Source: Fidelibacterota bacterium | GTDB lineage: Bacteria > Fidelibacterota > Marinisomatia > SCGC-AAA003-L08 > TS1B11 | Direction: 5' to 3' | Assembly: GCA_020354025.1 (NCBI GenBank) | Contig: CP070638.1 | Coordinates: forward strand, 1,378,242-1,442,241 | DNA length: 64,000 bases | In this document: positions 1-64,000 of the stretch, piece by piece | How the letters are laid out: every line of letters begins with the position of its first letter | Numbering within the stretch: position 1 is the stretch's first letter | Position numbers and translations under genes: made by a program | Notes under the pieces: model-generated | What the model was told of the DNA's origin: nothing | What the model saw: only the letters and a program-made list of their open reading frames with translations | Database searches by the model: none

Positions 1-115
1 AGATTTATAACCGTGGCCGTACTCTCCGTTCCTCTTGCCTTTTCCAAAAGGACTTTGAGCTTTTGTTCAGGAGGCTCAGTTGGGTGAAAATATATAAAAA
101 ACGAAGGGGGACAGG

Positions 116-901
116 ATGAACACCAACCCGAATACAATCCCAGGCAAATCGGAAACCGGCCCAAATGCCGACGATGAGGTCGAGCAGCACTCCATCGGCC
201 GCTCAGTGCTTTTGCATCTGCTACCCGGTGCTCTGATCACCTTATTCTTCATCATCTTCGGCCCCCTGGCTGAACGCTGGGGTGCGCCGGCGATTATGGC
301 CATTTTCATCAGCGTCCTGCTGATTCTCATCCCCTTTGCGCTGGGCTATATGTTATACGAAGGCAAGAAGCGAACTGGCCGGTTTTCTTTAAGCGGTGTC
401 GTTGTCTACCGGCGCCGGATTCCCCTGTGGCATTATTTCGTTCTGGTGCCCTTTGGATTTGCCTGGATGATGTTCGTCTTCTTTATCGTAGCCAGGCCGA
501 TCGACAGCTTTCTCATTGAGCGGCTGTTTTCCTGGGTTCCGGCCTGGTCTTTTGGCGCTGTCCAGAGCCTGGACCTGTATGCTCCGCCGGTACTGCTGTC
601 AGTGGCTGTGTTTGCTCTGCTGTTCAACGGAATCGCCGGACCGGTCGTGGAAGAACTGTACTTCCGCGGCTATCTGCTGCCGAGGATCTCCCGGTTGGGC
701 AACTGGGCGCCAATATTGAGCAGCGTGCTTTTCTCCGTCTATCATTTCTTTACCCCCTGGCAGAACCCAGCTCGGCTCATGGTACTCATACCTTTTACCT
801 ACATCGTGCGATGGAACAAGAATATCTACTGGGGAATGATCGTGCACGCGAGTCTCAACACCATCGCCATGATCCTGTTGTTTGGCAGTATTATTCTGTA
901 A
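116..901 (+). CDS. CPBP-family intramembrane metalloprotease
   Basis: A 261-residue polytopic membrane protein of the CPBP (Abi/CAAX-protease-like) family, which cleaves or processes membrane substrates within the bilayer. About seven hydrophobic segments are visible. The family motifs are all present: EELYFRG with the paired glutamates at residues 179-180 and Arg184, a second-motif His210 in SVYHFF, and HASLN at 244-248. These are the expected metal-binding and catalytic positions. The start is supported by an AAGGGGG ribosome-binding site just upstream. The roughly 30-residue N-terminus is polar and probably cytosolic. The gene stands alone: the next gene is on the opposite strand beyond a degenerate spacer. 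The substrate cannot be told from sequence. Family assignment is firm. Confidence 0.9.
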   Translation: MNTNPNTIPGKSETGPNADDEVEQHSIGRSVLLHLLPGALITLFFIIFGPLAERWGAPAIMAIFISVLLILIPFALGYMLYEGKKRTGRFSLSGVVVYRRRIPLWHYFVLVPFGFAWMMFVFFIVARPIDSFLIERLFSWVPAWSFGAVQSLDLYAPPVLLSVAVFALLFNGIAGPVVEELYFRGYLLPRISRLGNWAPILSSVLFSVYHFFTPWQNPARLMVLIPFTYIVRWNKNIYWGMIVHASLNTIAMILLFGSIIL

Positions 902-1051
902 TTGAGGCTGGCCAATAATCTCGAATAGATCTTTGAAATAGAGTGTAGTTCATTCGGGGTGCAGGTCTTCAGGACCTTTTCCACAGATTGAGCTAAATAC
1001 TAAGAGAGACATTCTGTTGATCCGAGGCATCGTATACGCTTCGATGGCGGC

Positions 1052-1066
1052 CCCGCCTTAGGCGGG
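1052..1066. repeat. REP-like palindrome, copy 1
   Basis: Perfect 6-bp arms CCCGCC/GGCGGG around a 3-nt loop. It resembles the palindromes at 5659, 7093, 14091 and 21366, and lies about 25 bp from a decayed sorting-domain tail on the minus strand. Confidence 0.55.
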
Positions 1067-1090
1067 ACAAAGGCCTCGCATCCTGCGGGA

Positions 1091-1180
1091 CTACTCTGAC
1101 GCTTTCTTAAATAACAGCATCTTGATGGAGTTGGTGTACATCGGTGTGACCAGGTGGGTAACGTAGACGCCAGCGATTTT
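1091..1180 (-). pseudogene. Relic of a T9SS-type C-terminal sorting domain, copy 1
   Basis: Read on the minus strand, this stretch encodes a tail with GVYVTHLVTP, YTNSIKMLLF and a TAG stop. It aligns with the last residues of the intact sorting-domain genes in this window (GIYIARLVAPEY ... KMLLLK). An in-frame stop lies immediately upstream, so only the 3' end of a former secreted-protein gene survives. This relic, with the palindrome at 1052, accounts for the gene-free spacer 902-1275. Confidence 0.6.
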
Positions 1181-1275
1181 TTATGTAACCCTGGTGCAGT
1201 CGAATGTCTCCACCAATCCCTGGATCACAGAGCTGGCGATATTCTTATGATGTACTGTCTCCAGCAGATGGTGCT

Positions 1276-1713
1276 CTACCCAGTAGTCTTCTTGATGTGC
1301 CTCTCAAGTTGCTGAATGGTCTGATCCTGATCTGAGATAATCTGATTAACTACGTCGCCAATTGTAACGATTCCAATCAACCGTTCATTTGACATGACGG
1401 GCAAATGGCGGATGTGCTCAGCTGTCATCAATGCCATGCAGTCTTTAACAGTGCTTTCCGGATTTATGGAGGATATCTCACTAGTCATAATATCGCTAAC
1501 AAGTATCCCCTTAGAATACCTTGACCTGAGGATTACTTTGCGGGCATAGTCGCGTTCGGAGAAGATACCGACCAGCTTCCCTTCGTCGATGACCAGCAAA
1601 GCGCCCACATCCTTCTCAGACATTATTTGCAGTGCTTCATAGGCAGTTGCCTGTGGTGCAATAGACCAGATATCGTTACCCTTAGAACGCAAGATGTCTT
1701 TGACAGTATACAT
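1276..1713 (-). CDS. CBS-pair domain protein
   Basis: A 145-residue cytosolic protein made almost entirely of two CBS repeats, at about residues 9-62 and 74-125. Each has the typical ending, GIFSERDYARKV in the first and GIVTIGDVVNQI in the second. CBS pairs bind adenine nucleotides or S-adenosylmethionine and usually sense energy state. Stand-alone pairs of this length are common, and their partner cannot be deduced. The last 15 residues are charged and may form a helix. The gene is monocistronic, with relic DNA downstream and about 400 bp of apparently empty DNA upstream. No regulatory site is convincing. Confidence 0.88.
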   Translation of the reverse strand: MYTVKDILRSKGNDIWSIAPQATAYEALQIMSEKDVGALLVIDEGKLVGIFSERDYARKVILRSRYSKGILVSDIMTSEISSINPESTVKDCMALMTAEHIRHLPVMSNERLIGIVTIGDVVNQIISDQDQTIQQLERHIKKTTG

Positions 1714-2114
1714 TGCTTAGCTCCCAATTGCTCTCATCGTAAGTGCCGTGGATGCTCAGGGCTGTACCTTTTAGAAATCATGTTGACAGCCTAATTTATA
1801 AACTAATAGAGATATCCTATAATATCCAAGGATAAGTTAACCTTGCCCATAAAAGCTGTCCCAGATATTAAGTTCGGACTTGGTGGGACCTAAACTGAGG
1901 TGCTTGACCACTGGTCAGGACTGGCCACCATTTGTCAAATTCCTGCCCTGCAATGTCATTCATCGACGTGACTAACCAAAGTCACTCTAACACTGCATAA
2001 TTACTGCATACTTTCCAAAAATCTCGTCGTCAGCCACTGGGTTTAGTATCCATTGTTCCTTTGGACACGTAGGTTCGCCCCGAAGCACAACCCATGGGGG
2101 ACAAGGGACTGGAT
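1714..2114. other. Gene-free spacer
   Basis: No credible reading frame, RNA gene or terminator was recognised in these roughly 400 bp. A TTGACA hexamer near 1784 lacks a good partner -10 element on the plus strand and is not called as a promoter. Confidence 0.4.
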
Positions 2115-3173
2115 TCAGCCGGTTGCCAGGGCTTCCTCGAACTTGGCTTTCTGTTCCTTGAAGTATTCCCGCTCAGGATCCAGTTCGATGCACCGGTCGA
2201 TCACCTGGCTGGCTTCCGCCACGCGCCCCAGCTTCCAGAGCACCTCAGCGTGGGTATCCATAATATTCGCCCTGACATCGGCATCCGCAGTCTTGGCCAT
2301 ATCCACGGCGAGGATGACTTTTTCCAGGGCGTCCTCCAGGTTCATGTCAAAGCGGGTCATACGCCAGGCGTAGCCGTTCAACATTGAATAGGTGATGATA
2401 TCCGCCTCTATCGCCCGGCGTATACGTTCTTCGAAGGCCCGCACTTCGTTGAGCGTGTCCTTCCTCGCACGGTAGATCATGACGAGGTCCTCGAATATAT
2501 CATGGGCGAAAGGACTATCCGGATCTTGCCGGGCCAGCTCAAGGAGCGGTTCGGGAAGGGTATCCAGGTAGGCCTGTCCCCAGGCGATGACGAACCTGCC
2601 CCTGGCCGCCTCTGGACTGTCCGGGTCCGCCAGGCCGGCGATTTTCCGCCCGGCAGCGACAATCTCAGGGAACATGTTGCGGGACTCGTAGGCCGCCGCC
2701 AGGGCCAGCTGGGCCTTCAGATCCTCCGGATCCTCCGCCACCTGCTGCCGCCAGCTCTCGAAAGTGCTGTCACCGGCGGCGATCCGCTGCATCTCCGACA
2801 GGAACTCATCGGGGGGAGCATAGCCGAAGATGCGGTCCACCTCCATACCATCCGGCCGCAGGAACGCAACCGTAGGGTAGCCGAGAATGTGGTACTTGGC
2901 TACCAGTTCCGGGCCATCATCGTGGAGCTTGTGGACCTTGATACTGACCAGATTCTGCTCTGCGTAGGAAATGATCCGGGGATCGGGAAACGTAACGGCA
3001 TCCAGCCGTTCACACCACGTTCAGTTGTCGGTGATGAAATCGACCATCACCATCCGGTCACCGGCCGTTGCCAGTGCCTGCTCCAGGGTGATGTCCTTCC
3101 AGCTGAAAGTATCTCTGGAGCCGCATCCGGCGGCCAGGACACCTGCAAGCAGAAGCGCGTATCGAACTCTCAC
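2115..3173 (-). CDS. Probable selenoprotein: thioredoxin-like TPR lipoprotein with UxxC active site
   Basis: Proposed 352-residue product read through an in-frame UGA at 3021-3023 (codon 51). The GTG start at 3173 has a GGGAGG ribosome-binding site 8 nt upstream and opens a lipoprotein signal with lipobox LAAGC (Cys17). A thioredoxin-like fold follows: MVMVDF, then D-N-UGA-T-W-C at 49-54, RLDAVTF, and the cis-proline motif GYPTVAF. The UGA sits at the first cysteine of the usual CxxC, giving U51-T-W-C54. The remaining two thirds contain TPR-like helical repeats. A hairpin fitting a bacterial SECIS begins at the UGA. A caller that stops at UGA would report only the ATG at 2846 and lose the active site. 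The alternative is a pseudogene, but the frame is open and conserved on both sides. The role is inferred to be periplasmic thiol redox chemistry. Confidence 0.72.
2989..3023 (-). promoter_or_regulatory. SECIS-like hairpin after UGA codon
   Basis: In the transcript, the UGA (3023-3021) is followed by a two-part stem. The lower stem is AACGU/ACGUU (3021-3017 with 2993-2989). The upper stem is AACGGC/GCCGUU (3010-3005 with 2999-2994), closing a 5-nt loop UGGAU at 3004-3000. The loop begins 16 nt after the UGA and has G at its second position. Known bacterial SECIS elements need a short apical loop with an early G about 16-37 nt from the UGA. No energy calculation was run. Confidence 0.65.
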
Positions 3174-3387
3174 GGTAGTACCTCCCAGTATTGCTCAAGT
3201 GATGGAAGGGGCAGACACAAAGAACTCGTTCCTTATGGCCGTATTATGCAGCGGAATATACAGCTGACTGGCTAACATAGTGAGGCCCTGATTTTGAGAT
3301 GAGTTTTAGGATGCCCTGGGAGGATTCTACAGCCCAAATCAGGAATCTTTCAATAAATTCCATCCAGAATCCTTTTATTGGAGCGAT

Positions 3388-3816
3388 ATGATGAAGGGCA
3401 AAGTATTACTAATAGAAGATAATGAGATCTACGCCAAGATCATAAAGGTCTGTCTGGAGGAGTCAGGGCATGAGGTGCATGTGCTTGAGGATGGGGAATC
3501 CGCCTTAAAGAACGCAGAGAAAATAAGGCCCCATGCGATACTCCTGGATATCATGCTCCCAGGCATCAATGGCATTGCGGTCTGTAGGAAGATCAAGGAA
3601 AATCCCTCTTTGCGATCTATTCCGGTCATAATGCTAACGGCTAAATCAGAGGCAGGAATCGTAAAAGCAGCAATCAAAGCCGGAGCCGACGATTATATTA
3701 CCAAGAACAACGACATTGAGACGGTTTGGACTGAGATCGAGGACAAGATTATTACGAGTTTAATTAAGCAAGTCCAGGACTCCGCCGATGATGATGTACC
3801 GCCGGCGGACAGGTAG
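3388..3816 (+). CDS. Single-domain response regulator
   Basis: A 142-residue protein that is essentially one CheY-like receiver. The acidic pocket is E10-D11, the phospho-acceptor is Asp54 in ILLDIMLPG, and the switch residues are Thr84 (MLTAKS) and Lys106 (YITKN). No DNA-binding or enzymatic output domain follows. It therefore probably acts through a protein partner, as in CheY or Spo0F-type relays. The start is ATG at 3388 with GGAG upstream, though a second ATG follows directly. A histidine kinase begins 5 bp downstream on the same strand, making this a two-gene signalling operon. The stimulus is unknown. Confidence 0.92.
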   Translation: MMKGKVLLIEDNEIYAKIIKVCLEESGHEVHVLEDGESALKNAEKIRPHAILLDIMLPGINGIAVCRKIKENPSLRSIPVIMLTAKSEAGIVKAAIKAGADDYITKNNDIETVWTEIEDKIITSLIKQVQDSADDDVPPADR

Positions 3817-3821
3817 TCACT

Positions 3822-5624
3822 ATGAATAATTCCGGCACCGAGAATCCCACACCTTTGAAGGAATTCGACTCCTCGGCTGCATCGATCCGACTGCAGAAAT
3901 ACTGGGGATTGATTTCCAATCCAAAGCGCACGCTACCGTATCTGATACTGATGATATTCGTTTCGGAAGTAATTGCGATGCTGACAGTGCGTTTTCTGTT
4001 TGACCTCCCGCCGGTACCTGAAACATTGCTGGATGCTTCGATCCTGGTGGTCCTACTCGTTCTAGCCTATTACTTCGTGCTGTTTATTCCGCTTCACTCA
4101 CAAATCACCAAGCAAAAGCAAATAGAGCTCAAGATAAAGCAGTTATCCACCGCAGTCGAGCAGAGCCCCGCCTCAATTGTGATTACGGATCCGAGCGGCA
4201 CGATTGAATATGTAAATCCGAAATTCACCGAGGTGACCGGTTATAAATACGAAGAGGTGATCGGTCAGAATCCCAGGGTATTGAAGTCCGGTTCGCAGCC
4301 GGTTGAATTTTATTCGACGCTTTGGAAGACGATCACATCTGGTAAAGAATGGCGTGGTGATTTCTGCAATAGGAAAAAAAATGGTGAGGTATATTGGGAA
4401 AACGCTTCCATTTCCCCGATCAAATCCTCAACGGGCGAGATCACTCATTTTGTTGCCGTAAAGGAAGATATCACTGAACGCAAACTGGCTGAAGAAGCTT
4501 TAGAGGCTGCTGAGAAACGATACCGACAACTCGTAGAAGAAACCAGTGATACAGTATTCACAATAGATCTGGAGGGGACTTTTACCTATGTCAATCCTTC
4601 AGCAGAGACGATAACAGGGTATGAAGAGAGCGAACTCATCGGAATGTCCTTCACCCAGTTGATCCGCCCGGACTGGCTTGATCGTGTCCAGGGATTTTAT
4701 CGTGAACAACGAGACAAGTCGGTCCCCGAGACATCCCTTGAGTTTCCCATTATCACCAAGCAGGGTGAGACCAGGTGGGTAGAGCAGACTGTCAATGCCG
4801 TGATCGAGGAGGGCCAACTGGCTAGTCTCCAAGCGACTGTGAGGGATGTGACCGAACGAAAGCAGGCAGAAGAAGCATTGCGGGAGTCCCGCGAGAAATA
4901 TCGGGATTTATCCGAGGAACTGAAAAAAGCGAATGTCACCAAGGATAAATTCTTTTCAATAATCGCCCATGATCTGAGGGGGCCATTGGGCAATTTCCAT
5001 GCCTTATCGAAAATGTTCGTCAGCAGGTTTGAGAGATTCCCACCAGACAAGATCAAGGAGATGATCGAGCAGCTGCACACCTCCGCCTCACAGTCATACA
5101 AGCTGCTGGAAAACCTGCTGGATTGGTCCAGGCTTCAGTTGGGCCGGATGGAGTTCAAGCCGGAGCCGTTGTCTATTGCGGAGCTGACAGAGGAGAACGT
5201 TGAACTATTCAACTCTCAGGCTAAAGAAAAAGATCTATCATTGATCAATTCCACCGACCCGACCAACACGGTGCTCTCCGATCGAAACATGTTGACCACT
5301 GTGATGCGGAATCTGATCTCAAATGCCATCAAGTTTACGCCGCGGGGAGGAGAAATCGTTATCTCCTCGTCAACGGATGAGACACAGGGCAATATTGTCG
5401 TTTGTGTAACTGATACAGGCATAGGAATGTCCGAAGAGATACTTGAATCCATCTTCGATGTTGAATCCTACCATACAACTTTAGGTACTGAGAAGGAGAA
5501 AGGTACCGGTCTTGGTTTGCCCCTCTGCAAGGAATTCATTGAAAAAAACAACGGGAAGATAAGGGTTGAGAGCGAATTGGGCCGCGGCAGCAGATTTTCC
5601 TTTGAACTCCCAGCGGTTGCTTAA
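3822..5624 (+). CDS. PAS-PAS sensor histidine kinase
   Basis: A 600-residue membrane sensor kinase. Two hydrophobic segments (about 38-60 and 72-92) are separated by only a dozen residues, so there is no real periplasmic sensor. A first PAS/PAC domain follows at about 105-220 and a second at about 230-345, each ending in the PAC-type DITERK or DVTERK motif. After a short coiled coil comes the dimerisation domain with phospho-acceptor His383 in IIAHDLRGPLG. The ATPase domain has N-box NLISNAIKF, G1 DTGIGM and G2 GTGLGLPL. It presumably phosphorylates the receiver encoded 5 bp upstream. Intracellular redox or small-molecule sensing through the PAS domains is inferred, not shown. Confidence 0.93.
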   Translation: MNNSGTENPTPLKEFDSSAASIRLQKYWGLISNPKRTLPYLILMIFVSEVIAMLTVRFLFDLPPVPETLLDASILVVLLVLAYYFVLFIPLHSQITKQKQIELKIKQLSTAVEQSPASIVITDPSGTIEYVNPKFTEVTGYKYEEVIGQNPRVLKSGSQPVEFYSTLWKTITSGKEWRGDFCNRKKNGEVYWENASISPIKSSTGEITHFVAVKEDITERKLAEEALEAAEKRYRQLVEETSDTVFTIDLEGTFTYVNPSAETITGYEESELIGMSFTQLIRPDWLDRVQGFYREQRDKSVPETSLEFPIITKQGETRWVEQTVNAVIEEGQLASLQATVRDVTERKQAEEALRESREKYRDLSEELKKANVTKDKFFSIIAHDLRGPLGNFHALSKMFVSRFERFPPDKIKEMIEQLHTSASQSYKLLENLLDWSRLQLGRMEFKPEPLSIAELTEENVELFNSQAKEKDLSLINSTDPTNTVLSDRNMLTTVMRNLISNAIKFTPRGGEIVISSSTDETQGNIVVCVTDTGIGMSEEILESIFDVESYHTTLGTEKEKGTGLGLPLCKEFIEKNNGKIRVESELGRGSRFSFELPAVA

Positions 5625-5658
5625 TCGATAGGTCCTATTACTTCAGCAGCAGCCCTGC

Positions 5659-5673
5659 CCCGCTTTCAGCGGG
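5659..5673. repeat. REP-like palindrome, copy 2
   Basis: Arms CCCGCT/AGCGGG with a 3-nt loop, preceded by CTTCAGCAGC, the same lead-in as the copy at 7093. It is adjacent to the sorting-domain relic at 5729. Confidence 0.55.
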
Positions 5674-5728
5674 ATTAGAACATCCTGCCCCACCTCTGAC
5701 AGGACTGATTGGATGACTACTCTGACGC

Positions 5729-5790
5729 TTACTTTAATGACAGGATCTTGATATACCTGGAATATTCCAGCGTTACCAAGCGGGGTATTG
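5729..5790 (-). pseudogene. Relic of a T9SS-type sorting-domain tail, copy 2
   Basis: The minus strand reads IPRLVTLEYS, RYIKILSLK and a TAA stop, matching the C-terminal signature of the intact sorting-domain genes. The DNA beyond the stop (GCGTCAGAGTAGTC) is identical to that beyond copy 1, so the two relics share ancestry past the coding end. No open frame continues upstream. Confidence 0.6.
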
Positions 5791-5888
5791 ATATCATAAC
5801 TTTAGAAGCAGTCTGAGGAATAGGGGCCGGTCACTTTAGCATGCCTTGTCCCATGGTTTTCAAATCTATACGTGAAGTGAAAGTATAA

Positions 5889-7058
5889 ATGGATAGTATC
5901 TACTCTACTCAGAAGAGCACATCAGCGCGGCCTCGTCTTTATTACATCGACAATCTCCGGATTGCATTGATCTCCCTGGTAGTGGCCCATCATGCTGCAC
6001 AACCGTATGGACCGACGGGAGGCGATTGGCCGATTTTCAATCCGGAACGCAGTGCCTTATTGGCACCGTTCTATCCCGTGAACGCCGCGTTCTTTATGGG
6101 GCTATTCTTCCTGATCTCGGGATACTTCGTGCCTCGCGCCTTCGACCGCAAAGGGGCAACCATCTTCCTCAAGGACCGCCTTTTACGTCTCGGGATTCCA
6201 CTCCTGTTTATCGGGATCGTTGTCTTTAGTCCTCTTGTGTATGTTTTCGAGTACGCTGCCGAGGGAGGAGATATTTCTTTCTGGTCTTACTTTTTCCGCA
6301 TTTACCTTGGAGAATGGCAGATTGAGTTCGGCCATATGTGGTTTGTTGCGCAACTGTTACTATTTGCTTTGATTTATGCTCTATGGCGCCTGATCGTGAG
6401 GCGTGAGACCGCTGCAGACCAATCAGAGAAACGAGGGCCAAGCCACTGGAGCATCCTGGGTTATACACTCATCTTAGCAATCGCAACCTACATCATCCGT
6501 ATCCGGTATCCTATTGACCACTGGGTACGTATCCTCTGGCTAGTTCCCGCAGAGGTCGCGCATCTGCCCCAGTACCTGAGCCTATTCTTTTTAGGGACAG
6601 TTGCCTATCGTCGGGATTGGCTGCACAGGTTATCGATAAGGACCGGCATGACCTGGCTGTGGATTGGCCTGGCGGCCGCGGTGCTCGTCTATGCCTATGA
6701 TTACGGCTTATGGAGACTGCTGCCCGTTGGCATTATTGCCACGGGTGGTTCGAGCTGGCAGTCGCTGGTCTGGAGTACGTGGGAGGCCTTCATCTGCACA
6801 GGACTGTGTGTAGGACTGCTGGTACTTTTTCGGGAGCAGCTTAACCGGCAGGGCAATCTGGTACGAAAGATGTCCGCTGCAGCCTATACTGTATATATCA
6901 TTCATTTCTTTCTGCTAGTAACCCTTCAATTCACTATAGCCGATGCCGGCTTGCCACCCTTTTTGAAGTTTGTAATTGTGACGCTGCTAGGAATTCCCCT
7001 CTGCTTCGCTGTCAGTCATTTCATCATAAAACTACCTTTAGCACGCAGGATTCTATGA
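5889..7058 (+). CDS. Acyltransferase 3 family membrane protein
   Basis: A 389-residue integral membrane protein of the acyltransferase-3 family (OafA/OpgC-like), which moves acetyl, succinyl or similar groups onto surface glycans. The start of the fold is typical: YYIDNLRIALI followed by a conserved histidine pair in VVAHHAAQP in the first helix. About ten hydrophobic segments follow. The motif around FGHMWFVAQLL fits the second conserved block, and the last segment includes VYIIHFFLL. The substrate is unknown. Neighbouring genes on the other strand include a UbiA prenyltransferase and a glycosyltransferase relic, so a decaying glycan locus is plausible. Confidence 0.88.
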   Translation: MDSIYSTQKSTSARPRLYYIDNLRIALISLVVAHHAAQPYGPTGGDWPIFNPERSALLAPFYPVNAAFFMGLFFLISGYFVPRAFDRKGATIFLKDRLLRLGIPLLFIGIVVFSPLVYVFEYAAEGGDISFWSYFFRIYLGEWQIEFGHMWFVAQLLLFALIYALWRLIVRRETAADQSEKRGPSHWSILGYTLILAIATYIIRIRYPIDHWVRILWLVPAEVAHLPQYLSLFFLGTVAYRRDWLHRLSIRTGMTWLWIGLAAAVLVYAYDYGLWRLLPVGIIATGGSSWQSLVWSTWEAFICTGLCVGLLVLFREQLNRQGNLVRKMSAAAYTVYIIHFFLLVTLQFTIADAGLPPFLKFVIVTLLGIPLCFAVSHFIIKLPLARRIL

Positions 7059-7082
7059 TAACTCTCCTATGGGATGCCCACT

Positions 7083-7165
7083 TCAGCAGCACTCCCGCAC
7101 TTTGCGGGACAAGAGCATCTCGATGGCCTTGGTGTGCTCCAGAGTTGCCGGCCTGATTGCTACAC
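7083..7165 (-). pseudogene. Relic of a T9SS-type sorting-domain tail, copy 3
   Basis: The minus strand encodes IRPATLEHTKAIEMLLSRK, a degraded version of the tail LVTPEYTKAIKMLLLK. A small palindrome (7093-7109) is embedded between the last Leu codons and the CTTCAGCAG that normally ends intact copies, so it appears to have been inserted into the tail. Confidence 0.55.
7093..7109. repeat. REP-like palindrome, copy 3
   Basis: Perfect 7-bp arms TCCCGCA/TGCGGGA with a 3-nt loop, lying inside a sorting-domain tail relic. Confidence 0.55.
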
Positions 7166-7291
7166 AATTGAGTAGTGTATGATCCCGAGTGAGAGTGTAG
7201 GGAGTTGAATCCTGCCTACACCTGGAAACAGTTATCATCCTCCAATGGATACATAAATGGCTCCGCCCCTCCAATCAGTGTCCATATATCC

Positions 7292-8950
7292 TTACTCCAG
7301 AGAATACAGGTAAATCATCCATGGCAGATCCGGCCTATTGAACTTGTTCAACAATTTGAGGCTAATGTCAGGTGCATTGGATATTTCGACGGCTGATACC
7401 AGGAACTTGCATCCCAAGTCTCTCAGCGCTGTGGTATCAATGTTCAGGCGGGAAATTGTCATCCCTCCGGCCATATCACTTAGGGACATCAACCATAGTT
7501 CAGAAGAAAAAATATACGCTCGATTGCCCCAATTATCGAAGTTATCCTTCATCGCTCTGTTTTTTTCCAATTCCCCTGCGATCACTTTTCTGAATCTGTG
7601 CTTATAATTCAGTTCATAATTGACCGAGTACATGTCCACGGTAGAGAATCCATTATAAAGCGCCACCCCTGGATGGAATCCAACGCTGCCTATTCTATAT
7701 GTGTCAACTGGAGAGCCAATATATTCTTTTACTTCATTAAAGAGTTCTGCAGCATAGAATTCACGGTAGGTAATGCCACTGCTTCTCATTTCAGTTAAAA
7801 ATTCCGATCGATAACCTAGCACGACCAACTGAAGCACAGCTAAACCGTAAACCACATTCTTGCCGTGATTGAGGTTTTTCCAAATTATGTCGATTGATAA
7901 TCCGAACAGCAATCCCCACAACAAAGGATTCAGGAAGTAAAAACGATCATAGTTGAATAGGTTCAGTTGTGGAAACATCTCCCTTATCCCAGAGGCAAGG
8001 GCAGATTGGTTGATACCGTGAAACAAGGCAATCACCAATATCAGAATCGAGATCACGAGCAATTTAGGTGAATGTTTGCCTGATCTCTGGAGGTGTATTG
8101 CTGCTAGCCCGGCAGCAATCATGATAATGGGGAAATGAACGCTCCAAGAGTGATTTTGACTTAACAGTAGCACATAGATTATGCTTTTAAGCATACTCAT
8201 GATCGAGGATTCCGTTCCTACCCGTTCATATCGGTGAGATATCCAATCCAAATCGAAAAACATGTTTAGCACCAGACGGTATTCAACCAGAATGTATATA
8301 GCAGTCATCAGGACTATGGCTGCCAAAAAATGGGGGTTCAATTTCTTCGCAGCGATCCAATCATAAATCGAAACCATAAATAGAATAAATAGGAAAAATA
8401 AATAAGAGAGTATAAAACTGGAATAGAGAGGGACCAGCAATATAATCAACCAATTTATTAGTTTTAGATCTTTTTCCCTTATGTTAAGAAAGGCGAAGAG
8501 CACAAGCGGTTGCCCGGCCACGGTCAATCCCCCGATAGCCCAGTGGGGAAGCAAAGCAAATGAAAGGGCAGATATAGCCAGCACCGCTTGATTCGCACGC
8601 GGCAGGAAATGTCGCTTAAGCAGGAGATACATGCCAATAAAGCCTACCAAGCGAAGAATCAGTTGATTGATGGTATAGGCCAAGAACGGAGGCAGGAAAT
8701 AATAAAGCCACAATATCACGTTAAATTCGCTTCCCAGAGCTTTACGCGGCATCTCGCCCGGGAAAAAGGAAACGATTTCATCTTGTCCGGCAAATATTTT
8801 TCCACTCTCTGCCAGAACCTTTTACAGTGGGACCTTATCGTCGAGATTATCATGGATGCGGATGTAACTATCCTCACCCAAGATGATGAAGGGAGCCATG
8901 TAGAGAAGGAGAATCCCCATGCTCACCAAGATTACCTTGCTAGATTTCAC
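7292..8950 (-). pseudogene. Polytopic membrane protein gene broken by one stop codon
   Basis: A multi-spanning membrane protein of roughly 550 residues, with about a dozen hydrophobic helices and a soluble C-terminal part. It resembles the DUF6044-type membrane proteins thought to act in surface glycan or lipid modification; that assignment is from memory of the family pattern. The reading frame runs from a GTG at 8950 (or ATG at 8920) through DSYIRIHDNLDDKVPL, meets TAA at 8822-8824, and continues open without a frame change through KVLAESGKIFAG into the remaining 486 residues. The break is thus a single in-frame stop, either genuine inactivation or a sequencing error. A re-initiated product could start at ATG 8752 but would lack the N-terminus. 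Confidence 0.6.
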
Positions 8951-9265
8951 TGATAGCTCTCTGATAGGACAATCGGTGGCAGGGCACCCTCAGGATGAAT
9001 AAGGAAAGGCATCTTAGCGCGCAAATGGCATAATGCCGCTGAAGATTTGGTGCGGCAGGATGGCACACCGACGCGCGCTGTGCGGGATTTTTCAATAAAA
9101 AGAATTGGGAAATTGAAGCAAAGAGAAGGCTTGTCAGACCCTCTCTCCCCTTCGGTACCCACTAGTATCGACAGATACAATGCATACCAGTCGGGGTATT
9201 GCATCAATACAGTCTCTCGAGCTCCCCGATTGCGCAGTGCTACAATCCCTGCGAACAAAGCGTAC
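8951..9265 (-). other. Spacer with a doubtful 111-codon frame
   Basis: A frame at 8947-9282 on the minus strand begins MSFESKYALF and overlaps the end of the UbiA gene by about 17 bp. Its first half looks protein-like, with a hydrophobic N-terminus and PDWYALYLSIL. Its second half is Cys/Arg/Ser-rich and unconvincing. It may be the remnant of a gene formerly co-transcribed with ubiA. No family was recognised. Confidence 0.25.
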
Positions 9266-10156
9266 TTAGACTCGAACGACATAGATGAAATATGATAGCA
9301 TTAGTATCCAGGCAATCACTGTAGACGCAAGGAAAGGATCGCTCCAGAACAATTGTGTGGGGGAACCACTGCGTTTCTGTACGATAGTAAGCTGCCCATA
9401 TCTCAAGAACCCGATTATGACCCAGAAGGAGGTGAGATAGAGATTACTACTGTGGTATCTCATCTGCATTTCTGGTGAAACGGTATATAGAATGTAGCTC
9501 ACAATAGCCACCGCTGCAACAATGGACATCGAGAACGTCACGAAGGCAATATTGTAGCCATCTAGATTTCTAATACGGGCGTGACCCGATCCGCTTTCAT
9601 CAAGGCAGAGATCATCATATCGTTTTCCAAGAGCGAGAAAAAGTGCCAGTACAAAGGTCAAGAGCGTGATCCAATAGCTATTAGCTATGCCAGTAACAAA
9701 GCTGCCAGCGTAAATACGAAGTAGAAATCCACTGGCAATTATTACTATATCTACAATAGGTATGTGCTTTAACCAGAAAGAATAGAGAACATTGGTGGTA
9801 AAATATACAAGGATCAGGATGAAGAACGACTTGGTAGTAAAGAAAAAGGAAACCGATAGCGCCGAAACAAATAGAAAAAAGGCAAAACACATCGCCTGGT
9901 TTGCTGAGATTGCCCTTCTCGCGAGTGGGCGGTTTTTCTTTATCGAATGCGCCCGGTCTGATTCAACATCCTTTAAATCATTTATAATATATACGACACC
10001 AGCCATCAAACAGAACACCGCGAAGGCTGTAATAGCTTTACCTGTTATTTCTATATCGTTCATCTTTCCGGCGAAAAATACTGGCAAGAAAATGAAAAGG
10101 TTCTTAATCCACTGTTTGGGACGTATTAAATCAACAAGTGCGAGGACTTTTTTCAT
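9266..10156 (-). CDS. UbiA-superfamily prenyltransferase (decaprenyl-phosphate phosphoribosyltransferase-like)
   Basis: A 296-residue integral membrane enzyme with about eight to nine helices. The first aspartate-rich motif is NDLKDVESDRAH (Asn59, Asp60, Asp63, Asp67), which binds the pyrophosphate donor through Mg2+. A second acidic stretch, RYDDLCLDES, lies in the cytosolic loop near residue 180. The start VDLIRPKQWIKNLFIFLPV is typical of the branch that moves phosphoribose onto polyprenyl phosphate, the first step to polyprenyl-phosphoarabinose. The oxidase and reductase that complete that pathway are not in the window, so the substrate remains uncertain. A quinone-type UbiA is the alternative. 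Confidence 0.78.
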   Translation of the reverse strand: MKKVLALVDLIRPKQWIKNLFIFLPVFFAGKMNDIEITGKAITAFAVFCLMAGVVYIINDLKDVESDRAHSIKKNRPLARRAISANQAMCFAFFLFVSALSVSFFFTTKSFFILILVYFTTNVLYSFWLKHIPIVDIVIIASGFLLRIYAGSFVTGIANSYWITLLTFVLALFLALGKRYDDLCLDESGSGHARIRNLDGYNIAFVTFSMSIVAAVAIVSYILYTVSPEMQMRYHSSNLYLTSFWVIIGFLRYGQLTIVQKRSGSPTQLFWSDPFLASTVIAWILMLSYFIYVVRV

Positions 10157-10264
10157 CGTAACCTAGCGAATTGGAGGTTGATGCTTAGAATGTGCAGGAG
10201 AGCAATATGGGTGAAAATACATACCCTTCGTTATCCCTCTTATTTTACAATTGAACAATAAGAT

Positions 10265-10489
10265 TTAGCAACTGCCGGTATCAGCACATGCGCCGTCTTT
10301 GATTTTCTGATCACCGATGAACAGACAATCGCAAATGGATATACCAATTCCACCTACCGCTAATTTCAGCCCCATGGGGTGCGGCATAGGGGCACTAAGA
10401 GTTGGATCCATTGAGAAAATTGCTACATCCGCGTGTAGACCTATCGCAGTAACCTTTCGCTTCTCGGAATCTTCCCAGCAGTAAGGATT
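10265..10489 (-). other. Unidentified Cys-rich short frame
   Basis: A minus-strand frame of about 74 codons, bounded by stops and without a clear start, contains PYCWEDSEKRK, SMDPTLSAPMPHPMG and a Cys-rich end (ICDCLFIGD, GACADTGSC). It resembles no family that could be named. It lies in a degenerate zone and is probably a gene fragment. Confidence 0.2.
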
Positions 10490-10493
10490 TTAC

Positions 10494-10640
10494 TTGTTCC
10501 TACCCTCCTGTGATTAGTGCCTGTCTCTAGGACATCATCGTCGATGAGTATTTGCACTCCCTCTGCGATCTGTGCAACATCTTACGATTCCACGAGCAAG
10601 CCTGTTACTTGCTCCCTATACATCGGGCCGCTTTAAAGTT
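10494..10640 (-). pseudogene. Glycosyltransferase (GT4-type) C-terminal relic
   Basis: The minus strand encodes EQVTGLLVES, a TAA at 10582-10584, then DVAQIAEGVQILIDDD and NHRR. This is the familiar C-terminal pattern of GT-B glycosyltransferases (VTGLLVxPGDxxxLAxAIxxLLxDxxLRxRMGxxARR), interrupted by a stop where Pro-Gly is expected. Upstream, down to about 11138, no frame could be followed. The whole 10157-11138 interval therefore looks like a decayed glycosyltransferase gene. Confidence 0.5.
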
Positions 10641-11138
10641 AGGATGCATAGTCTCAGTTAGCATGTAATAAACCTATTCCGAGTAGTTCCTGACTGACCA
10701 GGATTATTGCTACAGGCGCTGGTGGACAGTATCCGAGACTGCCATGAGCATGAACATGGTTGTACTACCTACTCCTTTGCCAGAAAAGCTTTTAAGACTG
10801 GGCATGACCAATCACCGTAGCCCAAATCCCTGCCCCTCCTATCCAAAGCTGTCATCTATATTCGGTTGGAGCATGATCTGAAAGATAATCTAGCTGAAAA
10901 CTGCACAATTACAGCACACGTTCTAATATCCTCGTCGTGAGCTGCTGGACTCAGGCTCCAGCGCGCATCATGCACCTACAGAAAGTCGGCTATGAAGGTC
11001 GTAACCAGCAGATCCTGGATCAGCGGAAAAGATAAAACAGAGAACGCTTCAAATGAGGAGTCAGCGAAGCCTTGGAAACGCGAAATGTGTCTCTGAGCTG
11101 ATTGCCCTGTATGTTCATAAGAATCCGAGCCGATCTGC

Positions 11139-11528
11139 TCATGCTATTATTTCCACTCTGATATTTCTTCTCTTTGGACCATCCAAGTCGACTAGCATAA
11201 GGCTCTGCCAGGTTCCAAGCACCAGCTTTCCATCTTTGATATGAATCGTTTCTGAAGGACCCAGCAGCGCTGCTTTGATATGCGCACCAGCATTATTATC
11301 CACTAGATCATGACGATAGCCGGCATGATCGGGAAAGGATTTGTTCAATGCATCTAAAAAATCAATGCAGATATTTGGATCATAGTTCTCATTTATTACA
11401 ACTGCTGCAGTTGCATGAGTAACGAAAACATTGCATAGTCCTTTTCTCACATCCTTGACGAGTTTTGCAACTTCATACGTTATATCGACCAATTCCTGTG
11501 CTTTGCTGGTATTTACCGTAAAGTCCAT
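11139..11528 (-). CDS. YjbQ / UPF0047 family protein
   Basis: A 129-residue cytosolic protein of the YjbQ (UPF0047) family, some members of which have thiamine-phosphate synthase side activity. The signature is nearly complete: FVTHATAAVVINEN, DLVDNNAGAHIKAALLG, and GKLVLGTWQSLMLVDLDGP. The conserved His, Asn and Asp residues of the presumed active site are present. The length is normal and the start ATG at 11528 is preceded by AAGGATAA. It is isolated, with relic DNA on both sides. The physiological role is unknown across the family. Confidence 0.92.
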   Translation of the reverse strand: MDFTVNTSKAQELVDITYEVAKLVKDVRKGLCNVFVTHATAAVVINENYDPNICIDFLDALNKSFPDHAGYRHDLVDNNAGAHIKAALLGPSETIHIKDGKLVLGTWQSLMLVDLDGPKRRNIRVEIIA

Positions 11529-11616
11529 CTATTATCCTTTCTTATGCAATCCAATGATTTGTTAGTGCCGGTAAATCCCTTGCATCCTACCCCCGCTGTA
11601 GGTCCCGTATGGCTCC

Positions 11617-11646
11617 CCACAGGGCGTGTACGCCTAAGGCCTGTGG
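11617..11646. repeat. Palindrome next to sorting-domain relic
   Basis: Outer arms CCACAGG/CCTGTGG enclose an inner GGCG-TGTA-CGCC hairpin. It directly abuts the relic tail at 11647, echoing the palindrome-plus-tail arrangement at 1052, 5659 and 7093, though its sequence is different. Confidence 0.4.
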
Positions 11647-11705
11647 AACAGCATCTTGATAGACTTTGGTGTACTCCAGCGTCACCAGGCAGGATTTTAA
11701 ATACC
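11647..11705 (-). pseudogene. Relic of a T9SS-type sorting-domain tail, copy 4
   Basis: The minus strand reads LVTLEYTK in one frame and then, after a one-base shift, SIKMLF. Together these reproduce LVTxEYTxSIKMLL of the intact tails. The frameshift and absence of an upstream domain mark it as dead. Confidence 0.55.
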
Positions 11706-11744
11706 AAACTTTAAGTTAAGCCAAATGGCGTGGGCAGGTCAAAC

Positions 11745-12560
11745 CTACTCGATGAGTTCAAGCCTGCAATAGGCACGCAGATTCGGATCTGCTTCAGTGT
11801 GTACCTTACCGGTATGGACATCTCGCAGATAACACTGCATTTCTACGGTTACACTGTCAGGTGTAAAAGAACGCATATTGAAAGTATCTGCAACGGTGTA
11901 TACCACTCCGGGCAAGACCGGCATCAGAGCATAGTAATCAATGTGTCCAAAAGCATCGGGGTGCCATTTTATGCCATATCCGCCCATCCAGCACTTCGTG
12001 CCGTAAACTGCATAATCAAACGTTACCGCATACTCACTGTCGGGCAGGACAGACTGATAGGTCCCGTTGGATATCTCCAGGGAGTAGCTATAGGCACTGT
12101 CCAGTTCTATATTCAGGTTAACCGGGCCCCATTCATAGGAGGGACAGCCCCCATCGAAATGGCTGTACTCTACGTCAAGGGACAACTCTTTTTCCTGGTA
12201 TCCGTCCGCCAAGACCATGAAGGTATAATATCCCTCTCCCGCGCCAAAGGTGCAGGGCACCGTGCATTCAACATAGGTCTGGCTGCCTATCGAAAACACG
12301 GTGCTGTTCTCGCCACCCTCAGTCAGCACGTCTTCCAGTGAATCATTCTCGTCTAACCGGACACTGTCGAGGATAATGTCATAGACATATACCTCGGGTA
12401 TATCGGTGCACGTGCTCTTATCCCGCACCGAACTGACCTTCAGGATCGGCTCCAGGACGTTATGCTCACACGGCCCTGCCCCGCTTGGCTCGTCACAGGC
12501 TGGCATAACGCCCAGGATGATTATCCACCCGTACCTGATCAACGAAAGCAGCCGTGACAT
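11745..12560 (-). CDS. Uncharacterised lipoprotein
   Basis: A 271-residue predicted lipoprotein. The start is set at ATG 12560 (MSRLLSLIRYG) because it gives a standard signal with a Cys after GVMPA; the longer frame to 12632 adds an unlikely 24 residues. The mature part opens with DEPSGAGPCEHN and is rich in acidic and aromatic residues and beta-strand-like stretches. About six cysteines could form disulfides (CTDIP, VECTVPC, GGCPSYEW, GTKCWMGG). It resembles secreted Ig-like or carbohydrate-binding folds, but no family was recognised. It lies downstream of the sorting-domain protein on the same strand, about 135 bp away. Confidence 0.7.
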   Translation of the reverse strand: MSRLLSLIRYGWIIILGVMPACDEPSGAGPCEHNVLEPILKVSSVRDKSTCTDIPEVYVYDIILDSVRLDENDSLEDVLTEGGENSTVFSIGSQTYVECTVPCTFGAGEGYYTFMVLADGYQEKELSLDVEYSHFDGGCPSYEWGPVNLNIELDSAYSYSLEISNGTYQSVLPDSEYAVTFDYAVYGTKCWMGGYGIKWHPDAFGHIDYYALMPVLPGVVYTVADTFNMRSFTPDSVTVEMQCYLRDVHTGKVHTEADPNLRAYCRLELIE

Positions 12561-12695
12561 GCGGTCGGTTCCTCCAGTGGTTTCACTATACTGAAAGGCT
12601 GTACCCCATGGAATAAAAGTGAATAGGCACACAGGCCTCCGATTCTTCCCCTCCCCATTCCATTATTTAGTCCACGCCTCATTGAAAGCCGCCTC

Positions 12696-14045
12696 CTACT
12701 TCAGCAGCAACATCTTGGTAGAGTTGCTATACTCCGGCGCCACCAGGCGGGCGATGTAGATACCGGAGGGGACACTATGACCCAGCTGATTCCTGCCGTT
12801 CCATTGGGTATAGTGGTACCCCGGCTCCATGTAGTCATCAACCAGCCTGACCACTTCCCTACCCAGAATGTTGTAGATGGTGAGGGAGACATAGGTGGCC
12901 TGTGGTAGGTCATACTGGATCGTGGAGACCGGGTTGAAGGGATTGGGGTAAGGCCCTCGCAGCGCAAAAGCTGCGGGAGTATGGCTGCTTTCAGGCACGG
13001 CCAGAGTTGTAAGCGGAAACCGGAAGACGCCACTACCGGCGGCCGCGAAGTAAAGGTAACCATCCCCGGGATACGCCAGATCCACGATTTTGCCAAGGGT
13101 GTCCGTGGGTACCTCCAGCCACGAATCACCCAGATCCTGACTGTAGAGTATGTGACCTGCCTCAAGAGTCCCCACACTGCCCGCCGCAAACACATAGCCG
13201 GTATATGAATCATAAAGTATGCTTTCAAATGTATGAAGGTACTCTTCAGTAAAGACCGCCTCCCAGGTTGAGCCACCATCCAATGAGCGACTTATCACTG
13301 CACCATCGGTGGCAAAAATATAGCCGACATCAGTCCCAGTTGAAACCACGCCAAAATCGAGAGCCATGACCAGATGGGGTGGATAGAGCTGATCCCAGGT
13401 ATCACCGAAGTCCAGCGATTTCAGCAACAGGCCCCCGGTATAGCCGTCGCTTCCACCCGCCAGGACCAGGCCGCCGATATGCTCCTTCGTCCCGACTGCC
13501 ATGATCCACCATTCCTCGAGGTAAATACTTGTGAGCAACCGTTTCCAGGTGGTATCGCCCAAGGCCTGCCGAAAAAGTGCTCCTCCGGTGGCCGCATATT
13601 TCTCCCCGCAGATGGTCGGGTCGGGAAAGCCGGCCAGGGAATAGATGCCTACACCGAACGAATCAGAGATCCCGGCGCTATTCGTAAAGAACTCCCCTCC
13701 CATGTGGTTGCAGTAGACATAAACGGAGTCGCCATCCTCCGGAAATACCCCGGCAGTAATCCCCCAGCCGATCGGACCACTCTTATGCGGGTAGACGGCC
13801 GATATATTCTTATCCTCCAAGCCGAGAGAAGTCCAGTTCGTATCAGGCGGATAGGAGGTGTCGGTATAAAAGACTCCTTTATCATGAGTGCCTATGGCCA
13901 TGATCGAACCATAGACAGACATAGCCGTAATATCCTTCTCAGCCATACCAAGATATTCCAGGGATACCTGGCCGGTGAGCGGAAAGAATCCGATACAGAC
14001 AAGAAAAATGATGACAAGACTCGATCTCAGGTTTATTTCTTTCAT
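12696..14045 (-). CDS. Secreted BNR/beta-propeller-like protein with T9SS-type sorting domain
   Basis: A 449-residue exported protein. A signal peptide (about 1-26, ending GQ) leads into repeated blade-like segments in the style of BNR/Asp-box propellers, for example SLDGGSTWEAVF, SLDFGDTWDQLY and SQDLGDSWLEVP. The last 80 or so residues are a type A sorting domain: GPYPNPFNPVSTIQYDLP, then VPSGIYIARLV and KMLLLK. Such tails direct cargo through a type IX secretion system to the surface. The substrate is unknown. It is the third gene of a minus-strand run after the DUF3160 protein and a small lipoprotein. It is one of the two intact tails against which the relics were recognised. Confidence 0.85.
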   Translation of the reverse strand: MKEINLRSSLVIIFLVCIGFFPLTGQVSLEYLGMAEKDITAMSVYGSIMAIGTHDKGVFYTDTSYPPDTNWTSLGLEDKNISAVYPHKSGPIGWGITAGVFPEDGDSVYVYCNHMGGEFFTNSAGISDSFGVGIYSLAGFPDPTICGEKYAATGGALFRQALGDTTWKRLLTSIYLEEWWIMAVGTKEHIGGLVLAGGSDGYTGGLLLKSLDFGDTWDQLYPPHLVMALDFGVVSTGTDVGYIFATDGAVISRSLDGGSTWEAVFTEEYLHTFESILYDSYTGYVFAAGSVGTLEAGHILYSQDLGDSWLEVPTDTLGKIVDLAYPGDGYLYFAAAGSGVFRFPLTTLAVPESSHTPAAFALRGPYPNPFNPVSTIQYDLPQATYVSLTIYNILGREVVRLVDDYMEPGYHYTQWNGRNQLGHSVPSGIYIARLVAPEYSNSTKMLLLK

Positions 14046-14090
14046 TAATACAACCCCCTTTCAATATACTCGTTATACTCCGGCTTCTCC

Positions 14091-14105
14091 CCCGCCGTTG
14101 GCGGG
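14091..14105. repeat. REP-like palindrome, copy 4
   Basis: Arms CCCGCC/GGCGGG with loop GTT, in the spacer between two secreted-protein genes. A nearby TATACTCCGG stretch recalls sorting-domain tail DNA. Confidence 0.55.
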
Positions 14106-14154
14106 CTAGATAGACAGGCGATTCAGATGCCGCTGGGGGGAGTAGACAGATCAG

Positions 14155-14589
14155 TCATGGTAGAACTTTTTCGCTCCAGAATATCTCATGGTCCTGGCTA
14201 TCTTCATCGAAGTAGAACCAGATGCCGACACGCCATGCACCATGCTCTTCTATCGGTCCATGGGCCTCAAATTCAAAGTACCGCTGCGGTTCGAACTCGT
14301 ACTTCGTAAGCCCAACACCGCACCACCCTACCATATCTTCAACCCACCCGGTATCACTTTCTATTTCTCTCGTGTATATAGGTAACGTATCCTCATAGCC
14401 ATAATACCAGAAGACCTCTTCAGAATTATTAATGGCTTTGAATTTTGCGCCTGACTCTAATACCGTAGTTGGGCCCAGACAGGCAATCTCGATCGATCCT
14501 TTACTAGGACCGGTCGGTTCCTGACATGCGGTGATCAAGAATAGTGCGAGTGCACAAAAGTGGAATACCTTGAAGGACCGAGAATTCAT
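14155..14589 (-). CDS. Small uncharacterised lipoprotein
   Basis: A 144-residue protein with a clear lipoprotein signal: a basic start (MNSRSFKVFH), a hydrophobic core and Cys after LFLITA, then QEPTGPSKG. The mature part is about 120 residues, rich in Trp, Tyr and acidic residues, with alternating strands suggesting a small Ig-like or beta-sandwich domain. It contains YEFEPQRYFEFEAHGP and ends in FWSEKVLP. It starts only 6 bp after the stop of the DUF3160 gene, so the two are surely co-transcribed. No family was recognised. Confidence 0.75.
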   Translation of the reverse strand: MNSRSFKVFHFCALALFLITACQEPTGPSKGSIEIACLGPTTVLESGAKFKAINNSEEVFWYYGYEDTLPIYTREIESDTGWVEDMVGWCGVGLTKYEFEPQRYFEFEAHGPIEEHGAWRVGIWFYFDEDSQDHEIFWSEKVLP

Positions 14590-14595
14590 AATCCA

Positions 14596-17151
14596 CTACT
14601 TGATCAACAGCATCTTAATCGCCCTGGTATAGTCTGATGTCACCAGTTGACCAATGTAAGTGCCTGAAGGCACTCCGCTGCCATCAGAGGTTCTACCGTT
14701 CCATTTGATATAATGAATCCCAGGTTCGAGCGATTGATTCACCAGGGATGCTACTTCCCGGCCCAGGATGTCATAGACGATGATCCGGACAGCTGTTGCC
14801 TGAGGCAGTTCAAATCTGAGGGTCGTACTGGGATTAAAGGGATTGGGATAATTCTGGGAAAGGCTGTAATCAACCGGCAGGTTACCGGGCTTTTCAGTGG
14901 ACAGCCTCGAATACAATACGCCGGGCAGCTTTCTGCCTCCTTCGAAGGCAAATCCTGTACTATCTGCCAGGTAGGTGTTCACCCAGTCGGGGCGGGCCGG
15001 CAGGTTGCCCGCCCACACCTGTTCCGCCCAGCGTTCATCGGTCAGACGGTCAAAGTTCCAGGTGATCTCTTCGTAATAGGACATGACGGGCCCCACGAAC
15101 GCCATGGGCTGGTAGCCGGCGGAGGGCGCATCGGCAAGGAATACGCCGAGATTGATCTCCCCCACACCGACATGCAAGATGCGGCCGACAATGTTTCCGT
15201 ATTCATCAGTAGGTTGCGTATGCACATCGGCGACCAGATGGTCCACTCCGGCGGCATCCCCGAACGAACCGTAGAATAGATCCGCGTACCAACCACTGAA
15301 AATCACAGTGCAGACTCCATCCCCGTAAAACAGCATGCCCTGCAGGAATTTCACTTCTTCAGCACTCAGCGTTTGTCGGTCCAGTTCCTTTTGCGCGATG
15401 ACCTCCAGCCGGGACATGATATCCTGCAGACCGGTGAAATAATGTGTTATGCTGGTGTCGGACGTAATCTGCGCAAAGTAGGTACCCGCCTTTACAGCGA
15501 AGGCCGCGATCTGATGGTAGAAGGCCGGGTAGGGTTCCACATAGGAATGGGGGAAAGAACACCCGGCCATACCGGTGTATGACTGCTTGGCATAGAGCAG
15601 ATTGTCGTGCCGCAGCTGCGTCCAGGAGGCGAGCTGCGTATTCAGTTTCTGCTGATGCCAGGCGGCGGTCTTCATGAATAGCGGATGGCTGTCCTGAACG
15701 CCGGTTGGATTCAATTGCCGGATCGCCTGCAGCCACACATTGTAAAGGGACGAGTCCCAGAAGTCATCGTCGTAGGCGTCGACGAGATAGCGAAGGGACT
15801 CCAGGTTGGAGGCATATGGATAAGTATTCAGTTCGTCCTCCAACAACGGGAGGGCGTCATCATTACCCAGGGCGAATATGGCATCGAGCGGATCGGGCAT
15901 CATCCTCATGACCTTGTTACCAACCTCGTCGACAATCCGGTCATAAACCACATGTGAAAAGACATAGGAATCGATGATGAAGCGCTGTCCCATCAGCCGG
16001 AACGACACCGGCAGCTCGACGGGATCGGTATTGCTGGCATCCCTGCCCCTGATGAGCATGGAGAGGATCTTCTGGCCGTAAGCCTGGGAGGCTTTCAGAG
16101 AGTCCTGGAGCGTATCGAAGGTAGTGTCGTCCAGGAGGTCGGCGGCGCTCCCGATGTTCAGTGTAGTTACCAGGTCGGCCAACTCGGTGGGTGTAAGGTT
16201 ATCACTTTCACCGACCATGAACTCGATGATCCCGTCCATCTCGTTGAGGACTGACCTGACATCAGCCATATCCACCAGCTCATTAAGCAGCATGGCGCCG
16301 AGATTCATTCGGCGTAGTCCTTCCCTGGTGAGTTCCCATTCCACGGGCGGATTCGCGAGCGCGAAATCGATGCGGCCCAGCCACATCATACTCTTAAAAT
16401 ATGAGGCGAGCTCGGGCTCCTGGGTATAGTGGCCCCTCACCGTGAACTGACTGAAATCGAGCCGTCTCGGCCTCTCCATGAAAAGCGGCAGGCAGGTGAA
16501 CTGCTCAGCTTGGACGGCTTCCCAGATCGCATGAACCTCCGCGGCACCCGCATACTGTGGCGATAATTCCACCTCTTCCAAGAGGGACTTTGCCACGGTG
16601 ATATACAGATCCACATCCCGCAAGGGAGCCTGCAACACCGGATCAGATTGATAGGTATTCACCAGCTGCGGATAGGAGCTGTGAAGGGAGTTAAGAATCT
16701 GCGCCAGATCAGGCCTCAGGAGGGTGAGTTCAAGGTCGATCAGAATGCGGTCGTATGAGGCGTGCAAGGCATGCAGGATGGCGTCCGTAGTGACGAGTAC
16801 GGGCAGGTCCTTGTTGTAGATATCAGAGAGTGCATCCCGGAAACAACTGTAGCTCAGGCGCTCGGACACCACAAAGTTGTTGCTTTGTAACAGCCCAAGC
16901 TCCGAATCGGTAAGCGCGTACTTGGCGGCCACGGTATCCAAGTAGGAGAATTCCCCCTCCGAGAAACTGCCTTCGATCCTGGAGTAATATGAATCAAGTG
17001 GAGTGTAGCGCGCAATTAACTCATCTCCACCCAGATTCTGATTGTCCTCCAGGAACTGGCGATAATTCTCGAGGGTGAAATCACTCTGCGCGAATGTCCC
17101 GGTGAACATGCCGCAGATCATGGTAATAATTGTGAATGTTCTGAACTTCAT
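14596..17151 (-). CDS. DUF3160 secreted protein with T9SS-type sorting domain
   Basis: An 851-residue exported protein. Residues 1-21 form a signal peptide ending in FAQ. Most of the length matches the DUF3160 family, recognisable by TTDAILHALHASYDRILIDLE, the mostly helical body and late segments such as LQGMLFYGDGVCTVIFSGWYADL. The last 80 residues are a type A sorting domain (QNYPNPFNPSTTLRFELP ... VPSGTYIGQLV ... KMLLIK). DUF3160 proteins are typical large surface or secreted proteins of Marinimicrobia-like and related bacteria, and their function is unknown. It probably opens the operon that continues into the small lipoprotein. No active-site pattern is evident. Confidence 0.85.
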   Translation of the reverse strand: MKFRTFTIITMICGMFTGTFAQSDFTLENYRQFLEDNQNLGGDELIARYTPLDSYYSRIEGSFSEGEFSYLDTVAAKYALTDSELGLLQSNNFVVSERLSYSCFRDALSDIYNKDLPVLVTTDAILHALHASYDRILIDLELTLLRPDLAQILNSLHSSYPQLVNTYQSDPVLQAPLRDVDLYITVAKSLLEEVELSPQYAGAAEVHAIWEAVQAEQFTCLPLFMERPRRLDFSQFTVRGHYTQEPELASYFKSMMWLGRIDFALANPPVEWELTREGLRRMNLGAMLLNELVDMADVRSVLNEMDGIIEFMVGESDNLTPTELADLVTTLNIGSAADLLDDTTFDTLQDSLKASQAYGQKILSMLIRGRDASNTDPVELPVSFRLMGQRFIIDSYVFSHVVYDRIVDEVGNKVMRMMPDPLDAIFALGNDDALPLLEDELNTYPYASNLESLRYLVDAYDDDFWDSSLYNVWLQAIRQLNPTGVQDSHPLFMKTAAWHQQKLNTQLASWTQLRHDNLLYAKQSYTGMAGCSFPHSYVEPYPAFYHQIAAFAVKAGTYFAQITSDTSITHYFTGLQDIMSRLEVIAQKELDRQTLSAEEVKFLQGMLFYGDGVCTVIFSGWYADLFYGSFGDAAGVDHLVADVHTQPTDEYGNIVGRILHVGVGEINLGVFLADAPSAGYQPMAFVGPVMSYYEEITWNFDRLTDERWAEQVWAGNLPARPDWVNTYLADSTGFAFEGGRKLPGVLYSRLSTEKPGNLPVDYSLSQNYPNPFNPSTTLRFELPQATAVRIIVYDILGREVASLVNQSLEPGIHYIKWNGRTSDGSGVPSGTYIGQLVTSDYTRAIKMLLIK

Positions 17152-17473
17152 CTTACTTCAACCTCGTAACGGATAAAGGTGCAAAATCCAGCTACAATCG
17201 GGTATGATACGGGTGGTACAACGATTACCACATTTTCGCTGGGTTTTATACACGTTGATAGATCTCCATAAACAGATCATGCAATTGAAATGCCGGATAG
17301 GCAAGATAAGATGAGGGCTTTAAAAAAAAATATGTTTTCGCCGAAGTCCCTGAGGAGAAACCTGATCGATCATTCAGAAAAATGCGCTATGGTCCCTCTA
17401 CCCTAGCAATATGGGACTTTCAGATAATTGATAGCTCTTTCAGAAATCTGATACTAGTATCGATGGCATTCCC

Positions 17474-17545
17474 CTACTTCAACAGCACCATTTTGGCAGA
17501 CTTGGTATGCCTGGGCGTTACTATACGGGCAATGTATATCCTCGA
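17474..17545 (-). pseudogene. Relic of a T9SS-type sorting-domain tail, copy 5
   Basis: The minus strand encodes IYIARIVTPRHTKSAKMVLLK and a TAG stop, the best preserved of the relic tails. A one-base disruption just upstream destroys the normal VPSG lead-in. The rest of the gene is gone. Confidence 0.65.
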
Positions 17546-17595
17546 GTGGAGATCGCGGTCCAGGGGATTTCTACCTATCCTTCAACCGCAGCAGC

Positions 17596-17843
17596 ATGCA
17601 GTGCACCCCTAATCCCGAGACTATCTCAGTCTCCGATCTTTACGCCAATATTCGGTGGAAGGACATCCGCCTTACAGGAATGCGGTGTTGCGGCTCATGC
17701 CTGCCGAAGGGGACGAGCCGGAGGTTATCGCCACCTTCTTCGGAGGACAATGGACTTTCAAAGTGCCGAACTGGTCACCTGACAGCCGCTATACCGCATT
17801 TGTGAGTTATCGTCTGGTCATGCCGTCGCCTGAATCAAGGTAA
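17596..17843 (+). pseudogene. TolB-like beta-propeller fragment, frameshifted
   Basis: The plus strand reads [18 protein letters not shown] and then, in a shifted frame, [35 protein letters not shown]. The latter is the repeat signature of TolB/WD40-like periplasmic propellers (NVPSWSPDGxRIAFVSY). The fragment has no start and opposes its neighbours in orientation. Together with copy 5 of the tail relics it occupies the spacer 17152-17942. Confidence 0.5.
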
Positions 17844-17942
17844 ATAATCCGGCATGAGGTTGTTTTTTGTGAATAATTAATAACGGTGAATGCCGCCTAC
17901 ACCACCTCCTTTCATAAATCAGTTCATAAATCACGGAAAGGT

Positions 17943-20825
17943 TTAAAACTTAAAACCGATCCCCAAATCCGTTGTCCAGCCATAGAACTCCCGACTGGTA
18001 GGATACCGCGACTTGTATCGGAAAGACTCATCCGGCCGGTTGGTGAAGTTGTTCAAATTATAGAAAATACCTATATGGTCCGTCAGTCTGTACTTAACCG
18101 ACAGATCCCAACGGACCAGGTCGGCCGTGAAGCCGTCCATCTCCGGACGCTCAGCCACAGAGGACAGCGTCGAGCCCTGATAGAGCATGGACAGCCGCGC
18201 CGAGAAAGGTCCCTTGTCATAGCCGATAGCCACATTGGCGATATCATCCGCCTGATCCGGCATATCGCCCACCCGGAAGCTATCAATGACTGCCGCATCA
18301 ACGAACGGAAAGACCGGGATTGGCTTAATCTCTACAAACGAGCGCGGGAATCTGGTCTCCGACCGGACGTGAGCATAGTTGGCATTCAGCACCAGCCCGT
18401 CAAAGGGACTTGGCAGCCAGTGAAAATTGGTCTGCCATTCCACTTCATACCCTATGACCTCGGTTTTGAAGGGACTGTTCTCAGGGCGGTCAAGCCAATA
18501 TCCCTGCAGCTCCTTGGGAAAACCCTCCTCTTCCCAATTCAGAATCTTGTGGCCTTCGCGCTCAAAGATCAGACTGTCGATCTCTTTGTAGAAACCGCCG
18601 ATGGTGAGCAGGCCGATCTTATTGCTATAGAATGACAGGAACACATCGTAGTTCGTCGAGATCTGGGGTTGCAGGTCAGGCCGGCCATATTCAACAACGT
18701 TATCCGACCCGTGGACTTTCTTTTTCGGGAGCATCCAACTGAGTTGGGGACGGGATAGCGTCCGGGTATATGCCAGCCGGATGTCAAACCAGTTTGTGGG
18801 CCGAATGCGCAGGTGATACATCGGGAACCAGCGGCCCCAGGAAGCGGTGGCGGTGGTATCCGAAACATAAGGATCATCTACCGGAGGTTCCTCACTCCCG
18901 CTAGGGACAATCCCTTCCCTCCCGGTCATATGCGCAAGGGTATATTCATAGCGCACACCAGGCATAAGCATCAAGAAACGCCCTAGATTGATTTCGGTCA
19001 TGATATAACCGGCGGAAACCTCTTCGATGGTCTCGTAATCGTCCAGGTCAAGGTAAGAGTCAGTTGCATGGCTCGAATCCAATGAGTAGTTCATCAGTAA
19101 ATGATTCAATTCATCCCGATCAAGTCCGGGGCCAAAATCATAGTCACCTCCCAGAAATGAGCCCGCGTCAAAATCAGGATCAAGATAATTCAGAATGGAT
19201 AAACCTCCATCTTCAAGGTATAGATACTCAAAATCAGGATACTCATAGCGCGTATGGTGCCTCTCGAAGGCCGTATTATTGTAATCCATGTAAATGCCAT
19301 GGTAACCTTCGCCCCGGTCGCGTTCTTTGGATTTATTAATGTACTTACCGCCGAATTTCACATATCCGACCAGCTTGCGGGTCAGCGAATAGGGAATTTC
19401 AACATTGAACTGAGCGGTAAGATCGGTTTCCTGGGACTTCTCGCTGTAAACATGACTTGCGTCGAGAGTGGTCTGCTCCAAATTATTATAGGCCGCATTG
19501 ATCAGCACATCCGGCCCGTGTGGATCGCCGAATTGGGCCACGTCAAATGCTCCCTGTTCTTTAGCCCCAAATCGGCTGTCAAACGGATGCCGGGTCAGGG
19601 AAGCCGTGCGCGATAGGCGCCAGTCTACCTTACCAAACAGCAGGTTATGTTCCCCGGTGAGTGAGTTCGTCAGGATATCGATCTGCCGGTCGCGGTCACG
19701 GAGATAACGCTGAAGGAAATTACTACTCTCCCTGAAACGAACTGATCTAACCAACTCATTCCGGTCCAAGCGGCTCATGAAATTGCTGAACAGCAGCTTC
19801 CCATGGGTCAGCCTATAGTCCATCAACAGACTGCCACCCTTGCGCTTGCGGACCTCCATGACGTGATCAAGGTAAACGCTTGCGATTGAAAGTTTTTGCC
19901 AGAAATTATCGACGCCGTAGCTCGCTCTGAACTTGTCCGTCCCCCTCTGGTCGCGAGATATATTTCCGGTGACCATGATTCCCAAGCGATTATCCAAATA
20001 ACGATTGCTTAACGTCATGCTGCCCTTATATTGACCCGGTTCCTGGCGCAGCGCATTATAGCCACTCTGAATACGGAAATTGGACCGGAACCCTTCAGGC
20101 GCATCTGCAAGTTTGAAATTGACTATTCCACCAAAGGAATCGGCGTCCTTGTCCGGGGTGAGCGCTTTGGTGACTTCAATCCCGTCCAGTATTTCAGGGG
20201 AGATCATGGCCAGATCGACACTGCGGTCGTCAAGGTCCGTCGCGGGGACTTTCTCGCCGCCAACGGTGATGACATTGTAGGTGGGGGCCAGACCACGGAT
20301 GACGATCTTATTGCCCTCCCCCCCGCTGCGTTTGATGGAGATCCCCGGCAGGCGGCCCACCGATTCGGCCGCGTTGGCGTCAGGCAGTTCCTGAATGCGT
20401 TCAGCGGACACCACATTGGTGATCGTGTTGGAAGTGAGCTGCAGGTTGATGGCCTGGGCCTGGCCCTCTAACTGGGCCGTCACAACCACTTCTCTACCCT
20501 CGACTACCTCAAAGACAAGGGCAACGTCCTGCTGGGTGGTTCTACCCGCTTCGACCATAACCGGAATCGTTATTCTCCGGTAGCCGATATACGAAACGAT
20601 AAGGGTATAATCGCCGGCCGGAATCCGGCTGAGGAAGTATACTCCGTCCTGGTTGGCGGCGGCACCAAAAGCGGTGCCTTCCAGGACCACATTCGCTCCC
20701 GGCAACGGCTTGCCGGTGTCAGTATCCCTGACCGTACCGGAAATTCCACCCGTCGCGGCGGCAAGGGTGCCGCTAAGCCCTAAAAGTATGAGCCCAAATG
20801 CGATTGAACAGGTTTTACTTTTCAT
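17943..20825 (-). CDS. TonB-dependent receptor (CarboxypepD_reg-like N-terminus)
   Basis: A 960-residue outer-membrane receptor. A signal peptide (about 1-24) is followed by a carboxypeptidase-regulatory-like domain to about residue 110 (GISGTVRDTDTGKPLPGANV ... VSYIGYRR). Next come a plug domain (AAESVGRLPGISIKRSGG, NKIVIRGLAPTYN) and a 22-strand-type barrel ending in the aromatic GIGFKF. It is a paralogue of the receptor at 36208, sharing the lead-in PGANVxLEGTAFGAA. The spacer on each side holds no partner gene, so its ligand cannot be inferred. Receptors with this architecture commonly import glycans, peptides or metal chelates with TonB energy. Confidence 0.9.
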   Translation of the reverse strand: MKSKTCSIAFGLILLGLSGTLAAATGGISGTVRDTDTGKPLPGANVVLEGTAFGAAANQDGVYFLSRIPAGDYTLIVSYIGYRRITIPVMVEAGRTTQQDVALVFEVVEGREVVVTAQLEGQAQAINLQLTSNTITNVVSAERIQELPDANAAESVGRLPGISIKRSGGEGNKIVIRGLAPTYNVITVGGEKVPATDLDDRSVDLAMISPEILDGIEVTKALTPDKDADSFGGIVNFKLADAPEGFRSNFRIQSGYNALRQEPGQYKGSMTLSNRYLDNRLGIMVTGNISRDQRGTDKFRASYGVDNFWQKLSIASVYLDHVMEVRKRKGGSLLMDYRLTHGKLLFSNFMSRLDRNELVRSVRFRESSNFLQRYLRDRDRQIDILTNSLTGEHNLLFGKVDWRLSRTASLTRHPFDSRFGAKEQGAFDVAQFGDPHGPDVLINAAYNNLEQTTLDASHVYSEKSQETDLTAQFNVEIPYSLTRKLVGYVKFGGKYINKSKERDRGEGYHGIYMDYNNTAFERHHTRYEYPDFEYLYLEDGGLSILNYLDPDFDAGSFLGGDYDFGPGLDRDELNHLLMNYSLDSSHATDSYLDLDDYETIEEVSAGYIMTEINLGRFLMLMPGVRYEYTLAHMTGREGIVPSGSEEPPVDDPYVSDTTATASWGRWFPMYHLRIRPTNWFDIRLAYTRTLSRPQLSWMLPKKKVHGSDNVVEYGRPDLQPQISTNYDVFLSFYSNKIGLLTIGGFYKEIDSLIFEREGHKILNWEEEGFPKELQGYWLDRPENSPFKTEVIGYEVEWQTNFHWLPSPFDGLVLNANYAHVRSETRFPRSFVEIKPIPVFPFVDAAVIDSFRVGDMPDQADDIANVAIGYDKGPFSARLSMLYQGSTLSSVAERPEMDGFTADLVRWDLSVKYRLTDHIGIFYNLNNFTNRPDESFRYKSRYPTSREFYGWTTDLGIGFKF

Positions 20826-21443
20826 AGTTCACCTCAATAAATAAAACGTCCAGAGAGAGTATCTAGCATAAGTGCTGAATAAAATTTTGGCTCCTCATGA
20901 TAATACTGTGAGGAATCTACCAGTCTATTCAATTCGACCAGATAAGGTCAGGTTTTATTGCCTGCACGTAATGGATGGTGACGGGGACAGGATTGCTCAG
21001 GCACGATGCCATTGAATCACTTCTGGCGGTGAAACTGCTCGGTGGGATGACTGAGATATTTTGGCACACAATTCCTCCCGAAACTCGGATACCAGGCAAT
21101 AATGTGGAATACCTACGAGTGTCAAGTATACGCAATAGTACTGTTCCTGTCAAGTGTAGGTCTTTGGAGCATTCTTTATACTTCGGGCTAAAAAGCAAAG
21201 AGACACATCTTGCCTTTACAAGGTTTCATATACGCCTCATTAAAAGCCTCCCTCGCCAGTTCAGTCTGACATGGTATTGATCATTACTGGTAGCCATTGG
21301 GTAAAATCTTGCTCAGTTTCCCTATCTTAAAATATCATTTACCGATGGAAGGTACATAGACTGAATCCCGCCAGAAGCGGGAATCCCCCCGGGAGGGGCG
21401 CAGAAGCTGCTACTTCTCCCAGGAAATCACCACAGGCATTTCG
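20826..21443. other. Gene-free spacer upstream of TonB receptor
   Basis: About 600 bp with overlapping but unconvincing frames on both strands, and no riboswitch, tRNA or terminator that could be recognised. The promoter of the receptor presumably lies near its left end. A small palindrome is listed separately at 21366. Confidence 0.4.
21366..21382. repeat. REP-like palindrome, copy 5
   Basis: Arms TCCCGC/GCGGGA with a 5-nt loop, in the spacer just past the end of the inositol operon. Confidence 0.45.
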
Positions 21444-21839
21444 CTACTTACGGTTTACCAGAAGGTATAGGGTCACGGCAGTGGAGAGCACGGTCAGATA
21501 TGGCAGTATATGATGCATCGTCAAGACAGCCGCCGGCATTGGCTTGTCGATACTCGACAGACCGCCGGTAGCGGCGTTACCGGCAAAAAACAAGACGGTG
21601 ACCGCGATAGCGGTGATCTCAACCGGGCTGAGTGGTGCCACCTGGTGAATCCGGGAAACGGTTATGGCCAGAAAGATACCCGCCGCCAGTGCGATCAACT
21701 TATGAATGTTAAAGATCATCGAGCTGTAGGGCTTTCCGGAATGGCTCAGCCAGAAACCGGAAAGGAAGATAAACAGGAAAAACACTCCCGTACCTACAAA
21801 TCGTAATTGGTTTATACTCATCTCAATTGCTTGGATCAT
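21444..21839 (-). CDS. Four-helix membrane protein of unknown function
   Basis: A 131-residue membrane protein with four predicted helices (about 11-31, 42-61, 71-90 and 104-126) and short loops. Two histidines lie near helix ends (NIHKLIAL and TMHHILPYL), which could suggest a cytochrome-like or small carrier fold, but no family was recognised. It follows the PfkB kinase gene by 36 bp on the same strand and may be the last gene of the inositol operon. A role there is only positional inference. Confidence 0.65.
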   Translation of the reverse strand: MIQAIEMSINQLRFVGTGVFFLFIFLSGFWLSHSGKPYSSMIFNIHKLIALAAGIFLAITVSRIHQVAPLSPVEITAIAVTVLFFAGNAATGGLSSIDKPMPAAVLTMHHILPYLTVLSTAVTLYLLVNRK

Positions 21840-21875
21840 CTACTGAAAGACCTGCAACGATTCCGGCGTCCTTTG

Positions 21876-22769
21876 TTACCGGTACATTCTCCTGATAAGA
21901 TCTTCAACCTCGCTGATTTCCCTTAGAATCGGACCTTCTGATTCCATTTTCAAGCTGGTCACAGCAGCCGACCAGACGATCGCTTCTTCGGGCGGTGACG
22001 TCAGCCGCTTGGCAATGTATGACGCAATACAGGTATCTCCCCGGCCGCTACGGCCCACCAGCGTTTCAGGATGAAAAGCTGCCTCGAAGTATTGCCCATC
22101 GGCGTAGACCAGGATCCCATCACGATGGGTGATTACCACCTCACTCGGGCCCAGGCCAGCGAGCAGCCGGGCGGCCTTCCTGATGTCAGGCTCGCCGGTG
22201 AGCGATTCCGCCTCAACGGCGTCGGCCTTTAGTACGTCCAGTTGACCAAGTACCTGGTCCCGCTCCGGCCAGGGTGCATTCACCAGCAGATTGTCGGGAT
22301 TGATTATGCGAACGAAGCCCTGCGCGTCGGCCACGAGCAGGCCGCCTTTTTCCCGCAGCGCCGAGACCACCTCCAGCGGGACTTCCCCGCGGGTAGACGC
22401 GTTGATCAGGAACGCCCTGGCCTTCAGGCTATCGAACTGATCGGGAGTATAGGCTCCCGCGGTGACCGGGCAGGTGAGCAGGCGTTCGTCCACGTTGGAC
22501 GTCGGATACTCCAGCCGCATATGGGTCGAAGAAGGCGTAAAAAAAGGAAACACGTCCACGCCGATCCGTTGGAGGTTATCCACCACATGGCTGTCTTCCT
22601 TAGCCAGGCGGGTTACAGCCGCCACTCGTACTCCCAGTAGGGCTGCGGCATGCGCACCGTAGTTAAAGCCTCCACCATCGACATGTCTCGTCCCGGTTGA
22701 GGACACGATAGTGTCTTTGGTATAGTTGCCAAAAATAACAATATCGTAGCGGTCTGAATCTATTGCCAC
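21876..22769 (-). CDS. iolK: PfkB-family sugar kinase, IolK-like (possible inositol kinase)
   Basis: A 297-residue ribokinase-fold kinase. The N-terminal lid has GGGFNYGAHAAALLG, and the catalytic block is GRSGRGDTCIASYIA, where the Asp of GDT is the usual base. It matches the short PfkB branch containing archaeal myo-inositol 3-kinase and the Thermotoga kinase in the inositol cluster; the symbol follows that analogy. ATP-dependent phosphorylation of inositol or a keto-gluconate intermediate would fit. It is 19 bp downstream of the MFS transporter gene and near the end of the long minus-strand inositol operon. Substrate specificity is inferred from context. Confidence 0.72.
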   Translation of the reverse strand: MAIDSDRYDIVIFGNYTKDTIVSSTGTRHVDGGGFNYGAHAAALLGVRVAAVTRLAKEDSHVVDNLQRIGVDVFPFFTPSSTHMRLEYPTSNVDERLLTCPVTAGAYTPDQFDSLKARAFLINASTRGEVPLEVVSALREKGGLLVADAQGFVRIINPDNLLVNAPWPERDQVLGQLDVLKADAVEAESLTGEPDIRKAARLLAGLGPSEVVITHRDGILVYADGQYFEAAFHPETLVGRSGRGDTCIASYIAKRLTSPPEEAIVWSAAVTSLKMESEGPILREISEVEDLIRRMYR

Positions 22770-22788
22770 CTGTGACTCCCCATCCTGA

Positions 22789-24141
22789 CTAATCGCTTAC
22801 TTTAGCACGCCATAAGGTTGCAGCCAGAATCATGGAGACGACGGAGCCAGCGATCCAGAACGTTATTGCTGAACTAAAGTCATAGTGGCGCACGCCTTCA
22901 ACAATCGTGGTCCCTTGCTCGATCAACAGCCCGCTGATCTGGTCTTGAATAGCCGCGCCGATATAACTGAAAACCCCGACAAATCCCATCACAGCACCAG
23001 CCGCTCTCTTAGGAACAATATCAATGGCAAACAAGCCACCCAGTGCAGCTAACAGGCCGCTCAAGGTGAAGCCGTAGACCACAAAGGCGGCAGTCAGTAA
23101 TACCGGATGCCCGGGAGGGCTGAAGAAAATAACAAATAGGGCTGCTATCTCGATAATCCCGAAAATCAGAGTCACCGGTGGACGGCGGGCTTTAAACAGA
23201 TTATCTGAAATGAATCCATAAGCCACGCAGCCGACGATCCCGGCAAACGTGTTGAGACCCAGGATGCCGCCCGCCTCGATGAAGGAATAGCCTTTCGCCT
23301 CCTGCAGGTATAGAAAACCCCAGCTGTTGATCGCGTAGCGCGTCATGTACATGGTTGCACTGGCCAAGCCCAGTATCCAGATCGCCGGCATTCTTAGGAT
23401 CAGTTGTTGTGCTTTGCCGGTCTTCAGTGGTTGCCCATCCACATCTGTTATGGGCAGGCCGTGATCGTTCTTCCAATCGGCAACGGCAGGCAAGCCCAAG
23501 GTGCCTGGACGGTCCTGCATGGTGAGATAGATGGCAACGGCGACGAAGATGCATATGACTCCCGGACCCCAAAAGCCGGCCTGCCACCCAAAGAAGCTGA
23601 CCAGCGCCGCCGAGCCTACAAAAGTAAGTCCTTCACCAATGGCATGTCCCGTACTCCAGATGCCGTAAAACCGGCCCCGTTCACGATTGCTGAACCAATT
23701 CGCCAGAGTAACGGCGCCTGTCGGAGCACCGAACCCCTGAAACCACCCATTGAGAGCCCATATTACGACCCAGATCCAGAGGAGATCCGTCCTGCCCATA
23801 GCCAGGTTTAACAGCGCCGAGCCAAATACGCCGACGGCGAAGAACCGCTTGACGTTGGCATGATCAGCTAAAAAACCGTTGGTCAACTTGCCGAGAGCAT
23901 AGGCATACAATAATCCGGAGCCGATCAATCCCAGGTCATAGGCGGACATGATTCCCCCATCGATCAGGGGTTTTTTCACCACCGATAGTCCAAGGCGGCA
24001 GGTATATGCGATACCATAGCCGACGGTGATCGCCAGCATGACCGACAAACGATAGCGCTTATACAGCCGGTCTATCTTCTGACTATCCTCCAGAAGGGGC
24101 TGGTCCTCACCGGCCGCGAAAAAACGTAGTAGATTAGCCAC
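22789..24141 (-). CDS. MFS transporter, organophosphate:phosphate antiporter family
   Basis: A 450-residue, 12-helix major facilitator of the OPA family (UhpT/GlpT-like). Recognisable parts are YGIAYTCRLGLSVVKKPL near the start, GFGAPTGAVTLANWFSNRERGRFYGIWSTGHAIGE and the late FVVYGFTLSGLLAALGG. Characterised members exchange sugar or glycerol phosphates for phosphate. Its place between the IolG paralogues and a PfkB kinase suggests movement of an inositol phosphate or a phosphorylated sugar acid, or export of phosphate released by phytase action. This is inference. It lies 63 bp after iolG and 19 bp before the kinase. Confidence 0.82.
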   Translation of the reverse strand: MANLLRFFAAGEDQPLLEDSQKIDRLYKRYRLSVMLAITVGYGIAYTCRLGLSVVKKPLIDGGIMSAYDLGLIGSGLLYAYALGKLTNGFLADHANVKRFFAVGVFGSALLNLAMGRTDLLWIWVVIWALNGWFQGFGAPTGAVTLANWFSNRERGRFYGIWSTGHAIGEGLTFVGSAALVSFFGWQAGFWGPGVICIFVAVAIYLTMQDRPGTLGLPAVADWKNDHGLPITDVDGQPLKTGKAQQLILRMPAIWILGLASATMYMTRYAINSWGFLYLQEAKGYSFIEAGGILGLNTFAGIVGCVAYGFISDNLFKARRPPVTLIFGIIEIAALFVIFFSPPGHPVLLTAAFVVYGFTLSGLLAALGGLFAIDIVPKRAAGAVMGFVGVFSYIGAAIQDQISGLLIEQGTTIVEGVRHYDFSSAITFWIAGSVVSMILAATLWRAKVSD

Positions 24142-24204
24142 ACTGCCTCCTTTTATGGTGTATTAATGGGTGGATCGGCTTGCCTGATGAAAATTATGCC
24201 AGGT

Positions 24205-25200
24205 CTATTCTGCGATCCTGACCGGCTCGCCTTTCTTGAGTGACTCATTAGCGGCGATCCCGATCAGGGTTGAGGCCAGGCCGTCCTGTCCGGTGACAGG
24301 TGTTTCCCGATCCTCACGCACAGCCCGGATGAACTCCTCGATCTCCGCCCGGAAGGACTCCTGATAGCGCTCGAGGAAGAAAACCAGCGGTTTATCGGCC
24401 ACGACCCCGTCAGTCGTTGTGAGAATCGTCTGGGTAGGTGTTCGGTTGCCTGCTGTGATGCTCCCTTTCGAGCCGAATGCCTCGATCCGCTGATCGTAAC
24501 CGTAAACGGCTTGCCGGCTGTTATCGATCACTGCCAGGGCGCCATTCTTAAGTCTCAGAGTGGTGATAGCCGTATCAATATCACCAGCCTCACCGATGGC
24601 CGGATCGACGAGGACAGTCCCGGCGGCGTATACTTCCTCCACCTCGCTACCCGATAAGTAGCGCACCATATCAAAGTCGTGGACTGTCATGTCGAGAAAC
24701 ATGCCGCCTGACTCTCTCACATATTCGGTAGATGGCGGTGCGGGGTCCCGGGCGGTTATCTTGATCAAGTAAAGCTGTCCAATCTCCCCGGAGGCCACGG
24801 CTTGCTTAACTCGCCGGAAGTCCGGATCGAAGCGGCGGTTAAATCCGACCTGGAGTTTTACTCCCTCCCCCGCTACTACCTTTAACGCCCGCCTTATTTG
24901 GCCCGGATCAAGGGCAATCGGTTTTTCGCAGAAGATATGTTTCCCGGCCCGGGCGGCGGCGATGATCTGCTCCGCATGGAGCGGGGATGGTGAGAATATC
25001 AACACCGCCTCGATTTCATCGTCCGAGAACACGGCTGCAGGGTCCGGGGCGGTAGACAGCCCCCAGCTGCGGGCCCAACCGTCATCCATGAACGGGTCGG
25101 TAATAATTTTCAGACGGACCTCAGGCATCCTGAGAATATTCTCAGCATGCAGCTTGCCGATCCTGCCGGCCCCGATCGCCCCTAAGATTACTGGTCTCAT
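24205..25200 (-). CDS. iolG: Gfo/Idh/MocA dehydrogenase, IolG paralogue B
   Basis: A 331-residue NAD(P)-dependent oxidoreductase. The Rossmann start is GAIGAGRIGKLHAENI, the catalytic lysine motif EKPIAL, and the substrate-side motifs GFNRRFDPDF and MTVHDFDMVRYLSG carry the conserved Asp and His. These are typical of myo-inositol 2-dehydrogenase, which makes scyllo-inosose. The start is ATG 25200, whose ATG overlaps the TGA of the upstream gene (ATGA), implying translational coupling. It is closely similar to that upstream gene, pointing to tandem duplication. One copy may act on a different inositol isomer or reverse epimer. Confidence 0.85.
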   Translation of the reverse strand: MRPVILGAIGAGRIGKLHAENILRMPEVRLKIITDPFMDDGWARSWGLSTAPDPAAVFSDDEIEAVLIFSPSPLHAEQIIAAARAGKHIFCEKPIALDPGQIRRALKVVAGEGVKLQVGFNRRFDPDFRRVKQAVASGEIGQLYLIKITARDPAPPSTEYVRESGGMFLDMTVHDFDMVRYLSGSEVEEVYAAGTVLVDPAIGEAGDIDTAITTLRLKNGALAVIDNSRQAVYGYDQRIEAFGSKGSITAGNRTPTQTILTTTDGVVADKPLVFFLERYQESFRAEIEEFIRAVREDRETPVTGQDGLASTLIGIAANESLKKGEPVRIAE

Positions 25201-26204
25201 GCTACTACCCTCACTGGTCTGTTCTGTTCGCACGATCGTTGAGCCGCTCGGGCAATCCTGACGGCCGCCAGTGCATCTTGCCCGGATACCAGTGTCGGCG
25301 TCCGGTCGCGCACGCTGGTAAAGAACGACCGCAGCTCTGCTACGAAGGCCGCCTTATACCGTTCGATGAATGAAGGGTACGGTCTGTCGGTAAACACGCC
25401 ATCGGTGGTGCTCAATACTGTGTTGGTGGGGGTGGTATTGCGGGCACTGATACTACCCTTTGACCCGAAAACCTCCACCTGTTGGTCATAGCCGTAGTTG
25501 GTCTCGCGGCTGTTATCAATGATGCAGAGTGCGCCGCTGGTAAGTTTGAGCGTGATCAGGGCCGTGTCGATATCCCCGATTCTTTCAATCTCAGGGTCTA
25601 TCAGCACCGTCCCCGCGGCATAGATCTCTTCCACCTCGTCGCCGCTCATAAATCGTAGGGTGTCGAAATCATGGATGCTGAAATCCATGAAGAGGCCCCC
25701 CGAATCCGGCAGAAAGGCCGGATCGGGTCTGACGGGATCGCGGTTAGTGATCCTGATGATATGGGGCGTGCCGATCTTTCCGGCGGCGACGGCCTCCTTT
25801 AAAGTGGCGAAATCCGGATCGAACCGGCGGTTGAATCCCACCTGGAACCTAATCCCGGCAGACTCAACAGCTGAAATGGCCTCGTTAACAGCCTCAGGCT
25901 CGAAGGCGATGGGCTTTTCGCAGAAGATCTGCTTGCCCGCCCGCGCTGCTGCGCATACCAGAGCAACATGCGTTGTTGAGGGAGTCGCGATCACCACAGC
26001 CTCGATCTCAGGATCATCCAGGACTACCTGCATATCGAGGGAGCGAACCGGAATGCCCCTCTTCTCCGCCCAGCTCTCATCTAGCTTGGGATCAGCGACG
26101 GCTTTCAGGAAGACGTCGGGTATGTGAGCTGTAATATTTTCGGCATGCATCTTGCCGATGCGACCCGCACCTATAAGTCCTGCGGTTATCTTATTCTCAG
26201 CCAT
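25197..26204 (-). CDS. iolG: Gfo/Idh/MocA dehydrogenase, IolG paralogue A
   Basis: A 335-residue oxidoreductase with the same architecture as its downstream neighbour: GLIGAGRIGKMHAENI, EKPIAFEP, GFNRRFDPDF and MDFSIHDFDTLRFMSG. It is predicted to oxidise myo-inositol to scyllo-inosose (2-keto-myo-inositol) with NAD+. It lies 53 bp after the sugar-binding protein gene of the ABC importer, as expected for a catabolic operon. All catalytic residues (Lys of EKP, Asp and His) are present in both paralogues, so neither looks inactive. Confidence 0.86.
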   Translation of the reverse strand: MAENKITAGLIGAGRIGKMHAENITAHIPDVFLKAVADPKLDESWAEKRGIPVRSLDMQVVLDDPEIEAVVIATPSTTHVALVCAAARAGKQIFCEKPIAFEPEAVNEAISAVESAGIRFQVGFNRRFDPDFATLKEAVAAGKIGTPHIIRITNRDPVRPDPAFLPDSGGLFMDFSIHDFDTLRFMSGDEVEEIYAAGTVLIDPEIERIGDIDTALITLKLTSGALCIIDNSRETNYGYDQQVEVFGSKGSISARNTTPTNTVLSTTDGVFTDRPYPSFIERYKAAFVAELRSFFTSVRDRTPTLVSGQDALAAVRIARAAQRSCEQNRPVRVVA

Positions 26205-26257
26205 AGTTTTGTCCCTCGGTATTTACCATCGTAACAGTGGAATATTGTCAATCCCCT

Positions 26258-27235
26258 TTATCTACTGACGGACGGAGTCGAATCCGAACCCGCATTCTGC
26301 CTGGTGATCAGTTCTATAGTGACCGGCACTTCTTCAGGTACATTTTCCCCATTCAGCAGGCGATACGCATTTTCAACGGCGATTCTTCCCATTTCGGATG
26401 GATGCTGCGCCACCGAGCCAGCCATGGTACCCTGAAGGATGGCCTCCCTTGCTTCGGGGAGCGCATCAAATCCTACCACGATTAAATCGCCGGTCCTCCC
26501 GGCGGCGGCGATGGCCTCGATCGCGCCCAGGGCCATCAGATCGCTGCAAGTAAACAAAGCCTGAACTCCGGGATGGGACTGAAGGATATTCTGGAAGACA
26601 TTGAATCCCTGGTCCCTTTCCCAGTTAGCCGTCTGGGAGGCCACAATATCAATGCCTGGGAGCTGGTCCACCACGTGATGGAAGCCGCTCAGCCGGGCGT
26701 CACCGGTCTCATGACCGGGGATTCCTTCCAGGATAGCAACCTTGCCTTCACCATCCAACCGTTTCACGAGGTATTCGGCAGCGATTTTGCCACCCTCCAC
26801 GTTATCTGAACCGATGAAAGTGGCTATCCGACCGCCGGCTTCCTCAAGGGTAGCGGCATCCACGCGGGTGTCAACCACCAGTATCGGGATCCCGGCGCGA
26901 TTAGCCTTCACGATGGCCGGGACTATTTCCTTTGAGCCGCTAGGGGTTACGCATATCGCGTCTACTTTCCGCTGTATCAGGTTCTCAACGATCTGCATCT
27001 GTTTTTCGACATCCACCTCACGTTCGGCTGCCTGTACGATCAGGTTTATTCCCAATTTTGAGCCGGCATCTTCGGCACCCTTCTGCATGTCGATGAAAAA
27101 GGGATTGTTCAGGGTCTTCATAACCAGGGCAATGGTAAAGCCATCAGCCTCAGGCTTATCGCCCCGCCCACAGGTGGTAATCGTCAAAGCCAATGCTCCG
27201 ACCAGGAACGGTATGATATATCTACATTTTTTCAT
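26258..27235 (-). CDS. ABC sugar/inositol-binding periplasmic protein (RbsB type)
   Basis: A 325-residue periplasmic binding protein of the ribose/galactose class (peripla_BP_4). The signal region has a Cys after LALTITT, so it may be lipid-anchored, though the lipobox is imperfect. The mature protein shows MKTLNNPFFIDMQKGAEDA, VDAICVTPSGSKEIVPAI, GIPILVVDT and FTCSDLMALGAIEAI, all typical of ribose-type receptors. The start is set at ATG 27235 with GAGGGG upstream; a GTG at 27247 is possible. The permease gene ends 19 bp upstream. The ligand is inferred to be myo-inositol from the catabolic genes around it. Confidence 0.85.
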   Translation of the reverse strand: MKKCRYIIPFLVGALALTITTCGRGDKPEADGFTIALVMKTLNNPFFIDMQKGAEDAGSKLGINLIVQAAEREVDVEKQMQIVENLIQRKVDAICVTPSGSKEIVPAIVKANRAGIPILVVDTRVDAATLEEAGGRIATFIGSDNVEGGKIAAEYLVKRLDGEGKVAILEGIPGHETGDARLSGFHHVVDQLPGIDIVASQTANWERDQGFNVFQNILQSHPGVQALFTCSDLMALGAIEAIAAAGRTGDLIVVGFDALPEAREAILQGTMAGSVAQHPSEMGRIAVENAYRLLNGENVPEEVPVTIELITRQNAGSDSTPSVSR

Positions 27236-27254
27236 TTTCCGATGCACCCCTCTT

Positions 27255-28202
27255 TTATTTCCGCTGCTTTTTCAAGGCCATGTCCATCAATACCGCAATG
27301 ATTATCACGGAACCGATGACTGTTTGCTGCACGAAGGATGAGACTCCCAGGAGGTTGAGCCCGTTCCTCAGGACTCCCATGATCAGGGCACCTATCAGGG
27401 TCCCAATGATCCGGCCTTCGCCACCCATCAGGCTGGTGCCGCCGATGACGGTGGCGGCGATGGCGTCCAGCTCGTACATCATGCCGGCGATAGGTTGGGC
27501 TGAGTTTAGCCGGGCGGTAAGAATGATGGCGGCCAGTCCGCTCAGCATGCCGGACAGTCCGTACACCATGGCTTTATAAAACTTCACGCTCACACCGGAC
27601 AACACCGCAGCTTCCTCGTTGCCTCCGATAGCATAGGCGTAGCGACCCAGTTTTGTCCGGGTCAGGACCACGTGGGCTACGACATAAACCAACACCATGA
27701 TGATCACCGGTACCGGTATATACAGAATCTCCCCAGTCGCCAGATAACGAAATCCAGATGAGAAGCCGGAAATAGGCCGGCCCCCGGTATAAAGCAGGGC
27801 AGCTCCCCGGGCCACACTCATCATACCCAAGGTCGATATGAAAGGTGGCAACCGGCCGTAAGTTATTAGCACACCGTTCACCAGCCCGCAAAAAGCACCT
27901 ACAACCAGCCCGATCAAAATTGCTATCGGCAACGGGATTGCAGCCTGCAGGGCGCTCGCGAGGACTACCCCGGAAAAGGCTACTATTGACCCTACTGACA
28001 GATCAATTCCGGCAGTAATGATGACGAAGGTCATGCCAACGGCGATGATAGCGTTGATGGAGGTCTGCTGGGCAACGTTCAGCAGATTCGAGATGGTCAG
28101 GAAATAGGGCGTTAGAATCCAGAGGACAATGACCAATCCCAACAAACCTATCAGAGTGCCGAACTGGCGCCCGTAATGCAGCAGGAAATCTTTGGGTGTC
28201 AT
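27255..28202 (-). CDS. ABC permease (RbsC type), probable inositol importer
   Basis: A 315-residue inner-membrane permease of the ribose/inositol class (BPD_transp_2), with eight to ten helices. It has the family blocks NAIIAVGMTFVIITAGIDLSVGSI, GRLPPFISTLGMMSVARG and the loop LDAIAATVIGGTSLMGGEG that contacts the ATPase. The start overlaps the end of the ATPase gene by 4 bp (ATGA), and the binding-protein gene follows. Together they form a three-gene importer. Confidence 0.9.
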   Translation of the reverse strand: MTPKDFLLHYGRQFGTLIGLLGLVIVLWILTPYFLTISNLLNVAQQTSINAIIAVGMTFVIITAGIDLSVGSIVAFSGVVLASALQAAIPLPIAILIGLVVGAFCGLVNGVLITYGRLPPFISTLGMMSVARGAALLYTGGRPISGFSSGFRYLATGEILYIPVPVIIMVLVYVVAHVVLTRTKLGRYAYAIGGNEEAAVLSGVSVKFYKAMVYGLSGMLSGLAAIILTARLNSAQPIAGMMYELDAIAATVIGGTSLMGGEGRIIGTLIGALIMGVLRNGLNLLGVSSFVQQTVIGSVIIIAVLMDMALKKQRK

Positions 28203-29695
28203 GCCGCTCCCTCCAGGGCATAGTGCAGGATCTGCTCCTGAGTAGCCTCCCCGGCTGAGAACTCTCCGGCGATCCGCCCCTGGTTCATGACCATAATCCG
28301 GTCGCTCATGCCCAGGATCTCGGGCAGCTCCGATGAGATCATTATAATGGCCGCACCCTCGGCGGTAAGTCGATTCATCAAATGATAGATCTCCACTTTC
28401 GAACCCACATCGATGCCCCGGGTAGGTTCATCGAAAATGAGAATATCCGCCTGGCAGCAAAGCCACTTGCTGATCACCACTTTTTGCTGATTGCCGCCAC
28501 TCAGGAACATTACCTGCTGCTGCAAGCTGGGGGTTTTGATGTGCAAGTCCCCGACATATTGGGTGGCGGCCTGGATCTCTTCCCTGGTGTCAACGAAACC
28601 GATCCTGGAAAACCGTTCCACACTGGGAAGGCAGATATTATCCTTTGTTGAGAGAATCATGATCAGACCCTGCGACTTCCGGTCCTCCGTGAGCAATCCG
28701 ATGCCCAGATTAATAGCCCGGCGTGGAGACTTGATCCTCTGGCGTTTTCCCTTGACGTAAATCTCACCCGAATCGATCCTGCTCACTCCGAATAGGGAGC
28801 TCGCCAACTCCGTGCGCCCGGAGCCCAACAGGCCGGCGATCCCCAGCACTTCTCCCCGGTGGAGCGAAAAAGCAATATCATGCAGCACTCCATTTATGCC
28901 CAGGCCATTTACCCGCAGCACCTCCTCGCCTCTGGCAGCTCTAAGCTTGGGGAAATGCTCTTTCAGCTCACGGTTCACCATCATACTTATAAGCTCGGAC
29001 TTGGAGACGTCCGCTATATTACAAGTGTCGATATATTTTCCGTCGCGTAATACGGTGACCCGGTCGCCGATTTCAAACAGCTCTTCCAACCGGTGTGATA
29101 TATAGATTATCGAGACCCCTTTCTGCTTCAGTCTGCGGATGGTATTGAAGAGCTCCGTTATCTCCTGTTCAGTAAGGGCCGAGGTGGGCTCATCCATGAT
29201 CAGGATCCTGGCATCCAGGGACAGGGCTTTCGCGACCTCGACCATCTGCTGTTGGGCCACACCTAATTCGCTCACCGCCTTACGGGCTTCGATCTCAACA
29301 CCCAAGTCGTCCAGAATTCCCTGCGCCGAGGCAATTATTTCCCTTTGATTGATCAGGCCTGAAGCATGGATCTGCTCCTGGCCCAGGAAGATATTCTCTC
29401 CGGCGGACAGTTGTGGGACCAGATTGAATTCCTGGTAGATGATAGCAATACCCAGCTCCTGGGCGTGCCGGGGACTCTTTATGTCAATTTCCTGGCGGTC
29501 GAGAATAATCTGTCCCGCGGTCTTCTGATAAGCCCCGCTCAGTATTTTCACCAGGGTGGACTTGCCGGCGCCGTTTTCACCCAGTAGGATATGGACTTCC
29601 CCCCTTCTGAGCTCAAATCGGACATCGTCCAGCGCCACCACACCGGGAAAGGTCTTCCGGATATGATGCAGCTCCAGGACGGTGTCGTTTTTCAT
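28199..29695 (-). CDS. ABC ATP-binding protein (RbsA type, two nucleotide-binding domains)
   Basis: A 498-residue duplicated ATPase. Domain 1 has Walker A GENGAGKST, a divergent signature region (VAQQQMVEVAKAL) and Walker B ILIMDEPTSAL. Domain 2 has the degenerate Walker A GLLGSGRTEL usual for RbsA, the signature LSGGNQQKVVISKWL and ILIFDEPTRGIDVG. The start is taken at ATG 29695 (MKNDTVLELHHI), matching the family N-terminus; the longer frame to 29803 would overlap the epimerase gene. It energises the permease encoded directly downstream. Import of myo-inositol is inferred from context. Confidence 0.9.
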   Translation of the reverse strand: MKNDTVLELHHIRKTFPGVVALDDVRFELRRGEVHILLGENGAGKSTLVKILSGAYQKTAGQIILDRQEIDIKSPRHAQELGIAIIYQEFNLVPQLSAGENIFLGQEQIHASGLINQREIIASAQGILDDLGVEIEARKAVSELGVAQQQMVEVAKALSLDARILIMDEPTSALTEQEITELFNTIRRLKQKGVSIIYISHRLEELFEIGDRVTVLRDGKYIDTCNIADVSKSELISMMVNRELKEHFPKLRAARGEEVLRVNGLGINGVLHDIAFSLHRGEVLGIAGLLGSGRTELASSLFGVSRIDSGEIYVKGKRQRIKSPRRAINLGIGLLTEDRKSQGLIMILSTKDNICLPSVERFSRIGFVDTREEIQAATQYVGDLHIKTPSLQQQVMFLSGGNQQKVVISKWLCCQADILIFDEPTRGIDVGSKVEIYHLMNRLTAEGAAIIMISSELPEILGMSDRIMVMNQGRIAGEFSAGEATQEQILHYALEGAA

Positions 29696-29774
29696 GAAAA
29701 CAGGCCCGGCATGATATGGGGCTTTTGCTACTTCTCCAGTATTTCCAGGATCGGCCTCGATGACTATAGCTGCG

Positions 29775-30578
29775 CTAAGTGACCATCTCCCGCATATATT
29801 CAACCGTCTTTATCGCAGCGGTATCCGGATCGGGAAGCGGCAGAATCTCCGCCGACACAAAATCCTGATAGCCGATGGAATTCAGCGTATGGATAATCTC
29901 GGCAAAGTCTATATGGCCCGCTCCTGGATGCCAGCGGTTGGAGTCGGCGACGTGAAAATGAAACAGCCGGTCTCTCGCCGCAACCATGCTTTCAATGATG
30001 GACGGTTCTTCAATATTCATATGAAAGGTATCGAGCAGTAGCCCGATATTATCCAGGCCGACAGTATCTATCAGGTCAAGACCCGAAGCCACAGTGTTGA
30101 CCAAGCCGGTCTCATAGCGATTTATGGGTTCAATTGCCAATCTCACCGACTTGTTTTCTGAGGCACATTCAGTCAGGGCTTCAGCCAGCCACTGCTCTAC
30201 TCGATCACCATCGGTATCCAACCCCGTTTTCCCGCGAACCAAGCCAATGATTACGACTGCCCCCAGACCGTCTGCCAATTCCATGTGCGATTTGATGCGA
30301 TCGATCGCTTTCCGGCGGATATGGGCATCCGGGTGAGTAAATGACAGGCCTTCTTCACCAAATGCCTGCCCTGTCCCTATGGCAGGTACAGGGAGCCGGT
30401 GTTCGGCCAGTATAGATTTCAGCTCCGATACATCAAGGGCAGCCGGATCACGTACGGCCAGTTCAACACCGTCATAGCCCAGGTTTTTGATCTTGGCGAT
30501 ATTCTCCGCTATTTGCCCTTTATAGGCCAGAGCGGAGAATGATGCGGGCTGCGTCGAAAGAACGATGCTGAGCTTCAA
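29775..30578 (-). CDS. iolO: Sugar-phosphate isomerase/epimerase-fold enzyme, IolO-like (5-keto-L-gluconate epimerase)
   Basis: A 267-residue TIM-barrel enzyme of the xylose-isomerase-like (AP endonuclease 2) superfamily. Metal-binding and catalytic segments are visible: AIEPINRYET, GLLLDTFHMNIEE, FHFHVADSNRWHPGAGHIDF and VSAEILPLPDP. In the Thermotoga inositol pathway the equivalent enzyme epimerises 5-keto-L-gluconate to D-tagaturonate. The neighbours (IolM and IolN-like genes immediately upstream) are the same here. The start lies 5 bp after the IolN-like gene. The specific reaction rests on gene order and family, not on a unique motif. Confidence 0.78.
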   Translation of the reverse strand: MKLSIVLSTQPASFSALAYKGQIAENIAKIKNLGYDGVELAVRDPAALDVSELKSILAEHRLPVPAIGTGQAFGEEGLSFTHPDAHIRRKAIDRIKSHMELADGLGAVVIIGLVRGKTGLDTDGDRVEQWLAEALTECASENKSVRLAIEPINRYETGLVNTVASGLDLIDTVGLDNIGLLLDTFHMNIEEPSIIESMVAARDRLFHFHVADSNRWHPGAGHIDFAEIIHTLNSIGYQDFVSAEILPLPDPDTAAIKTVEYMREMVT

Positions 30579-30583
30579 GCGAT

Positions 30584-31681
30584 CTATAATCCCATCTTAC
30601 GAATGGCATAGATCGGACGCCAGCCTTTGGTAAAGGGTTCTTTCAGATAGGGTTCCATCTCGGCTTCGGTGCGGAGGGTAGTTTTTTCCACGGGCGGCAA
30701 CTTGCCGGGTGGATACGCTTCCAGAATCTCATCGTTGACCAGAGTCAGATAGGACAAAATTGCGGCAATGGCACGTTTGGCCTTCTGGGCCTTACCAATG
30801 GTCGGCCGGCCCACTACACCTTCGGGGACAGACGCGACTTCGATCGGGAAATGACCTTGTCCTTCAGACCACTTGCTGGGCCGGGCAAAGGGATCGACGG
30901 CTTTATCGAAATGGCCATCAGGAAGATAGCCTTCGACCTTCGTCTCCTGTGCATATTGCATGTTGATGTACTCGGGTGATAACAGCAGCAGGATCGAGGT
31001 CTCAGCTTCGTCGGCGTGGAAGAAGTTGTCCTCCCAATCGCCGCCCCGGTCCCGCGTCCGGAAAAACTCGCGCACCGCACGGTGCCAGTCGATCACACGG
31101 AAGATGCCCGGCAGATTCCAGGTCTTCTGCAATTCCTGGATGGCCGCTTCCAAGAGCCATAGATGGCCATGATTATTGATCAGTACAATCTTGCGGAAGC
31201 CATCGTTCCACAGCCCCACCATCACATCAATCAGCAGTGACTTGAGCACATTGTCTTCCAGGTGAATCGTCCCCGGCATGCCGACATGGTGATGGGGATG
31301 GCCACCATAAGTCAACGGCGGCCACGCAAGATTCACGGGAGCCCCCTTTTGGGCTGTATACCTTCGAACCCCTTCAAGGATTTGACTCACCATGAACGTA
31401 TCCATGGCGGTAACCGTGTGATTCCCATGCAGCTCAGTGCAGCCGATAGGCAGGAAGACGACGTCGTTTTTCTTGCGATTCTCTGCGACATCATGCCGGA
31501 TTGTGGTCTGGATATACGTCCCCGGCTTGCTCAATTCCGACGGCGACGGGATTCCGTAATCAGCCAGGATCCGGTCGATTTCCTGCTCAGGGGCTTCCCA
31601 GATCCTCTTTTTCAAACGACCAACCGATGTATCCTCAAACCGAAGGTCTTCACGATCAGTTGTAAGCCACTCAGTCATCAT
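30584..31681 (-). CDS. iolN: Creatininase-superfamily hydrolase, IolN-like (3-dehydro-scyllo-inosose hydrolase)
   Basis: A 365-residue metallohydrolase of the creatininase superfamily. The metal-site pattern is clear: LPIGCTELHGNHTVTAMDT (Glu, His, Asp), HPHHHVGMPGT, INNHGHLWLLEAA and a late Glu in HADEAETSILLLL. In Thermotoga, IolN cleaves the diketo-inositol made by IolM to 5-keto-L-gluconate, replacing the IolE/IolD/IolB steps of Bacillus. Its position between IolM-like and IolO-like genes copies that arrangement. It lies 24 bp downstream of iolM. ATG at 31681 or 31678 may serve as start. The reaction is inferred from context. Confidence 0.82.
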   Translation of the reverse strand: MMTEWLTTDREDLRFEDTSVGRLKKRIWEAPEQEIDRILADYGIPSPSELSKPGTYIQTTIRHDVAENRKKNDVVFLPIGCTELHGNHTVTAMDTFMVSQILEGVRRYTAQKGAPVNLAWPPLTYGGHPHHHVGMPGTIHLEDNVLKSLLIDVMVGLWNDGFRKIVLINNHGHLWLLEAAIQELQKTWNLPGIFRVIDWHRAVREFFRTRDRGGDWEDNFFHADEAETSILLLLSPEYINMQYAQETKVEGYLPDGHFDKAVDPFARPSKWSEGQGHFPIEVASVPEGVVGRPTIGKAQKAKRAIAAILSYLTLVNDEILEAYPPGKLPPVEKTTLRTEAEMEPYLKEPFTKGWRPIYAIRKMGL

Positions 31682-31705
31682 TATGATCCTTATATTATAT
31701 CAGTT

Positions 31706-32893
31706 TTATTCAAAGTCTTTTATGGTAATCTTCACCTCATTACGGTCGGTTTGAAGCATCACCAGGTTTTCTTCTACTTCATCCAGGCCGATCCTTTTGG
31801 TGATCAACGGTGAGACATCCATGCCCGCCGCCATGCAGCTGATGACATTCGGGAAGGTGCCATGACCGGAATGGCCTTGTGAACCGACCACATTGGCGCG
31901 GCGCACCTGGAGTACTTCCCCGTTGAGCTGGATCCGGTCATCGGCGCGGGCTACCAGAACCACCGTCGTGTTGAGGGCTTTCCCCTCCCAGATTATCCTT
32001 TCTACATCCGGCCAAACGATGCTGGGCAATCCGGTGGCTTCGAGAATGATCTTGGCCCCGACGCCGTTGGTGATATCCAGGACGGCTTCCGCCGCGTTCA
32101 CTTCGGTCGGATCAATGGCGTGAGTCGCGCCGATAGTCAGGGCCATGTCCCTGCGAGACTTGGAGGGCTCGGAGAGTATCACAGCCGAAGCGCCGGAGCG
32201 TTTCAGGACGGCACAGGCGGCAGCGCCAATGGGACCGCCACCCAGGATGACGACATTCTCACCAGCCCTGATCCCACCGCCACGCTCGATCACGGCGTTA
32301 AAGGCTACCGAGGACGGCTCCACCAGGCTACCCAGCTCAAACATCTTCTCTTCACCATAGAGCTCCCGCAATCCTTCCAGACTCCAGACGTAGCGGGCGT
32401 CAACCTTGACGTATCTGCCATAGGCTCCGTCAATGGAAAACCCAAGTTCCTCCAGCCGCTCACAATGGTTAGGGAAACCGTCAGCGCAGGGTTTGCACTG
32501 GGCACACCAGATCATCTCTTCGGAGCAGACGGCCTCGCCGGCTTCATAGCTTCTGCCCGTCCGTTTATTTATAGCGTCTTCGCCAGCTTCCACCACGACT
32601 CCGGAAAACTCATGACCCAGGGTTGAGGGAAAAGCCGTCAAGCCGGGATAGAAGATATAGCCGCTGTCATCGCTTTGGAGCATGTGAACATCACTGCCGC
32701 AGATCCCACAAGCCTTCACTTCGATCAACACTTCGTTCGGGCCAGGCACGGGTATGTCCTTTTCAACCAGCTTCAGCTGGGGATTGCGCCATACCTTGCT
32801 GCCTAAATAGGTCAATTTGCCTTCAATGTCTTTCATACCCAGTTGGAATTCCGGCTTGGGATCCCATTCAGCAAAAAGAGTTCCTGTTTTCAT
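31706..32893 (-). CDS. iolM: Zn-dependent dehydrogenase, IolM-like (scyllo-inosose 3-dehydrogenase)
   Basis: A 395-residue medium-chain dehydrogenase, the same length as I recall for Thermotoga IolM. The catalytic zinc site is CGICGSDVHML with LGHEFSG, the structural zinc cluster is WCAQCKPCADGFPNHC, and the nucleotide-binding loop is VVILGGGPIGAAACAV. An N-terminal extension of some 30 residues (KTGTLFAEWDPKPEF) precedes the usual fold. Predicted role: oxidation of scyllo-inosose to 3-dehydro-scyllo-inosose, the second step of the hydrolytic inositol route. It starts 33 bp after the phosphatase gene, so it may share the regulator-proximal promoter. Confidence 0.82.
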   Translation of the reverse strand: MKTGTLFAEWDPKPEFQLGMKDIEGKLTYLGSKVWRNPQLKLVEKDIPVPGPNEVLIEVKACGICGSDVHMLQSDDSGYIFYPGLTAFPSTLGHEFSGVVVEAGEDAINKRTGRSYEAGEAVCSEEMIWCAQCKPCADGFPNHCERLEELGFSIDGAYGRYVKVDARYVWSLEGLRELYGEEKMFELGSLVEPSSVAFNAVIERGGGIRAGENVVILGGGPIGAAACAVLKRSGASAVILSEPSKSRRDMALTIGATHAIDPTEVNAAEAVLDITNGVGAKIILEATGLPSIVWPDVERIIWEGKALNTTVVLVARADDRIQLNGEVLQVRRANVVGSQGHSGHGTFPNVISCMAAGMDVSPLITKRIGLDEVEENLVMLQTDRNEVKITIKDFE

Positions 32894-32926
32894 ATTGATT
32901 CCTTTCTGCGTGCTCTTTAAAAAGGT

Positions 32927-34699
32927 TTACTCAGATTCAGACCCAGTCCACTTTCGGACCTTGTTGCGTGCCTCAACCACCTCGTCATCCTCCACTTCAT
33001 CCATGAACCATTCAAGGCCCTTCTGATAGGCGGCGAGAGCAGCCTGCTGATCTCCCACTTTTTCGTACAGCCCACCCAACTCGAAGTGTAAGTCAGCCTC
33101 GGAAGGAACAATCGCCAATGCGTTCTTCATCTCCTGGATAGCTTGGTCGTAAGCCTCCTGTTCAGCGTAAATCTCTGCCATCTGGCTGTTCGGTCCGGAG
33201 TCGTCAGGTTCTATCAGCAGCCACTTGTGACACCATTCCAGCGCTCGCTCGTAATCTCCCAAGGCTGCATGAGCATCAGCCAAGACCTCGTAGCTACCCG
33301 GGTAGTTGTGCTTTTTCCGACTGCCCCAGGTGGCATAGTGCATCGCGCTGTCGATTTGACCGAGCTCGTAGAAGCATTCAGCTATTCCAGCCAGGGCTTC
33401 TACGCAGGTGGTGTCAAAATGAAAGGCAGTCCTGAACGCCTGCAGGGCTTCCGCGTATTTTTCCTCGTCCAGCAAATCGTCCCCTGCACTGTAGTGCTCA
33501 ATTGTCTCGATGGGATCGTGGATATCCTCAAAGAAAACTATGTCCCGTTTATAATCTGCCATAGAGCGCTCATCGCTTTTATCAAGGGCAAATTCGTCAA
33601 TTACTTTACCGTCCACGTTTATGGACTGAAAAGATAGCGTCGTCCCATCAATCCGGACCTTCACAAAACCGAAAACCCGCTCGGCATACAGCGTCCATTC
33701 TCTCTGGCCTATATAGCGCATCGGAGTACCGCCGTTGCCACAGACAATGTAGGTTACAGGCCTTTGGCCCTCTCTACTTACGATGGGGAGGGTGCGCTCG
33801 TAATTGTGATCGTGTCCATTGAATACCATATCGACACCATATTTCTCGAATACCGGATGAAGGATATTCTTACGGTAGACACGATCTTTCTTATAATAAT
33901 TCCCGCCAGCCGTGAAGGGTGGATGGTGGAAAAAAACAAATGTCCAGGTTGCATTGTTCTCTTCCATGTCCCTGATCAACCAGCTCAGCTGCTCACCGCC
34001 CTCATCCAGTGCCTCCGTGTCGGAATCGAGCATGATGAAGTGGGCGTTTCCATAGTCGAATGAATACCACCGCTCCCTATCGGGCAGGGAGAAGAAATCA
34101 TAATAATGTTGTGCGTTATCCTCATGGTTGCCAAGGACAGGGAAGAGCGGCTTATACCTCATTAACCGTCTTGCCGGGGAAAAGAACAGCTTCTCCCACT
34201 GTTTGTAGACACCTCCCCGTTCCACCAGATCGCCGTTGTGAACCACAAGATCAGGGTCCCAGGCCAGAATCTGATCGGTGACTCTTTCATGCATGAAAGG
34301 GCCGCTTTTATTATCCCCATAGGCCGCGAACGAAAACGGGGAATCCTCTCGCACCGCCGTTTTAAAGGTGTATGTCCCACTCTTGATACCACCCTGGCTG
34401 ACTTGGTAGTAATAGACTGTTTCTGCATCCAACCCGGAGAGGACCACTTCATGAACAGCTGTGGAATCGGTTTCCAGGATCGTATCGCCGAACGATTTCG
34501 ATTTCCCAAAAACCACCTCTCCGATGGTGGGTTTGGCACTCTCCCACATAACAGTGATGCCGTCGGTCTTCACATTCTGCAGATAGGGTCCCTTCAGGAG
34601 AACAGAACGATCTGGTCCATCTTGGCAGGAATTCAATCCCATCACAATGAGAATTATGGGGATTGTACCACACACATTTTGCATTCTGATCGTTTTCAT
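32927..34699 (-). CDS. Purple-acid-phosphatase-like lipoprotein with C-terminal TPR repeats
   Basis: A 590-residue exported protein. A lipoprotein-type signal with Cys after VMGLNS leads into a fibronectin-like N-terminal domain of purple acid phosphatases (GPYLQNVKTDGITVMWES). The metallophosphatase domain then runs to about 330, with the full ligand set: AAYGDNKSG, VVHNGDLVERG, VLGNHEDN, FVFFHHPPF and FNGHDHNYER. After about residue 410 come four or five TPR repeats, an unusual addition. Some plant purple acid phosphatases are phytases, so removal of phosphates from inositol phosphates at the periplasm or cell surface is the likely role. It lies between the regulator and iolM on the same strand. 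Confidence 0.85.
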   Translation of the reverse strand: MKTIRMQNVCGTIPIILIVMGLNSCQDGPDRSVLLKGPYLQNVKTDGITVMWESAKPTIGEVVFGKSKSFGDTILETDSTAVHEVVLSGLDAETVYYYQVSQGGIKSGTYTFKTAVREDSPFSFAAYGDNKSGPFMHERVTDQILAWDPDLVVHNGDLVERGGVYKQWEKLFFSPARRLMRYKPLFPVLGNHEDNAQHYYDFFSLPDRERWYSFDYGNAHFIMLDSDTEALDEGGEQLSWLIRDMEENNATWTFVFFHHPPFTAGGNYYKKDRVYRKNILHPVFEKYGVDMVFNGHDHNYERTLPIVSREGQRPVTYIVCGNGGTPMRYIGQREWTLYAERVFGFVKVRIDGTTLSFQSINVDGKVIDEFALDKSDERSMADYKRDIVFFEDIHDPIETIEHYSAGDDLLDEEKYAEALQAFRTAFHFDTTCVEALAGIAECFYELGQIDSAMHYATWGSRKKHNYPGSYEVLADAHAALGDYERALEWCHKWLLIEPDDSGPNSQMAEIYAEQEAYDQAIQEMKNALAIVPSEADLHFELGGLYEKVGDQQAALAAYQKGLEWFMDEVEDDEVVEARNKVRKWTGSESE

Positions 34700-34767
34700 G
34701 ACCTATTCCCAGCTAAGGATGTTGATTACAGGTATTACTCTTTTAATACGTATACTCATATCATCGT

Positions 34768-35850
34768 CTATTCAAGCGAGACAACGGATGAACGTTCTAC
34801 CAGGTGGGACTTCAACACGATGTGCTTCGGTTCCGTGATCTTGCCTCGAATCCGCGATAGGACCAGATTCAGACTCTCCTGCCCCATCTCGTAGATGGGC
34901 TGGTGCATGGTCGTCAGCGAGATCGTCGTAAAGGGCAGGTCATCGTATCCCACCAGGGAGATGTCATTCGGAATGGAGAGACCCAACTGTCTCGCAGCGG
35001 AATAAAATAGCAAAGCGATCCGGTCATGTCCTGAAAAAACAGCCGTAACATTCTGTTTGCGTTTCAATAGCTCACGCGCATACTGGGAATAGCGTTCCTT
35101 GATGAAAGGACCGGTATCGTCAATTATTATGGAGGGATCAATCTCGATATCATGGTCGTTCAAGGCCGCTTCGTAACCTTCAAGTCTTTGCCTCTCCGTA
35201 CTGAAAAGGGTACTCACCACGATAGCAATCTTTTTGTGACCTTTATTAAGAAGATACTTTGTCAGTTCGTAGGCACCCTCAAAATTGTTGGTGGTCACAT
35301 AATCAGTATTCACATCGGGGATAGTGCGATCGGCGAGCACTACATGTATATTGTTTCTGGTGAATTTCTCGATGATCAGACGGTTCTTCTCATCAGATGA
35401 AGCAGTTGGGATGAAAATTACGCCACTGACTGCGTTTTCGATCAGGCGCTCTGCATGAAAGTCGGCCTGGATAAATGAGTCGTCCGTGTTACACAGAATA
35501 AGGCTTCGCTTGTTTTTAGCCGCTTCATCTTCGGCGCCGCGAGCTAATTCAGGAGCGTATCCACTCCTGATATCAGGTATCAGAATGCCTACTATAGTTC
35601 GCTTCTCAGAGTCCGTCACCTGGTCAAGTACAAAGGTTCCGAGCCCCTTTTTCCTGGTCAGGTGCCCCATATTCACCAGATTTTGAACGGCGTGACGAAC
35701 CGTAGCTCGCGCCAGCCCGGCCAGTTCAACCAGCTCCTTTTCGGTAGGGATCTTATCGCCCGGCTTGAATACTCCCTTTTCGATCTGCTCAATCAGCCAG
35801 GTCTGCAATTGGAAGTACTTGGGGATCGGGCTGTGTTTATTGAGGATCAT
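34768..35850 (-). CDS. GntR/LacI hybrid transcriptional regulator
   Basis: A 360-residue regulator. Residues 1-75 are a GntR winged helix-turn-helix (KYFQLQTWLIEQIEKGVFKPG, KIPTEKELVELAGLARATVRHA, GLGTFV). Residues from about 85 onward are a LacI-type sugar-sensing domain (IVGILIPDIRSGYAPELARG, AVFSGHDRIALLFYSAARQLG, ISLVGYDDLPF). The AraR repressors of Bacillus have the same layout. The gene is first in the minus-strand operon and divergent from the TonB receptor and phytase. It is therefore a good candidate for the repressor of the whole phytate/inositol locus, with inositol or a derivative as inducer. Thermotoga uses a different family (ROK) for this job, as I recall. Confidence 0.88.
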   Translation of the reverse strand: MILNKHSPIPKYFQLQTWLIEQIEKGVFKPGDKIPTEKELVELAGLARATVRHAVQNLVNMGHLTRKKGLGTFVLDQVTDSEKRTIVGILIPDIRSGYAPELARGAEDEAAKNKRSLILCNTDDSFIQADFHAERLIENAVSGVIFIPTASSDEKNRLIIEKFTRNNIHVVLADRTIPDVNTDYVTTNNFEGAYELTKYLLNKGHKKIAIVVSTLFSTERQRLEGYEAALNDHDIEIDPSIIIDDTGPFIKERYSQYARELLKRKQNVTAVFSGHDRIALLFYSAARQLGLSIPNDISLVGYDDLPFTTISLTTMHQPIYEMGQESLNLVLSRIRGKITEPKHIVLKSHLVERSSVVSLE

Positions 35851-35870
35851 TCGACTTTCTGGTAATTATT

Positions 35871-35887
35871 GTCTATATGTCTGTACA
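35871..35887 (-). promoter_or_regulatory. Putative operator A, upstream of regulator
   Basis: On the minus strand it reads TGTACAGACATATAGAC. It agrees at 13 of 17 positions with site B at 36171, on the other side of the same divergent spacer. It lies about 20 bp from the regulator start codon, a good place for autoregulation. The motif is inferred from two sites only. Confidence 0.4.
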
Positions 35888-36129
35888 ATTTACCACTCTC
35901 GCCAATTTGATGTCAAGATTTCAGGACCGGTGGATTCTCCCCCGGGTATTGAATACATATGCCTGTTGCTTATCTATTCATCGGGGAGCGATATTATCCT
36001 TTATACCGTTCTATTAAATTCGTGCTTCGAGAAGCCTTCGATGCGCCAGTTGGCGGCCTCAGGACGCGTTTCAACGCGACAGACCTGGATATTTGGCCTT
36101 GCTCCCCGTAGCATTCGGTTATTAAATCC

Positions 36130-36187
36130 TTGACATTGATATTCCAAAAGTATTATCGTTCAGGTATAGATGTATAGACATATTTTC
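36130..36187 (+). promoter_or_regulatory. Putative promoter and operator B for TonB receptor/phytase genes
   Basis: A TTGACA at 36130-36135 is followed, after a short 15-bp spacer, by TATTAT at 36151-36156. Just downstream, 36171-36187 reads TGTATAGACATATTTTC, resembling operator A, and GTATAGA occurs twice in tandem (36164 and 36172). A repressor bound there would block the start of transcription. The remainder of spacer 35851-36207 shows nothing else. Confidence 0.35.
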
Positions 36188-36207
36188 TTAAAAAAGGGGG
36201 TAACATC

Positions 36208-39012
36208 ATGCTCGCAATAAGAAAATCATCCTTCACAAACCTGCTTATCGCTTCTTTCCTGATTCTCGGCCAAACCCTGAACGCTGGGGATGTTACCGGC
36301 CGGATCACGGACACCGGCACCGGAAGCTACCTTCCCGGGGCGAATGTGATTCTGGAAGGGACCGCATTCGGAGCGGCAAGCGACCGTACCGGCGCGTACC
36401 GGATCTCGAACGTACCGCCCGGTTCTTACACTCTGAATATCACCTATATAGGCTATGAGGACGTTTCTGTTGGAATTAATGTTGTTGACGGTGTGGTAAC
36501 ACAGGACGTTCAACTGCAAGCCACGTACGTAGAACTTGGAGAGGTTGTCGTTCAGGGATTGAGACAGGGCCAAGTAAAAGCCCTTAACCAGCAGAAGACG
36601 GCAGCGAATATCATGAACATCGTCGCCCGGGAACAGATGGAACGCTTCCCTGACCTGAACACTGCCGAGGTGCTTCAACGTATCCCCGGCGCCTCGATCA
36701 CCCGGGACCAGGGCGAGGGGCGATACATTCTCTTGCGCGGCACCGAAGCGCGCTTGAACTCTGTCTCCGTGAACGGGGAAAGAATCGCCTCGCCGTCGAC
36801 AGAGAATCGTTATGTGGAGTTGGACGTCATCTCGACCAACCAGATTTCCTCCATCGAAGTGACCAAGGCTCTCACTCCGGACATGGATGGTGATGCGATT
36901 GGCGGATCGGTGAATGTGGTTACCAGAAGCGCTTTTGACTATGATGAGCGCGTACTAAAGCTCTCCGGCGGCAGTGGCTACAGCCACCTGATGGGTACGC
37001 CCCTTTTCCAGGGCGATTTCACTTTCATTGATCGGTTCGGGGCGAATAAAAATATCGGCCTGACCCTCAGTGGCAATTACTACAATAGTCCCCGCGGTTC
37101 AGACAACAATGAGATGGAATGGGGCACTGAGGAGGATACCAGCGGTGCCGATATCGATTGGGCCCTGCAAAATCTGGAGCTCCGGGACTATCTTGTCAGG
37201 CGTGACCGCTACGGTCTCTCCGGTACCCTTGATTATCGCCTCAGCGAGGACCACCAGTTTTACATCCGCGGAATGCTCAATAACCGGAAGGACTGGGAGC
37301 TGCGTCGACGACTGGTTATCCTTCCGGAAGATGGCGATTATGTCAGCCGTACCGAGATTCTAGGGGCAGCGCTCGAGCGGCAACTCAAGGACCGTATGGA
37401 GGAACAGCAAATACTCAGTATTGCGGGTGGAGGCCAGCACCGTTTCGGACTGATTGACCTCGACTTTACGCTCTCCTACAGCGCAGCTTTTGAGGACAAA
37501 GACGGTCAGTGCGATCCTGAATTCGTACTCGACGAAGACGTGGATCTGACCCTGGACCTATCCGACCCGGATAAACCCCAGTACACGATCACCAGCGAAG
37601 CGGCCGGCTATGAACATGATGCCGCTAACTGGATATTCGATGGACTTGACTACGAGGAAAAAAAGACCGAAGGCAAAGACCTCATGGGTTCCTTTAATCT
37701 GAAATATCCCTTCGTTCTCGGCAGCTTACCGGGGGAAGCAAAGGTTGGCGGCAAGTATCGCATGGTGTCAAAGGAGCGGAACAACTTCATATCGGAGTAC
37801 GGTTGGGAAGGCGATGAAGATGTGTACCTGACCGCGATGCTCGCGACAGATGATGAGGAAATATCTATCCTTGACGGTGACTACAAAGTCGGACCCTCGG
37901 CAGATTCAGACAAGCAGAGAGACTGGTTTGCGGCCAACCGAGACGATGAAAATCCCGGAGGTTTGCTGGAGGGCGAGTTCGACCATGAAGCTTCGGATGG
38001 GGATACCTACGAGGCCTCCGAGAACATCATCTCCTATTATGGTATGACAACGCTTAACCTCAACAAACTGATGATCCTGGCCGGTTTCCGACACGAACTC
38101 ACCAGTATTGACTATACCGGAAAGGTTGTGGAGTATGACGCAGAAGGCGACTACGTTAAGACCACGGACGCCACTTCTGATGATTCCTACTCAAACATTC
38201 TGCCGATGGTGCACCTGCGCTATCAACTGACGCCGCAGACTAACATCCGGGGTGCCTTTACCAGCGGCATCGCCCGGCCAAACTACTACGATCTTGTTCC
38301 CTATAAGCTCATCTTTCAAGAGGATGAGGAAATGGCAATCGGCAACCCGGACCTGGAGCCAACCACCGCCTACAACTTCGACCTGCTGGCGGAGCATTAC
38401 CTCCCGGGCATCGGAATTGCGTCCGGTGGCGTATTCTATAAAGCCTTGGACAAGATCATCTACGAAAGCGAATACGAGCAGGTAGGCGGCGATTACGATG
38501 GCTACGATGTGAGTCAGATGGTAAACGGCAAAAGCGCCTTTCTGTACGGTTTCGAGGTTGCCTGGCAGCAGCAGCTTACTTTCCTGCCCGGGGCCTTGAG
38601 CGGGTTGGGCATTTACGCCAACTTCACCTACACCAAGTCCGAGGCCGAATTTCTTGAGATGGGGGGCGAGGCGCATGAGAATGTCAGCCTCCCGGGGCAG
38701 GCCGGCCAGGTGGGTAACCTCGCTATCAGCTACGAAAAGTTCGGCTTCCAGGGACGCCTCAGCATGAACTACAGTGACGCCTATATCACTGAGATCGGTG
38801 ATGATGCGGACCACGACGAATACGACGACGCCCATCTACAGGTCGACTTTTCGTCCAGTTACGAGATCATTCCGGGGAAACTCCAGGCTTATTTCGAGGC
38901 TCTCAACCTGACAAACGCGCCTCTGCGTTGTTACATTGGAGTGCCGGAGCGCCCGCTCCAGCGTGAGTTCTACTCCTGGTGGGTGCACGCCGGACTGAAG
39001 TTCCAGCTCTAA
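36208..39012 (+). CDS. TonB-dependent receptor, probable phytate/inositol-phosphate uptake
   Basis: A 934-residue outer-membrane receptor. A signal peptide (about 1-26) is followed by a carboxypeptidase-regulatory-like domain (GRITDTGTGSYLPGANV ... ITYIGYED). Next come a plug (LNTAEVLQRIPGASITRDQG, YILLRGTEARLNSVSVNG) and a barrel rich in acidic loops, for example EDVDLTLDLSDPDK and GDDADHDEYDDAH. It ends HAGLKFQL, Leu rather than the usual terminal Phe. An AAGGGGG ribosome-binding site precedes the ATG. It is first in the plus-strand arm with the phytase downstream, so inositol phosphate or its metal chelate is the inferred ligand. Confidence 0.88.
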   Translation: MLAIRKSSFTNLLIASFLILGQTLNAGDVTGRITDTGTGSYLPGANVILEGTAFGAASDRTGAYRISNVPPGSYTLNITYIGYEDVSVGINVVDGVVTQDVQLQATYVELGEVVVQGLRQGQVKALNQQKTAANIMNIVAREQMERFPDLNTAEVLQRIPGASITRDQGEGRYILLRGTEARLNSVSVNGERIASPSTENRYVELDVISTNQISSIEVTKALTPDMDGDAIGGSVNVVTRSAFDYDERVLKLSGGSGYSHLMGTPLFQGDFTFIDRFGANKNIGLTLSGNYYNSPRGSDNNEMEWGTEEDTSGADIDWALQNLELRDYLVRRDRYGLSGTLDYRLSEDHQFYIRGMLNNRKDWELRRRLVILPEDGDYVSRTEILGAALERQLKDRMEEQQILSIAGGGQHRFGLIDLDFTLSYSAAFEDKDGQCDPEFVLDEDVDLTLDLSDPDKPQYTITSEAAGYEHDAANWIFDGLDYEEKKTEGKDLMGSFNLKYPFVLGSLPGEAKVGGKYRMVSKERNNFISEYGWEGDEDVYLTAMLATDDEEISILDGDYKVGPSADSDKQRDWFAANRDDENPGGLLEGEFDHEASDGDTYEASENIISYYGMTTLNLNKLMILAGFRHELTSIDYTGKVVEYDAEGDYVKTTDATSDDSYSNILPMVHLRYQLTPQTNIRGAFTSGIARPNYYDLVPYKLIFQEDEEMAIGNPDLEPTTAYNFDLLAEHYLPGIGIASGGVFYKALDKIIYESEYEQVGGDYDGYDVSQMVNGKSAFLYGFEVAWQQQLTFLPGALSGLGIYANFTYTKSEAEFLEMGGEAHENVSLPGQAGQVGNLAISYEKFGFQGRLSMNYSDAYITEIGDDADHDEYDDAHLQVDFSSSYEIIPGKLQAYFEALNLTNAPLRCYIGVPERPLQREFYSWWVHAGLKFQL

Positions 39013-39037
39013 GATCCGTTAGAAACCGACCTAAAAG

Positions 39038-39085
39038 AGAAAAAGCCGCTCAGGGTCCACAAGACCCCGAGCGGCTTTTCTAAAT
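39038..39085 (+). terminator. Bidirectional-looking rho-independent terminator
   Basis: A long inverted repeat AAAAGCCGCTC-GGGTC / GACCC-GAGCGGCTTTT closes a short CACAA loop and is followed by T-rich sequence. It sits 25 bp after the receptor stop and about 55 bp before the phytase start, so the phytase needs its own promoter or read-through. Confidence 0.8.
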
Positions 39086-39138
39086 AAATGAAGGACTTAT
39101 TGGCAATAATCACGCGCAATTTTGAGGGAGATACGATC

Positions 39139-40251
39139 ATGTCGCAAATGAGATTTTTTGCATTTCTAGCCCTGGCCGCCCTGACTATCCTATCCTGCGG
39201 GGGTGAGGACCGGTATGTTATCCAGGACAAGGTATTCTCAGTTCAAGCCACCATGGAAACGGCGGCGGTCGAACACGGAGAGGATGCCGCGGATGATCCC
39301 TGCATCTGGATCCATCCGGATGATCCCTCCCTGTCTACGATTATCGGCACGGACAAACAGGATGGCGGGGGCTTGCTGGTATACGATCTTAAAGGGGAGG
39401 TTATCCAGTTCACCGCTGATGGCAGCATGAATAACGTGGATATCCGCTACAACTTCTCGCTGAGCGGTGAACCGGTTGCCCTGGTCACTACCGGTAACCG
39501 GTCAGACAATACCATCGCGATTTACCGGGTCGATCCTAAGAGCCGCGAGCTGGAAGACGTGGCCGCCCGGAACCTGCCCATCGGGATAGAGGTCTATGGT
39601 TCCTGCATGTACCGCAGTCCGGTTACCGGCTACTACTATGCCTTTATAAATGATAAGGACGGCACTGTTGAGCAATGGCGGCTATTTGATAACGGCAGCG
39701 GCGCCGTTGACGGAGAACTGGTCCGTACAATAATGGTGGCATCGCAACCCGAGGGCTGTGTTGCGGACGATATCCTGGGCATCCTTTACGTAGGCGAAGA
39801 GGCAGCCGGCATCTGGAAGTTTGGGGCCGAACCCGAAGACGGCGATGCGAGAACGCTGGTCGATTCTGTCGGCGCGCACATGGTCCCTGACGTGGAGGGT
39901 CTTACCATCTATTACGCCACGGACACCACCGGGTATCTCATCGCCTCCAGCCAGGGAAACAATACCTACGTGATCTATACCCGCGAGGGGGACAACGCAT
40001 ACGTGGGGACTTTTCAAATAGTCGCCGGGGATGAGATCGATGGGACGTCTGATACGGATGGGATTGATGTATCCAATTTTGGCATGGGGCCTCATTTTCC
40101 CAACGGACTGTTCGTAGCGCAGGATGGTTCGAATCCCGGCGGTAATCAGAATTATAAATGTGTCTGCTGGGGATCCATTGCTCAGCTATTCGATCCACCA
40201 CTGGTGATCAACACCTCCTGGGACCCGCGCCTGGTGGGATTGAATAAGTAA
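39139..40251 (+). CDS. 3-phytase, beta-propeller phytase (BPP) lipoprotein
   Basis: A 370-residue exported enzyme of the alkaline beta-propeller phytase family, which removes phosphates from calcium phytate. The start is set at ATG 39139 with GAGGGAG upstream, rather than the in-frame ATG at 39088. The signal ends in TILSC, a lipobox. The family hallmarks follow in order: EDAADDPCIWIHPDDPS, TDKQDGGGLLVYDLKG, MNNVDIRY, EVYGSCMYRS, QPEGCVADDILGILYVGEE, VEGLTIYY and GLFVAQDGSN. The acidic residues at these places bind calcium and phosphate in known structures. It probably acts at the surface or in the periplasm, feeding the divergent inositol catabolic genes. Confidence 0.93.
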   Translation: MSQMRFFAFLALAALTILSCGGEDRYVIQDKVFSVQATMETAAVEHGEDAADDPCIWIHPDDPSLSTIIGTDKQDGGGLLVYDLKGEVIQFTADGSMNNVDIRYNFSLSGEPVALVTTGNRSDNTIAIYRVDPKSRELEDVAARNLPIGIEVYGSCMYRSPVTGYYYAFINDKDGTVEQWRLFDNGSGAVDGELVRTIMVASQPEGCVADDILGILYVGEEAAGIWKFGAEPEDGDARTLVDSVGAHMVPDVEGLTIYYATDTTGYLIASSQGNNTYVIYTREGDNAYVGTFQIVAGDEIDGTSDTDGIDVSNFGMGPHFPNGLFVAQDGSNPGGNQNYKCVCWGSIAQLFDPPLVINTSWDPRLVGLNK

Positions 40252-40428
40252 TTAGAGCAGCTCAGCGGCTTTCAGCACTGACATAGCCGATTTGAAACTC
40301 CCCGGGAGTGTCGGAGAGGGTCTTGCCCATGTAGCGAACATCTCAGATGAATCTGATAGAAGACCTTGTAAACCCAAAAAGTCTCCCGTAGTTTTCCCCT
40401 TCAAATAGCCCATATTGTTTTTACGACG

Positions 40429-40451
40429 TACGATGGACAACCATCGTACAA
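40429..40451. promoter_or_regulatory. Perfect palindrome upstream of outer-membrane barrel gene
   Basis: GTACGATGG and CCATCGTAC are perfect inverted repeats around 4 nt, located about 28 bp before the barrel gene start. The size and symmetry suit a dimeric repressor operator. The outer GTAC/GTACAATT recalls the GntR-type operator half-site seen near 35880. Confidence 0.45.
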
Positions 40452-40478
40452 TTAAGGAATATGATCAAGGAGTGTCTT

Positions 40479-41477
40479 ATGAAGAAGACCGTTATTCTCG
40501 TTTGTACCGCGCTTCTCACCGCCGCCTTTGCGGACGGGGAGACGTTCAGTGGGATTGTGTTCTATGACTACACCTATGATCTAGCTGGTGAGGGAGCAAA
40601 CGAATTCGCGATAAACCGGATCTATTTCACTTACGGACGTGAATTATCAGCAGGCATTAAGTACAAATTCCAGACCGACGTGGGGCGTATCGCTGTCCCA
40701 ACTGCCATTGATACTACCACCGGGAAATTAACCGCCAGCTCCGAAACTCAATTACTGGCGTACATGAAGAACGCGAAGGTAGATTGGAACACCGATCTTG
40801 GATTATTGACCATCGGTATCCAGGGAATGAATGTCTTCAATGTACAGGAGAAGACCTGGGGTTTCAGGTTCCTAGATAAAACCCCTATGGATCGGTACAA
40901 GTTTGCCAGCTCGGCGGATATGGGTATCGGGTATTCAAACACCCTAATCGATAATCTCCATATCAGTGTTTTACTGACAAATGGTACCAGCTACAAGGAA
41001 GCGGAAGATGATACCCACAAGAAATTCTCCGCCCAGGTGGTCTATGGTGAAAAGGACTTACTATCGAAGAATGGATTCAACGCCGGTGGGACGTTCACCC
41101 GTGAACCTTACGATGTGAATTCCGGGACTGAAGACAGGATCCTCTACGGCGTGTTCGGGGGATTCGCCGGAGACAAGCTGCGGATCGGCGGCGAGTTCGA
41201 TCAGCTTATCGATGCAGGATCGGATAGGACGAAGCAGATCATCGCGACCTATGCCAGCTTTAAGATATCAGATAAGTTTGAGGCCCACGGATATTTCGAC
41301 ATGTACGACGCGAATACGAAAACCACCGGGGACGAAGACAATCAGAGCTATATCATCGCTGGTGTTAATTACTATCCAGGAAAAGGATTGATCATCGCCC
41401 CTAATATCCGCTATACCAAACCGGAGGCAGGAGCTGCTGAAACTCTGTTCAAGGTGAATTTCCAGTTCAAGTACTAG
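40479..41477 (+). CDS. Outer-membrane beta-barrel (porin-like) protein
   Basis: A 332-residue exported protein. The start is ATG 40479 with AAGGAG at the right distance; an in-frame ATG at 40461 lacks one. The signal peptide ends after LTAAFA. The mature sequence alternates polar and hydrophobic residues over about 14-16 strands, for example FSGIVFYDYTYDL, INRIYFTYGREL, DKFEAHGYFDMYDAN and FKVNFQFKY with a terminal aromatic. It matches the general pattern of porins found near phosphate or sugar uptake loci, but no specific family was fixed. Its position after the phytase suggests diffusion of inositol or phosphate. Confidence 0.75.
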   Translation: MKKTVILVCTALLTAAFADGETFSGIVFYDYTYDLAGEGANEFAINRIYFTYGRELSAGIKYKFQTDVGRIAVPTAIDTTTGKLTASSETQLLAYMKNAKVDWNTDLGLLTIGIQGMNVFNVQEKTWGFRFLDKTPMDRYKFASSADMGIGYSNTLIDNLHISVLLTNGTSYKEAEDDTHKKFSAQVVYGEKDLLSKNGFNAGGTFTREPYDVNSGTEDRILYGVFGGFAGDKLRIGGEFDQLIDAGSDRTKQIIATYASFKISDKFEAHGYFDMYDANTKTTGDEDNQSYIIAGVNYYPGKGLIIAPNIRYTKPEAGAAETLFKVNFQFKY

Positions 41478-41606
41478 ATCAATCCGCACAGCTAAGCCGT
41501 ACAGATACATCCACATCAGGCGCCAGAACTGAGCATTGGCCCTGGATTGTTCATAACTCGCGCCAGCCGCTTCCGGTGAGTAGCCAGATGGCCGGCTGCC
41601 TAAGCT

Positions 41607-42716
41607 CTATACAGGCTCTCCCAGTCGATTTTCCGGCTTGAGTGGAAACTTCACCGACCGGTTCATCCGCTGAGAGCGGTAGACAGCCGTGAAAAGTTCC
41701 ACAGTCTTGCGCCCTTCATCACCGGTGATCATCGGCTCCCGGTCTTCCAGAACAGCCTGTAGAAAATCCTGCAGCTGCAACTCATGGTAGTACTCGGTGG
41801 CATTGATCCTATCGAAGAGCGCGCGGTCTTCTTCCTGCCAGCGGTGGAGCAGCTCCTCTTCGCCGGGCACTGTCCAGAGGTCGTTAATCGGTGGCTCGGC
41901 AATCTCCGACATCCCGGCGATGAACATGGCCCCGCTGTCGGTCTGCACCCCCACTGAGGCCCCGCTCTGGCCGTGCACGTGCACCTTGCCAAAGATACCC
42001 GGCCTCTGGGAATTGCTGACGAGGATGTTCCCCAGCGCGCCGTTCTTGAAGCGGATCACCGCCACGGCCGTATCATCGACTTCTATATAAGGGTGGTTAA
42101 GGTTATCCCAGTAACCGAACAGCTCGTCAACCGGCCCCATGAACCACTGCAGGAGGTCCAGCTGGTGGGGGGCCTGGTTAACCAGCACGCCTCCCCCCTC
42201 CCCACGCCAGCTACCGCGCCAGGGATCGCTGGTATAATAGGCTTCATCCCGCCAGCCCAGCATGTGGACACTTCCCAAGACCGGCTGGCCGATCTTGCCC
42301 GCGTCGATGGCCTGTTTCACCCGTTGGACGGGCTCAAACAGCCGGCGCTGGGAGATCACACCGATCTTCACCCCGGCCTCATCAGCCACTTTGATCATCG
42401 CATCGCAGTCGGTCAGGGTTGCGGCCAGGGGTTTCTCTACGAGGATGTGTATGCCAGCCCTGGCGGCCTTTATCGTGGGCTCGGCGTGGGCGGGATGGGG
42501 AGTACAGATAATCACCGCATCCAGCCCGGCCTTCGCCAGCAGCTCGTCGATGTCCGTGTAGGCCTCGATGCCGTAGGTCTCGGCAAAAGACTGCACCTTT
42601 TCCGGGCTCCTGCTCATCGCGGCAGTCAGGTTGGCCTGGGGCAGCTTCTTGAGTGCGGCCGCGTGCAGGTGGGCTACCTTCCCACAGCCGATTATCCCAA
42701 TATTGACTTTTTCCAT
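41607..42716 (-). CDS. Gfo/Idh/MocA oxidoreductase
   Basis: A 369-residue NAD(P)-dependent oxidoreductase, distinct from the two IolG copies. It has GIIGCGKVAHLHAAAL, VEKPLAATLTDC with the catalytic Lys, GVISQRRLFEPVQRV, and WRGEGGGVLVNQAPHQLDLLQW with the conserved His. The last motif is typical of the branch acting on cyclitols, glycosides and amino sugars. It is the final gene of the minus-strand run that follows the Rnf genes, 61 bp after a zinc dehydrogenase. The substrate is unknown; a keto-sugar or inositol isomer is plausible given the next-door locus. Confidence 0.8.
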   Translation of the reverse strand: MEKVNIGIIGCGKVAHLHAAALKKLPQANLTAAMSRSPEKVQSFAETYGIEAYTDIDELLAKAGLDAVIICTPHPAHAEPTIKAARAGIHILVEKPLAATLTDCDAMIKVADEAGVKIGVISQRRLFEPVQRVKQAIDAGKIGQPVLGSVHMLGWRDEAYYTSDPWRGSWRGEGGGVLVNQAPHQLDLLQWFMGPVDELFGYWDNLNHPYIEVDDTAVAVIRFKNGALGNILVSNSQRPGIFGKVHVHGQSGASVGVQTDSGAMFIAGMSEIAEPPINDLWTVPGEEELLHRWQEEDRALFDRINATEYYHELQLQDFLQAVLEDREPMITGDEGRKTVELFTAVYRSQRMNRSVKFPLKPENRLGEPV

Positions 42717-42777
42717 CCTGGTCCCTGCTAGTATTATGGTTAATTATTGATTGATTCAACCCGGCGGCAGCGGCAGT

Positions 42778-43809
42778 CTACGGCTCGAGGACCACCTTCA
42801 GCAGTCCCGGTTCTCTATCATGAAGCCGCTTGAACCAGGCTGCGCCCTCGGATAAGGGTGCCGTAGCCGAGATGAGGGCTTCCACGTTCACGCGGCCACT
42901 GGTAATCGCTTCGATCGCGGCTGGGTATTCTCCCTGTGACGCGTAGGAGCCGCATACCGTTATTTCTCCGGCCACTACCGCCTGCAGCGGCAGCTCGATC
43001 GTCGGGGAAAGGTTGCCGACCAGCGTCAGGACTCCCCCCTTCCGCAGGGAAGCGAGGGCCGAGTTGACGCTGGGAGTGATGCCTACCGCTTCCACAGCTA
43101 CATCCGCGCCCCTGCCCCCGGTCAGCTTCAGAACTTCGGCCGGGACATCAACGCTGTCAGCTTTGAGGCCAGCATCGGCGCCCAACCGACAGGCCAGGTC
43201 AAGGCGGTCCTGCTCCAGATCGACAGCAATGATTTTCCCGCACCCGGCCAATCTCAATCCCTGGACCACCAGCAGGCCCACCATGCCCGCCCCCATGACC
43301 AGAGCGGTGTCGTCCGGTGACACGCACACACGCGCCACGGCATGAAGAGCGATAGACAGCGTCTCTACCAGCGTCGCCCGCTCAAAGCCGAGGTCCCCAG
43401 GCAGGCGATACAGGATATGCTGCGGTACCGCGACATATTCGGCGAGAGCCCCGTCAAGCCGATAGTCGTCACAGGAGACGCCTAGAACCCGGCGGTTGTC
43501 ACACAGGCTGATCTCACCGCGGCGGCAGAACCAGCATTTCCCACAGTAAACCGTTGAGTCGAAGGTGACCCGTTCACCTTTTTCCCATTCGGTGACGTTG
43601 CCACCCACCTGAGCGATAACGCCAGCGGCCTCGTGCCCCATCACAATCGGCGGCTGGCGCCGGCCCGTGCTGCCGTCCATTCCGTGAACGTCGCTGCCGC
43701 AGATACCACAGGCCTTCACCCGGACCAGCACTTCATCGGGACCGACCTCGGGTTCCGGCCTGTCCTGGTAATCAAAACGGTTGTATTCAGATAAAACCAG
43801 TGCTTTCAT
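42778..43809 (-). CDS. Zn-dependent alcohol/polyol dehydrogenase
   Basis: A 343-residue medium-chain dehydrogenase. The catalytic zinc site is CGICGSDVHGMDG and MGHEAAGV, the structural zinc cluster CGKCWFCRRGEISLC, and the cofactor loop ALVMGAGMVGLLV. It resembles galactitol-1-phosphate, sorbitol or threonine dehydrogenases. The start overlaps the ApbE stop by 4 bp (ATGA), so it is translationally coupled to the Rnf-associated genes, an odd partnership. It is followed by a Gfo/Idh/MocA oxidoreductase. The pair probably interconverts a polyol or cyclitol through a keto intermediate. Confidence 0.82.
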   Translation of the reverse strand: MKALVLSEYNRFDYQDRPEPEVGPDEVLVRVKACGICGSDVHGMDGSTGRRQPPIVMGHEAAGVIAQVGGNVTEWEKGERVTFDSTVYCGKCWFCRRGEISLCDNRRVLGVSCDDYRLDGALAEYVAVPQHILYRLPGDLGFERATLVETLSIALHAVARVCVSPDDTALVMGAGMVGLLVVQGLRLAGCGKIIAVDLEQDRLDLACRLGADAGLKADSVDVPAEVLKLTGGRGADVAVEAVGITPSVNSALASLRKGGVLTLVGNLSPTIELPLQAVVAGEITVCGSYASQGEYPAAIEAITSGRVNVEALISATAPLSEGAAWFKRLHDREPGLLKVVLEP

Positions 43810-44900
43810 AGCCTGCAGGCCGATCCATTCCCGGTTTCATTTGTGTCAAGCAGTTTTCCCGTGTCCCGCACAGCCGATGTATCATCACCTAGCGCAACGA
43901 AGCGCTGCATGCCCCTGGAGTAATGGAGACTGCCGGATGAATCAACGATCATGGCATAGACATCTTTCTCCCGGTTGATCAGCCTGATACCTTCATCCGG
44001 ACCTGAAATAAACAGCGCGGTTGCCCAGGCATCCGCTTCCGCGGTGGTCTTTGCTACGACGGTTGCACTCTGCGCTTCCCGGGCCGGCTTGCCTGTCTGT
44101 GGGTCAAGAATGTGGTGATATCTTTCACCTTCGAAAATATAATAGCGTTGATAGTCACCCGACGTAGCCGCAGCCATATCCGATAGCGTGAGTACTATCG
44201 AGATACTCCCAGCCTGCCTGGGATTTTGAACGCCGACCCTCCAGGGATGCCCGTCTTTTCCCCCAAGGCAGAACAAATCCCCGCCGGCATTAATTATACC
44301 GTTCCTGATCTGATTTTCTCTTAATACGCGTATTGCCCGATCAACAGCATATCCTTTTACATAGCCGCCCATCGCGAGGCTCACTTTTTCCGCAGACTTC
44401 CCCAGCCACCATGACTGATGAGAGTCGCTGTAATTCGCTTCAAGTTTATCTGTTCCAATATCCTTCAGTGCTCCATGAATCAAAGTGTCTGGAGGCGGAA
44501 GGGGATCATCTGATTGAAATTGATATAGATCCAGAACCGGCTTTATCGAGATATCAAAAGCACCGCCTGTTTTGTCATGATAATCCAGCGCGCCAATGAC
44601 GCAGTTCGCTACTTCTTCATTAGTGTAAATCCCACCATGGGAATAATTGAACCGGTATATCTCACTGGTTGAATCTAATTCGGAAAAGAGACCTTCAATG
44701 CGTTCAATTTCCAGGTGGGCTTTAAGCATGGCTGCTCGGGCATGATCCTTATCAGGAGCCACGATGGTGTATTCAATTATGGTCCCCAATGCAAAGCGGC
44801 TGAAATAGTATTGCCTTTCCTGACCTGAGTCACAGCCGGACTTCAATAAGAGAAATGAGAGCCCTACGAGTGTCTTCTTCAATAGAGACTGGCCGGGCAC
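43806..44900 (-). CDS. apbE: FAD:protein FMN transferase (ApbE)
   Basis: A 364-residue exported flavinyltransferase that attaches FMN through a phosphoester to Thr in RnfG and RnfD. A lipoprotein-like start (LLLKSGCDSG) precedes the ApbE fold. Motifs present: TGGAFDISIKPVLDLY, MGGYVKGYAVDRA (the usual DLGGIAKG block, slightly altered), IINAGGDLF, YHHILDPQTGKPA and TTAEADAWATALFI. It lies 57 bp after the NusG-domain-II gene, at the end of the Rnf cluster, which fits its job of maturing that complex. Confidence 0.92.
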   Translation of the reverse strand: MPGQSLLKKTLVGLSFLLLKSGCDSGQERQYYFSRFALGTIIEYTIVAPDKDHARAAMLKAHLEIERIEGLFSELDSTSEIYRFNYSHGGIYTNEEVANCVIGALDYHDKTGGAFDISIKPVLDLYQFQSDDPLPPPDTLIHGALKDIGTDKLEANYSDSHQSWWLGKSAEKVSLAMGGYVKGYAVDRAIRVLRENQIRNGIINAGGDLFCLGGKDGHPWRVGVQNPRQAGSISIVLTLSDMAAATSGDYQRYYIFEGERYHHILDPQTGKPAREAQSATVVAKTTAEADAWATALFISGPDEGIRLINREKDVYAMIVDSSGSLHYSRGMQRFVALGDDTSAVRDTGKLLDTNETGNGSACRL

Positions 44901-44957
44901 TTTTCTCGCCCCCCTATTATGATATTTTCAGATATATGGAGATCCCGGCCGATCGCC

Positions 44958-45602
44958 CTAGCCTGTGATCCCATCGAATGGGCGATGAGCATGATTGATC
45001 GTTGCAACGAGTTTATTTGGAGCGCATATGATCCTGCCCGAGTATGTTGGCCCGGTCTTTTTGCATACTTCGTGCCGGCACGAAGCCCGGGTGACAGATA
45101 AAAAGCCGTCCTTGAGCTCAAATGAAGTATCGCCATCTTTGCCGACGATAGCGATCTGCCGATAGTTATTCCGCAGGCCGACCTGCTCAACTATACTACC
45201 ATCGACCTCAAAAAGAACCTGATCATTTCGGACAAACCGCGGGGTTTCAATTTTTATCAGGTGTTCCCCCGTGCTTTTCCTCGCCCACAGCGCATTCGCA
45301 AAATCTGCCAGTTCGGGCTCCAGCCCGATCAGCCGTCGGGGATTTATAAGCCGCCCGTTATCAATGATCCCTAGATCTAGAGAGGAGGGCTGGATGCGCG
45401 TATACTCAATACTGGCACCCTTATCCTCGGCCAATCCGGTTATGCGCAGCAGCCTTGTGAAATCCACTGCCGGACTATCGGTTATGAGGAAATAAGAACG
45501 TTCATTCAGTCTTGGCCTCAGCCAAGTCAAGCCACCCGAGATTGCTCCCACGCCCAGCAGGGCGGAAACATGCAGGAACCGGCGTCTGCTGATGTTGTCC
45601 AT
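44958..45602 (-). CDS. NusG domain II-containing Tat-exported protein
   Basis: A 214-residue protein with a twin-arginine signal (SRRRFLHVSALLGVGAISGG). The C-terminal ~110 residues are a NusG domain II-like module: VLFEVDGSIVEQVGLRNN, TSFELKDGFLSVTRASCRHEVCKKTGP, SGRIICAPNKLVATI. The conserved Cys pair and His of this family are present. Such proteins recur beside Rnf/ApbE or quinone-reductase genes and are suspected to help flavin insertion or redox assembly outside the membrane. Here it sits 3 bp after the RseC-like gene and before apbE. The exact role is unknown. Confidence 0.82.
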   Translation of the reverse strand: MDNISRRRFLHVSALLGVGAISGGLTWLRPRLNERSYFLITDSPAVDFTRLLRITGLAEDKGASIEYTRIQPSSLDLGIIDNGRLINPRRLIGLEPELADFANALWARKSTGEHLIKIETPRFVRNDQVLFEVDGSIVEQVGLRNNYRQIAIVGKDGDTSFELKDGFLSVTRASCRHEVCKKTGPTYSGRIICAPNKLVATINHAHRPFDGITG

Positions 45603-45605
45603 GGT

Positions 45606-46058
45606 TTATCCCTCGCGATAGATGGCTGAAATCTGAAAAATGTGCTTATTTAAATTCGTCAAGCGCAGTATCCATTTCCAGGAAAAGATACCACCCAGGA
45701 ATAATCCCACGAGACCAAAGCTGAACAGGACCAACTCGTCGGCAATGGCCGGGATGGAAAGGCCTGCGCTGTAGGGGATGAACACACCGAGCAAGAAGCC
45801 CAGCAGCGGTACGGCATATTGCATAAATGAGACTCTGACCAGTGTACCGTGATATTCAGTCAATCCGACCACTTGACCAACAGTCGCATCTATAGCATTT
45901 CTGGCGCGCAACATCCCTCTCTTCCGCGCACCCTGGCCCTGGCCACAGATCATTCTAGCGCCGCAGTCTGAGCACGCATCAAGATCACCAACCTCTACAA
46001 GTGCCGTATCTTCCTGCACAGACCTGACAATGCCCTTGCCGATCGAGGCTGTCATCAT
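45606..46058 (-). CDS. rseC: RseC/MucC-family membrane protein
   Basis: A 150-residue membrane protein of the RseC family, whose members help reduce SoxR together with Rnf components. The start is ATG 46058, one base after the rnfB stop; the longer frame to 46388 is an rnfB shadow. The N-terminal soluble part holds four cysteines (LDACSDCGARMICGQG), consistent with a metal or Fe-S site. Two transmembrane helices follow (about 78-98 and 103-125). It is embedded in the Rnf operon, as in many anaerobes. Confidence 0.85.
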   Translation of the reverse strand: MMTASIGKGIVRSVQEDTALVEVGDLDACSDCGARMICGQGQGARKRGMLRARNAIDATVGQVVGLTEYHGTLVRVSFMQYAVPLLGFLLGVFIPYSAGLSIPAIADELVLFSFGLVGLFLGGIFSWKWILRLTNLNKHIFQISAIYREG

Positions 46059-46059
46059 T

Positions 46060-46893
46060 TCAGATGGCCTCCTGCTCTTGCTGCAGCCGATTCTCTGACA
46101 CGACCAGGCAGGCTGTCGGGCAGCGGTCAGTCGGCAGGATAGCTTCCTGACCATATGTATCGTAGTCAATGACTGCCAGATGATCATCCATAACAATCTG
46201 ATCACCCTCCAAAGCCCGGGCGCATATCTGGCAGCCGATGCAGGCCCGGGCACACATCTTACGCGACTCCTTGGGTGAATCATGATTTTTACAGAGGATA
46301 AAGAGCCGGTGTGACTCCGGGTGTAGTTCAATAACTCCCCGCGGGCAGGCATCCAGGCATTTTCCGCACCCCGTACAGCGTTCTTCAATAACTACTGGAA
46401 GCCGATTCCCGTGTAAATACAGCGCATCGAATGGGCAGGCTTTAACACAGTCTCCATAACCTATACACCCAAAGGAGCATTGCTTTTCACCACCCGCCAT
46501 TAGATCAGCCGCCAGGCAGGACTGAATGCCGATATACTCGGCTTTCTTGGCAGCCTCGGCGTCGCCGCCCTGGCACATGATCCGGGCGACTCGCGGCTCA
46601 CTGGCAGTCGCCTCGATTCCCAGAATCCCTGCTATTTCCTCAATTGCATCGGATGAGGCGACGTTGCAGACTGATAATTCCGCCTCACCCAGCACAATAT
46701 TCTCCGCAAAATTAGCACACCCGGCATAGCCGCAAGCACCGCAATTCGCACCCGGCAATGCTCCCGTCACTTCCGTGATGCGGGGATCTTCCGCCACATA
46801 CAATTTCTTATTAGCAAGCGAAAGGCCCACCGAAAACAGAAGCCCCAATCCTCCCATGCTCGCCATGGACACAAGTAGAGTGGTCGGATCCAT
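46060..46893 (-). CDS. rnfB: Rnf complex subunit RnfB (ferredoxin-like)
   Basis: A 277-residue subunit that receives electrons from ferredoxin. An N-terminal membrane helix (about 5-26) is followed by the cluster motif GANCGACGYAGCANF, then ferredoxin-type 4Fe-4S motifs (FGCIGYGDCVKACPFD, CTGCGKCLDACPRG) and another Cys-rich block near MCARACIGCQICAR. Four or more clusters are expected. It lies 45 bp after rnfA and 1 bp before the RseC-like gene. The length is typical of the longer RnfB seen in anaerobes. Confidence 0.95.
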   Translation of the reverse strand: MDPTTLLVSMASMGGLGLLFSVGLSLANKKLYVAEDPRITEVTGALPGANCGACGYAGCANFAENIVLGEAELSVCNVASSDAIEEIAGILGIEATASEPRVARIMCQGGDAEAAKKAEYIGIQSCLAADLMAGGEKQCSFGCIGYGDCVKACPFDALYLHGNRLPVVIEERCTGCGKCLDACPRGVIELHPESHRLFILCKNHDSPKESRKMCARACIGCQICARALEGDQIVMDDHLAVIDYDTYGQEAILPTDRCPTACLVVSENRLQQEQEAI

Positions 46894-46938
46894 GCTAATT
46901 CACTCTCTCAAGATATGGCCTTGCCAAGAACTTCTCCT

Positions 46939-47517
46939 TCAGATTGATATCAGACCACTGAATCCCATAAAGGCCAACGCCAGGCTCCCCGCGATGATCA
47001 TGGTAATTGCAGCCCCCTGGAAGTATTTCGGCACGTTAGCCAGTTCCAACTCCTCACGGATGCCTGCCATAATGACCAGGGCTAGGGTAAACCCGGCGCC
47101 CGCCCCGATACCGAAGACCAGGCTCTCAACGAAATCGTAGTGGCGCAGGACTGCAAAGAGGGCTAATCCCAGGATGGCGCAGTTGGTGGTTATCAGCGGC
47201 AGATAAATGCCCAGTGCGTCGTAAAGCGGCTTACTGACCTTGCGAACGAACATCTCCACCAACTGGACCAGCGATGCTATGACCAGAATGAAAGATACAT
47301 ACTCCAGTATTTCGATATGATAGGGCACGAGGAGCAGGTTATAGATCAGCCAGGTAACCGCAGCCGAGATGGTCATGACGAAGGTCACGGCCATCCCCAT
47401 GCTGACCGCTGAGGACAACCGCTTCGAAACCCCGACGAAAGGACAAAGGCCCAGGAAGTAGGTAAGTACAAAGTTGTTTACGACTGCCGCGGAGATGAAG
47501 ATAAGGATGATTTTCAT
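46939..47517 (-). CDS. rnfA: Rnf complex subunit RnfA
   Basis: A 192-residue integral membrane subunit with six helices, related to RnfE and NqrE. It has the conserved VNNFVLTYFLGLCPFVGVS near the start and LPLITTNCAILG in the middle, whose cysteines bind an Fe-S cluster at the pseudo-twofold axis with RnfE. The start overlaps the rnfE stop by 4 bp, and rnfB follows. Confidence 0.95.
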   Translation of the reverse strand: MKIILIFISAAVVNNFVLTYFLGLCPFVGVSKRLSSAVSMGMAVTFVMTISAAVTWLIYNLLLVPYHIEILEYVSFILVIASLVQLVEMFVRKVSKPLYDALGIYLPLITTNCAILGLALFAVLRHYDFVESLVFGIGAGAGFTLALVIMAGIREELELANVPKYFQGAAITMIIAGSLALAFMGFSGLISI

Positions 47518-48128
47518 GCCTTTGCTCTCTGATCATTTATCCAGTTCGAGAGGCCGATAAGCAACCCGAGTGCCAGGAATGCTCCAGGCGGCAGGACCAT
47601 CACCAGCCAGGGGTGGAACCAGTCTCCCAGCACCTGGTAGGTCAGGAATGTCCCTGAGCCCAGGATTTCGCGGATTGTCCCCAGGGTGAACAGGACCATC
47701 AGGAAGCCCAGCCCCATTCCCAGTGCATCCAACAGGGAGCGGCCAACAGGATTTTTGGACGCGAAGGCTTCCTGCCGGCCAAGAATCAGGCAGTTGACTA
47801 CGATCAAAGGCACGTAAGGGCCGAGGGCCTTGCTGATTGCCGGATAGAAGGCAGCCATAAAACGGTCGGCTACGGTTACAAAAGTGGCTATAATTACAAT
47901 ATAACTGGCTATCCGTACCTGATGTGGGATGACTTTACGCAGTGAAGATATGATGATGCTCGAACTGGTCACTACAAAGGTGGTGGCCAGTCCCATGGCC
48001 AGCCCGTTAATGGCGGAATTGGTTACCGCCAGTGCCGGGCATAAACCCAGTAGTGAAATGAGTACGGGATTTTCGTCCCAGAGCCCCTTAATGAACTCAT
48101 GCGCGACGGTTGCCTTGTGTTTCCCCAT
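47514..48128 (-). CDS. rnfE: Rnf complex subunit RnfE
   Basis: A 204-residue membrane subunit with six helices. Diagnostic stretches are FIKGLWDENPVLISLLGLCPALAVTNSA and VPLIVVNCLILGRQEAFASKNP, with conserved cysteines paired to those in RnfA. It begins 1 bp after the rnfG stop and overlaps rnfA. It forms the central membrane electron path. Confidence 0.95.
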   Translation of the reverse strand: MGKHKATVAHEFIKGLWDENPVLISLLGLCPALAVTNSAINGLAMGLATTFVVTSSSIIISSLRKVIPHQVRIASYIVIIATFVTVADRFMAAFYPAISKALGPYVPLIVVNCLILGRQEAFASKNPVGRSLLDALGMGLGFLMVLFTLGTIREILGSGTFLTYQVLGDWFHPWLVMVLPPGAFLALGLLIGLSNWINDQRAKA

Positions 48129-48129
48129 C

Positions 48130-48726
48130 TCAGGATACCTGTTTGAGAGATGACTGATAATCGGACTTAGCCTGCCTCAGGGCATCGTTGATGATTTTCA
48201 CTACCGCCCTAGAAGAGATGGTTGCCCCGGTAATAGCCTGGACTTCGGTTTTGGCAGCCGGCGGGCGGTTCTTGATCACGGTTATCTCCGGTTCAGTCTG
48301 TACGCCCACGAACTGCTCCGGAAACCAGCTGGGATTAGCCTTGTGGGCTGGATCTGACACTATTTTTGTGCCGAGTCCGGGTGTTTCAATTTGCTCCAGG
48401 ACTTTGATGCCCGTAAGTCCGGAAAAATCCATTCCCACCCCAACCATTATGGAAATCACCCCCTGAAATCCGCTGCCTTTGGCTATGAAGGCAATCCCCA
48501 CCGGTTCACCGGCCGCATTCCGGCCAACGTAAAGTGTTTGGGCAGGGAGGGTGAGTTCATCGTAACGATCGTGTTCCGGTAACACATCAGCAATCGCTGT
48601 CCGTAGCTCAACCAGACGATGCTGTTGAATTTTTGGAGCGGTATAGCTGTCCCACGACGACAACACCCCGCCGGAAATAGTCACGATCAGGGTAAGTACC
48701 ACAATCATCCTGGCTGAGGTGCTCAC
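48130..48726 (-). CDS. rnfG: Rnf complex subunit RnfG (covalent FMN)
   Basis: A 198-residue subunit with one N-terminal helix (about 7-26) and an exported FMN-binding domain. The flavinylation motif AITGATISSRAV near residue 168 carries the Thr that receives FMN from ApbE, encoded later in the same cluster. GTKIVSDPAHK and the ETPGLGTK region are typical of RnfG/NqrC. The start overlaps rnfD by 4 bp. Confidence 0.94.
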   Translation of the reverse strand: MSTSARMIVVLTLIVTISGGVLSSWDSYTAPKIQQHRLVELRTAIADVLPEHDRYDELTLPAQTLYVGRNAAGEPVGIAFIAKGSGFQGVISIMVGVGMDFSGLTGIKVLEQIETPGLGTKIVSDPAHKANPSWFPEQFVGVQTEPEITVIKNRPPAAKTEVQAITGATISSRAVVKIINDALRQAKSDYQSSLKQVS

Positions 48727-49760
48727 GCGGCTTCCTCGCCGAAAGGTCGTGGTGCGGTGTAGCGGTTAATCAGGGGAGTGAAAGCATTCATGAGCAGGAT
48801 TGCATACATAACTCCCTCGGGCAACCCGCCATATAAACGGATAATAATGAGGATCAATCCGGCACCCACACCGAAAATCCATGAGCCCCTGGGAGTAATG
48901 GGTGAGGTGACCATATCGGTTGCCATGAAGAAAGCCCCCAGCATCAATCCGCCAGACAAGAGGTGGAAAACAGGATCGGGGTATTGGTTTGGACTAACAA
49001 GCCAGAACAGGCCCCCAAGGACAAATACGGTGCTTAAGAAACCGGCGGGTATGCGCCAGTCGGCATATTTCCGCAGCAGAAGGTAGAGCCCTCCGATTAT
49101 GATAGCCACTGCCGATGTTTCCCCGAGTGAACCACCGACGTTGCCCAGCAGAAGGTCCAAGTGGTCCGTCAGGAGCAGCTCAAACTTAAACTGCCCCAGT
49201 GGCGTGGCGGCGGTCACCGCGTCTGTCTCGCCGAACCGGGCCGTGTTAGGCAGTGTCCAGGTGGTCATCTGGACGGGAAAACTGGCCTGTAGAAAGGCTC
49301 GCCCGAGCAGCGCAGGATTGAAAATATTGTATCCCAGGCCACCGAATACCTGTTTACCGATGGCGATAGCGAACACCGCACCCAGGGCACCCCCGCTGAA
49401 CGTGAATGAAGGCGGCAGGGTCAGTGCCAGCAACAATCCTGTAATAACCGCGCTCCCGTCCGGAATACTTAACGAGACACCTCGCAGGCGATTTATCAGG
49501 GTTTCGGTAGCCACGGCGGCCAGTATACACACGAATATCATCCACAACGCTCGCAAGCCGAAGTAGAAGACAGCCATGCCGGCCGCCGGCACGAGCGCTC
49601 CCACAACCGACCACATGATTTTCGGGACACTACCGGGACCGAATTGATGCGGTGACGACGAAATGATCAGGAGTCTGGGGTCCGGGGGGCTCGCTTCCTT
49701 GCGCTCGGCCTCTTCCCTGTCATTACAGGAGGGATCTTTCCTATTATCCTTTTCTGTCAT
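48723..49760 (-). CDS. rnfD: Rnf complex subunit RnfD (covalent FMN)
   Basis: A 345-residue membrane subunit related to NqrB. After a polar N-terminus of about 40 residues come about nine helices with GKQVFGGLGYNIFNPALLGRAF and the flavinylation block TDAVTAATPLGQ. The latter is slightly unlike the common SGATxAT, but has Thr at the expected site. MATDMVTSPITPRG and GGLPEGVMYAILLMNAFTPL mark the C-terminal part. It contributes to the ion-pumping channel. Confidence 0.94.
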   Translation of the reverse strand: MTEKDNRKDPSCNDREEAERKEASPPDPRLLIISSSPHQFGPGSVPKIMWSVVGALVPAAGMAVFYFGLRALWMIFVCILAAVATETLINRLRGVSLSIPDGSAVITGLLLALTLPPSFTFSGGALGAVFAIAIGKQVFGGLGYNIFNPALLGRAFLQASFPVQMTTWTLPNTARFGETDAVTAATPLGQFKFELLLTDHLDLLLGNVGGSLGETSAVAIIIGGLYLLLRKYADWRIPAGFLSTVFVLGGLFWLVSPNQYPDPVFHLLSGGLMLGAFFMATDMVTSPITPRGSWIFGVGAGLILIIIRLYGGLPEGVMYAILLMNAFTPLINRYTAPRPFGEEAA

Positions 49761-49813
49761 ATGACCGATGATGATTTCTCTACATAAACCATTTGATGCT
49801 ACCCGGCGGTAGC

Positions 49814-51157
49814 TTAATTCAGCTGCGAGAGGCGATATTTACCGACCCGAATCCACTGCACCAGAGGAATTTGTGAGGGGCACACGAAAGCACACGAACC
49901 ACATTCAATGCAATGGTCGATCCCCAACTCTCCGGCGGCCTCCAATTGCTTCATCTCGGTCAGACGAGCCAGACGGGTCGGTAATAGGTTCATCGAGCAG
50001 GCCGAGATGCAGCTGCCGCAGCGGATACAGGGCAACGTCTTGCCCTTCTCCGAGATTGAATCCGTAGTACAGATGATGCCGCTGGTGGCCTTGATGACCG
50101 GGACAGCCAGGTCGAATTGGGCGATACCCATCATGGGTCCACCCATGAAAACTTGGCTGGTCTCCTCTTTCAACCCATCGCAGCAATCAACTAAATGGCT
50201 GAAGGGACTGCCAATACGGGCCATCACGTTCTTCGGTGTATTTATGCCGTTACCCGTCACTGTAACAATCCGCTGGACGAGTGACTTGCCCTCAGTTACC
50301 GCTTCGGTAACTGCCAGGGCTGTCCCAACATTGTTAACGATAACGCCGACATCCATAGGCAGCCCGCCTGCCGGTACTTTCCGGTCCAGGACGGCCTGAA
50401 TGAGCATTTTTTCCGCTCCCTGGGGATATTTTGTCTGAAGCGGAATGACCGGGACATCCAGACCAATACGTGTACAACACGCCCGCATCGCTTCGATGGC
50501 ATCGGGCTTGTTCGTCTCTATGCCGATATATCCCTTTTCTACACCAAGCACTCTCATGAGGATGCCCATACCGGTGAGGATCTTCTCCGCCAGTTCCACC
50601 ATGGCGCGGTGATCGGCTGTCAGATAGGGCTCACACTCACAACCGTTAAGGATAAATGCGTCTATCGCCTTATCCGCCGGTGGAGAGAGCTTCACATGGG
50701 TGGGAAAGGCAGCACCACCAAGACCGACAATACCCGCCTCCTGGACAAGTTCGCGGAGATTCTCTAACGGCTCTGTCCGCCAGTCTTCGGGGACAGGCAG
50801 CAGGTCCCACTCATCTTCCCCTGTCCGCTGAATATGGACCATCTGGGCTCTGGCGCCGACCGGGTGCGGGAGAGTAGTAATGGCCTTGACCTTGCCGGTG
50901 ACGGACGCGTGAACCGGGCTTGAGACGTACTTGTCGCTCCGGCCTACGCACTGGCCGGTCTTGACTTCATCACCAGGGCTCACCAACGGCCTGCCAGGCT
51001 CGCCGATATGCTGCTGGAGTGGAATAAAGACGTTATCCGGCAGGGGGGGATACTCTATTTTCTCAGCATTAGTGAATGCCTTATAATCTGTCGGATGGAC
51101 ACCTTTCTTGAAAGTCCGGGTTTTAACAGCGCCAACAATCTTTGGCATGGGGTCCAT
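49814..51157 (-). CDS. rnfC: Rnf complex subunit RnfC (NADH-side)
   Basis: A 447-residue peripheral subunit that exchanges electrons with NAD(H). It has the N-terminal block GVHPTDYKAFT, a flavin/NAD-binding central part (EAGIVGLGGAAFPTHVKL, NGCECEPYLTADHR), and two 4Fe-4S motifs near the C-terminus (CIRCGSCISACSMNLLP and CIECGSCAFVCPSQIPL). ATG 51157 or 51148 could be the start. It is first in the Rnf operon, about 110 bp after the hydrogenase large subunit gene. Confidence 0.95.
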   Translation of the reverse strand: MDPMPKIVGAVKTRTFKKGVHPTDYKAFTNAEKIEYPPLPDNVFIPLQQHIGEPGRPLVSPGDEVKTGQCVGRSDKYVSSPVHASVTGKVKAITTLPHPVGARAQMVHIQRTGEDEWDLLPVPEDWRTEPLENLRELVQEAGIVGLGGAAFPTHVKLSPPADKAIDAFILNGCECEPYLTADHRAMVELAEKILTGMGILMRVLGVEKGYIGIETNKPDAIEAMRACCTRIGLDVPVIPLQTKYPQGAEKMLIQAVLDRKVPAGGLPMDVGVIVNNVGTALAVTEAVTEGKSLVQRIVTVTGNGINTPKNVMARIGSPFSHLVDCCDGLKEETSQVFMGGPMMGIAQFDLAVPVIKATSGIICTTDSISEKGKTLPCIRCGSCISACSMNLLPTRLARLTEMKQLEAAGELGIDHCIECGSCAFVCPSQIPLVQWIRVGKYRLSQLN

Positions 51158-51213
51158 TGAGTTTAGGTATAGTATATACAGACTTGGTGTACGGCTATTT
51201 CAATCCAGATATA

Positions 51214-51234
51214 ACAATAGAAGGATTCTATTGT
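51214..51234. promoter_or_regulatory. Perfect palindrome between hydA and rnfC
   Basis: ACAATAGAA and TTCTATTGT are perfect 9-bp inverted repeats around 3 nt. It lies between the hydrogenase stop and the Rnf start. It lacks the GC content and T-run of a strong terminator, so an operator, weak terminator or processing site are all possible. Confidence 0.35.
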
Positions 51235-51270
51235 AGTCCTGGCCTGGCGGCAAACAAGACCGCCCCGGGA

Positions 51271-52539
51271 TCAATGAACGGAACACGATACGCAGGGATC
51301 ATAGGCACGCACTAACATCGAACATAGGAGTTCAAGCTTCTCATCAGTCATTCCCTGGACGGCAAACTGCTCGACAAGGTCTTTCAAGGAGTAGTGGATA
51401 TTCGCATTGTTTTGCGTCGTTGGAATCACACAGTCAGCCTTTGTGATGTTACCCTTCTCGTCGTACTTGTAGGAATGGTAGAGGATACCACGCGGGACCT
51501 CGACCGCCCCCACTCCTTCGCCCGCCCGTGGCGTAACCGGTACCATAGTCGGTTCGGAATCGGACTCCAGCAGCTTGTCGATAAGCCGGATGGAGTCGTG
51601 GACGACATGAACGCACTCGACGAGCTGAGCGATGTTATTCATGAAGGGGTTATGACATACCGGGGTGAGGCCGAATGAGGAAGCGATATCAAGAGCCTGG
51701 GGATGGATCAGGTGATGGTTATTATTGAAACGGGCCAGGGCTCCTACGGCGAAAGACTCCCGTGAGAGCTTACACCACTTGGAGGTGTTGTTCTTATCCG
51801 TATACTCGTTGGTCATCGGCAGGTACTCATGCTCGGCGTGCTCAACGCCATCGGATGATATCAGGCGTCCGCCGATGAACGGATACTCGTTCTCTCCTTT
51901 AAGGGACACGAATTCGGTCTCGCGGACGAAGTCGGGGATCTCAAAGGTGTGAAACAGCTCCACCGCCATAGCCAGGTCATCCAGCGAATGTTGGAGTTCA
52001 TCCCGCAGGCTGCCGAGTCCTTCCGGCATTAAGGTCACTCCACCGACCTGAAGCGATACAGGGTGAGTGGCTCTCCCGCCGGTGACTTCGCACAAACGGT
52101 TACCCAGGCCTTTGAGCCGCAGGGCGAGTGCCACGACCTCTGGATGGCTTTCAAGCAGTGGGATGACGCTGCTGGTGTTGAGAAAGTCCGGTGCGGCCAG
52201 GAAGAACAGGTGCAGGCAGTGGCTCTGCAGGGTCTCGCCGTGTTTGGCCAGTAGCCGGAGCCAGGCAGCCCTTTCCGGGATGGATATACCGAAGGCGTTC
52301 TCGGTGGCCCGCAGGCTGGCGAGGCAGTGTCCGAAGGAGCATATGCCGCAAATCCGGGCGGTGAGGAGACCGGCACTGGTATAATGCTTACCCTTCAATA
52401 TTGCCTCGAAGTAGCGCGGGGTCTCGACCACGTCCCAGCGGGCTTCCTGAATCTTCCCGTCCCTGACTTGCACCATAATATTCCCATGCCCCTCAACCCG
52501 GGTGAGATGATGGACATCCACACTGAGATCGAGTTTCAT
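51271..52539 (-). CDS. hydA: [NiFe] hydrogenase large (alpha) subunit, group 3-like
   Basis: A 422-residue catalytic subunit. The N-terminal nickel motif is RICGICSFGHCLAS and the C-terminal one is DPCVSCSVH. Together they give the four cysteines that hold Ni-Fe. The family is the cytosolic bidirectional sulfhydrogenase/NADP-linked group 3b. Unusually, the reading frame stops directly after the final His, with no C-terminal extension for a maturation protease to cut. It is last in the hydBGDA set and overlaps the small-subunit gene by 4 bp. Confidence 0.92.
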   Translation of the reverse strand: MKLDLSVDVHHLTRVEGHGNIMVQVRDGKIQEARWDVVETPRYFEAILKGKHYTSAGLLTARICGICSFGHCLASLRATENAFGISIPERAAWLRLLAKHGETLQSHCLHLFFLAAPDFLNTSSVIPLLESHPEVVALALRLKGLGNRLCEVTGGRATHPVSLQVGGVTLMPEGLGSLRDELQHSLDDLAMAVELFHTFEIPDFVRETEFVSLKGENEYPFIGGRLISSDGVEHAEHEYLPMTNEYTDKNNTSKWCKLSRESFAVGALARFNNNHHLIHPQALDIASSFGLTPVCHNPFMNNIAQLVECVHVVHDSIRLIDKLLESDSEPTMVPVTPRAGEGVGAVEVPRGILYHSYKYDEKGNITKADCVIPTTQNNANIHYSLKDLVEQFAVQGMTDEKLELLCSMLVRAYDPCVSCSVH

Positions 52540-53288
52540 CCTACGCCCTCGAAGCCTCCGAAGAAGTTGAAGTGTTCATCGAGTTCCTTCTTTTTATAAC
52601 CCCTTTCCCTGGCTATTGTAAAGAACTCGCTGTAGTTCGGATCGGCAGCCGGTCCGCGGCAACCATAGCAGCCAAGACCTCCCGCCGGGCAGGGAGCGTT
52701 ACAGCCTCCTCGCGTTATCGGACCCAGACAGAGCTGCCCCAGCTCGAATATGCAGGTCGTATATCGCTGTTTGCATTCGAAACAGACCGGATAGACTGGA
52801 AACTGGAAGGGGATATCCCATATAAGATGCTGGACGATGCGCTCCAACTCGTCCTTATTGATGGGGCACCCCGGTATTTCCAGATCAACCGGAACTATTT
52901 CCTTGATCGCCCGCGCTGGAAGCGTCTCCTTGGGATCTTTCCCATATACCTCTCGATTTACCTTATTCAGGTCCAGGACGTTCTTGAGTCTGTTTACACC
53001 CCCAAAGCAGGCACAGCTTCCCAATGCCACGAGCAGCCTCGCCTGTTTACGGATCTGTATCAGGCGCGTAATCTCATCCCCCCGGGTAACCGCCCCCTCA
53101 ATCAATGCGATATCGTAGTCGTCGCCTTCCACCGATGAGATCTCCCGGAAATTGACAACATCAAGGACTTTCAGAAAATCCGCGACGGTCTCCTCCTTGT
53201 TCGCCAATTGCAGTTCGCATCCTTCACAGCCGGTGAAATCGAAAACGGCGATTTTCAATACTTCAGGTTCGATACCCAGGTATTTCAT
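52536..53288 (-). CDS. hydD: [NiFe] hydrogenase small (delta) subunit
   Basis: A 250-residue Fe-S subunit that conducts electrons from the NiFe site. The start is ATG 53288, 11 nt after the hydG stop; the longer frame to 53393 lies inside hydG. Cluster motifs are FTGCEGCELQL (proximal), GSCACFGG, EIPGCPINKDEL, then ECKQRYTTCIF and GGCNAPCPAGGLGCYGCRGP for medial and distal clusters. The lack of a Tat signal fits a cytosolic group 3 enzyme. Confidence 0.92.
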   Translation of the reverse strand: MKYLGIEPEVLKIAVFDFTGCEGCELQLANKEETVADFLKVLDVVNFREISSVEGDDYDIALIEGAVTRGDEITRLIQIRKQARLLVALGSCACFGGVNRLKNVLDLNKVNREVYGKDPKETLPARAIKEIVPVDLEIPGCPINKDELERIVQHLIWDIPFQFPVYPVCFECKQRYTTCIFELGQLCLGPITRGGCNAPCPAGGLGCYGCRGPAADPNYSEFFTIARERGYKKKELDEHFNFFGGFEGVG

Positions 53289-53299
53289 GTCATAGTATC

Positions 53300-54208
53300 T
53301 CAGATAGCTTCTTTGAGGTTCAGAACAGTCCAGTAATCGAAGACCGGTCCAGAAAGGCAGGTATAAGTCGATCCGATGTTGCACCGGCAACACTTGCCCA
53401 TGCCACAGTGCATCCGGCGTTCCAATGATACGAACATCCTGTTCATCTGTATCCCTTCTTTCGTGAGCCGGTTGCAGACAAACTTGAACATCACCGGGGG
53501 TCCGCAGATGATGGCATAGGTCTCCTTGGGAGCAATATCAACTTCGTCGAGCAGATCGGTTATCATCCCTACCTGGCCCGTCCAGGATTCATCACCATGC
53601 TCCACCGTGACCTTCAGATCGATATCAGCGATCCGGTCCCACTCCTCATACTGGTAATTAAAAAGCAGCATGCTCGGCTGCCGGGTTCCATAGAGGATAT
53701 GCACATCCTTGAAGTTTGACCGGTTCTCGATTACATGAAAGATCGGCGCCCGGAGCGGTGCCAGACCCAGTCCTCCCGCAATCAGAAGGATGTTGCATCC
53801 GCGCATTTTCTCTATGGGGAAATGGGTGCCGAAAGGGCCACGGATTCCGATGGGGGCACCTCGCCTGGCCTTGTGAAGAATGGTGGTCACCAGTCCCGCC
53901 TTGCGAATACATAGCTCGATGAAACCTTTATGGGATGGCGAACTTGATATGGATATGGGTATCTCTCCATAGCCAGGAACTTCCACCATAACGAACTGGC
54001 CGGGGCGAAAGGAGAAACGCTCCCTGGCGGTATCATCGAGAATCCTTACCTGAAAGAGCTTCTCCATCTCGGTCAATCGGATTATGTTTATAATTTCGCT
54101 CTTGAAGGTCCGATCAACGTGCTTGAGGCGGCTCCGGCGGTTGAAATCCAGCGGCTGCATGATATCAGCCTCCTGCGTGATATCATACGGATGTAGAAGC
54201 TCAGTCAT
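53300..54208 (-). CDS. hydG: Hydrogenase gamma subunit, FAD/NAD(P)-binding diaphorase
   Basis: A 302-residue ferredoxin-reductase-like subunit. The FAD site is [21 protein letters not shown], the nucleotide site [16 protein letters not shown], and a C-terminal 2Fe-2S type motif [18 protein letters not shown]. It links H2 oxidation or evolution to NAD(P)H. The start overlaps the hydB stop by 4 bp. The symbol follows the archaeal sulfhydrogenase naming and is not the [FeFe] maturase HydG. Confidence 0.9.
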
Positions 54209-55245
54209 ACTTGATCCTCGGTCTGCAAGTCTCGAATGATTTCAGGAGGATTGATGCCGGCAAGGCATACTCGGCCACAGCGGTTACACCCCACGCACAA
54301 GGGCTCCTCGTAGGTTTCCATGAATCCCCGGTGCTGGTGATAGTAGCGGTATTTCAGCCGGGTCTCCCGATCAGCCCTGAAATTGTGCCCACCGGCAACC
54401 GCGGCAAAATCGAGCAGATTACAGGAATAGAGTTGTTTTACTTTGGCACCCTCCCTGCCATCCATGGACACCCGCTCATCGACCCCATAGCAGTAGCAGG
54501 TAGGGCAGACCATGGTGCATGATCCGCAGCTAAGGCACTTCTTGCCCCATCTCTTCCAGACCTCCGACTCAAACTCAATGTCCATCAGGTTGGGCAGGTT
54601 GTGCATGTTCAGGGGCTCGAATTTGCTGGCGATCCGCTGGCGCGCTTCCAGGTAGTCCTTGTTATCCTGCCCCGTAGTATCCTTCGCATCGACCTGCATG
54701 AGGACATTATAACCGTGATCGGAATTGATGGCTACGAAGTACCGGTCGCCGAGATCCGTGAGATATAGATCGAAGCCGTGGGTTACCACGTCTGCTCCCA
54801 CCGATTGGCAGAAGCCACCCTCACAGGGATAATGATCAATCCCGATGATGAAGGTATTCCTGCGCCGCGAGATAAAATAAGGGCTGGGGAAACGATCACC
54901 GGCAAGGACCTTGTCCAACTTGAGCAGGGCGTTTATATCGCAGGAATGCAGGCCCATGAGCACCCTTGGTTGGAGCCGATAGTGGATTTCCTGGGTCCAG
55001 TCGTCATCTTCGAAGCGACAAGAAGATAGATTCTCACGAAATGGGAGGAAGTAGGATTTGGCTGAGTATTCGGTTATCTCGTATTCAAGATCAATTTCCT
55101 CGAACTCCTGGACCGGTAGATAATGGTGAAGAGGTTTTCCGTCGTTATTCACTCCGATCTGCTTGGGAGCGATGACTTCGGTGCTCCCAAGGAGCAGATC
55201 AACAAGATTTCTGAACTCCGGTTTACTCAGAGTCTTGAACAGCAT
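54205..55245 (-). CDS. hydB: Hydrogenase beta subunit, 4Fe-4S protein
   Basis: A 346-residue electron-transfer subunit. The N-terminal half is the sulfhydrogenase beta fold ([27 protein letters not shown]). The C-terminal half has two 4Fe-4S motifs, [18 protein letters not shown] and [19 protein letters not shown]. It opens the hydBGDA operon. In Pyrococcus-type enzymes this subunit is tied to NADPH and polysulfide chemistry. Confidence 0.9.
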
Positions 55246-55808
55246 CTTTCTCCCTTTCCGAGGGCGCGCTCAAGAGTAATATGATTCCCAGCACAAAGCC
55301 CGCTGGCCTGTCTGAAAGGGCATTGTGTCGCAATCAGGTGGTGCGTTGAGAGCCGCTCTGACTGTAATATAATAATATCGCACGACCTTCCATACTCTAA
55401 AATTAATAGCTAACTGGGCAGGCCACAATTTTCACTAGGTGTGAAAGGGAGATATCCCGCTTTCAGACATAGTTTATCCCATTGGAATCCTCGCCCCGCC
55501 GGGTTCCGCGTGACGGAACGACCTGAGCGATGCGCCTCTCACAACGATGTGATACCCATATTGACAGTGGACACTTTTGTAGGTTGTGTATTACCTTTGG
55601 CCTGTGTTTATCCACATTGACCTGTTGATCGCCGACGCAGATATCTCTGTCAGCAATAAGCAGTCGCGAACGAAAGTGCTTGAGCCGGGAGCTGTCATCG
55701 ATAACGGTGGTGCCAAGACCGTTTTCAACGAGGATTTCTCCACTCCAGACCAGGGCTATACACCATCCTGAGAGATTAGTTGCTCAGGGACGATTAAATA
55801 ACACATAC
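55246..55808. other. Divergent spacer between hydB and symporter
   Basis: About 560 bp between divergently transcribed genes. It contains an inverted repeat TTTCAC/GTGAAA at 55430-55446 and a short GTTCCG/CGGAAC hairpin near 55502. Either could be regulatory. A 61-codon frame at 55586 on the plus strand has no recognisable homology. An upstream extension of the symporter frame to 55680 is not believed. Confidence 0.4.
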
Positions 55809-57245
55809 ATGCCTGCCACTATTGATCCCCTAGACATCTTTATTCTCGTCCTCTTCCTGGGGGGGACGATACTCTACGGCATCTGGTCGGGACGCTACGG
55901 CAAGACCACCCGCGCCTACTTTCTCGCGGAGCGCACCCTGCCGTGGTACGCCGTTATGCTGTCGGTGGTAGCTACCGAGACATCTGTACTGACATTCATC
56001 AGTGTTCCGGGCATCGCCTACCAAGGCAACTGGTTTTTCCTGCAGTTGGCCTTCGGCTACATCCTGGGACGGGTGGCGGTGAGCCTGCTGCTACTGCCGC
56101 TCTACTACGCCCAGGGGATCATCTCCATCTACCAGTATATCGGCCAGCGATTCGGCGTGATGGTGCAGCGGGTTACCTCCGCAATATTCCTGTTCACCCG
56201 CATCCTGGCCGATGGAGTGCGGTTCTTCGCCACCGCCCTGCTGGTGCAGACCCTTCTACCCCTGACCATCCCCCAGGCGGTGCTGCTCATAGGCGCAGTA
56301 ACGCTGGTCTATACCCTGGCCGGGGGAATCCGCTCGGTAGTGTGGATGGACACGGTGCAGTTCATTTTATACCTGGGCTGCGGGCTGCTGTCGCTGTGGT
56401 TCATCCATGACCTCATCGACGGCGGCCTGGGAACGGGCATACGCCAGCTGCTGGAAGTTGGCAAACTGGACTTGTTGAACTTCCGCGGGGGTGAGGTCCT
56501 CTCCTTGAAGACGACCTATGCCTTCCCGGCGGCCGTGCTGGGTGGGGCGTTCCTCTCGTTCGCTTCCCACGGTACTGATTACGTGATGGTTCAGCGGATA
56601 CTATCAACCCGAAGTCTGGGTGCCGCCCGGATGGCCCTGGTTGGGAGCGGCCTATTCGTGACCTTCCAGTTCGCCCTGTTCATGCTGGTGGGCGGGCTGC
56701 TGTGGATCGTCTTCCAGGGTGAAGCTATCGGCGTGGACCAGGAGTATCCCCGCTTTATTGCAACCTACCTGCCCGCCGGACTGAAGGGGCTGCTGCTGGC
56801 GGGGGTTCTGGCGGCGGCAATGTCCACCCTGAGCTCTTCGATCAACAGCCTGGCCTCATCCACCGTCAACGACTGGCTGAAGCGCACCGATGATATGCGC
56901 CTCTCCCGGCTGGTTAGTCTGGGCTGGGGACTGGTGCTGATGGTAATGGCGGTACTGGTCATGCTGCTTCCAGGTGAAAACCCGGTAGTGGAGCTGGGCC
57001 TGGAGATAGCCTCATATACCTATGGTGGCCTGCTGGGGCTGTTCCTGCTGTGCCGCGCCAAGACCCGCTTCCACCCAGCCGCCCTGATTGCCGGCCTGCT
57101 GGGCGCCGCCGGAGCAGTAATTATGCTCAAGGGGCTGGGCGTCGCCTGGACGTGGTATATTATTGTAGCCACCGCGGTGAATATCGGCCTGGCGTATGGG
57201 TTGAATTTAATCCTACTACGGCTGCAAATTGAGGCCGGACCGTGA
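55809..57245 (+). CDS. Sodium:solute symporter (SSS family)
   Basis: A 478-residue transporter with about 13 helices. The start is set at ATG 55809 (MPATIDPLDIFILVLFLGGT); a longer frame adds 43 improbable residues. Typical SSS features include GKTTRAYFLAERTLPWYAVMLS, TETSVLTFISVPGIAY and the late MSTLSSSINSLASSTVNDW. Na+-driven uptake of a sugar or sugar acid is likely. The downstream gene, a NamZ-like muramidase, starts 1 bp after the stop, so the cargo may be N-acetylmuramic acid or a related amino sugar. Confidence 0.9.
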   Translation: MPATIDPLDIFILVLFLGGTILYGIWSGRYGKTTRAYFLAERTLPWYAVMLSVVATETSVLTFISVPGIAYQGNWFFLQLAFGYILGRVAVSLLLLPLYYAQGIISIYQYIGQRFGVMVQRVTSAIFLFTRILADGVRFFATALLVQTLLPLTIPQAVLLIGAVTLVYTLAGGIRSVVWMDTVQFILYLGCGLLSLWFIHDLIDGGLGTGIRQLLEVGKLDLLNFRGGEVLSLKTTYAFPAAVLGGAFLSFASHGTDYVMVQRILSTRSLGAARMALVGSGLFVTFQFALFMLVGGLLWIVFQGEAIGVDQEYPRFIATYLPAGLKGLLLAGVLAAAMSTLSSSINSLASSTVNDWLKRTDDMRLSRLVSLGWGLVLMVMAVLVMLLPGENPVVELGLEIASYTYGGLLGLFLLCRAKTRFHPAALIAGLLGAAGAVIMLKGLGVAWTWYIIVATAVNIGLAYGLNLILLRLQIEAGP

Positions 57246-57246
57246 G

Positions 57247-58548
57247 ATGATAATGCAGGAAAGACGAGCCGCCCATACAGGTCTCATGATCCTGCTGTTG
57301 GCTGCTGTTGCGCTTGGCTCTAACTGGCGCTATTCGCAGGTCTACCAGCGGGTGAATCCCACCCGGCAGTTCTATACCACCATCACCGGCCTGGACGTGC
57401 TGGAGAACGACGACTTCGCGCCCCTGAAAGGCAAGGCCGTAGCCGTGGTCACCAACCAGACCGGTCTAAGCCACGAGGGTGAGCATATCCTGGACCTACT
57501 GGATCGGGAGGCCGGGGTGACGCTGAAGGTCATCTTCGGGACCGAACACGGCCTGTACGGCACAGCCTCGGCCGGGGAGCTGATCGCCGATACCGAAGAC
57601 ACTCTCACCGGAGTGAAGGTCTACAGCCTGTACGGCCAGACCCGCAAGCCCACCCCGGACCAGCTGGCCGGTGTTGACCTGGTCATCTACGATATACAGG
57701 ACGTGGGAGCCCGATACTATACTTATGCCAGCACCATGACCCTGGTGATGGACGCCTGTGCCCGGGACGGCGTCCCCTTCTGGATACTCGACCGTCCCAA
57801 TCCGGTGCGGGGCGACATGATAGATGGCCCCATCCTGGACCGGGACTATTCATCGTTCGTGGGGCTGCACCCGATACCCATACGCCACGGCCTGACGATG
57901 GGGGAACTGGCCATCCTGATCAACGAGGAGGGCTGGCTGTCCGAGGATCGTCACGCCAGGCTGACCGTGGTGCCCATCCTGAACTGGTCCCGCTATATGT
58001 GGTGGGACGAAACGCAGTTACCCTGGGTACCGCCGTCACCCAATATCCCCACGCCGGAAACGGCCCTGGCCTACCTGGGTGCCTGCCTGTTCGAGGGGAC
58101 CATTATTTCTGAAGGCCGGGGTACGTATGAGCCTTTCCTGGTCTGCGGGGCACCATGGATCGATGGACGGGGGCTGGCGGAAATGCTCAACCGCCGGAAC
58201 CTCCCCGGGGTGGAATTCGAGGATATCGTTTTCACTCCCAAGTCTATCGAGGGGATGGAGACTCACCCCAAATTCCAGGACCAGGCCTGCGGCGGCGTGC
58301 GGCTGAAGATCACCGACCGGGAGACTTTCCAATCCATCCATACTGCAGCGGTGATGATCCACCTCATACGCGAGAATTACCCCCATCAGTTTGGGTGGTC
58401 GGGTACCATCGATCGGCTGTGGGGATCTGACTCTTTCCGACGCTACATTGACCACGGCCGCAGCATCGAGGCTCATCCCTCCACCTATGCGAAAGACCGG
58501 GATGCTTTCTACAGCCAGCGCAAGGGATACTTGATATACGGGGAATAA
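57247..58548 (+). CDS. namZ: DUF1343 protein, NamZ-like exo-beta-N-acetylmuramidase
   Basis: A 433-residue exported protein. The start is placed at ATG 57247, 1 bp after the symporter stop, though a TTG at 57229 also gives a frame. The hydrophobic signal is LMILLLAAVALG. Family hallmarks: VVTNQTGL, IFGTEHGLYG, LVIYDIQDVGARYYTYASTM, WILDRPNPVRGDMIDGP, TIISEGRGTYEPFL. NamZ releases MurNAc from the non-reducing ends of peptidoglycan glycans. With the adjoining symporter it suggests cell-wall salvage or feeding on dead cells. Symbol by family; specificity inferred. Confidence 0.82.
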   Translation: MIMQERRAAHTGLMILLLAAVALGSNWRYSQVYQRVNPTRQFYTTITGLDVLENDDFAPLKGKAVAVVTNQTGLSHEGEHILDLLDREAGVTLKVIFGTEHGLYGTASAGELIADTEDTLTGVKVYSLYGQTRKPTPDQLAGVDLVIYDIQDVGARYYTYASTMTLVMDACARDGVPFWILDRPNPVRGDMIDGPILDRDYSSFVGLHPIPIRHGLTMGELAILINEEGWLSEDRHARLTVVPILNWSRYMWWDETQLPWVPPSPNIPTPETALAYLGACLFEGTIISEGRGTYEPFLVCGAPWIDGRGLAEMLNRRNLPGVEFEDIVFTPKSIEGMETHPKFQDQACGGVRLKITDRETFQSIHTAAVMIHLIRENYPHQFGWSGTIDRLWGSDSFRRYIDHGRSIEAHPSTYAKDRDAFYSQRKGYLIYGE

Positions 58549-58673
58549 GTACCGATATCAGCTTCCGTGCGCCCTCGGTGAAATTCTGAATCAGTTGTAA
58601 CTTTCCCATCCAGGCTATAGATTCCGCTGTTGCCAAAACATCGGGTATCCTCAGCAAGGGAAGGATCGTTTCC

Positions 58674-59759
58674 ATGAGCCTTCGCAAGGTGCATCTTCTC
58701 CTGTCGGTTCTGATCATCGGTGGACTCTCCGCACAGGAGCTCACTTTCGTAACCATTAATGTCTGGTCGGGACTGGACTATAAAGGGATCGTAAGGATGG
58801 GGGAATACGAATCCCGGCAGGTGCGCCAGGCTCGATATCAGCTGCTGGTGGAAGAGCTGCAAGCCCTTAAACCCGACGTGATTGCCGTGAACGAGGCCAA
58901 TCCCCTGCCCGGATACGTCCGGCGGTTGGCCACGGATCTGGACTACGACTACATCTATAACGTTGGTATGTCCGGCATGAAAATAGGCTGCCTGGGGATT
59001 CCGGCTAATTTCAAGGAAGGGGACGCCATCCTGGCCAGGAAATCGCTCAGTTTGGACAAGGTCGGGGCAAAGCGTCTCTCATCGGGCGCGGGGTATATCG
59101 GGAACCTTTGCTCCCTGCACTTCGCCGAGTCCAATCAGGCCATCGCCGGGCGGATACGCGTGAATGGACAGTCGGTATTTATCGTCAATACACACCTCCA
59201 CGCCGGGCTGCCCGATGACCAGCGCTGGCGGCGGGAGATGGACATGATTCACCAATCCGGCTCGATGACTGATGAAGAGTACCAGTATGTTGTGGAGTGG
59301 TGGCGCGGGGGTATTGATCGCCGGCAGAATGAGGTCCAGGCTTTGCTGGCATGGATGCGGGCGGTGATCCCTCAGGAGGCACCGGTGATACTGATGGGGG
59401 ACTTCAACGCCGGACCGCAATCGGAGGAGATCGCCTGGTTGCAGGTGGAGGATTTTGTGGATACCTGGTCACAGAGCCATGAGCCGGATGACGCGGGTAT
59501 CACGTGGGGGCCGAAGGAGAACGCCAATATTCAGACCTACTATGATGTACCGGACCCGTATGATGCTTCCGTATCCATCTATGAGAAGTTGAAGGCATTG
59601 AACCGGCAGGTCGCCCGGCGCATCGATTACATCTTAGTTAAAAACGTTCCCCGGGAGCACATAATGACCGGTGAGGTCGTCCTCGACCATGCCCCGGGGG
59701 GCCAACATCCATCTGATCATTTTGGTGTACTGACGAAAATCAACTTTAACCCTGAATGA
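58674..59759 (+). CDS. Secreted endonuclease/exonuclease/phosphatase-fold protein
   Basis: A 361-residue exported protein with a signal peptide (about 1-20, GLSAQ). The EEP fold motifs are in order: FVTINVWSGLDYKG, VIAVNEAN, FIVNTHLHAGLPDDQRWRREM, VILMGDFNAGPQSEEI and HPSDHFGVL. These supply the metal and catalytic Asn, Glu, Asp and His residues. The family includes nucleases, sphingomyelinases and inositol-phosphate 5-phosphatases, so the substrate is open. It lies 125 bp after the NamZ-like gene on the same strand. Confidence 0.85.
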   Translation: MSLRKVHLLLSVLIIGGLSAQELTFVTINVWSGLDYKGIVRMGEYESRQVRQARYQLLVEELQALKPDVIAVNEANPLPGYVRRLATDLDYDYIYNVGMSGMKIGCLGIPANFKEGDAILARKSLSLDKVGAKRLSSGAGYIGNLCSLHFAESNQAIAGRIRVNGQSVFIVNTHLHAGLPDDQRWRREMDMIHQSGSMTDEEYQYVVEWWRGGIDRRQNEVQALLAWMRAVIPQEAPVILMGDFNAGPQSEEIAWLQVEDFVDTWSQSHEPDDAGITWGPKENANIQTYYDVPDPYDASVSIYEKLKALNRQVARRIDYILVKNVPREHIMTGEVVLDHAPGGQHPSDHFGVLTKINFNPE

Positions 59760-59775
59760 TTGCTGAAGGGGAGTG

Positions 59776-61050
59776 ATGAAATACTGCAGCGCCCTCCTTT
59801 TATCCGCTGCCGCGTTTGTCGCACTAACGCTACCTGGTCCTGTCAGAGGCGAGACGTCTTCCACCTCAGAGAAGAAAACCAAGCCCTACTCGATCGGATT
59901 GGTCCCCTTCCTTGATTACAACGCGGACAAAGGCTTTGGCTATGGTATCGTCTTTATGTTCGACGACAAGCGCAGCCCTGAGTACCAACCTTACTACCTT
60001 TCCCATCTGCTCAGCTTGCAGCGCTCCACCCGGGGTATCGCCGAGTACAAGTACCGGCTCGACAGCAAGTACTTCCTTCCGGCAGACCTCCGTCTGACAT
60101 TCGAGGCTATGTATCAGGCAAGCCTATTCGAGCCCTACCACGGCCCGGGTGGTGCCCAGACCCTTTTCAGCCAGGCCTTCATTGATACCGCCTCTGCCCA
60201 GTATCGCGGCAAGTATTACTATATGTTCGACAAGCGTTACCTTTTAGTGAATACTATAATCCAGGGAAAGCTGAAGGGAGAGTATCTCCGTTGGCTGGTG
60301 GGTTTGATCATTCTGTCTACTAATGTGGATACCCTCAACTACGATGATCATGAACCGACAGATCCTGGCCGGCAGACCTTGCTGGCGAGGCATTGGGACC
60401 TCCAAGGGCAGGACATGGGCGGTGGCAATGAAAACGGCGTAATGCTGGGGCTGGTGTGGGACCAGCGGGATCATGAAATCTCACCCCACAAAGGTTTCTG
60501 GTCGGAGATACTGCTTCGCTGGGTACCGAACATGTTGGGCAACGATTTCGACTACGCTGCTCTTTCAGCCACCCACCGCCACTATTTCCACCTTTCAGAT
60601 CCATTGACGCTAGCCTTTCGTCTCAGTGGACGTCTCATGTCGGACGGGGCTCCCTTTTTCTCCCTGTCGCGGCTGGACGGCTCATTCGTTACGGAGACAG
60701 CAGTGGGAGGGAAAAAAACAGTGCGGGGCATCCTTTGGCAGCGAGCACTTGGCAAACGCTTTCTATACGGTAACCTGGAGCTGCGGTACCGCATTTTGTC
60801 CCTGTTTCAGACCGGCTACCTGGCAGGCTGCGCCTTTTATGATTTCGGCCGCACCTTTGATGAGCCGCCGCCCGACACCATGACAGACAGGGGTGATGAT
60901 CAGGACCGGTGGCATCGGGGGCTGGGCATCGGCGGACGAGCCGCGCCTCATAGTACATTTATCGTTGCACTCGACTTAGCCCTACCGGTAGACAAGCGTA
61001 TGGACGGGCCGGGCCTGAAACTCTATATCGGCCTGGACTGGCTCTTCTAA
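59776..61050 (+). CDS. BamA/TamA-like surface-antigen beta-barrel protein
   Basis: A 424-residue exported outer-membrane protein with no POTRA domains. A signal peptide (GPVRGE) is followed by barrel strands such as IGLVPFLDYNADKGFGYGIV, VMLGLVWDQRDHEISPHKGFWSEILLRW and YGNLELRYRIL, ending in IGLDWLF with a terminal Phe. The DxRDxxxxPxxG block is typical of the bacterial surface antigen (D15) barrel. Short members of this type are assumed to serve lipid or protein export, but the role is unknown. It starts 16 bp after the preceding gene. Confidence 0.8.
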   Translation: MKYCSALLLSAAAFVALTLPGPVRGETSSTSEKKTKPYSIGLVPFLDYNADKGFGYGIVFMFDDKRSPEYQPYYLSHLLSLQRSTRGIAEYKYRLDSKYFLPADLRLTFEAMYQASLFEPYHGPGGAQTLFSQAFIDTASAQYRGKYYYMFDKRYLLVNTIIQGKLKGEYLRWLVGLIILSTNVDTLNYDDHEPTDPGRQTLLARHWDLQGQDMGGGNENGVMLGLVWDQRDHEISPHKGFWSEILLRWVPNMLGNDFDYAALSATHRHYFHLSDPLTLAFRLSGRLMSDGAPFFSLSRLDGSFVTETAVGGKKTVRGILWQRALGKRFLYGNLELRYRILSLFQTGYLAGCAFYDFGRTFDEPPPDTMTDRGDDQDRWHRGLGIGGRAAPHSTFIVALDLALPVDKRMDGPGLKLYIGLDWLF

Positions 61051-61074
61051 CGGGCGAGTAGAGGAGAGAGCGGT

Positions 61075-62358
61075 ATGAATCGCAAAGAGTATCACCGCCG
61101 GACCGTGTGGTCCTGGTGCCTGTACGACTTCGGCAATTCGGCCTTCACCACTTTGGTGGTGACCTTCATTTACGCCACCTACTTCACCAAGGCTATCGCA
61201 TCCGATGAACTGACGGGAACCGTACTGTGGTCCCGCGGTGTTACCATCACGGCCCTCACGGTTGCGCTACTTTCACCATTCCTGGGTGCCCTGGCTGATC
61301 GCGGAGGATACCGTAAGCTTTTCCTGGCCCTGGCCACGGCGGTTTGCGTCTTGGGCTCGATTATGCTTTATACACCCCTGTCCGGCGGGGTTACCCAGGC
61401 CTTGGTGTGGTTCGTCATCGCCAACATCGCCTTCGAGATGGGATGTGTCTTTTATAACGCTTTCCTGCCCGACATCGCACCCCAGAATCATATCGGCCGG
61501 GTATCGGGGTATGGCTGGTCGCTGGGCTACATCGGCGGGCTGGCGGCCATGTTTATAGCGATGATCGGCTTTGTCAATCCGGAAGTGCCATGGTTCGGAC
61601 TGACGAGGGAGGCAGGGCAGAATATCCGCGCAACCAACCTGCTGGTAGCCGGCTGGTTCGCTGTGTTTAGCATTCCTATTTTCCTATGGGTGAGGGAGGA
61701 TAAGTCCCGCATAAGTCCTTCTGAGGTGCCACTTGCCCGGGCCGCCTGGTCCCAGCTGCTGGAAACCTTCCGGCATATCCGCCAATATCGTCAGGTGGTT
61801 CGACTTCTAATCGCCCGCATGATATACAACGACGGCCTGGTGACCATCTTTGCCTTTGGCGCCATCTACGCGGGCGGCACCTTCGATTTCACCATGGAAG
61901 AGATAATGATCTTCGGAGTCGCCCTGAATCTGGCTGCGGGTATCGGCGCCTTTTTCCTGGGTTTCCTGGACGATGCCCTGGGAGGCAAGCGAACGATCCA
62001 GATAAGCCTGCTCGGTTTGATCCTCACCACCGTTCTGGCGGCACTTACCACCAGCAGGCTTGTTTTCTGGATAGCTGGGATAGGTATCGGGCTGCTCGTA
62101 GGACCCAATCAGTCAGCGAGTCGCTCCCTGATAGGCCGGTTTTCCCCACCTGATAAGGAGAACGAGTTTTTCGGTTTCTTCGCGTTTTCGGGCAAAGCCA
62201 CTGCCTTCATCGGTCCGTTTCTGTTTGGTCTGACGACCCAGATATTCAATTCGCAGAGGGCAGGCGTATGGATAGTGGCTATCCTTTTCATAATCGGCGC
62301 CCTTATCCTCCACACGGTTGATGAGCGCGAAGGAGTGCAAGCTGCAGGACGCCCTTGA
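61075..62358 (+). CDS. UMF1-family MFS transporter
   Basis: A 427-residue, 12-helix permease of the UMF1 (Atg22-like) family. The N-terminus is diagnostic (WCLYDFGNSAFTTLVVTFIYATYF). LSPFLGALADRGGYRK and GRVSGYGWSLGYIGGLAAM also fit. Bacterial members are often beside sugar or amino-sugar salvage genes and are thought to export metabolites or import peptidoglycan fragments. It begins 24 bp after the barrel gene and ends the plus-strand run. Confidence 0.9.
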   Translation: MNRKEYHRRTVWSWCLYDFGNSAFTTLVVTFIYATYFTKAIASDELTGTVLWSRGVTITALTVALLSPFLGALADRGGYRKLFLALATAVCVLGSIMLYTPLSGGVTQALVWFVIANIAFEMGCVFYNAFLPDIAPQNHIGRVSGYGWSLGYIGGLAAMFIAMIGFVNPEVPWFGLTREAGQNIRATNLLVAGWFAVFSIPIFLWVREDKSRISPSEVPLARAAWSQLLETFRHIRQYRQVVRLLIARMIYNDGLVTIFAFGAIYAGGTFDFTMEEIMIFGVALNLAAGIGAFFLGFLDDALGGKRTIQISLLGLILTTVLAALTTSRLVFWIAGIGIGLLVGPNQSASRSLIGRFSPPDKENEFFGFFAFSGKATAFIGPFLFGLTTQIFNSQRAGVWIVAILFIIGALILHTVDEREGVQAAGRP

Positions 62359-62598
62359 CTCAAAATGTATAATCAAATGGACGCAAGCGGTTTAATAATG
62401 ATAAATCCTAATTTCTTTAAAAAAATACATTATATTGTATAGTATAATAAGTAGTATACCATAATTTGTATGGCAATACATATACTATCCATCATGAATT
62501 ACTTGAAGTCAGGCCCTAAAAAGCTCGCCAACCGCTGAAAAATTCTTTTGACTTTCCCTTAATAAATATTTATATTTAATAAGTACGTTGAGATAGGT

Positions 62599-62913
62599 AT
62601 GAGGTATATTGTAGCTATCATTATAACATTTCTGGTTTTTGCCATCATCATTGGTGGTAAATACAACCACCAGGAAATGGTTGAGGTTACCATACACCTT
62701 GAGCCCACACCTGTTGCCCAACCGGGATTGGTTGAATCTTCCTTGGCTGAATACGACGGCATTCTATCGGTCCGGCTGTCAACCGACGACAACCAGTTGC
62801 ATATCACCTATGACAAGGCAAGGATCACAATCGAGGACCTGAATCCTCTCCTGATCTCCCTGGGATATAAGCCGGTATCGGTCGGGGCAGCCAGGATACG
62901 GGCAGCTATGTAA
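62599..62913 (+). CDS. Membrane-anchored HMA-fold-like small protein lacking CxxC
   Basis: A 104-residue protein. Residues 1-20 form one membrane helix. The remaining part has a beta-alpha-beta-beta-alpha-beta pattern like heavy-metal-associated domains: VTIHLEP, VESSLAEYDGILSVRLS, DNQLHITYDKARITIEDLNPLLISLGYKP. The metal-binding GMxCxxC loop is replaced by TPVAQPG, and no cysteines exist at all. It could be a fold mimic binding a non-metal partner. A strong terminator follows. Confidence 0.65.
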   Translation: MRYIVAIIITFLVFAIIIGGKYNHQEMVEVTIHLEPTPVAQPGLVESSLAEYDGILSVRLSTDDNQLHITYDKARITIEDLNPLLISLGYKPVSVGAARIRAAM

Positions 62914-62949
62914 CACCTTTTTCGATTCGCTGAGGCAGCTCTCGCTATG

Positions 62950-62992
62950 GCGCTTGGGCCATCCGCTCAAGCGCTTTTTATTTTTTCTGACG
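62950..62992 (+). terminator. Rho-independent terminator after HMA-like gene
   Basis: GCGCTTG and CAAGCGC form a stem around a short loop, followed by a T-rich run at about 62976-62987. Confidence 0.75.
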
Positions 62993-63032
62993 GGATCAGA
63001 GTTTAATTTGGCTGAAACAGGCTACTGAACAG

Positions 63033-64000
63033 ATGTTCCTCCATAGAGCCGGCGGAAGTCCTATCAAAATCTGGGCCGACCCTGACCAGGTTGAACCGGA
63101 TGCCCTGCGCCAGCTGGAACGTACCTCCCGGCTACCCTTTATCTTCAAACACCTGGCGGTCATGCCCGATGTTCACTTGGGCCTGGGGGCAACCATAGGC
63201 TGCGTCATGGCCACCACCGATGCCATCGTTCCCGCGGCGGTGGGTGTGGACATCGGCTGCGGCATGTTAGCAGTGCAGCTCCACGCGAAGGCTGACAACT
63301 TGCCCGATTCCCTGGAGCCGCTGCGCACCGCCATCGAACGGGCAATCCCCATGGGTACCGCCTGTCACCTCAACGACCGCACCAGCAAAGGGGTCGACTT
63401 CGGAGCCCTTCGTTGCAAGGGCACGCTCTCAGATAGGGCCCTGCGGCGGGCTGCCACCCAGGTAGGTACCCTGGGCGGCGGTAATCATTTCATCGAACTG
63501 TGCCTCGACCCGGATGACAATGTCTGGACCATGCTGCACTCTGGCTCGCGCTACATCGGCAAGACGGTAGCCGATATCTACATCCGCCGGGCAAAGGAAC
63601 TCATGCAACGGCGGAGTATCAGGCTGGAGGATCCCGACCTGGCCTACCTGGACAAAGGATCGTCCGAGTTCAAGGACTACGTACACGACCTTTTCTGGTG
63701 CCAGCAGTACGCCGCACTGAACCGGCAGACCATGTTCGATATCCTGCTGAGGGTCATCCAGGCGGTCCTGTTTCGGGATACCGACAAGGAGCTGAAGGTG
63801 GTCGGCGAGGTCATCTCCTGCCATCATAACTACACGGCCCTTGAGAAGCACTTCGGCAAGCAGGTGTACGTGACCCGGAAGGGAGCGATGCGGGCACAGC
63901 GGGGAGAGTTGGGCATCATCCCCGGCTCGATGGGGGCGAAGAGCTATATCGTGCGCGGCCGGGGCAACTCCGAATCCTACAACTCCTGCTCTCACGGCGC
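63033..64000 (+). CDS. rtcB: RtcB-family RNA ligase, 3' end beyond window
   Basis: The first 322 codons of an RNA 3'-phosphate ligase that joins 2',3'-cyclic or 3'-phosphate ends to 5'-OH ends using GTP and Mn2+. The start ATG 63033 gives MFLHRAGGSPIKIWAD. The family motifs appear in order: VMPDVHLGLGATIGCVM, AAVGVDIGCGM with the metal-binding Cys, GTLGGGNHFIEL, MLHSGSRYIGK, ISCHHNYTALE, VTRKGAM and GIIPGSMGAKSYIVRG. The E. coli-type enzyme is about 408 residues, so about 85 are missing off the edge. The stand-alone position gives no hint whether it repairs tRNA or other RNA. Confidence 0.92.
   Translation, partial: MFLHRAGGSPIKIWADPDQVEPDALRQLERTSRLPFIFKHLAVMPDVHLGLGATIGCVMATTDAIVPAAVGVDIGCGMLAVQLHAKADNLPDSLEPLRTAIERAIPMGTACHLNDRTSKGVDFGALRCKGTLSDRALRRAATQVGTLGGGNHFIELCLDPDDNVWTMLHSGSRYIGKTVADIYIRRAKELMQRRSIRLEDPDLAYLDKGSSEFKDYVHDLFWCQQYAALNRQTMFDILLRVIQAVLFRDTDKELKVVGEVISCHHNYTALEKHFGKQVYVTRKGAMRAQRGELGIIPGSMGAKSYIVRGRGNSESYNSCSHG

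Follow-up and report, generated by a model that had tools for sequence, protein, structure and literature searches.

Organization of the locus

The window, meaning the whole 64,000-nucleotide stretch of DNA analysed here, belongs to a genome consisting of one contig of 3.40 Mb (G000). On its minus strand lies a predicted selenoprotein gene, whose features are collected in Table 1. Translation from 3173 to 2115 with TGA read as selenocysteine (Sec, U) gives a single frame whose sole internal TGA, at 3021-3023, stands in the context D-N-U-T-W-C-E-R-L; the gene's own stop codon, at 2115-2117, is also TGA. An initial annotation of this DNA had described a GTG start (3171-3173) with a good ribosome-binding site and lipobox, followed by a frame open to the UGA and then onward to 2115, and all of these were recovered. 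At the position equivalent to the GTG, a homologue in the nearest relative (G001) has an ATG. The lipobox, judged by eye, ends in Cys17 (codon 3123-3125), which is at least 90% conserved in an alignment of 30 homologues. The annotation had also expected gene calling to truncate the protein at the ATG at 2846. The mechanical list of open reading frames does begin the downstream part there, giving 243 amino acids and losing the active site.

A profile search of the protein matched PF13098 with 39.6 bits (gathering cut-off 27), with the UxxC present as U-T-W-C. An AlphaFold2 model built from the family alignment (mean pLDDT 94, pTM 0.82) predicts a thioredoxin fold with a superhelix of helical repeats behind it. 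The PDB structures that best matched it were thioredoxins, DsbD-gamma, DsbH, a Bacteroides disulfide isomerase and TPR proteins, among them YbbN with its two domains.

Table 1. Features of the predicted selenoprotein gene and its product, in window positions
Feature	Position	Strand	Remarks
Predicted complete selenoprotein gene	2115..3173	-	352 residues with one Sec; GTG start to TGA stop; full length conserved in relatives
Ribosome-binding site GGGAGGT	3180..3186	-	6 nt 5' of the GTG; read directly
Signal peptide and lipobox, putatively lipidated Cys17	3123..3173	-	Read by eye; Cys17 at least 90% conserved
UGA, predicted selenocysteine U51, attacking position of U-T-W-C	3021..3023	-	TGA 59, TGT 8, TGC 4 in 71 homologues
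Resolving Cys54 of U-x-x-C	3012..3014	-	Invariant in alignment A1
Predicted bSECIS stem-loop	2991..3014	-	Upper stem 3005-3009/2995-2999; loop UGGAU 3000-3004; lower stem 3011-3014/2991-2994
Thioredoxin-fold domain (PF13098; DsbD-gamma-like)	2781..3104	-	cis-Pro100 at 2874-2876
C-terminal TPR superhelix	2118..2762	-	Motifs WRM and DTxAEVLWKLG
Shortened ORF expected from a standard gene caller	2115..2846	-	Start inside the thioredoxin domain

Selenocysteine machinery of the genome

The initial annotation had proposed searching the genome for the Sec machinery, and every component was found: SelA (530 bits), SelB (328 bits; cut-off 242), SelD (402 bits) and tRNA-Sec (75 bits), for which ARAGORN gave the anticodon UCA. 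The selB gene lies directly after selA. This organism is able to make selenoproteins. Its selD carries a single TGA of its own at the textbook Sec site, GAGUACK, and serves as an internal positive control. Located at G000:C1:1667777-1668703 (L046), selD is itself a selenoprotein gene.

Full-length SelB was likewise found in most of the TGA-carrying genomes tested. Some TGA-carrying drafts (e.g. G006, G038, G085, G172, G173, G183, G208, G210 and G215) yielded no SelB above the cut-off or pieces only, which is most simply explained by absent or broken contigs.

Conservation of the UGA codon and of the protein

Sixty relatives contained 30 full-length homologues, 24 of which have a single in-frame TGA; no other internal stop occurs in any of the 30. 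The search was widened by a phylum-wide profile search covering 245 genomes. Among 71 homologues with the Sec site available, the codon is TGA in 59, TGT in 8 and TGC in 4; TAA or TAG was found at this site in none of the 71. The UGA had been placed by the initial annotation at the first Cys of a CxxC motif, and the homologues, which it had suggested aligning, carry U-x-x-C or C-x-x-C at exactly that site. Nearly all of the 22 invariant alignment columns lie at or downstream of the UGA, and the invariant positions include W25, U/C51, C54, P100, WRM and DT-x-x-E. A contig search with the single protein returned one match only, a distant one (24% identity) in a Rubripirellula MAG. Three features by which bacterial selenoproteins are recognized were found here, namely a UGA aligned with Sec or Cys, SelA, SelB, SelD and tRNA-Sec, and a conserved protein-coding sequence flanking the UGA.

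The SECIS hairpin

The published model of the bacterial SECIS element (bSECIS) specifies a stem of 4-16 bp, a distance from UGA to loop of 16-37 nt and a minimum free energy of at most -7.5 kcal/mol (PMC13188914). The window hairpin lies within all of these constraints, with an upper stem of 5-6 bp and a spacing of 16 nt, and the 48 nt starting at the UGA fold with an energy of -14.1 kcal/mol. An early G in a five-nucleotide loop had been noted correctly (UGGAU, G at position 2). The hairpin had also been said to start 16 nt after the UGA; this distance applies to the apical loop, whereas the upper stem starts 10-11 nt after the UGA and a start at 6 nt is possible for a lower stem.

Single-sequence thermodynamic folding was uninformative (z -0.3 to -2), and the window hairpin was not unusual against its own shuffles (z -0.59), so we relied on comparative tests. 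Across 41 distinct sequences, 85% of cells in the proposed stem are paired versus 18-55% when the partners are slid, and double-changed cells number 21 where shuffles lead one to expect 5.5. Compensatory versions of the stem include CGGC/GCCG, CAGC/GCTG, CGAC/GTCG, ATGC/GCAT and CGTT/AACG, enclosing a loop that hardly varies. The hairpin thus both conforms to the published constraints and covaries, which answers the folding check that the initial annotation had suggested.

Because the stem also encodes the peptide R-L-D-A, a synonymous-recoding test was applied in which each gene was recoded with its own codon usage in 1000 replicates. The real genes keep 4.67 of the five upper pairs versus 3.02 +/- 0.11 after recoding (0/1000), and this excess holds in the family f3 subset alone (0/1000). 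The 12 Cys homologues keep 2.33 pairs versus 2.04 +/- 0.22 (118/1000) and have no clear mean excess; two of the 12, L020 and L084, keep all five. In the lower stem one pair (columns 13/30) is broken in 20 of the 41 sequences, and firm support is therefore confined to the upper stem.

Eight TGA homologues (L107-L114, families f27-f29) are without the main stem and have, a few nucleotides further on, a GACC-AGUU-GGUC hairpin with an early G, compensatory change and pairing above recoding (0/1000). Two SECIS registers thus occur in one protein family, the second being used by one clade. The peptide after the active site is altered in these eight homologues.

Gene neighbourhood

In the window's own genome, gene order gives no functional hint: a divergent response regulator and histidine kinase lie on one side of the gene and a CBS-domain protein on the other. 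The former occupy 3388-5624 on the plus strand, the response regulator being followed by a PAS-PAS histidine kinase. Two intergenic stretches, 1070-1110 and 5690-5745, resemble each other (ctgcgggactactctgacgctt / ggatgactactctgacgctta) and may be copies of one small repeat. A DsbD-type membrane protein is encoded in the same genome.

A peptidyl-prolyl isomerase (PPIase) gene lies directly upstream on the same strand in some 17 relatives, almost all belonging to family f3, and codes for a double FKBP or a cyclophilin-FKBP fusion; no such neighbour is present at the locus in the window's genome. One upstream PPIase scored 150 bits against the NCBIfam model for BamJ (cut-off 100), and two general FKBP models were also passed. 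BamJ is a protein of the beta-barrel-assembly machinery. The loci with an upstream PPIase are L022, L027-L033, L036-L041 and L043-L045, and many of the PPIases have a lipobox.

Interpretation and alternative explanations

The initial annotation had read the UGA as Sec, and the conserved codon, the Sec pathway and the covarying hairpin all support that reading. On this comparative evidence we regard Sec insertion as nearly certain, and the gene as a real selenoprotein gene of a real selenoprotein family with an ordinary mode of decoding. The locus as a whole is very probably best explained as coding for a lipid-anchored, exported selenoprotein that carries out U-x-x-C thiol-disulfide chemistry.

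During translation, SelB with Sec-tRNA(Sec) would recognize the stem-loop behind the UGA, and Sec would enter the attacking position of U-x-x-C. The conserved lipobox suggests that the protein crosses the inner membrane, receives a lipid at Cys17 and stays attached to a membrane outside the cytoplasm. There the selenol would attack client disulfides and Cys54 would resolve the mixed intermediate, a mechanism suggested by the DsbD-gamma-like domain and by the invariance of the proline in the cis-Pro position. The TPR superhelix may bind the client or a partner, and the DsbD-like membrane protein of the same genome could keep the protein reduced. The PPIase synteny in many relatives hints that the protein helps to fold envelope proteins or to control their quality.

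Since the gene has no PPIase neighbour in its own genome, our functional reading draws on the predicted structure and on how genes are arranged in relatives. On this basis, a thiol-disulfide or folding role seems reasonably probable, with a role in envelope folding as our best guess. The family as a whole suggests that the cell envelope throughout the phylum hosts selenium-dependent redox chemistry. The same basis, with the PPIase neighbour lacking at this locus, leaves some room for a real selenoprotein with another role outside the cytoplasm, such as peroxide or methionine-sulfoxide reduction or the scavenging of selenium or metals. We consider this possible but distinctly the less likely case: UxxC, the DsbD-gamma-like fold and the invariant proline fit thiol-disulfide exchange, and a folding role agrees with the PPIase synteny of some 17 relatives.

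Explanations in which Sec is not inserted fare far worse. A reading in which the locus makes two products, a short lipopeptide that terminates at the UGA and a TPR protein initiated at the ATG at 2846, agrees with the mechanical calling of the second open reading frame. It would split the thioredoxin fold, however, and the 58 codons between UGA and ATG are conserved as protein (dN/dS ~0.19 between G000 and G001), while Cys homologues encode one continuous chain, so that we find this very improbable. A sequencing error, or a nonsense mutation in a pseudogene of an ordinary C-x-x-C protein, is conceivable in that TGA is one base away from TGT and TGC and that Cys homologues exist. Against it stand the recurrence of TGA at this codon throughout the phylum, in 59 separate genome sequences, with TAA and TAG never in its place, purifying selection over all codons downstream of the UGA (dN/dS ~0.28, same pair of genomes) together with invariant motifs, and the covariation of the hairpin, which reduce its probability to almost nothing. 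Decoding as another amino acid, e.g. as Trp by a suppressor or by a code change of the kind that occurs in some bacteria, is equally negligible, as sense homologues always have Cys and never Trp at the site, the gene itself terminates with TGA, a complete Sec pathway with a UCA-anticodon tRNA-Sec is present, SelD has a classical Sec site and the SECIS-type hairpin is conserved.

Relation to known selenoproteins and thioredoxin-fold proteins

A catalogue from 2026 comprises 119 families and subfamilies of prokaryotic selenoproteins (PMC13188914). It already includes a Sec-containing 'thiol:disulfide interchange protein' (PF13098, UxxC), and a 'Trx-like 2' selenoprotein (cd02953) is known from the GOS data (PMC13188914 Table 1; PMC2398784). 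The domain type PF13098 and the position of Sec in U-x-x-C are common to these and the window protein. Compared by description, the catalogue entry (representative WP_011366075.1) is defined by its thioredoxin domain alone, whereas the window protein belongs to one family of ~350 aa in which a lipoprotein anchor precedes this domain and a TPR superhelix follows it. None of the 119 families is described there as having a TPR or lipoprotein architecture, and the terms TPR, tetratricopeptide and lipoprotein are absent from the catalogue (PMC13188914). Nor was a TPR or lipoprotein selenoprotein of such a kind found in open-licence literature, reviews and surveys. The initial annotation had called a Sec-containing thioredoxin/TPR lipoprotein unusual; this does not apply to the catalogued UxxC domain type but stands for the lipoprotein-UxxC-TPR architecture and its deep, phylum-wide conservation. 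The decoding mechanism is thus ordinary and the kind of protein known at the domain level, but the architecture and the phylum-wide family are apparently unlisted. A selenoprotein family would be added, one whose gene standard annotation is expected to truncate in every genome with the Sec form.

No model of NCBIfam release 20.0 reaches its cut-off for the window protein. The best match (65 bits against a cut-off of 805; residues 24-131) is to the C-terminal thioredoxin part of TsoB (NF045694), a rhodanese/DsbD fusion-like selenoprotein, and covers only the C-terminal 111 of 572 model positions; the TsoB motif is UxxxxU, unlike the U-x-x-C found here. DsbD (NF001419) scores 49.4 bits against a cut-off of 330, again through its C-terminal thioredoxin part only. 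The structures of DsbD-gamma, DsbH and the disulfide isomerases (PDB 1uc7, 2fwg, 2ju5, 2kuc) have the thioredoxin fold in common with the model (TM-score ~0.67-0.83 by target length) but are without a TPR part and carry ordinary Cys. Like the window protein, E. coli YbbN (CnoX) has a thioredoxin domain followed by TPR-like helices and was the second-best PDB match (3qou), but over their full length the two superpose poorly (TM-score 0.24 by query length). YbbN is a cytoplasmic protein, carries no lipid anchor, and its active site is degenerate.

History of Sec and Cys in the family

A midpoint-rooted tree of the 67 members with sufficient sequence length requires six Sec/Cys changes, five of which are forced by well-supported branches, and Sec is present in most clades, including the most divergent. 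The root being the midpoint, the direction of the changes is inferred. Judged from these sequences, Sec appears to be old in the family and Cys a repeated replacement. A bolder version has an ancestral, phylum-wide, Sec-dependent envelope foldase with Sec as the default and Cys as a later state, which would act with PPIase partners (one of them over the BamJ cut-off) in outer-membrane protein assembly; we offer it as speculation that is rather unlikely to hold in full.

The idea that Cys homologues are confined to genomes without Sec machinery found no support. SelB is still present in most of the Cys-bearing relatives, so replacement by Cys is not simply a matter of pathway loss. With its old Sec, several Sec/Cys exchanges and two registers, the family would provide a natural series for the gain and decay of SECIS elements under a constant protein. 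In the tree, L020 and L084 are Cys forms that adjoin Sec relatives and have retained the hairpin, and they are possibly recent Sec-to-Cys replacements.
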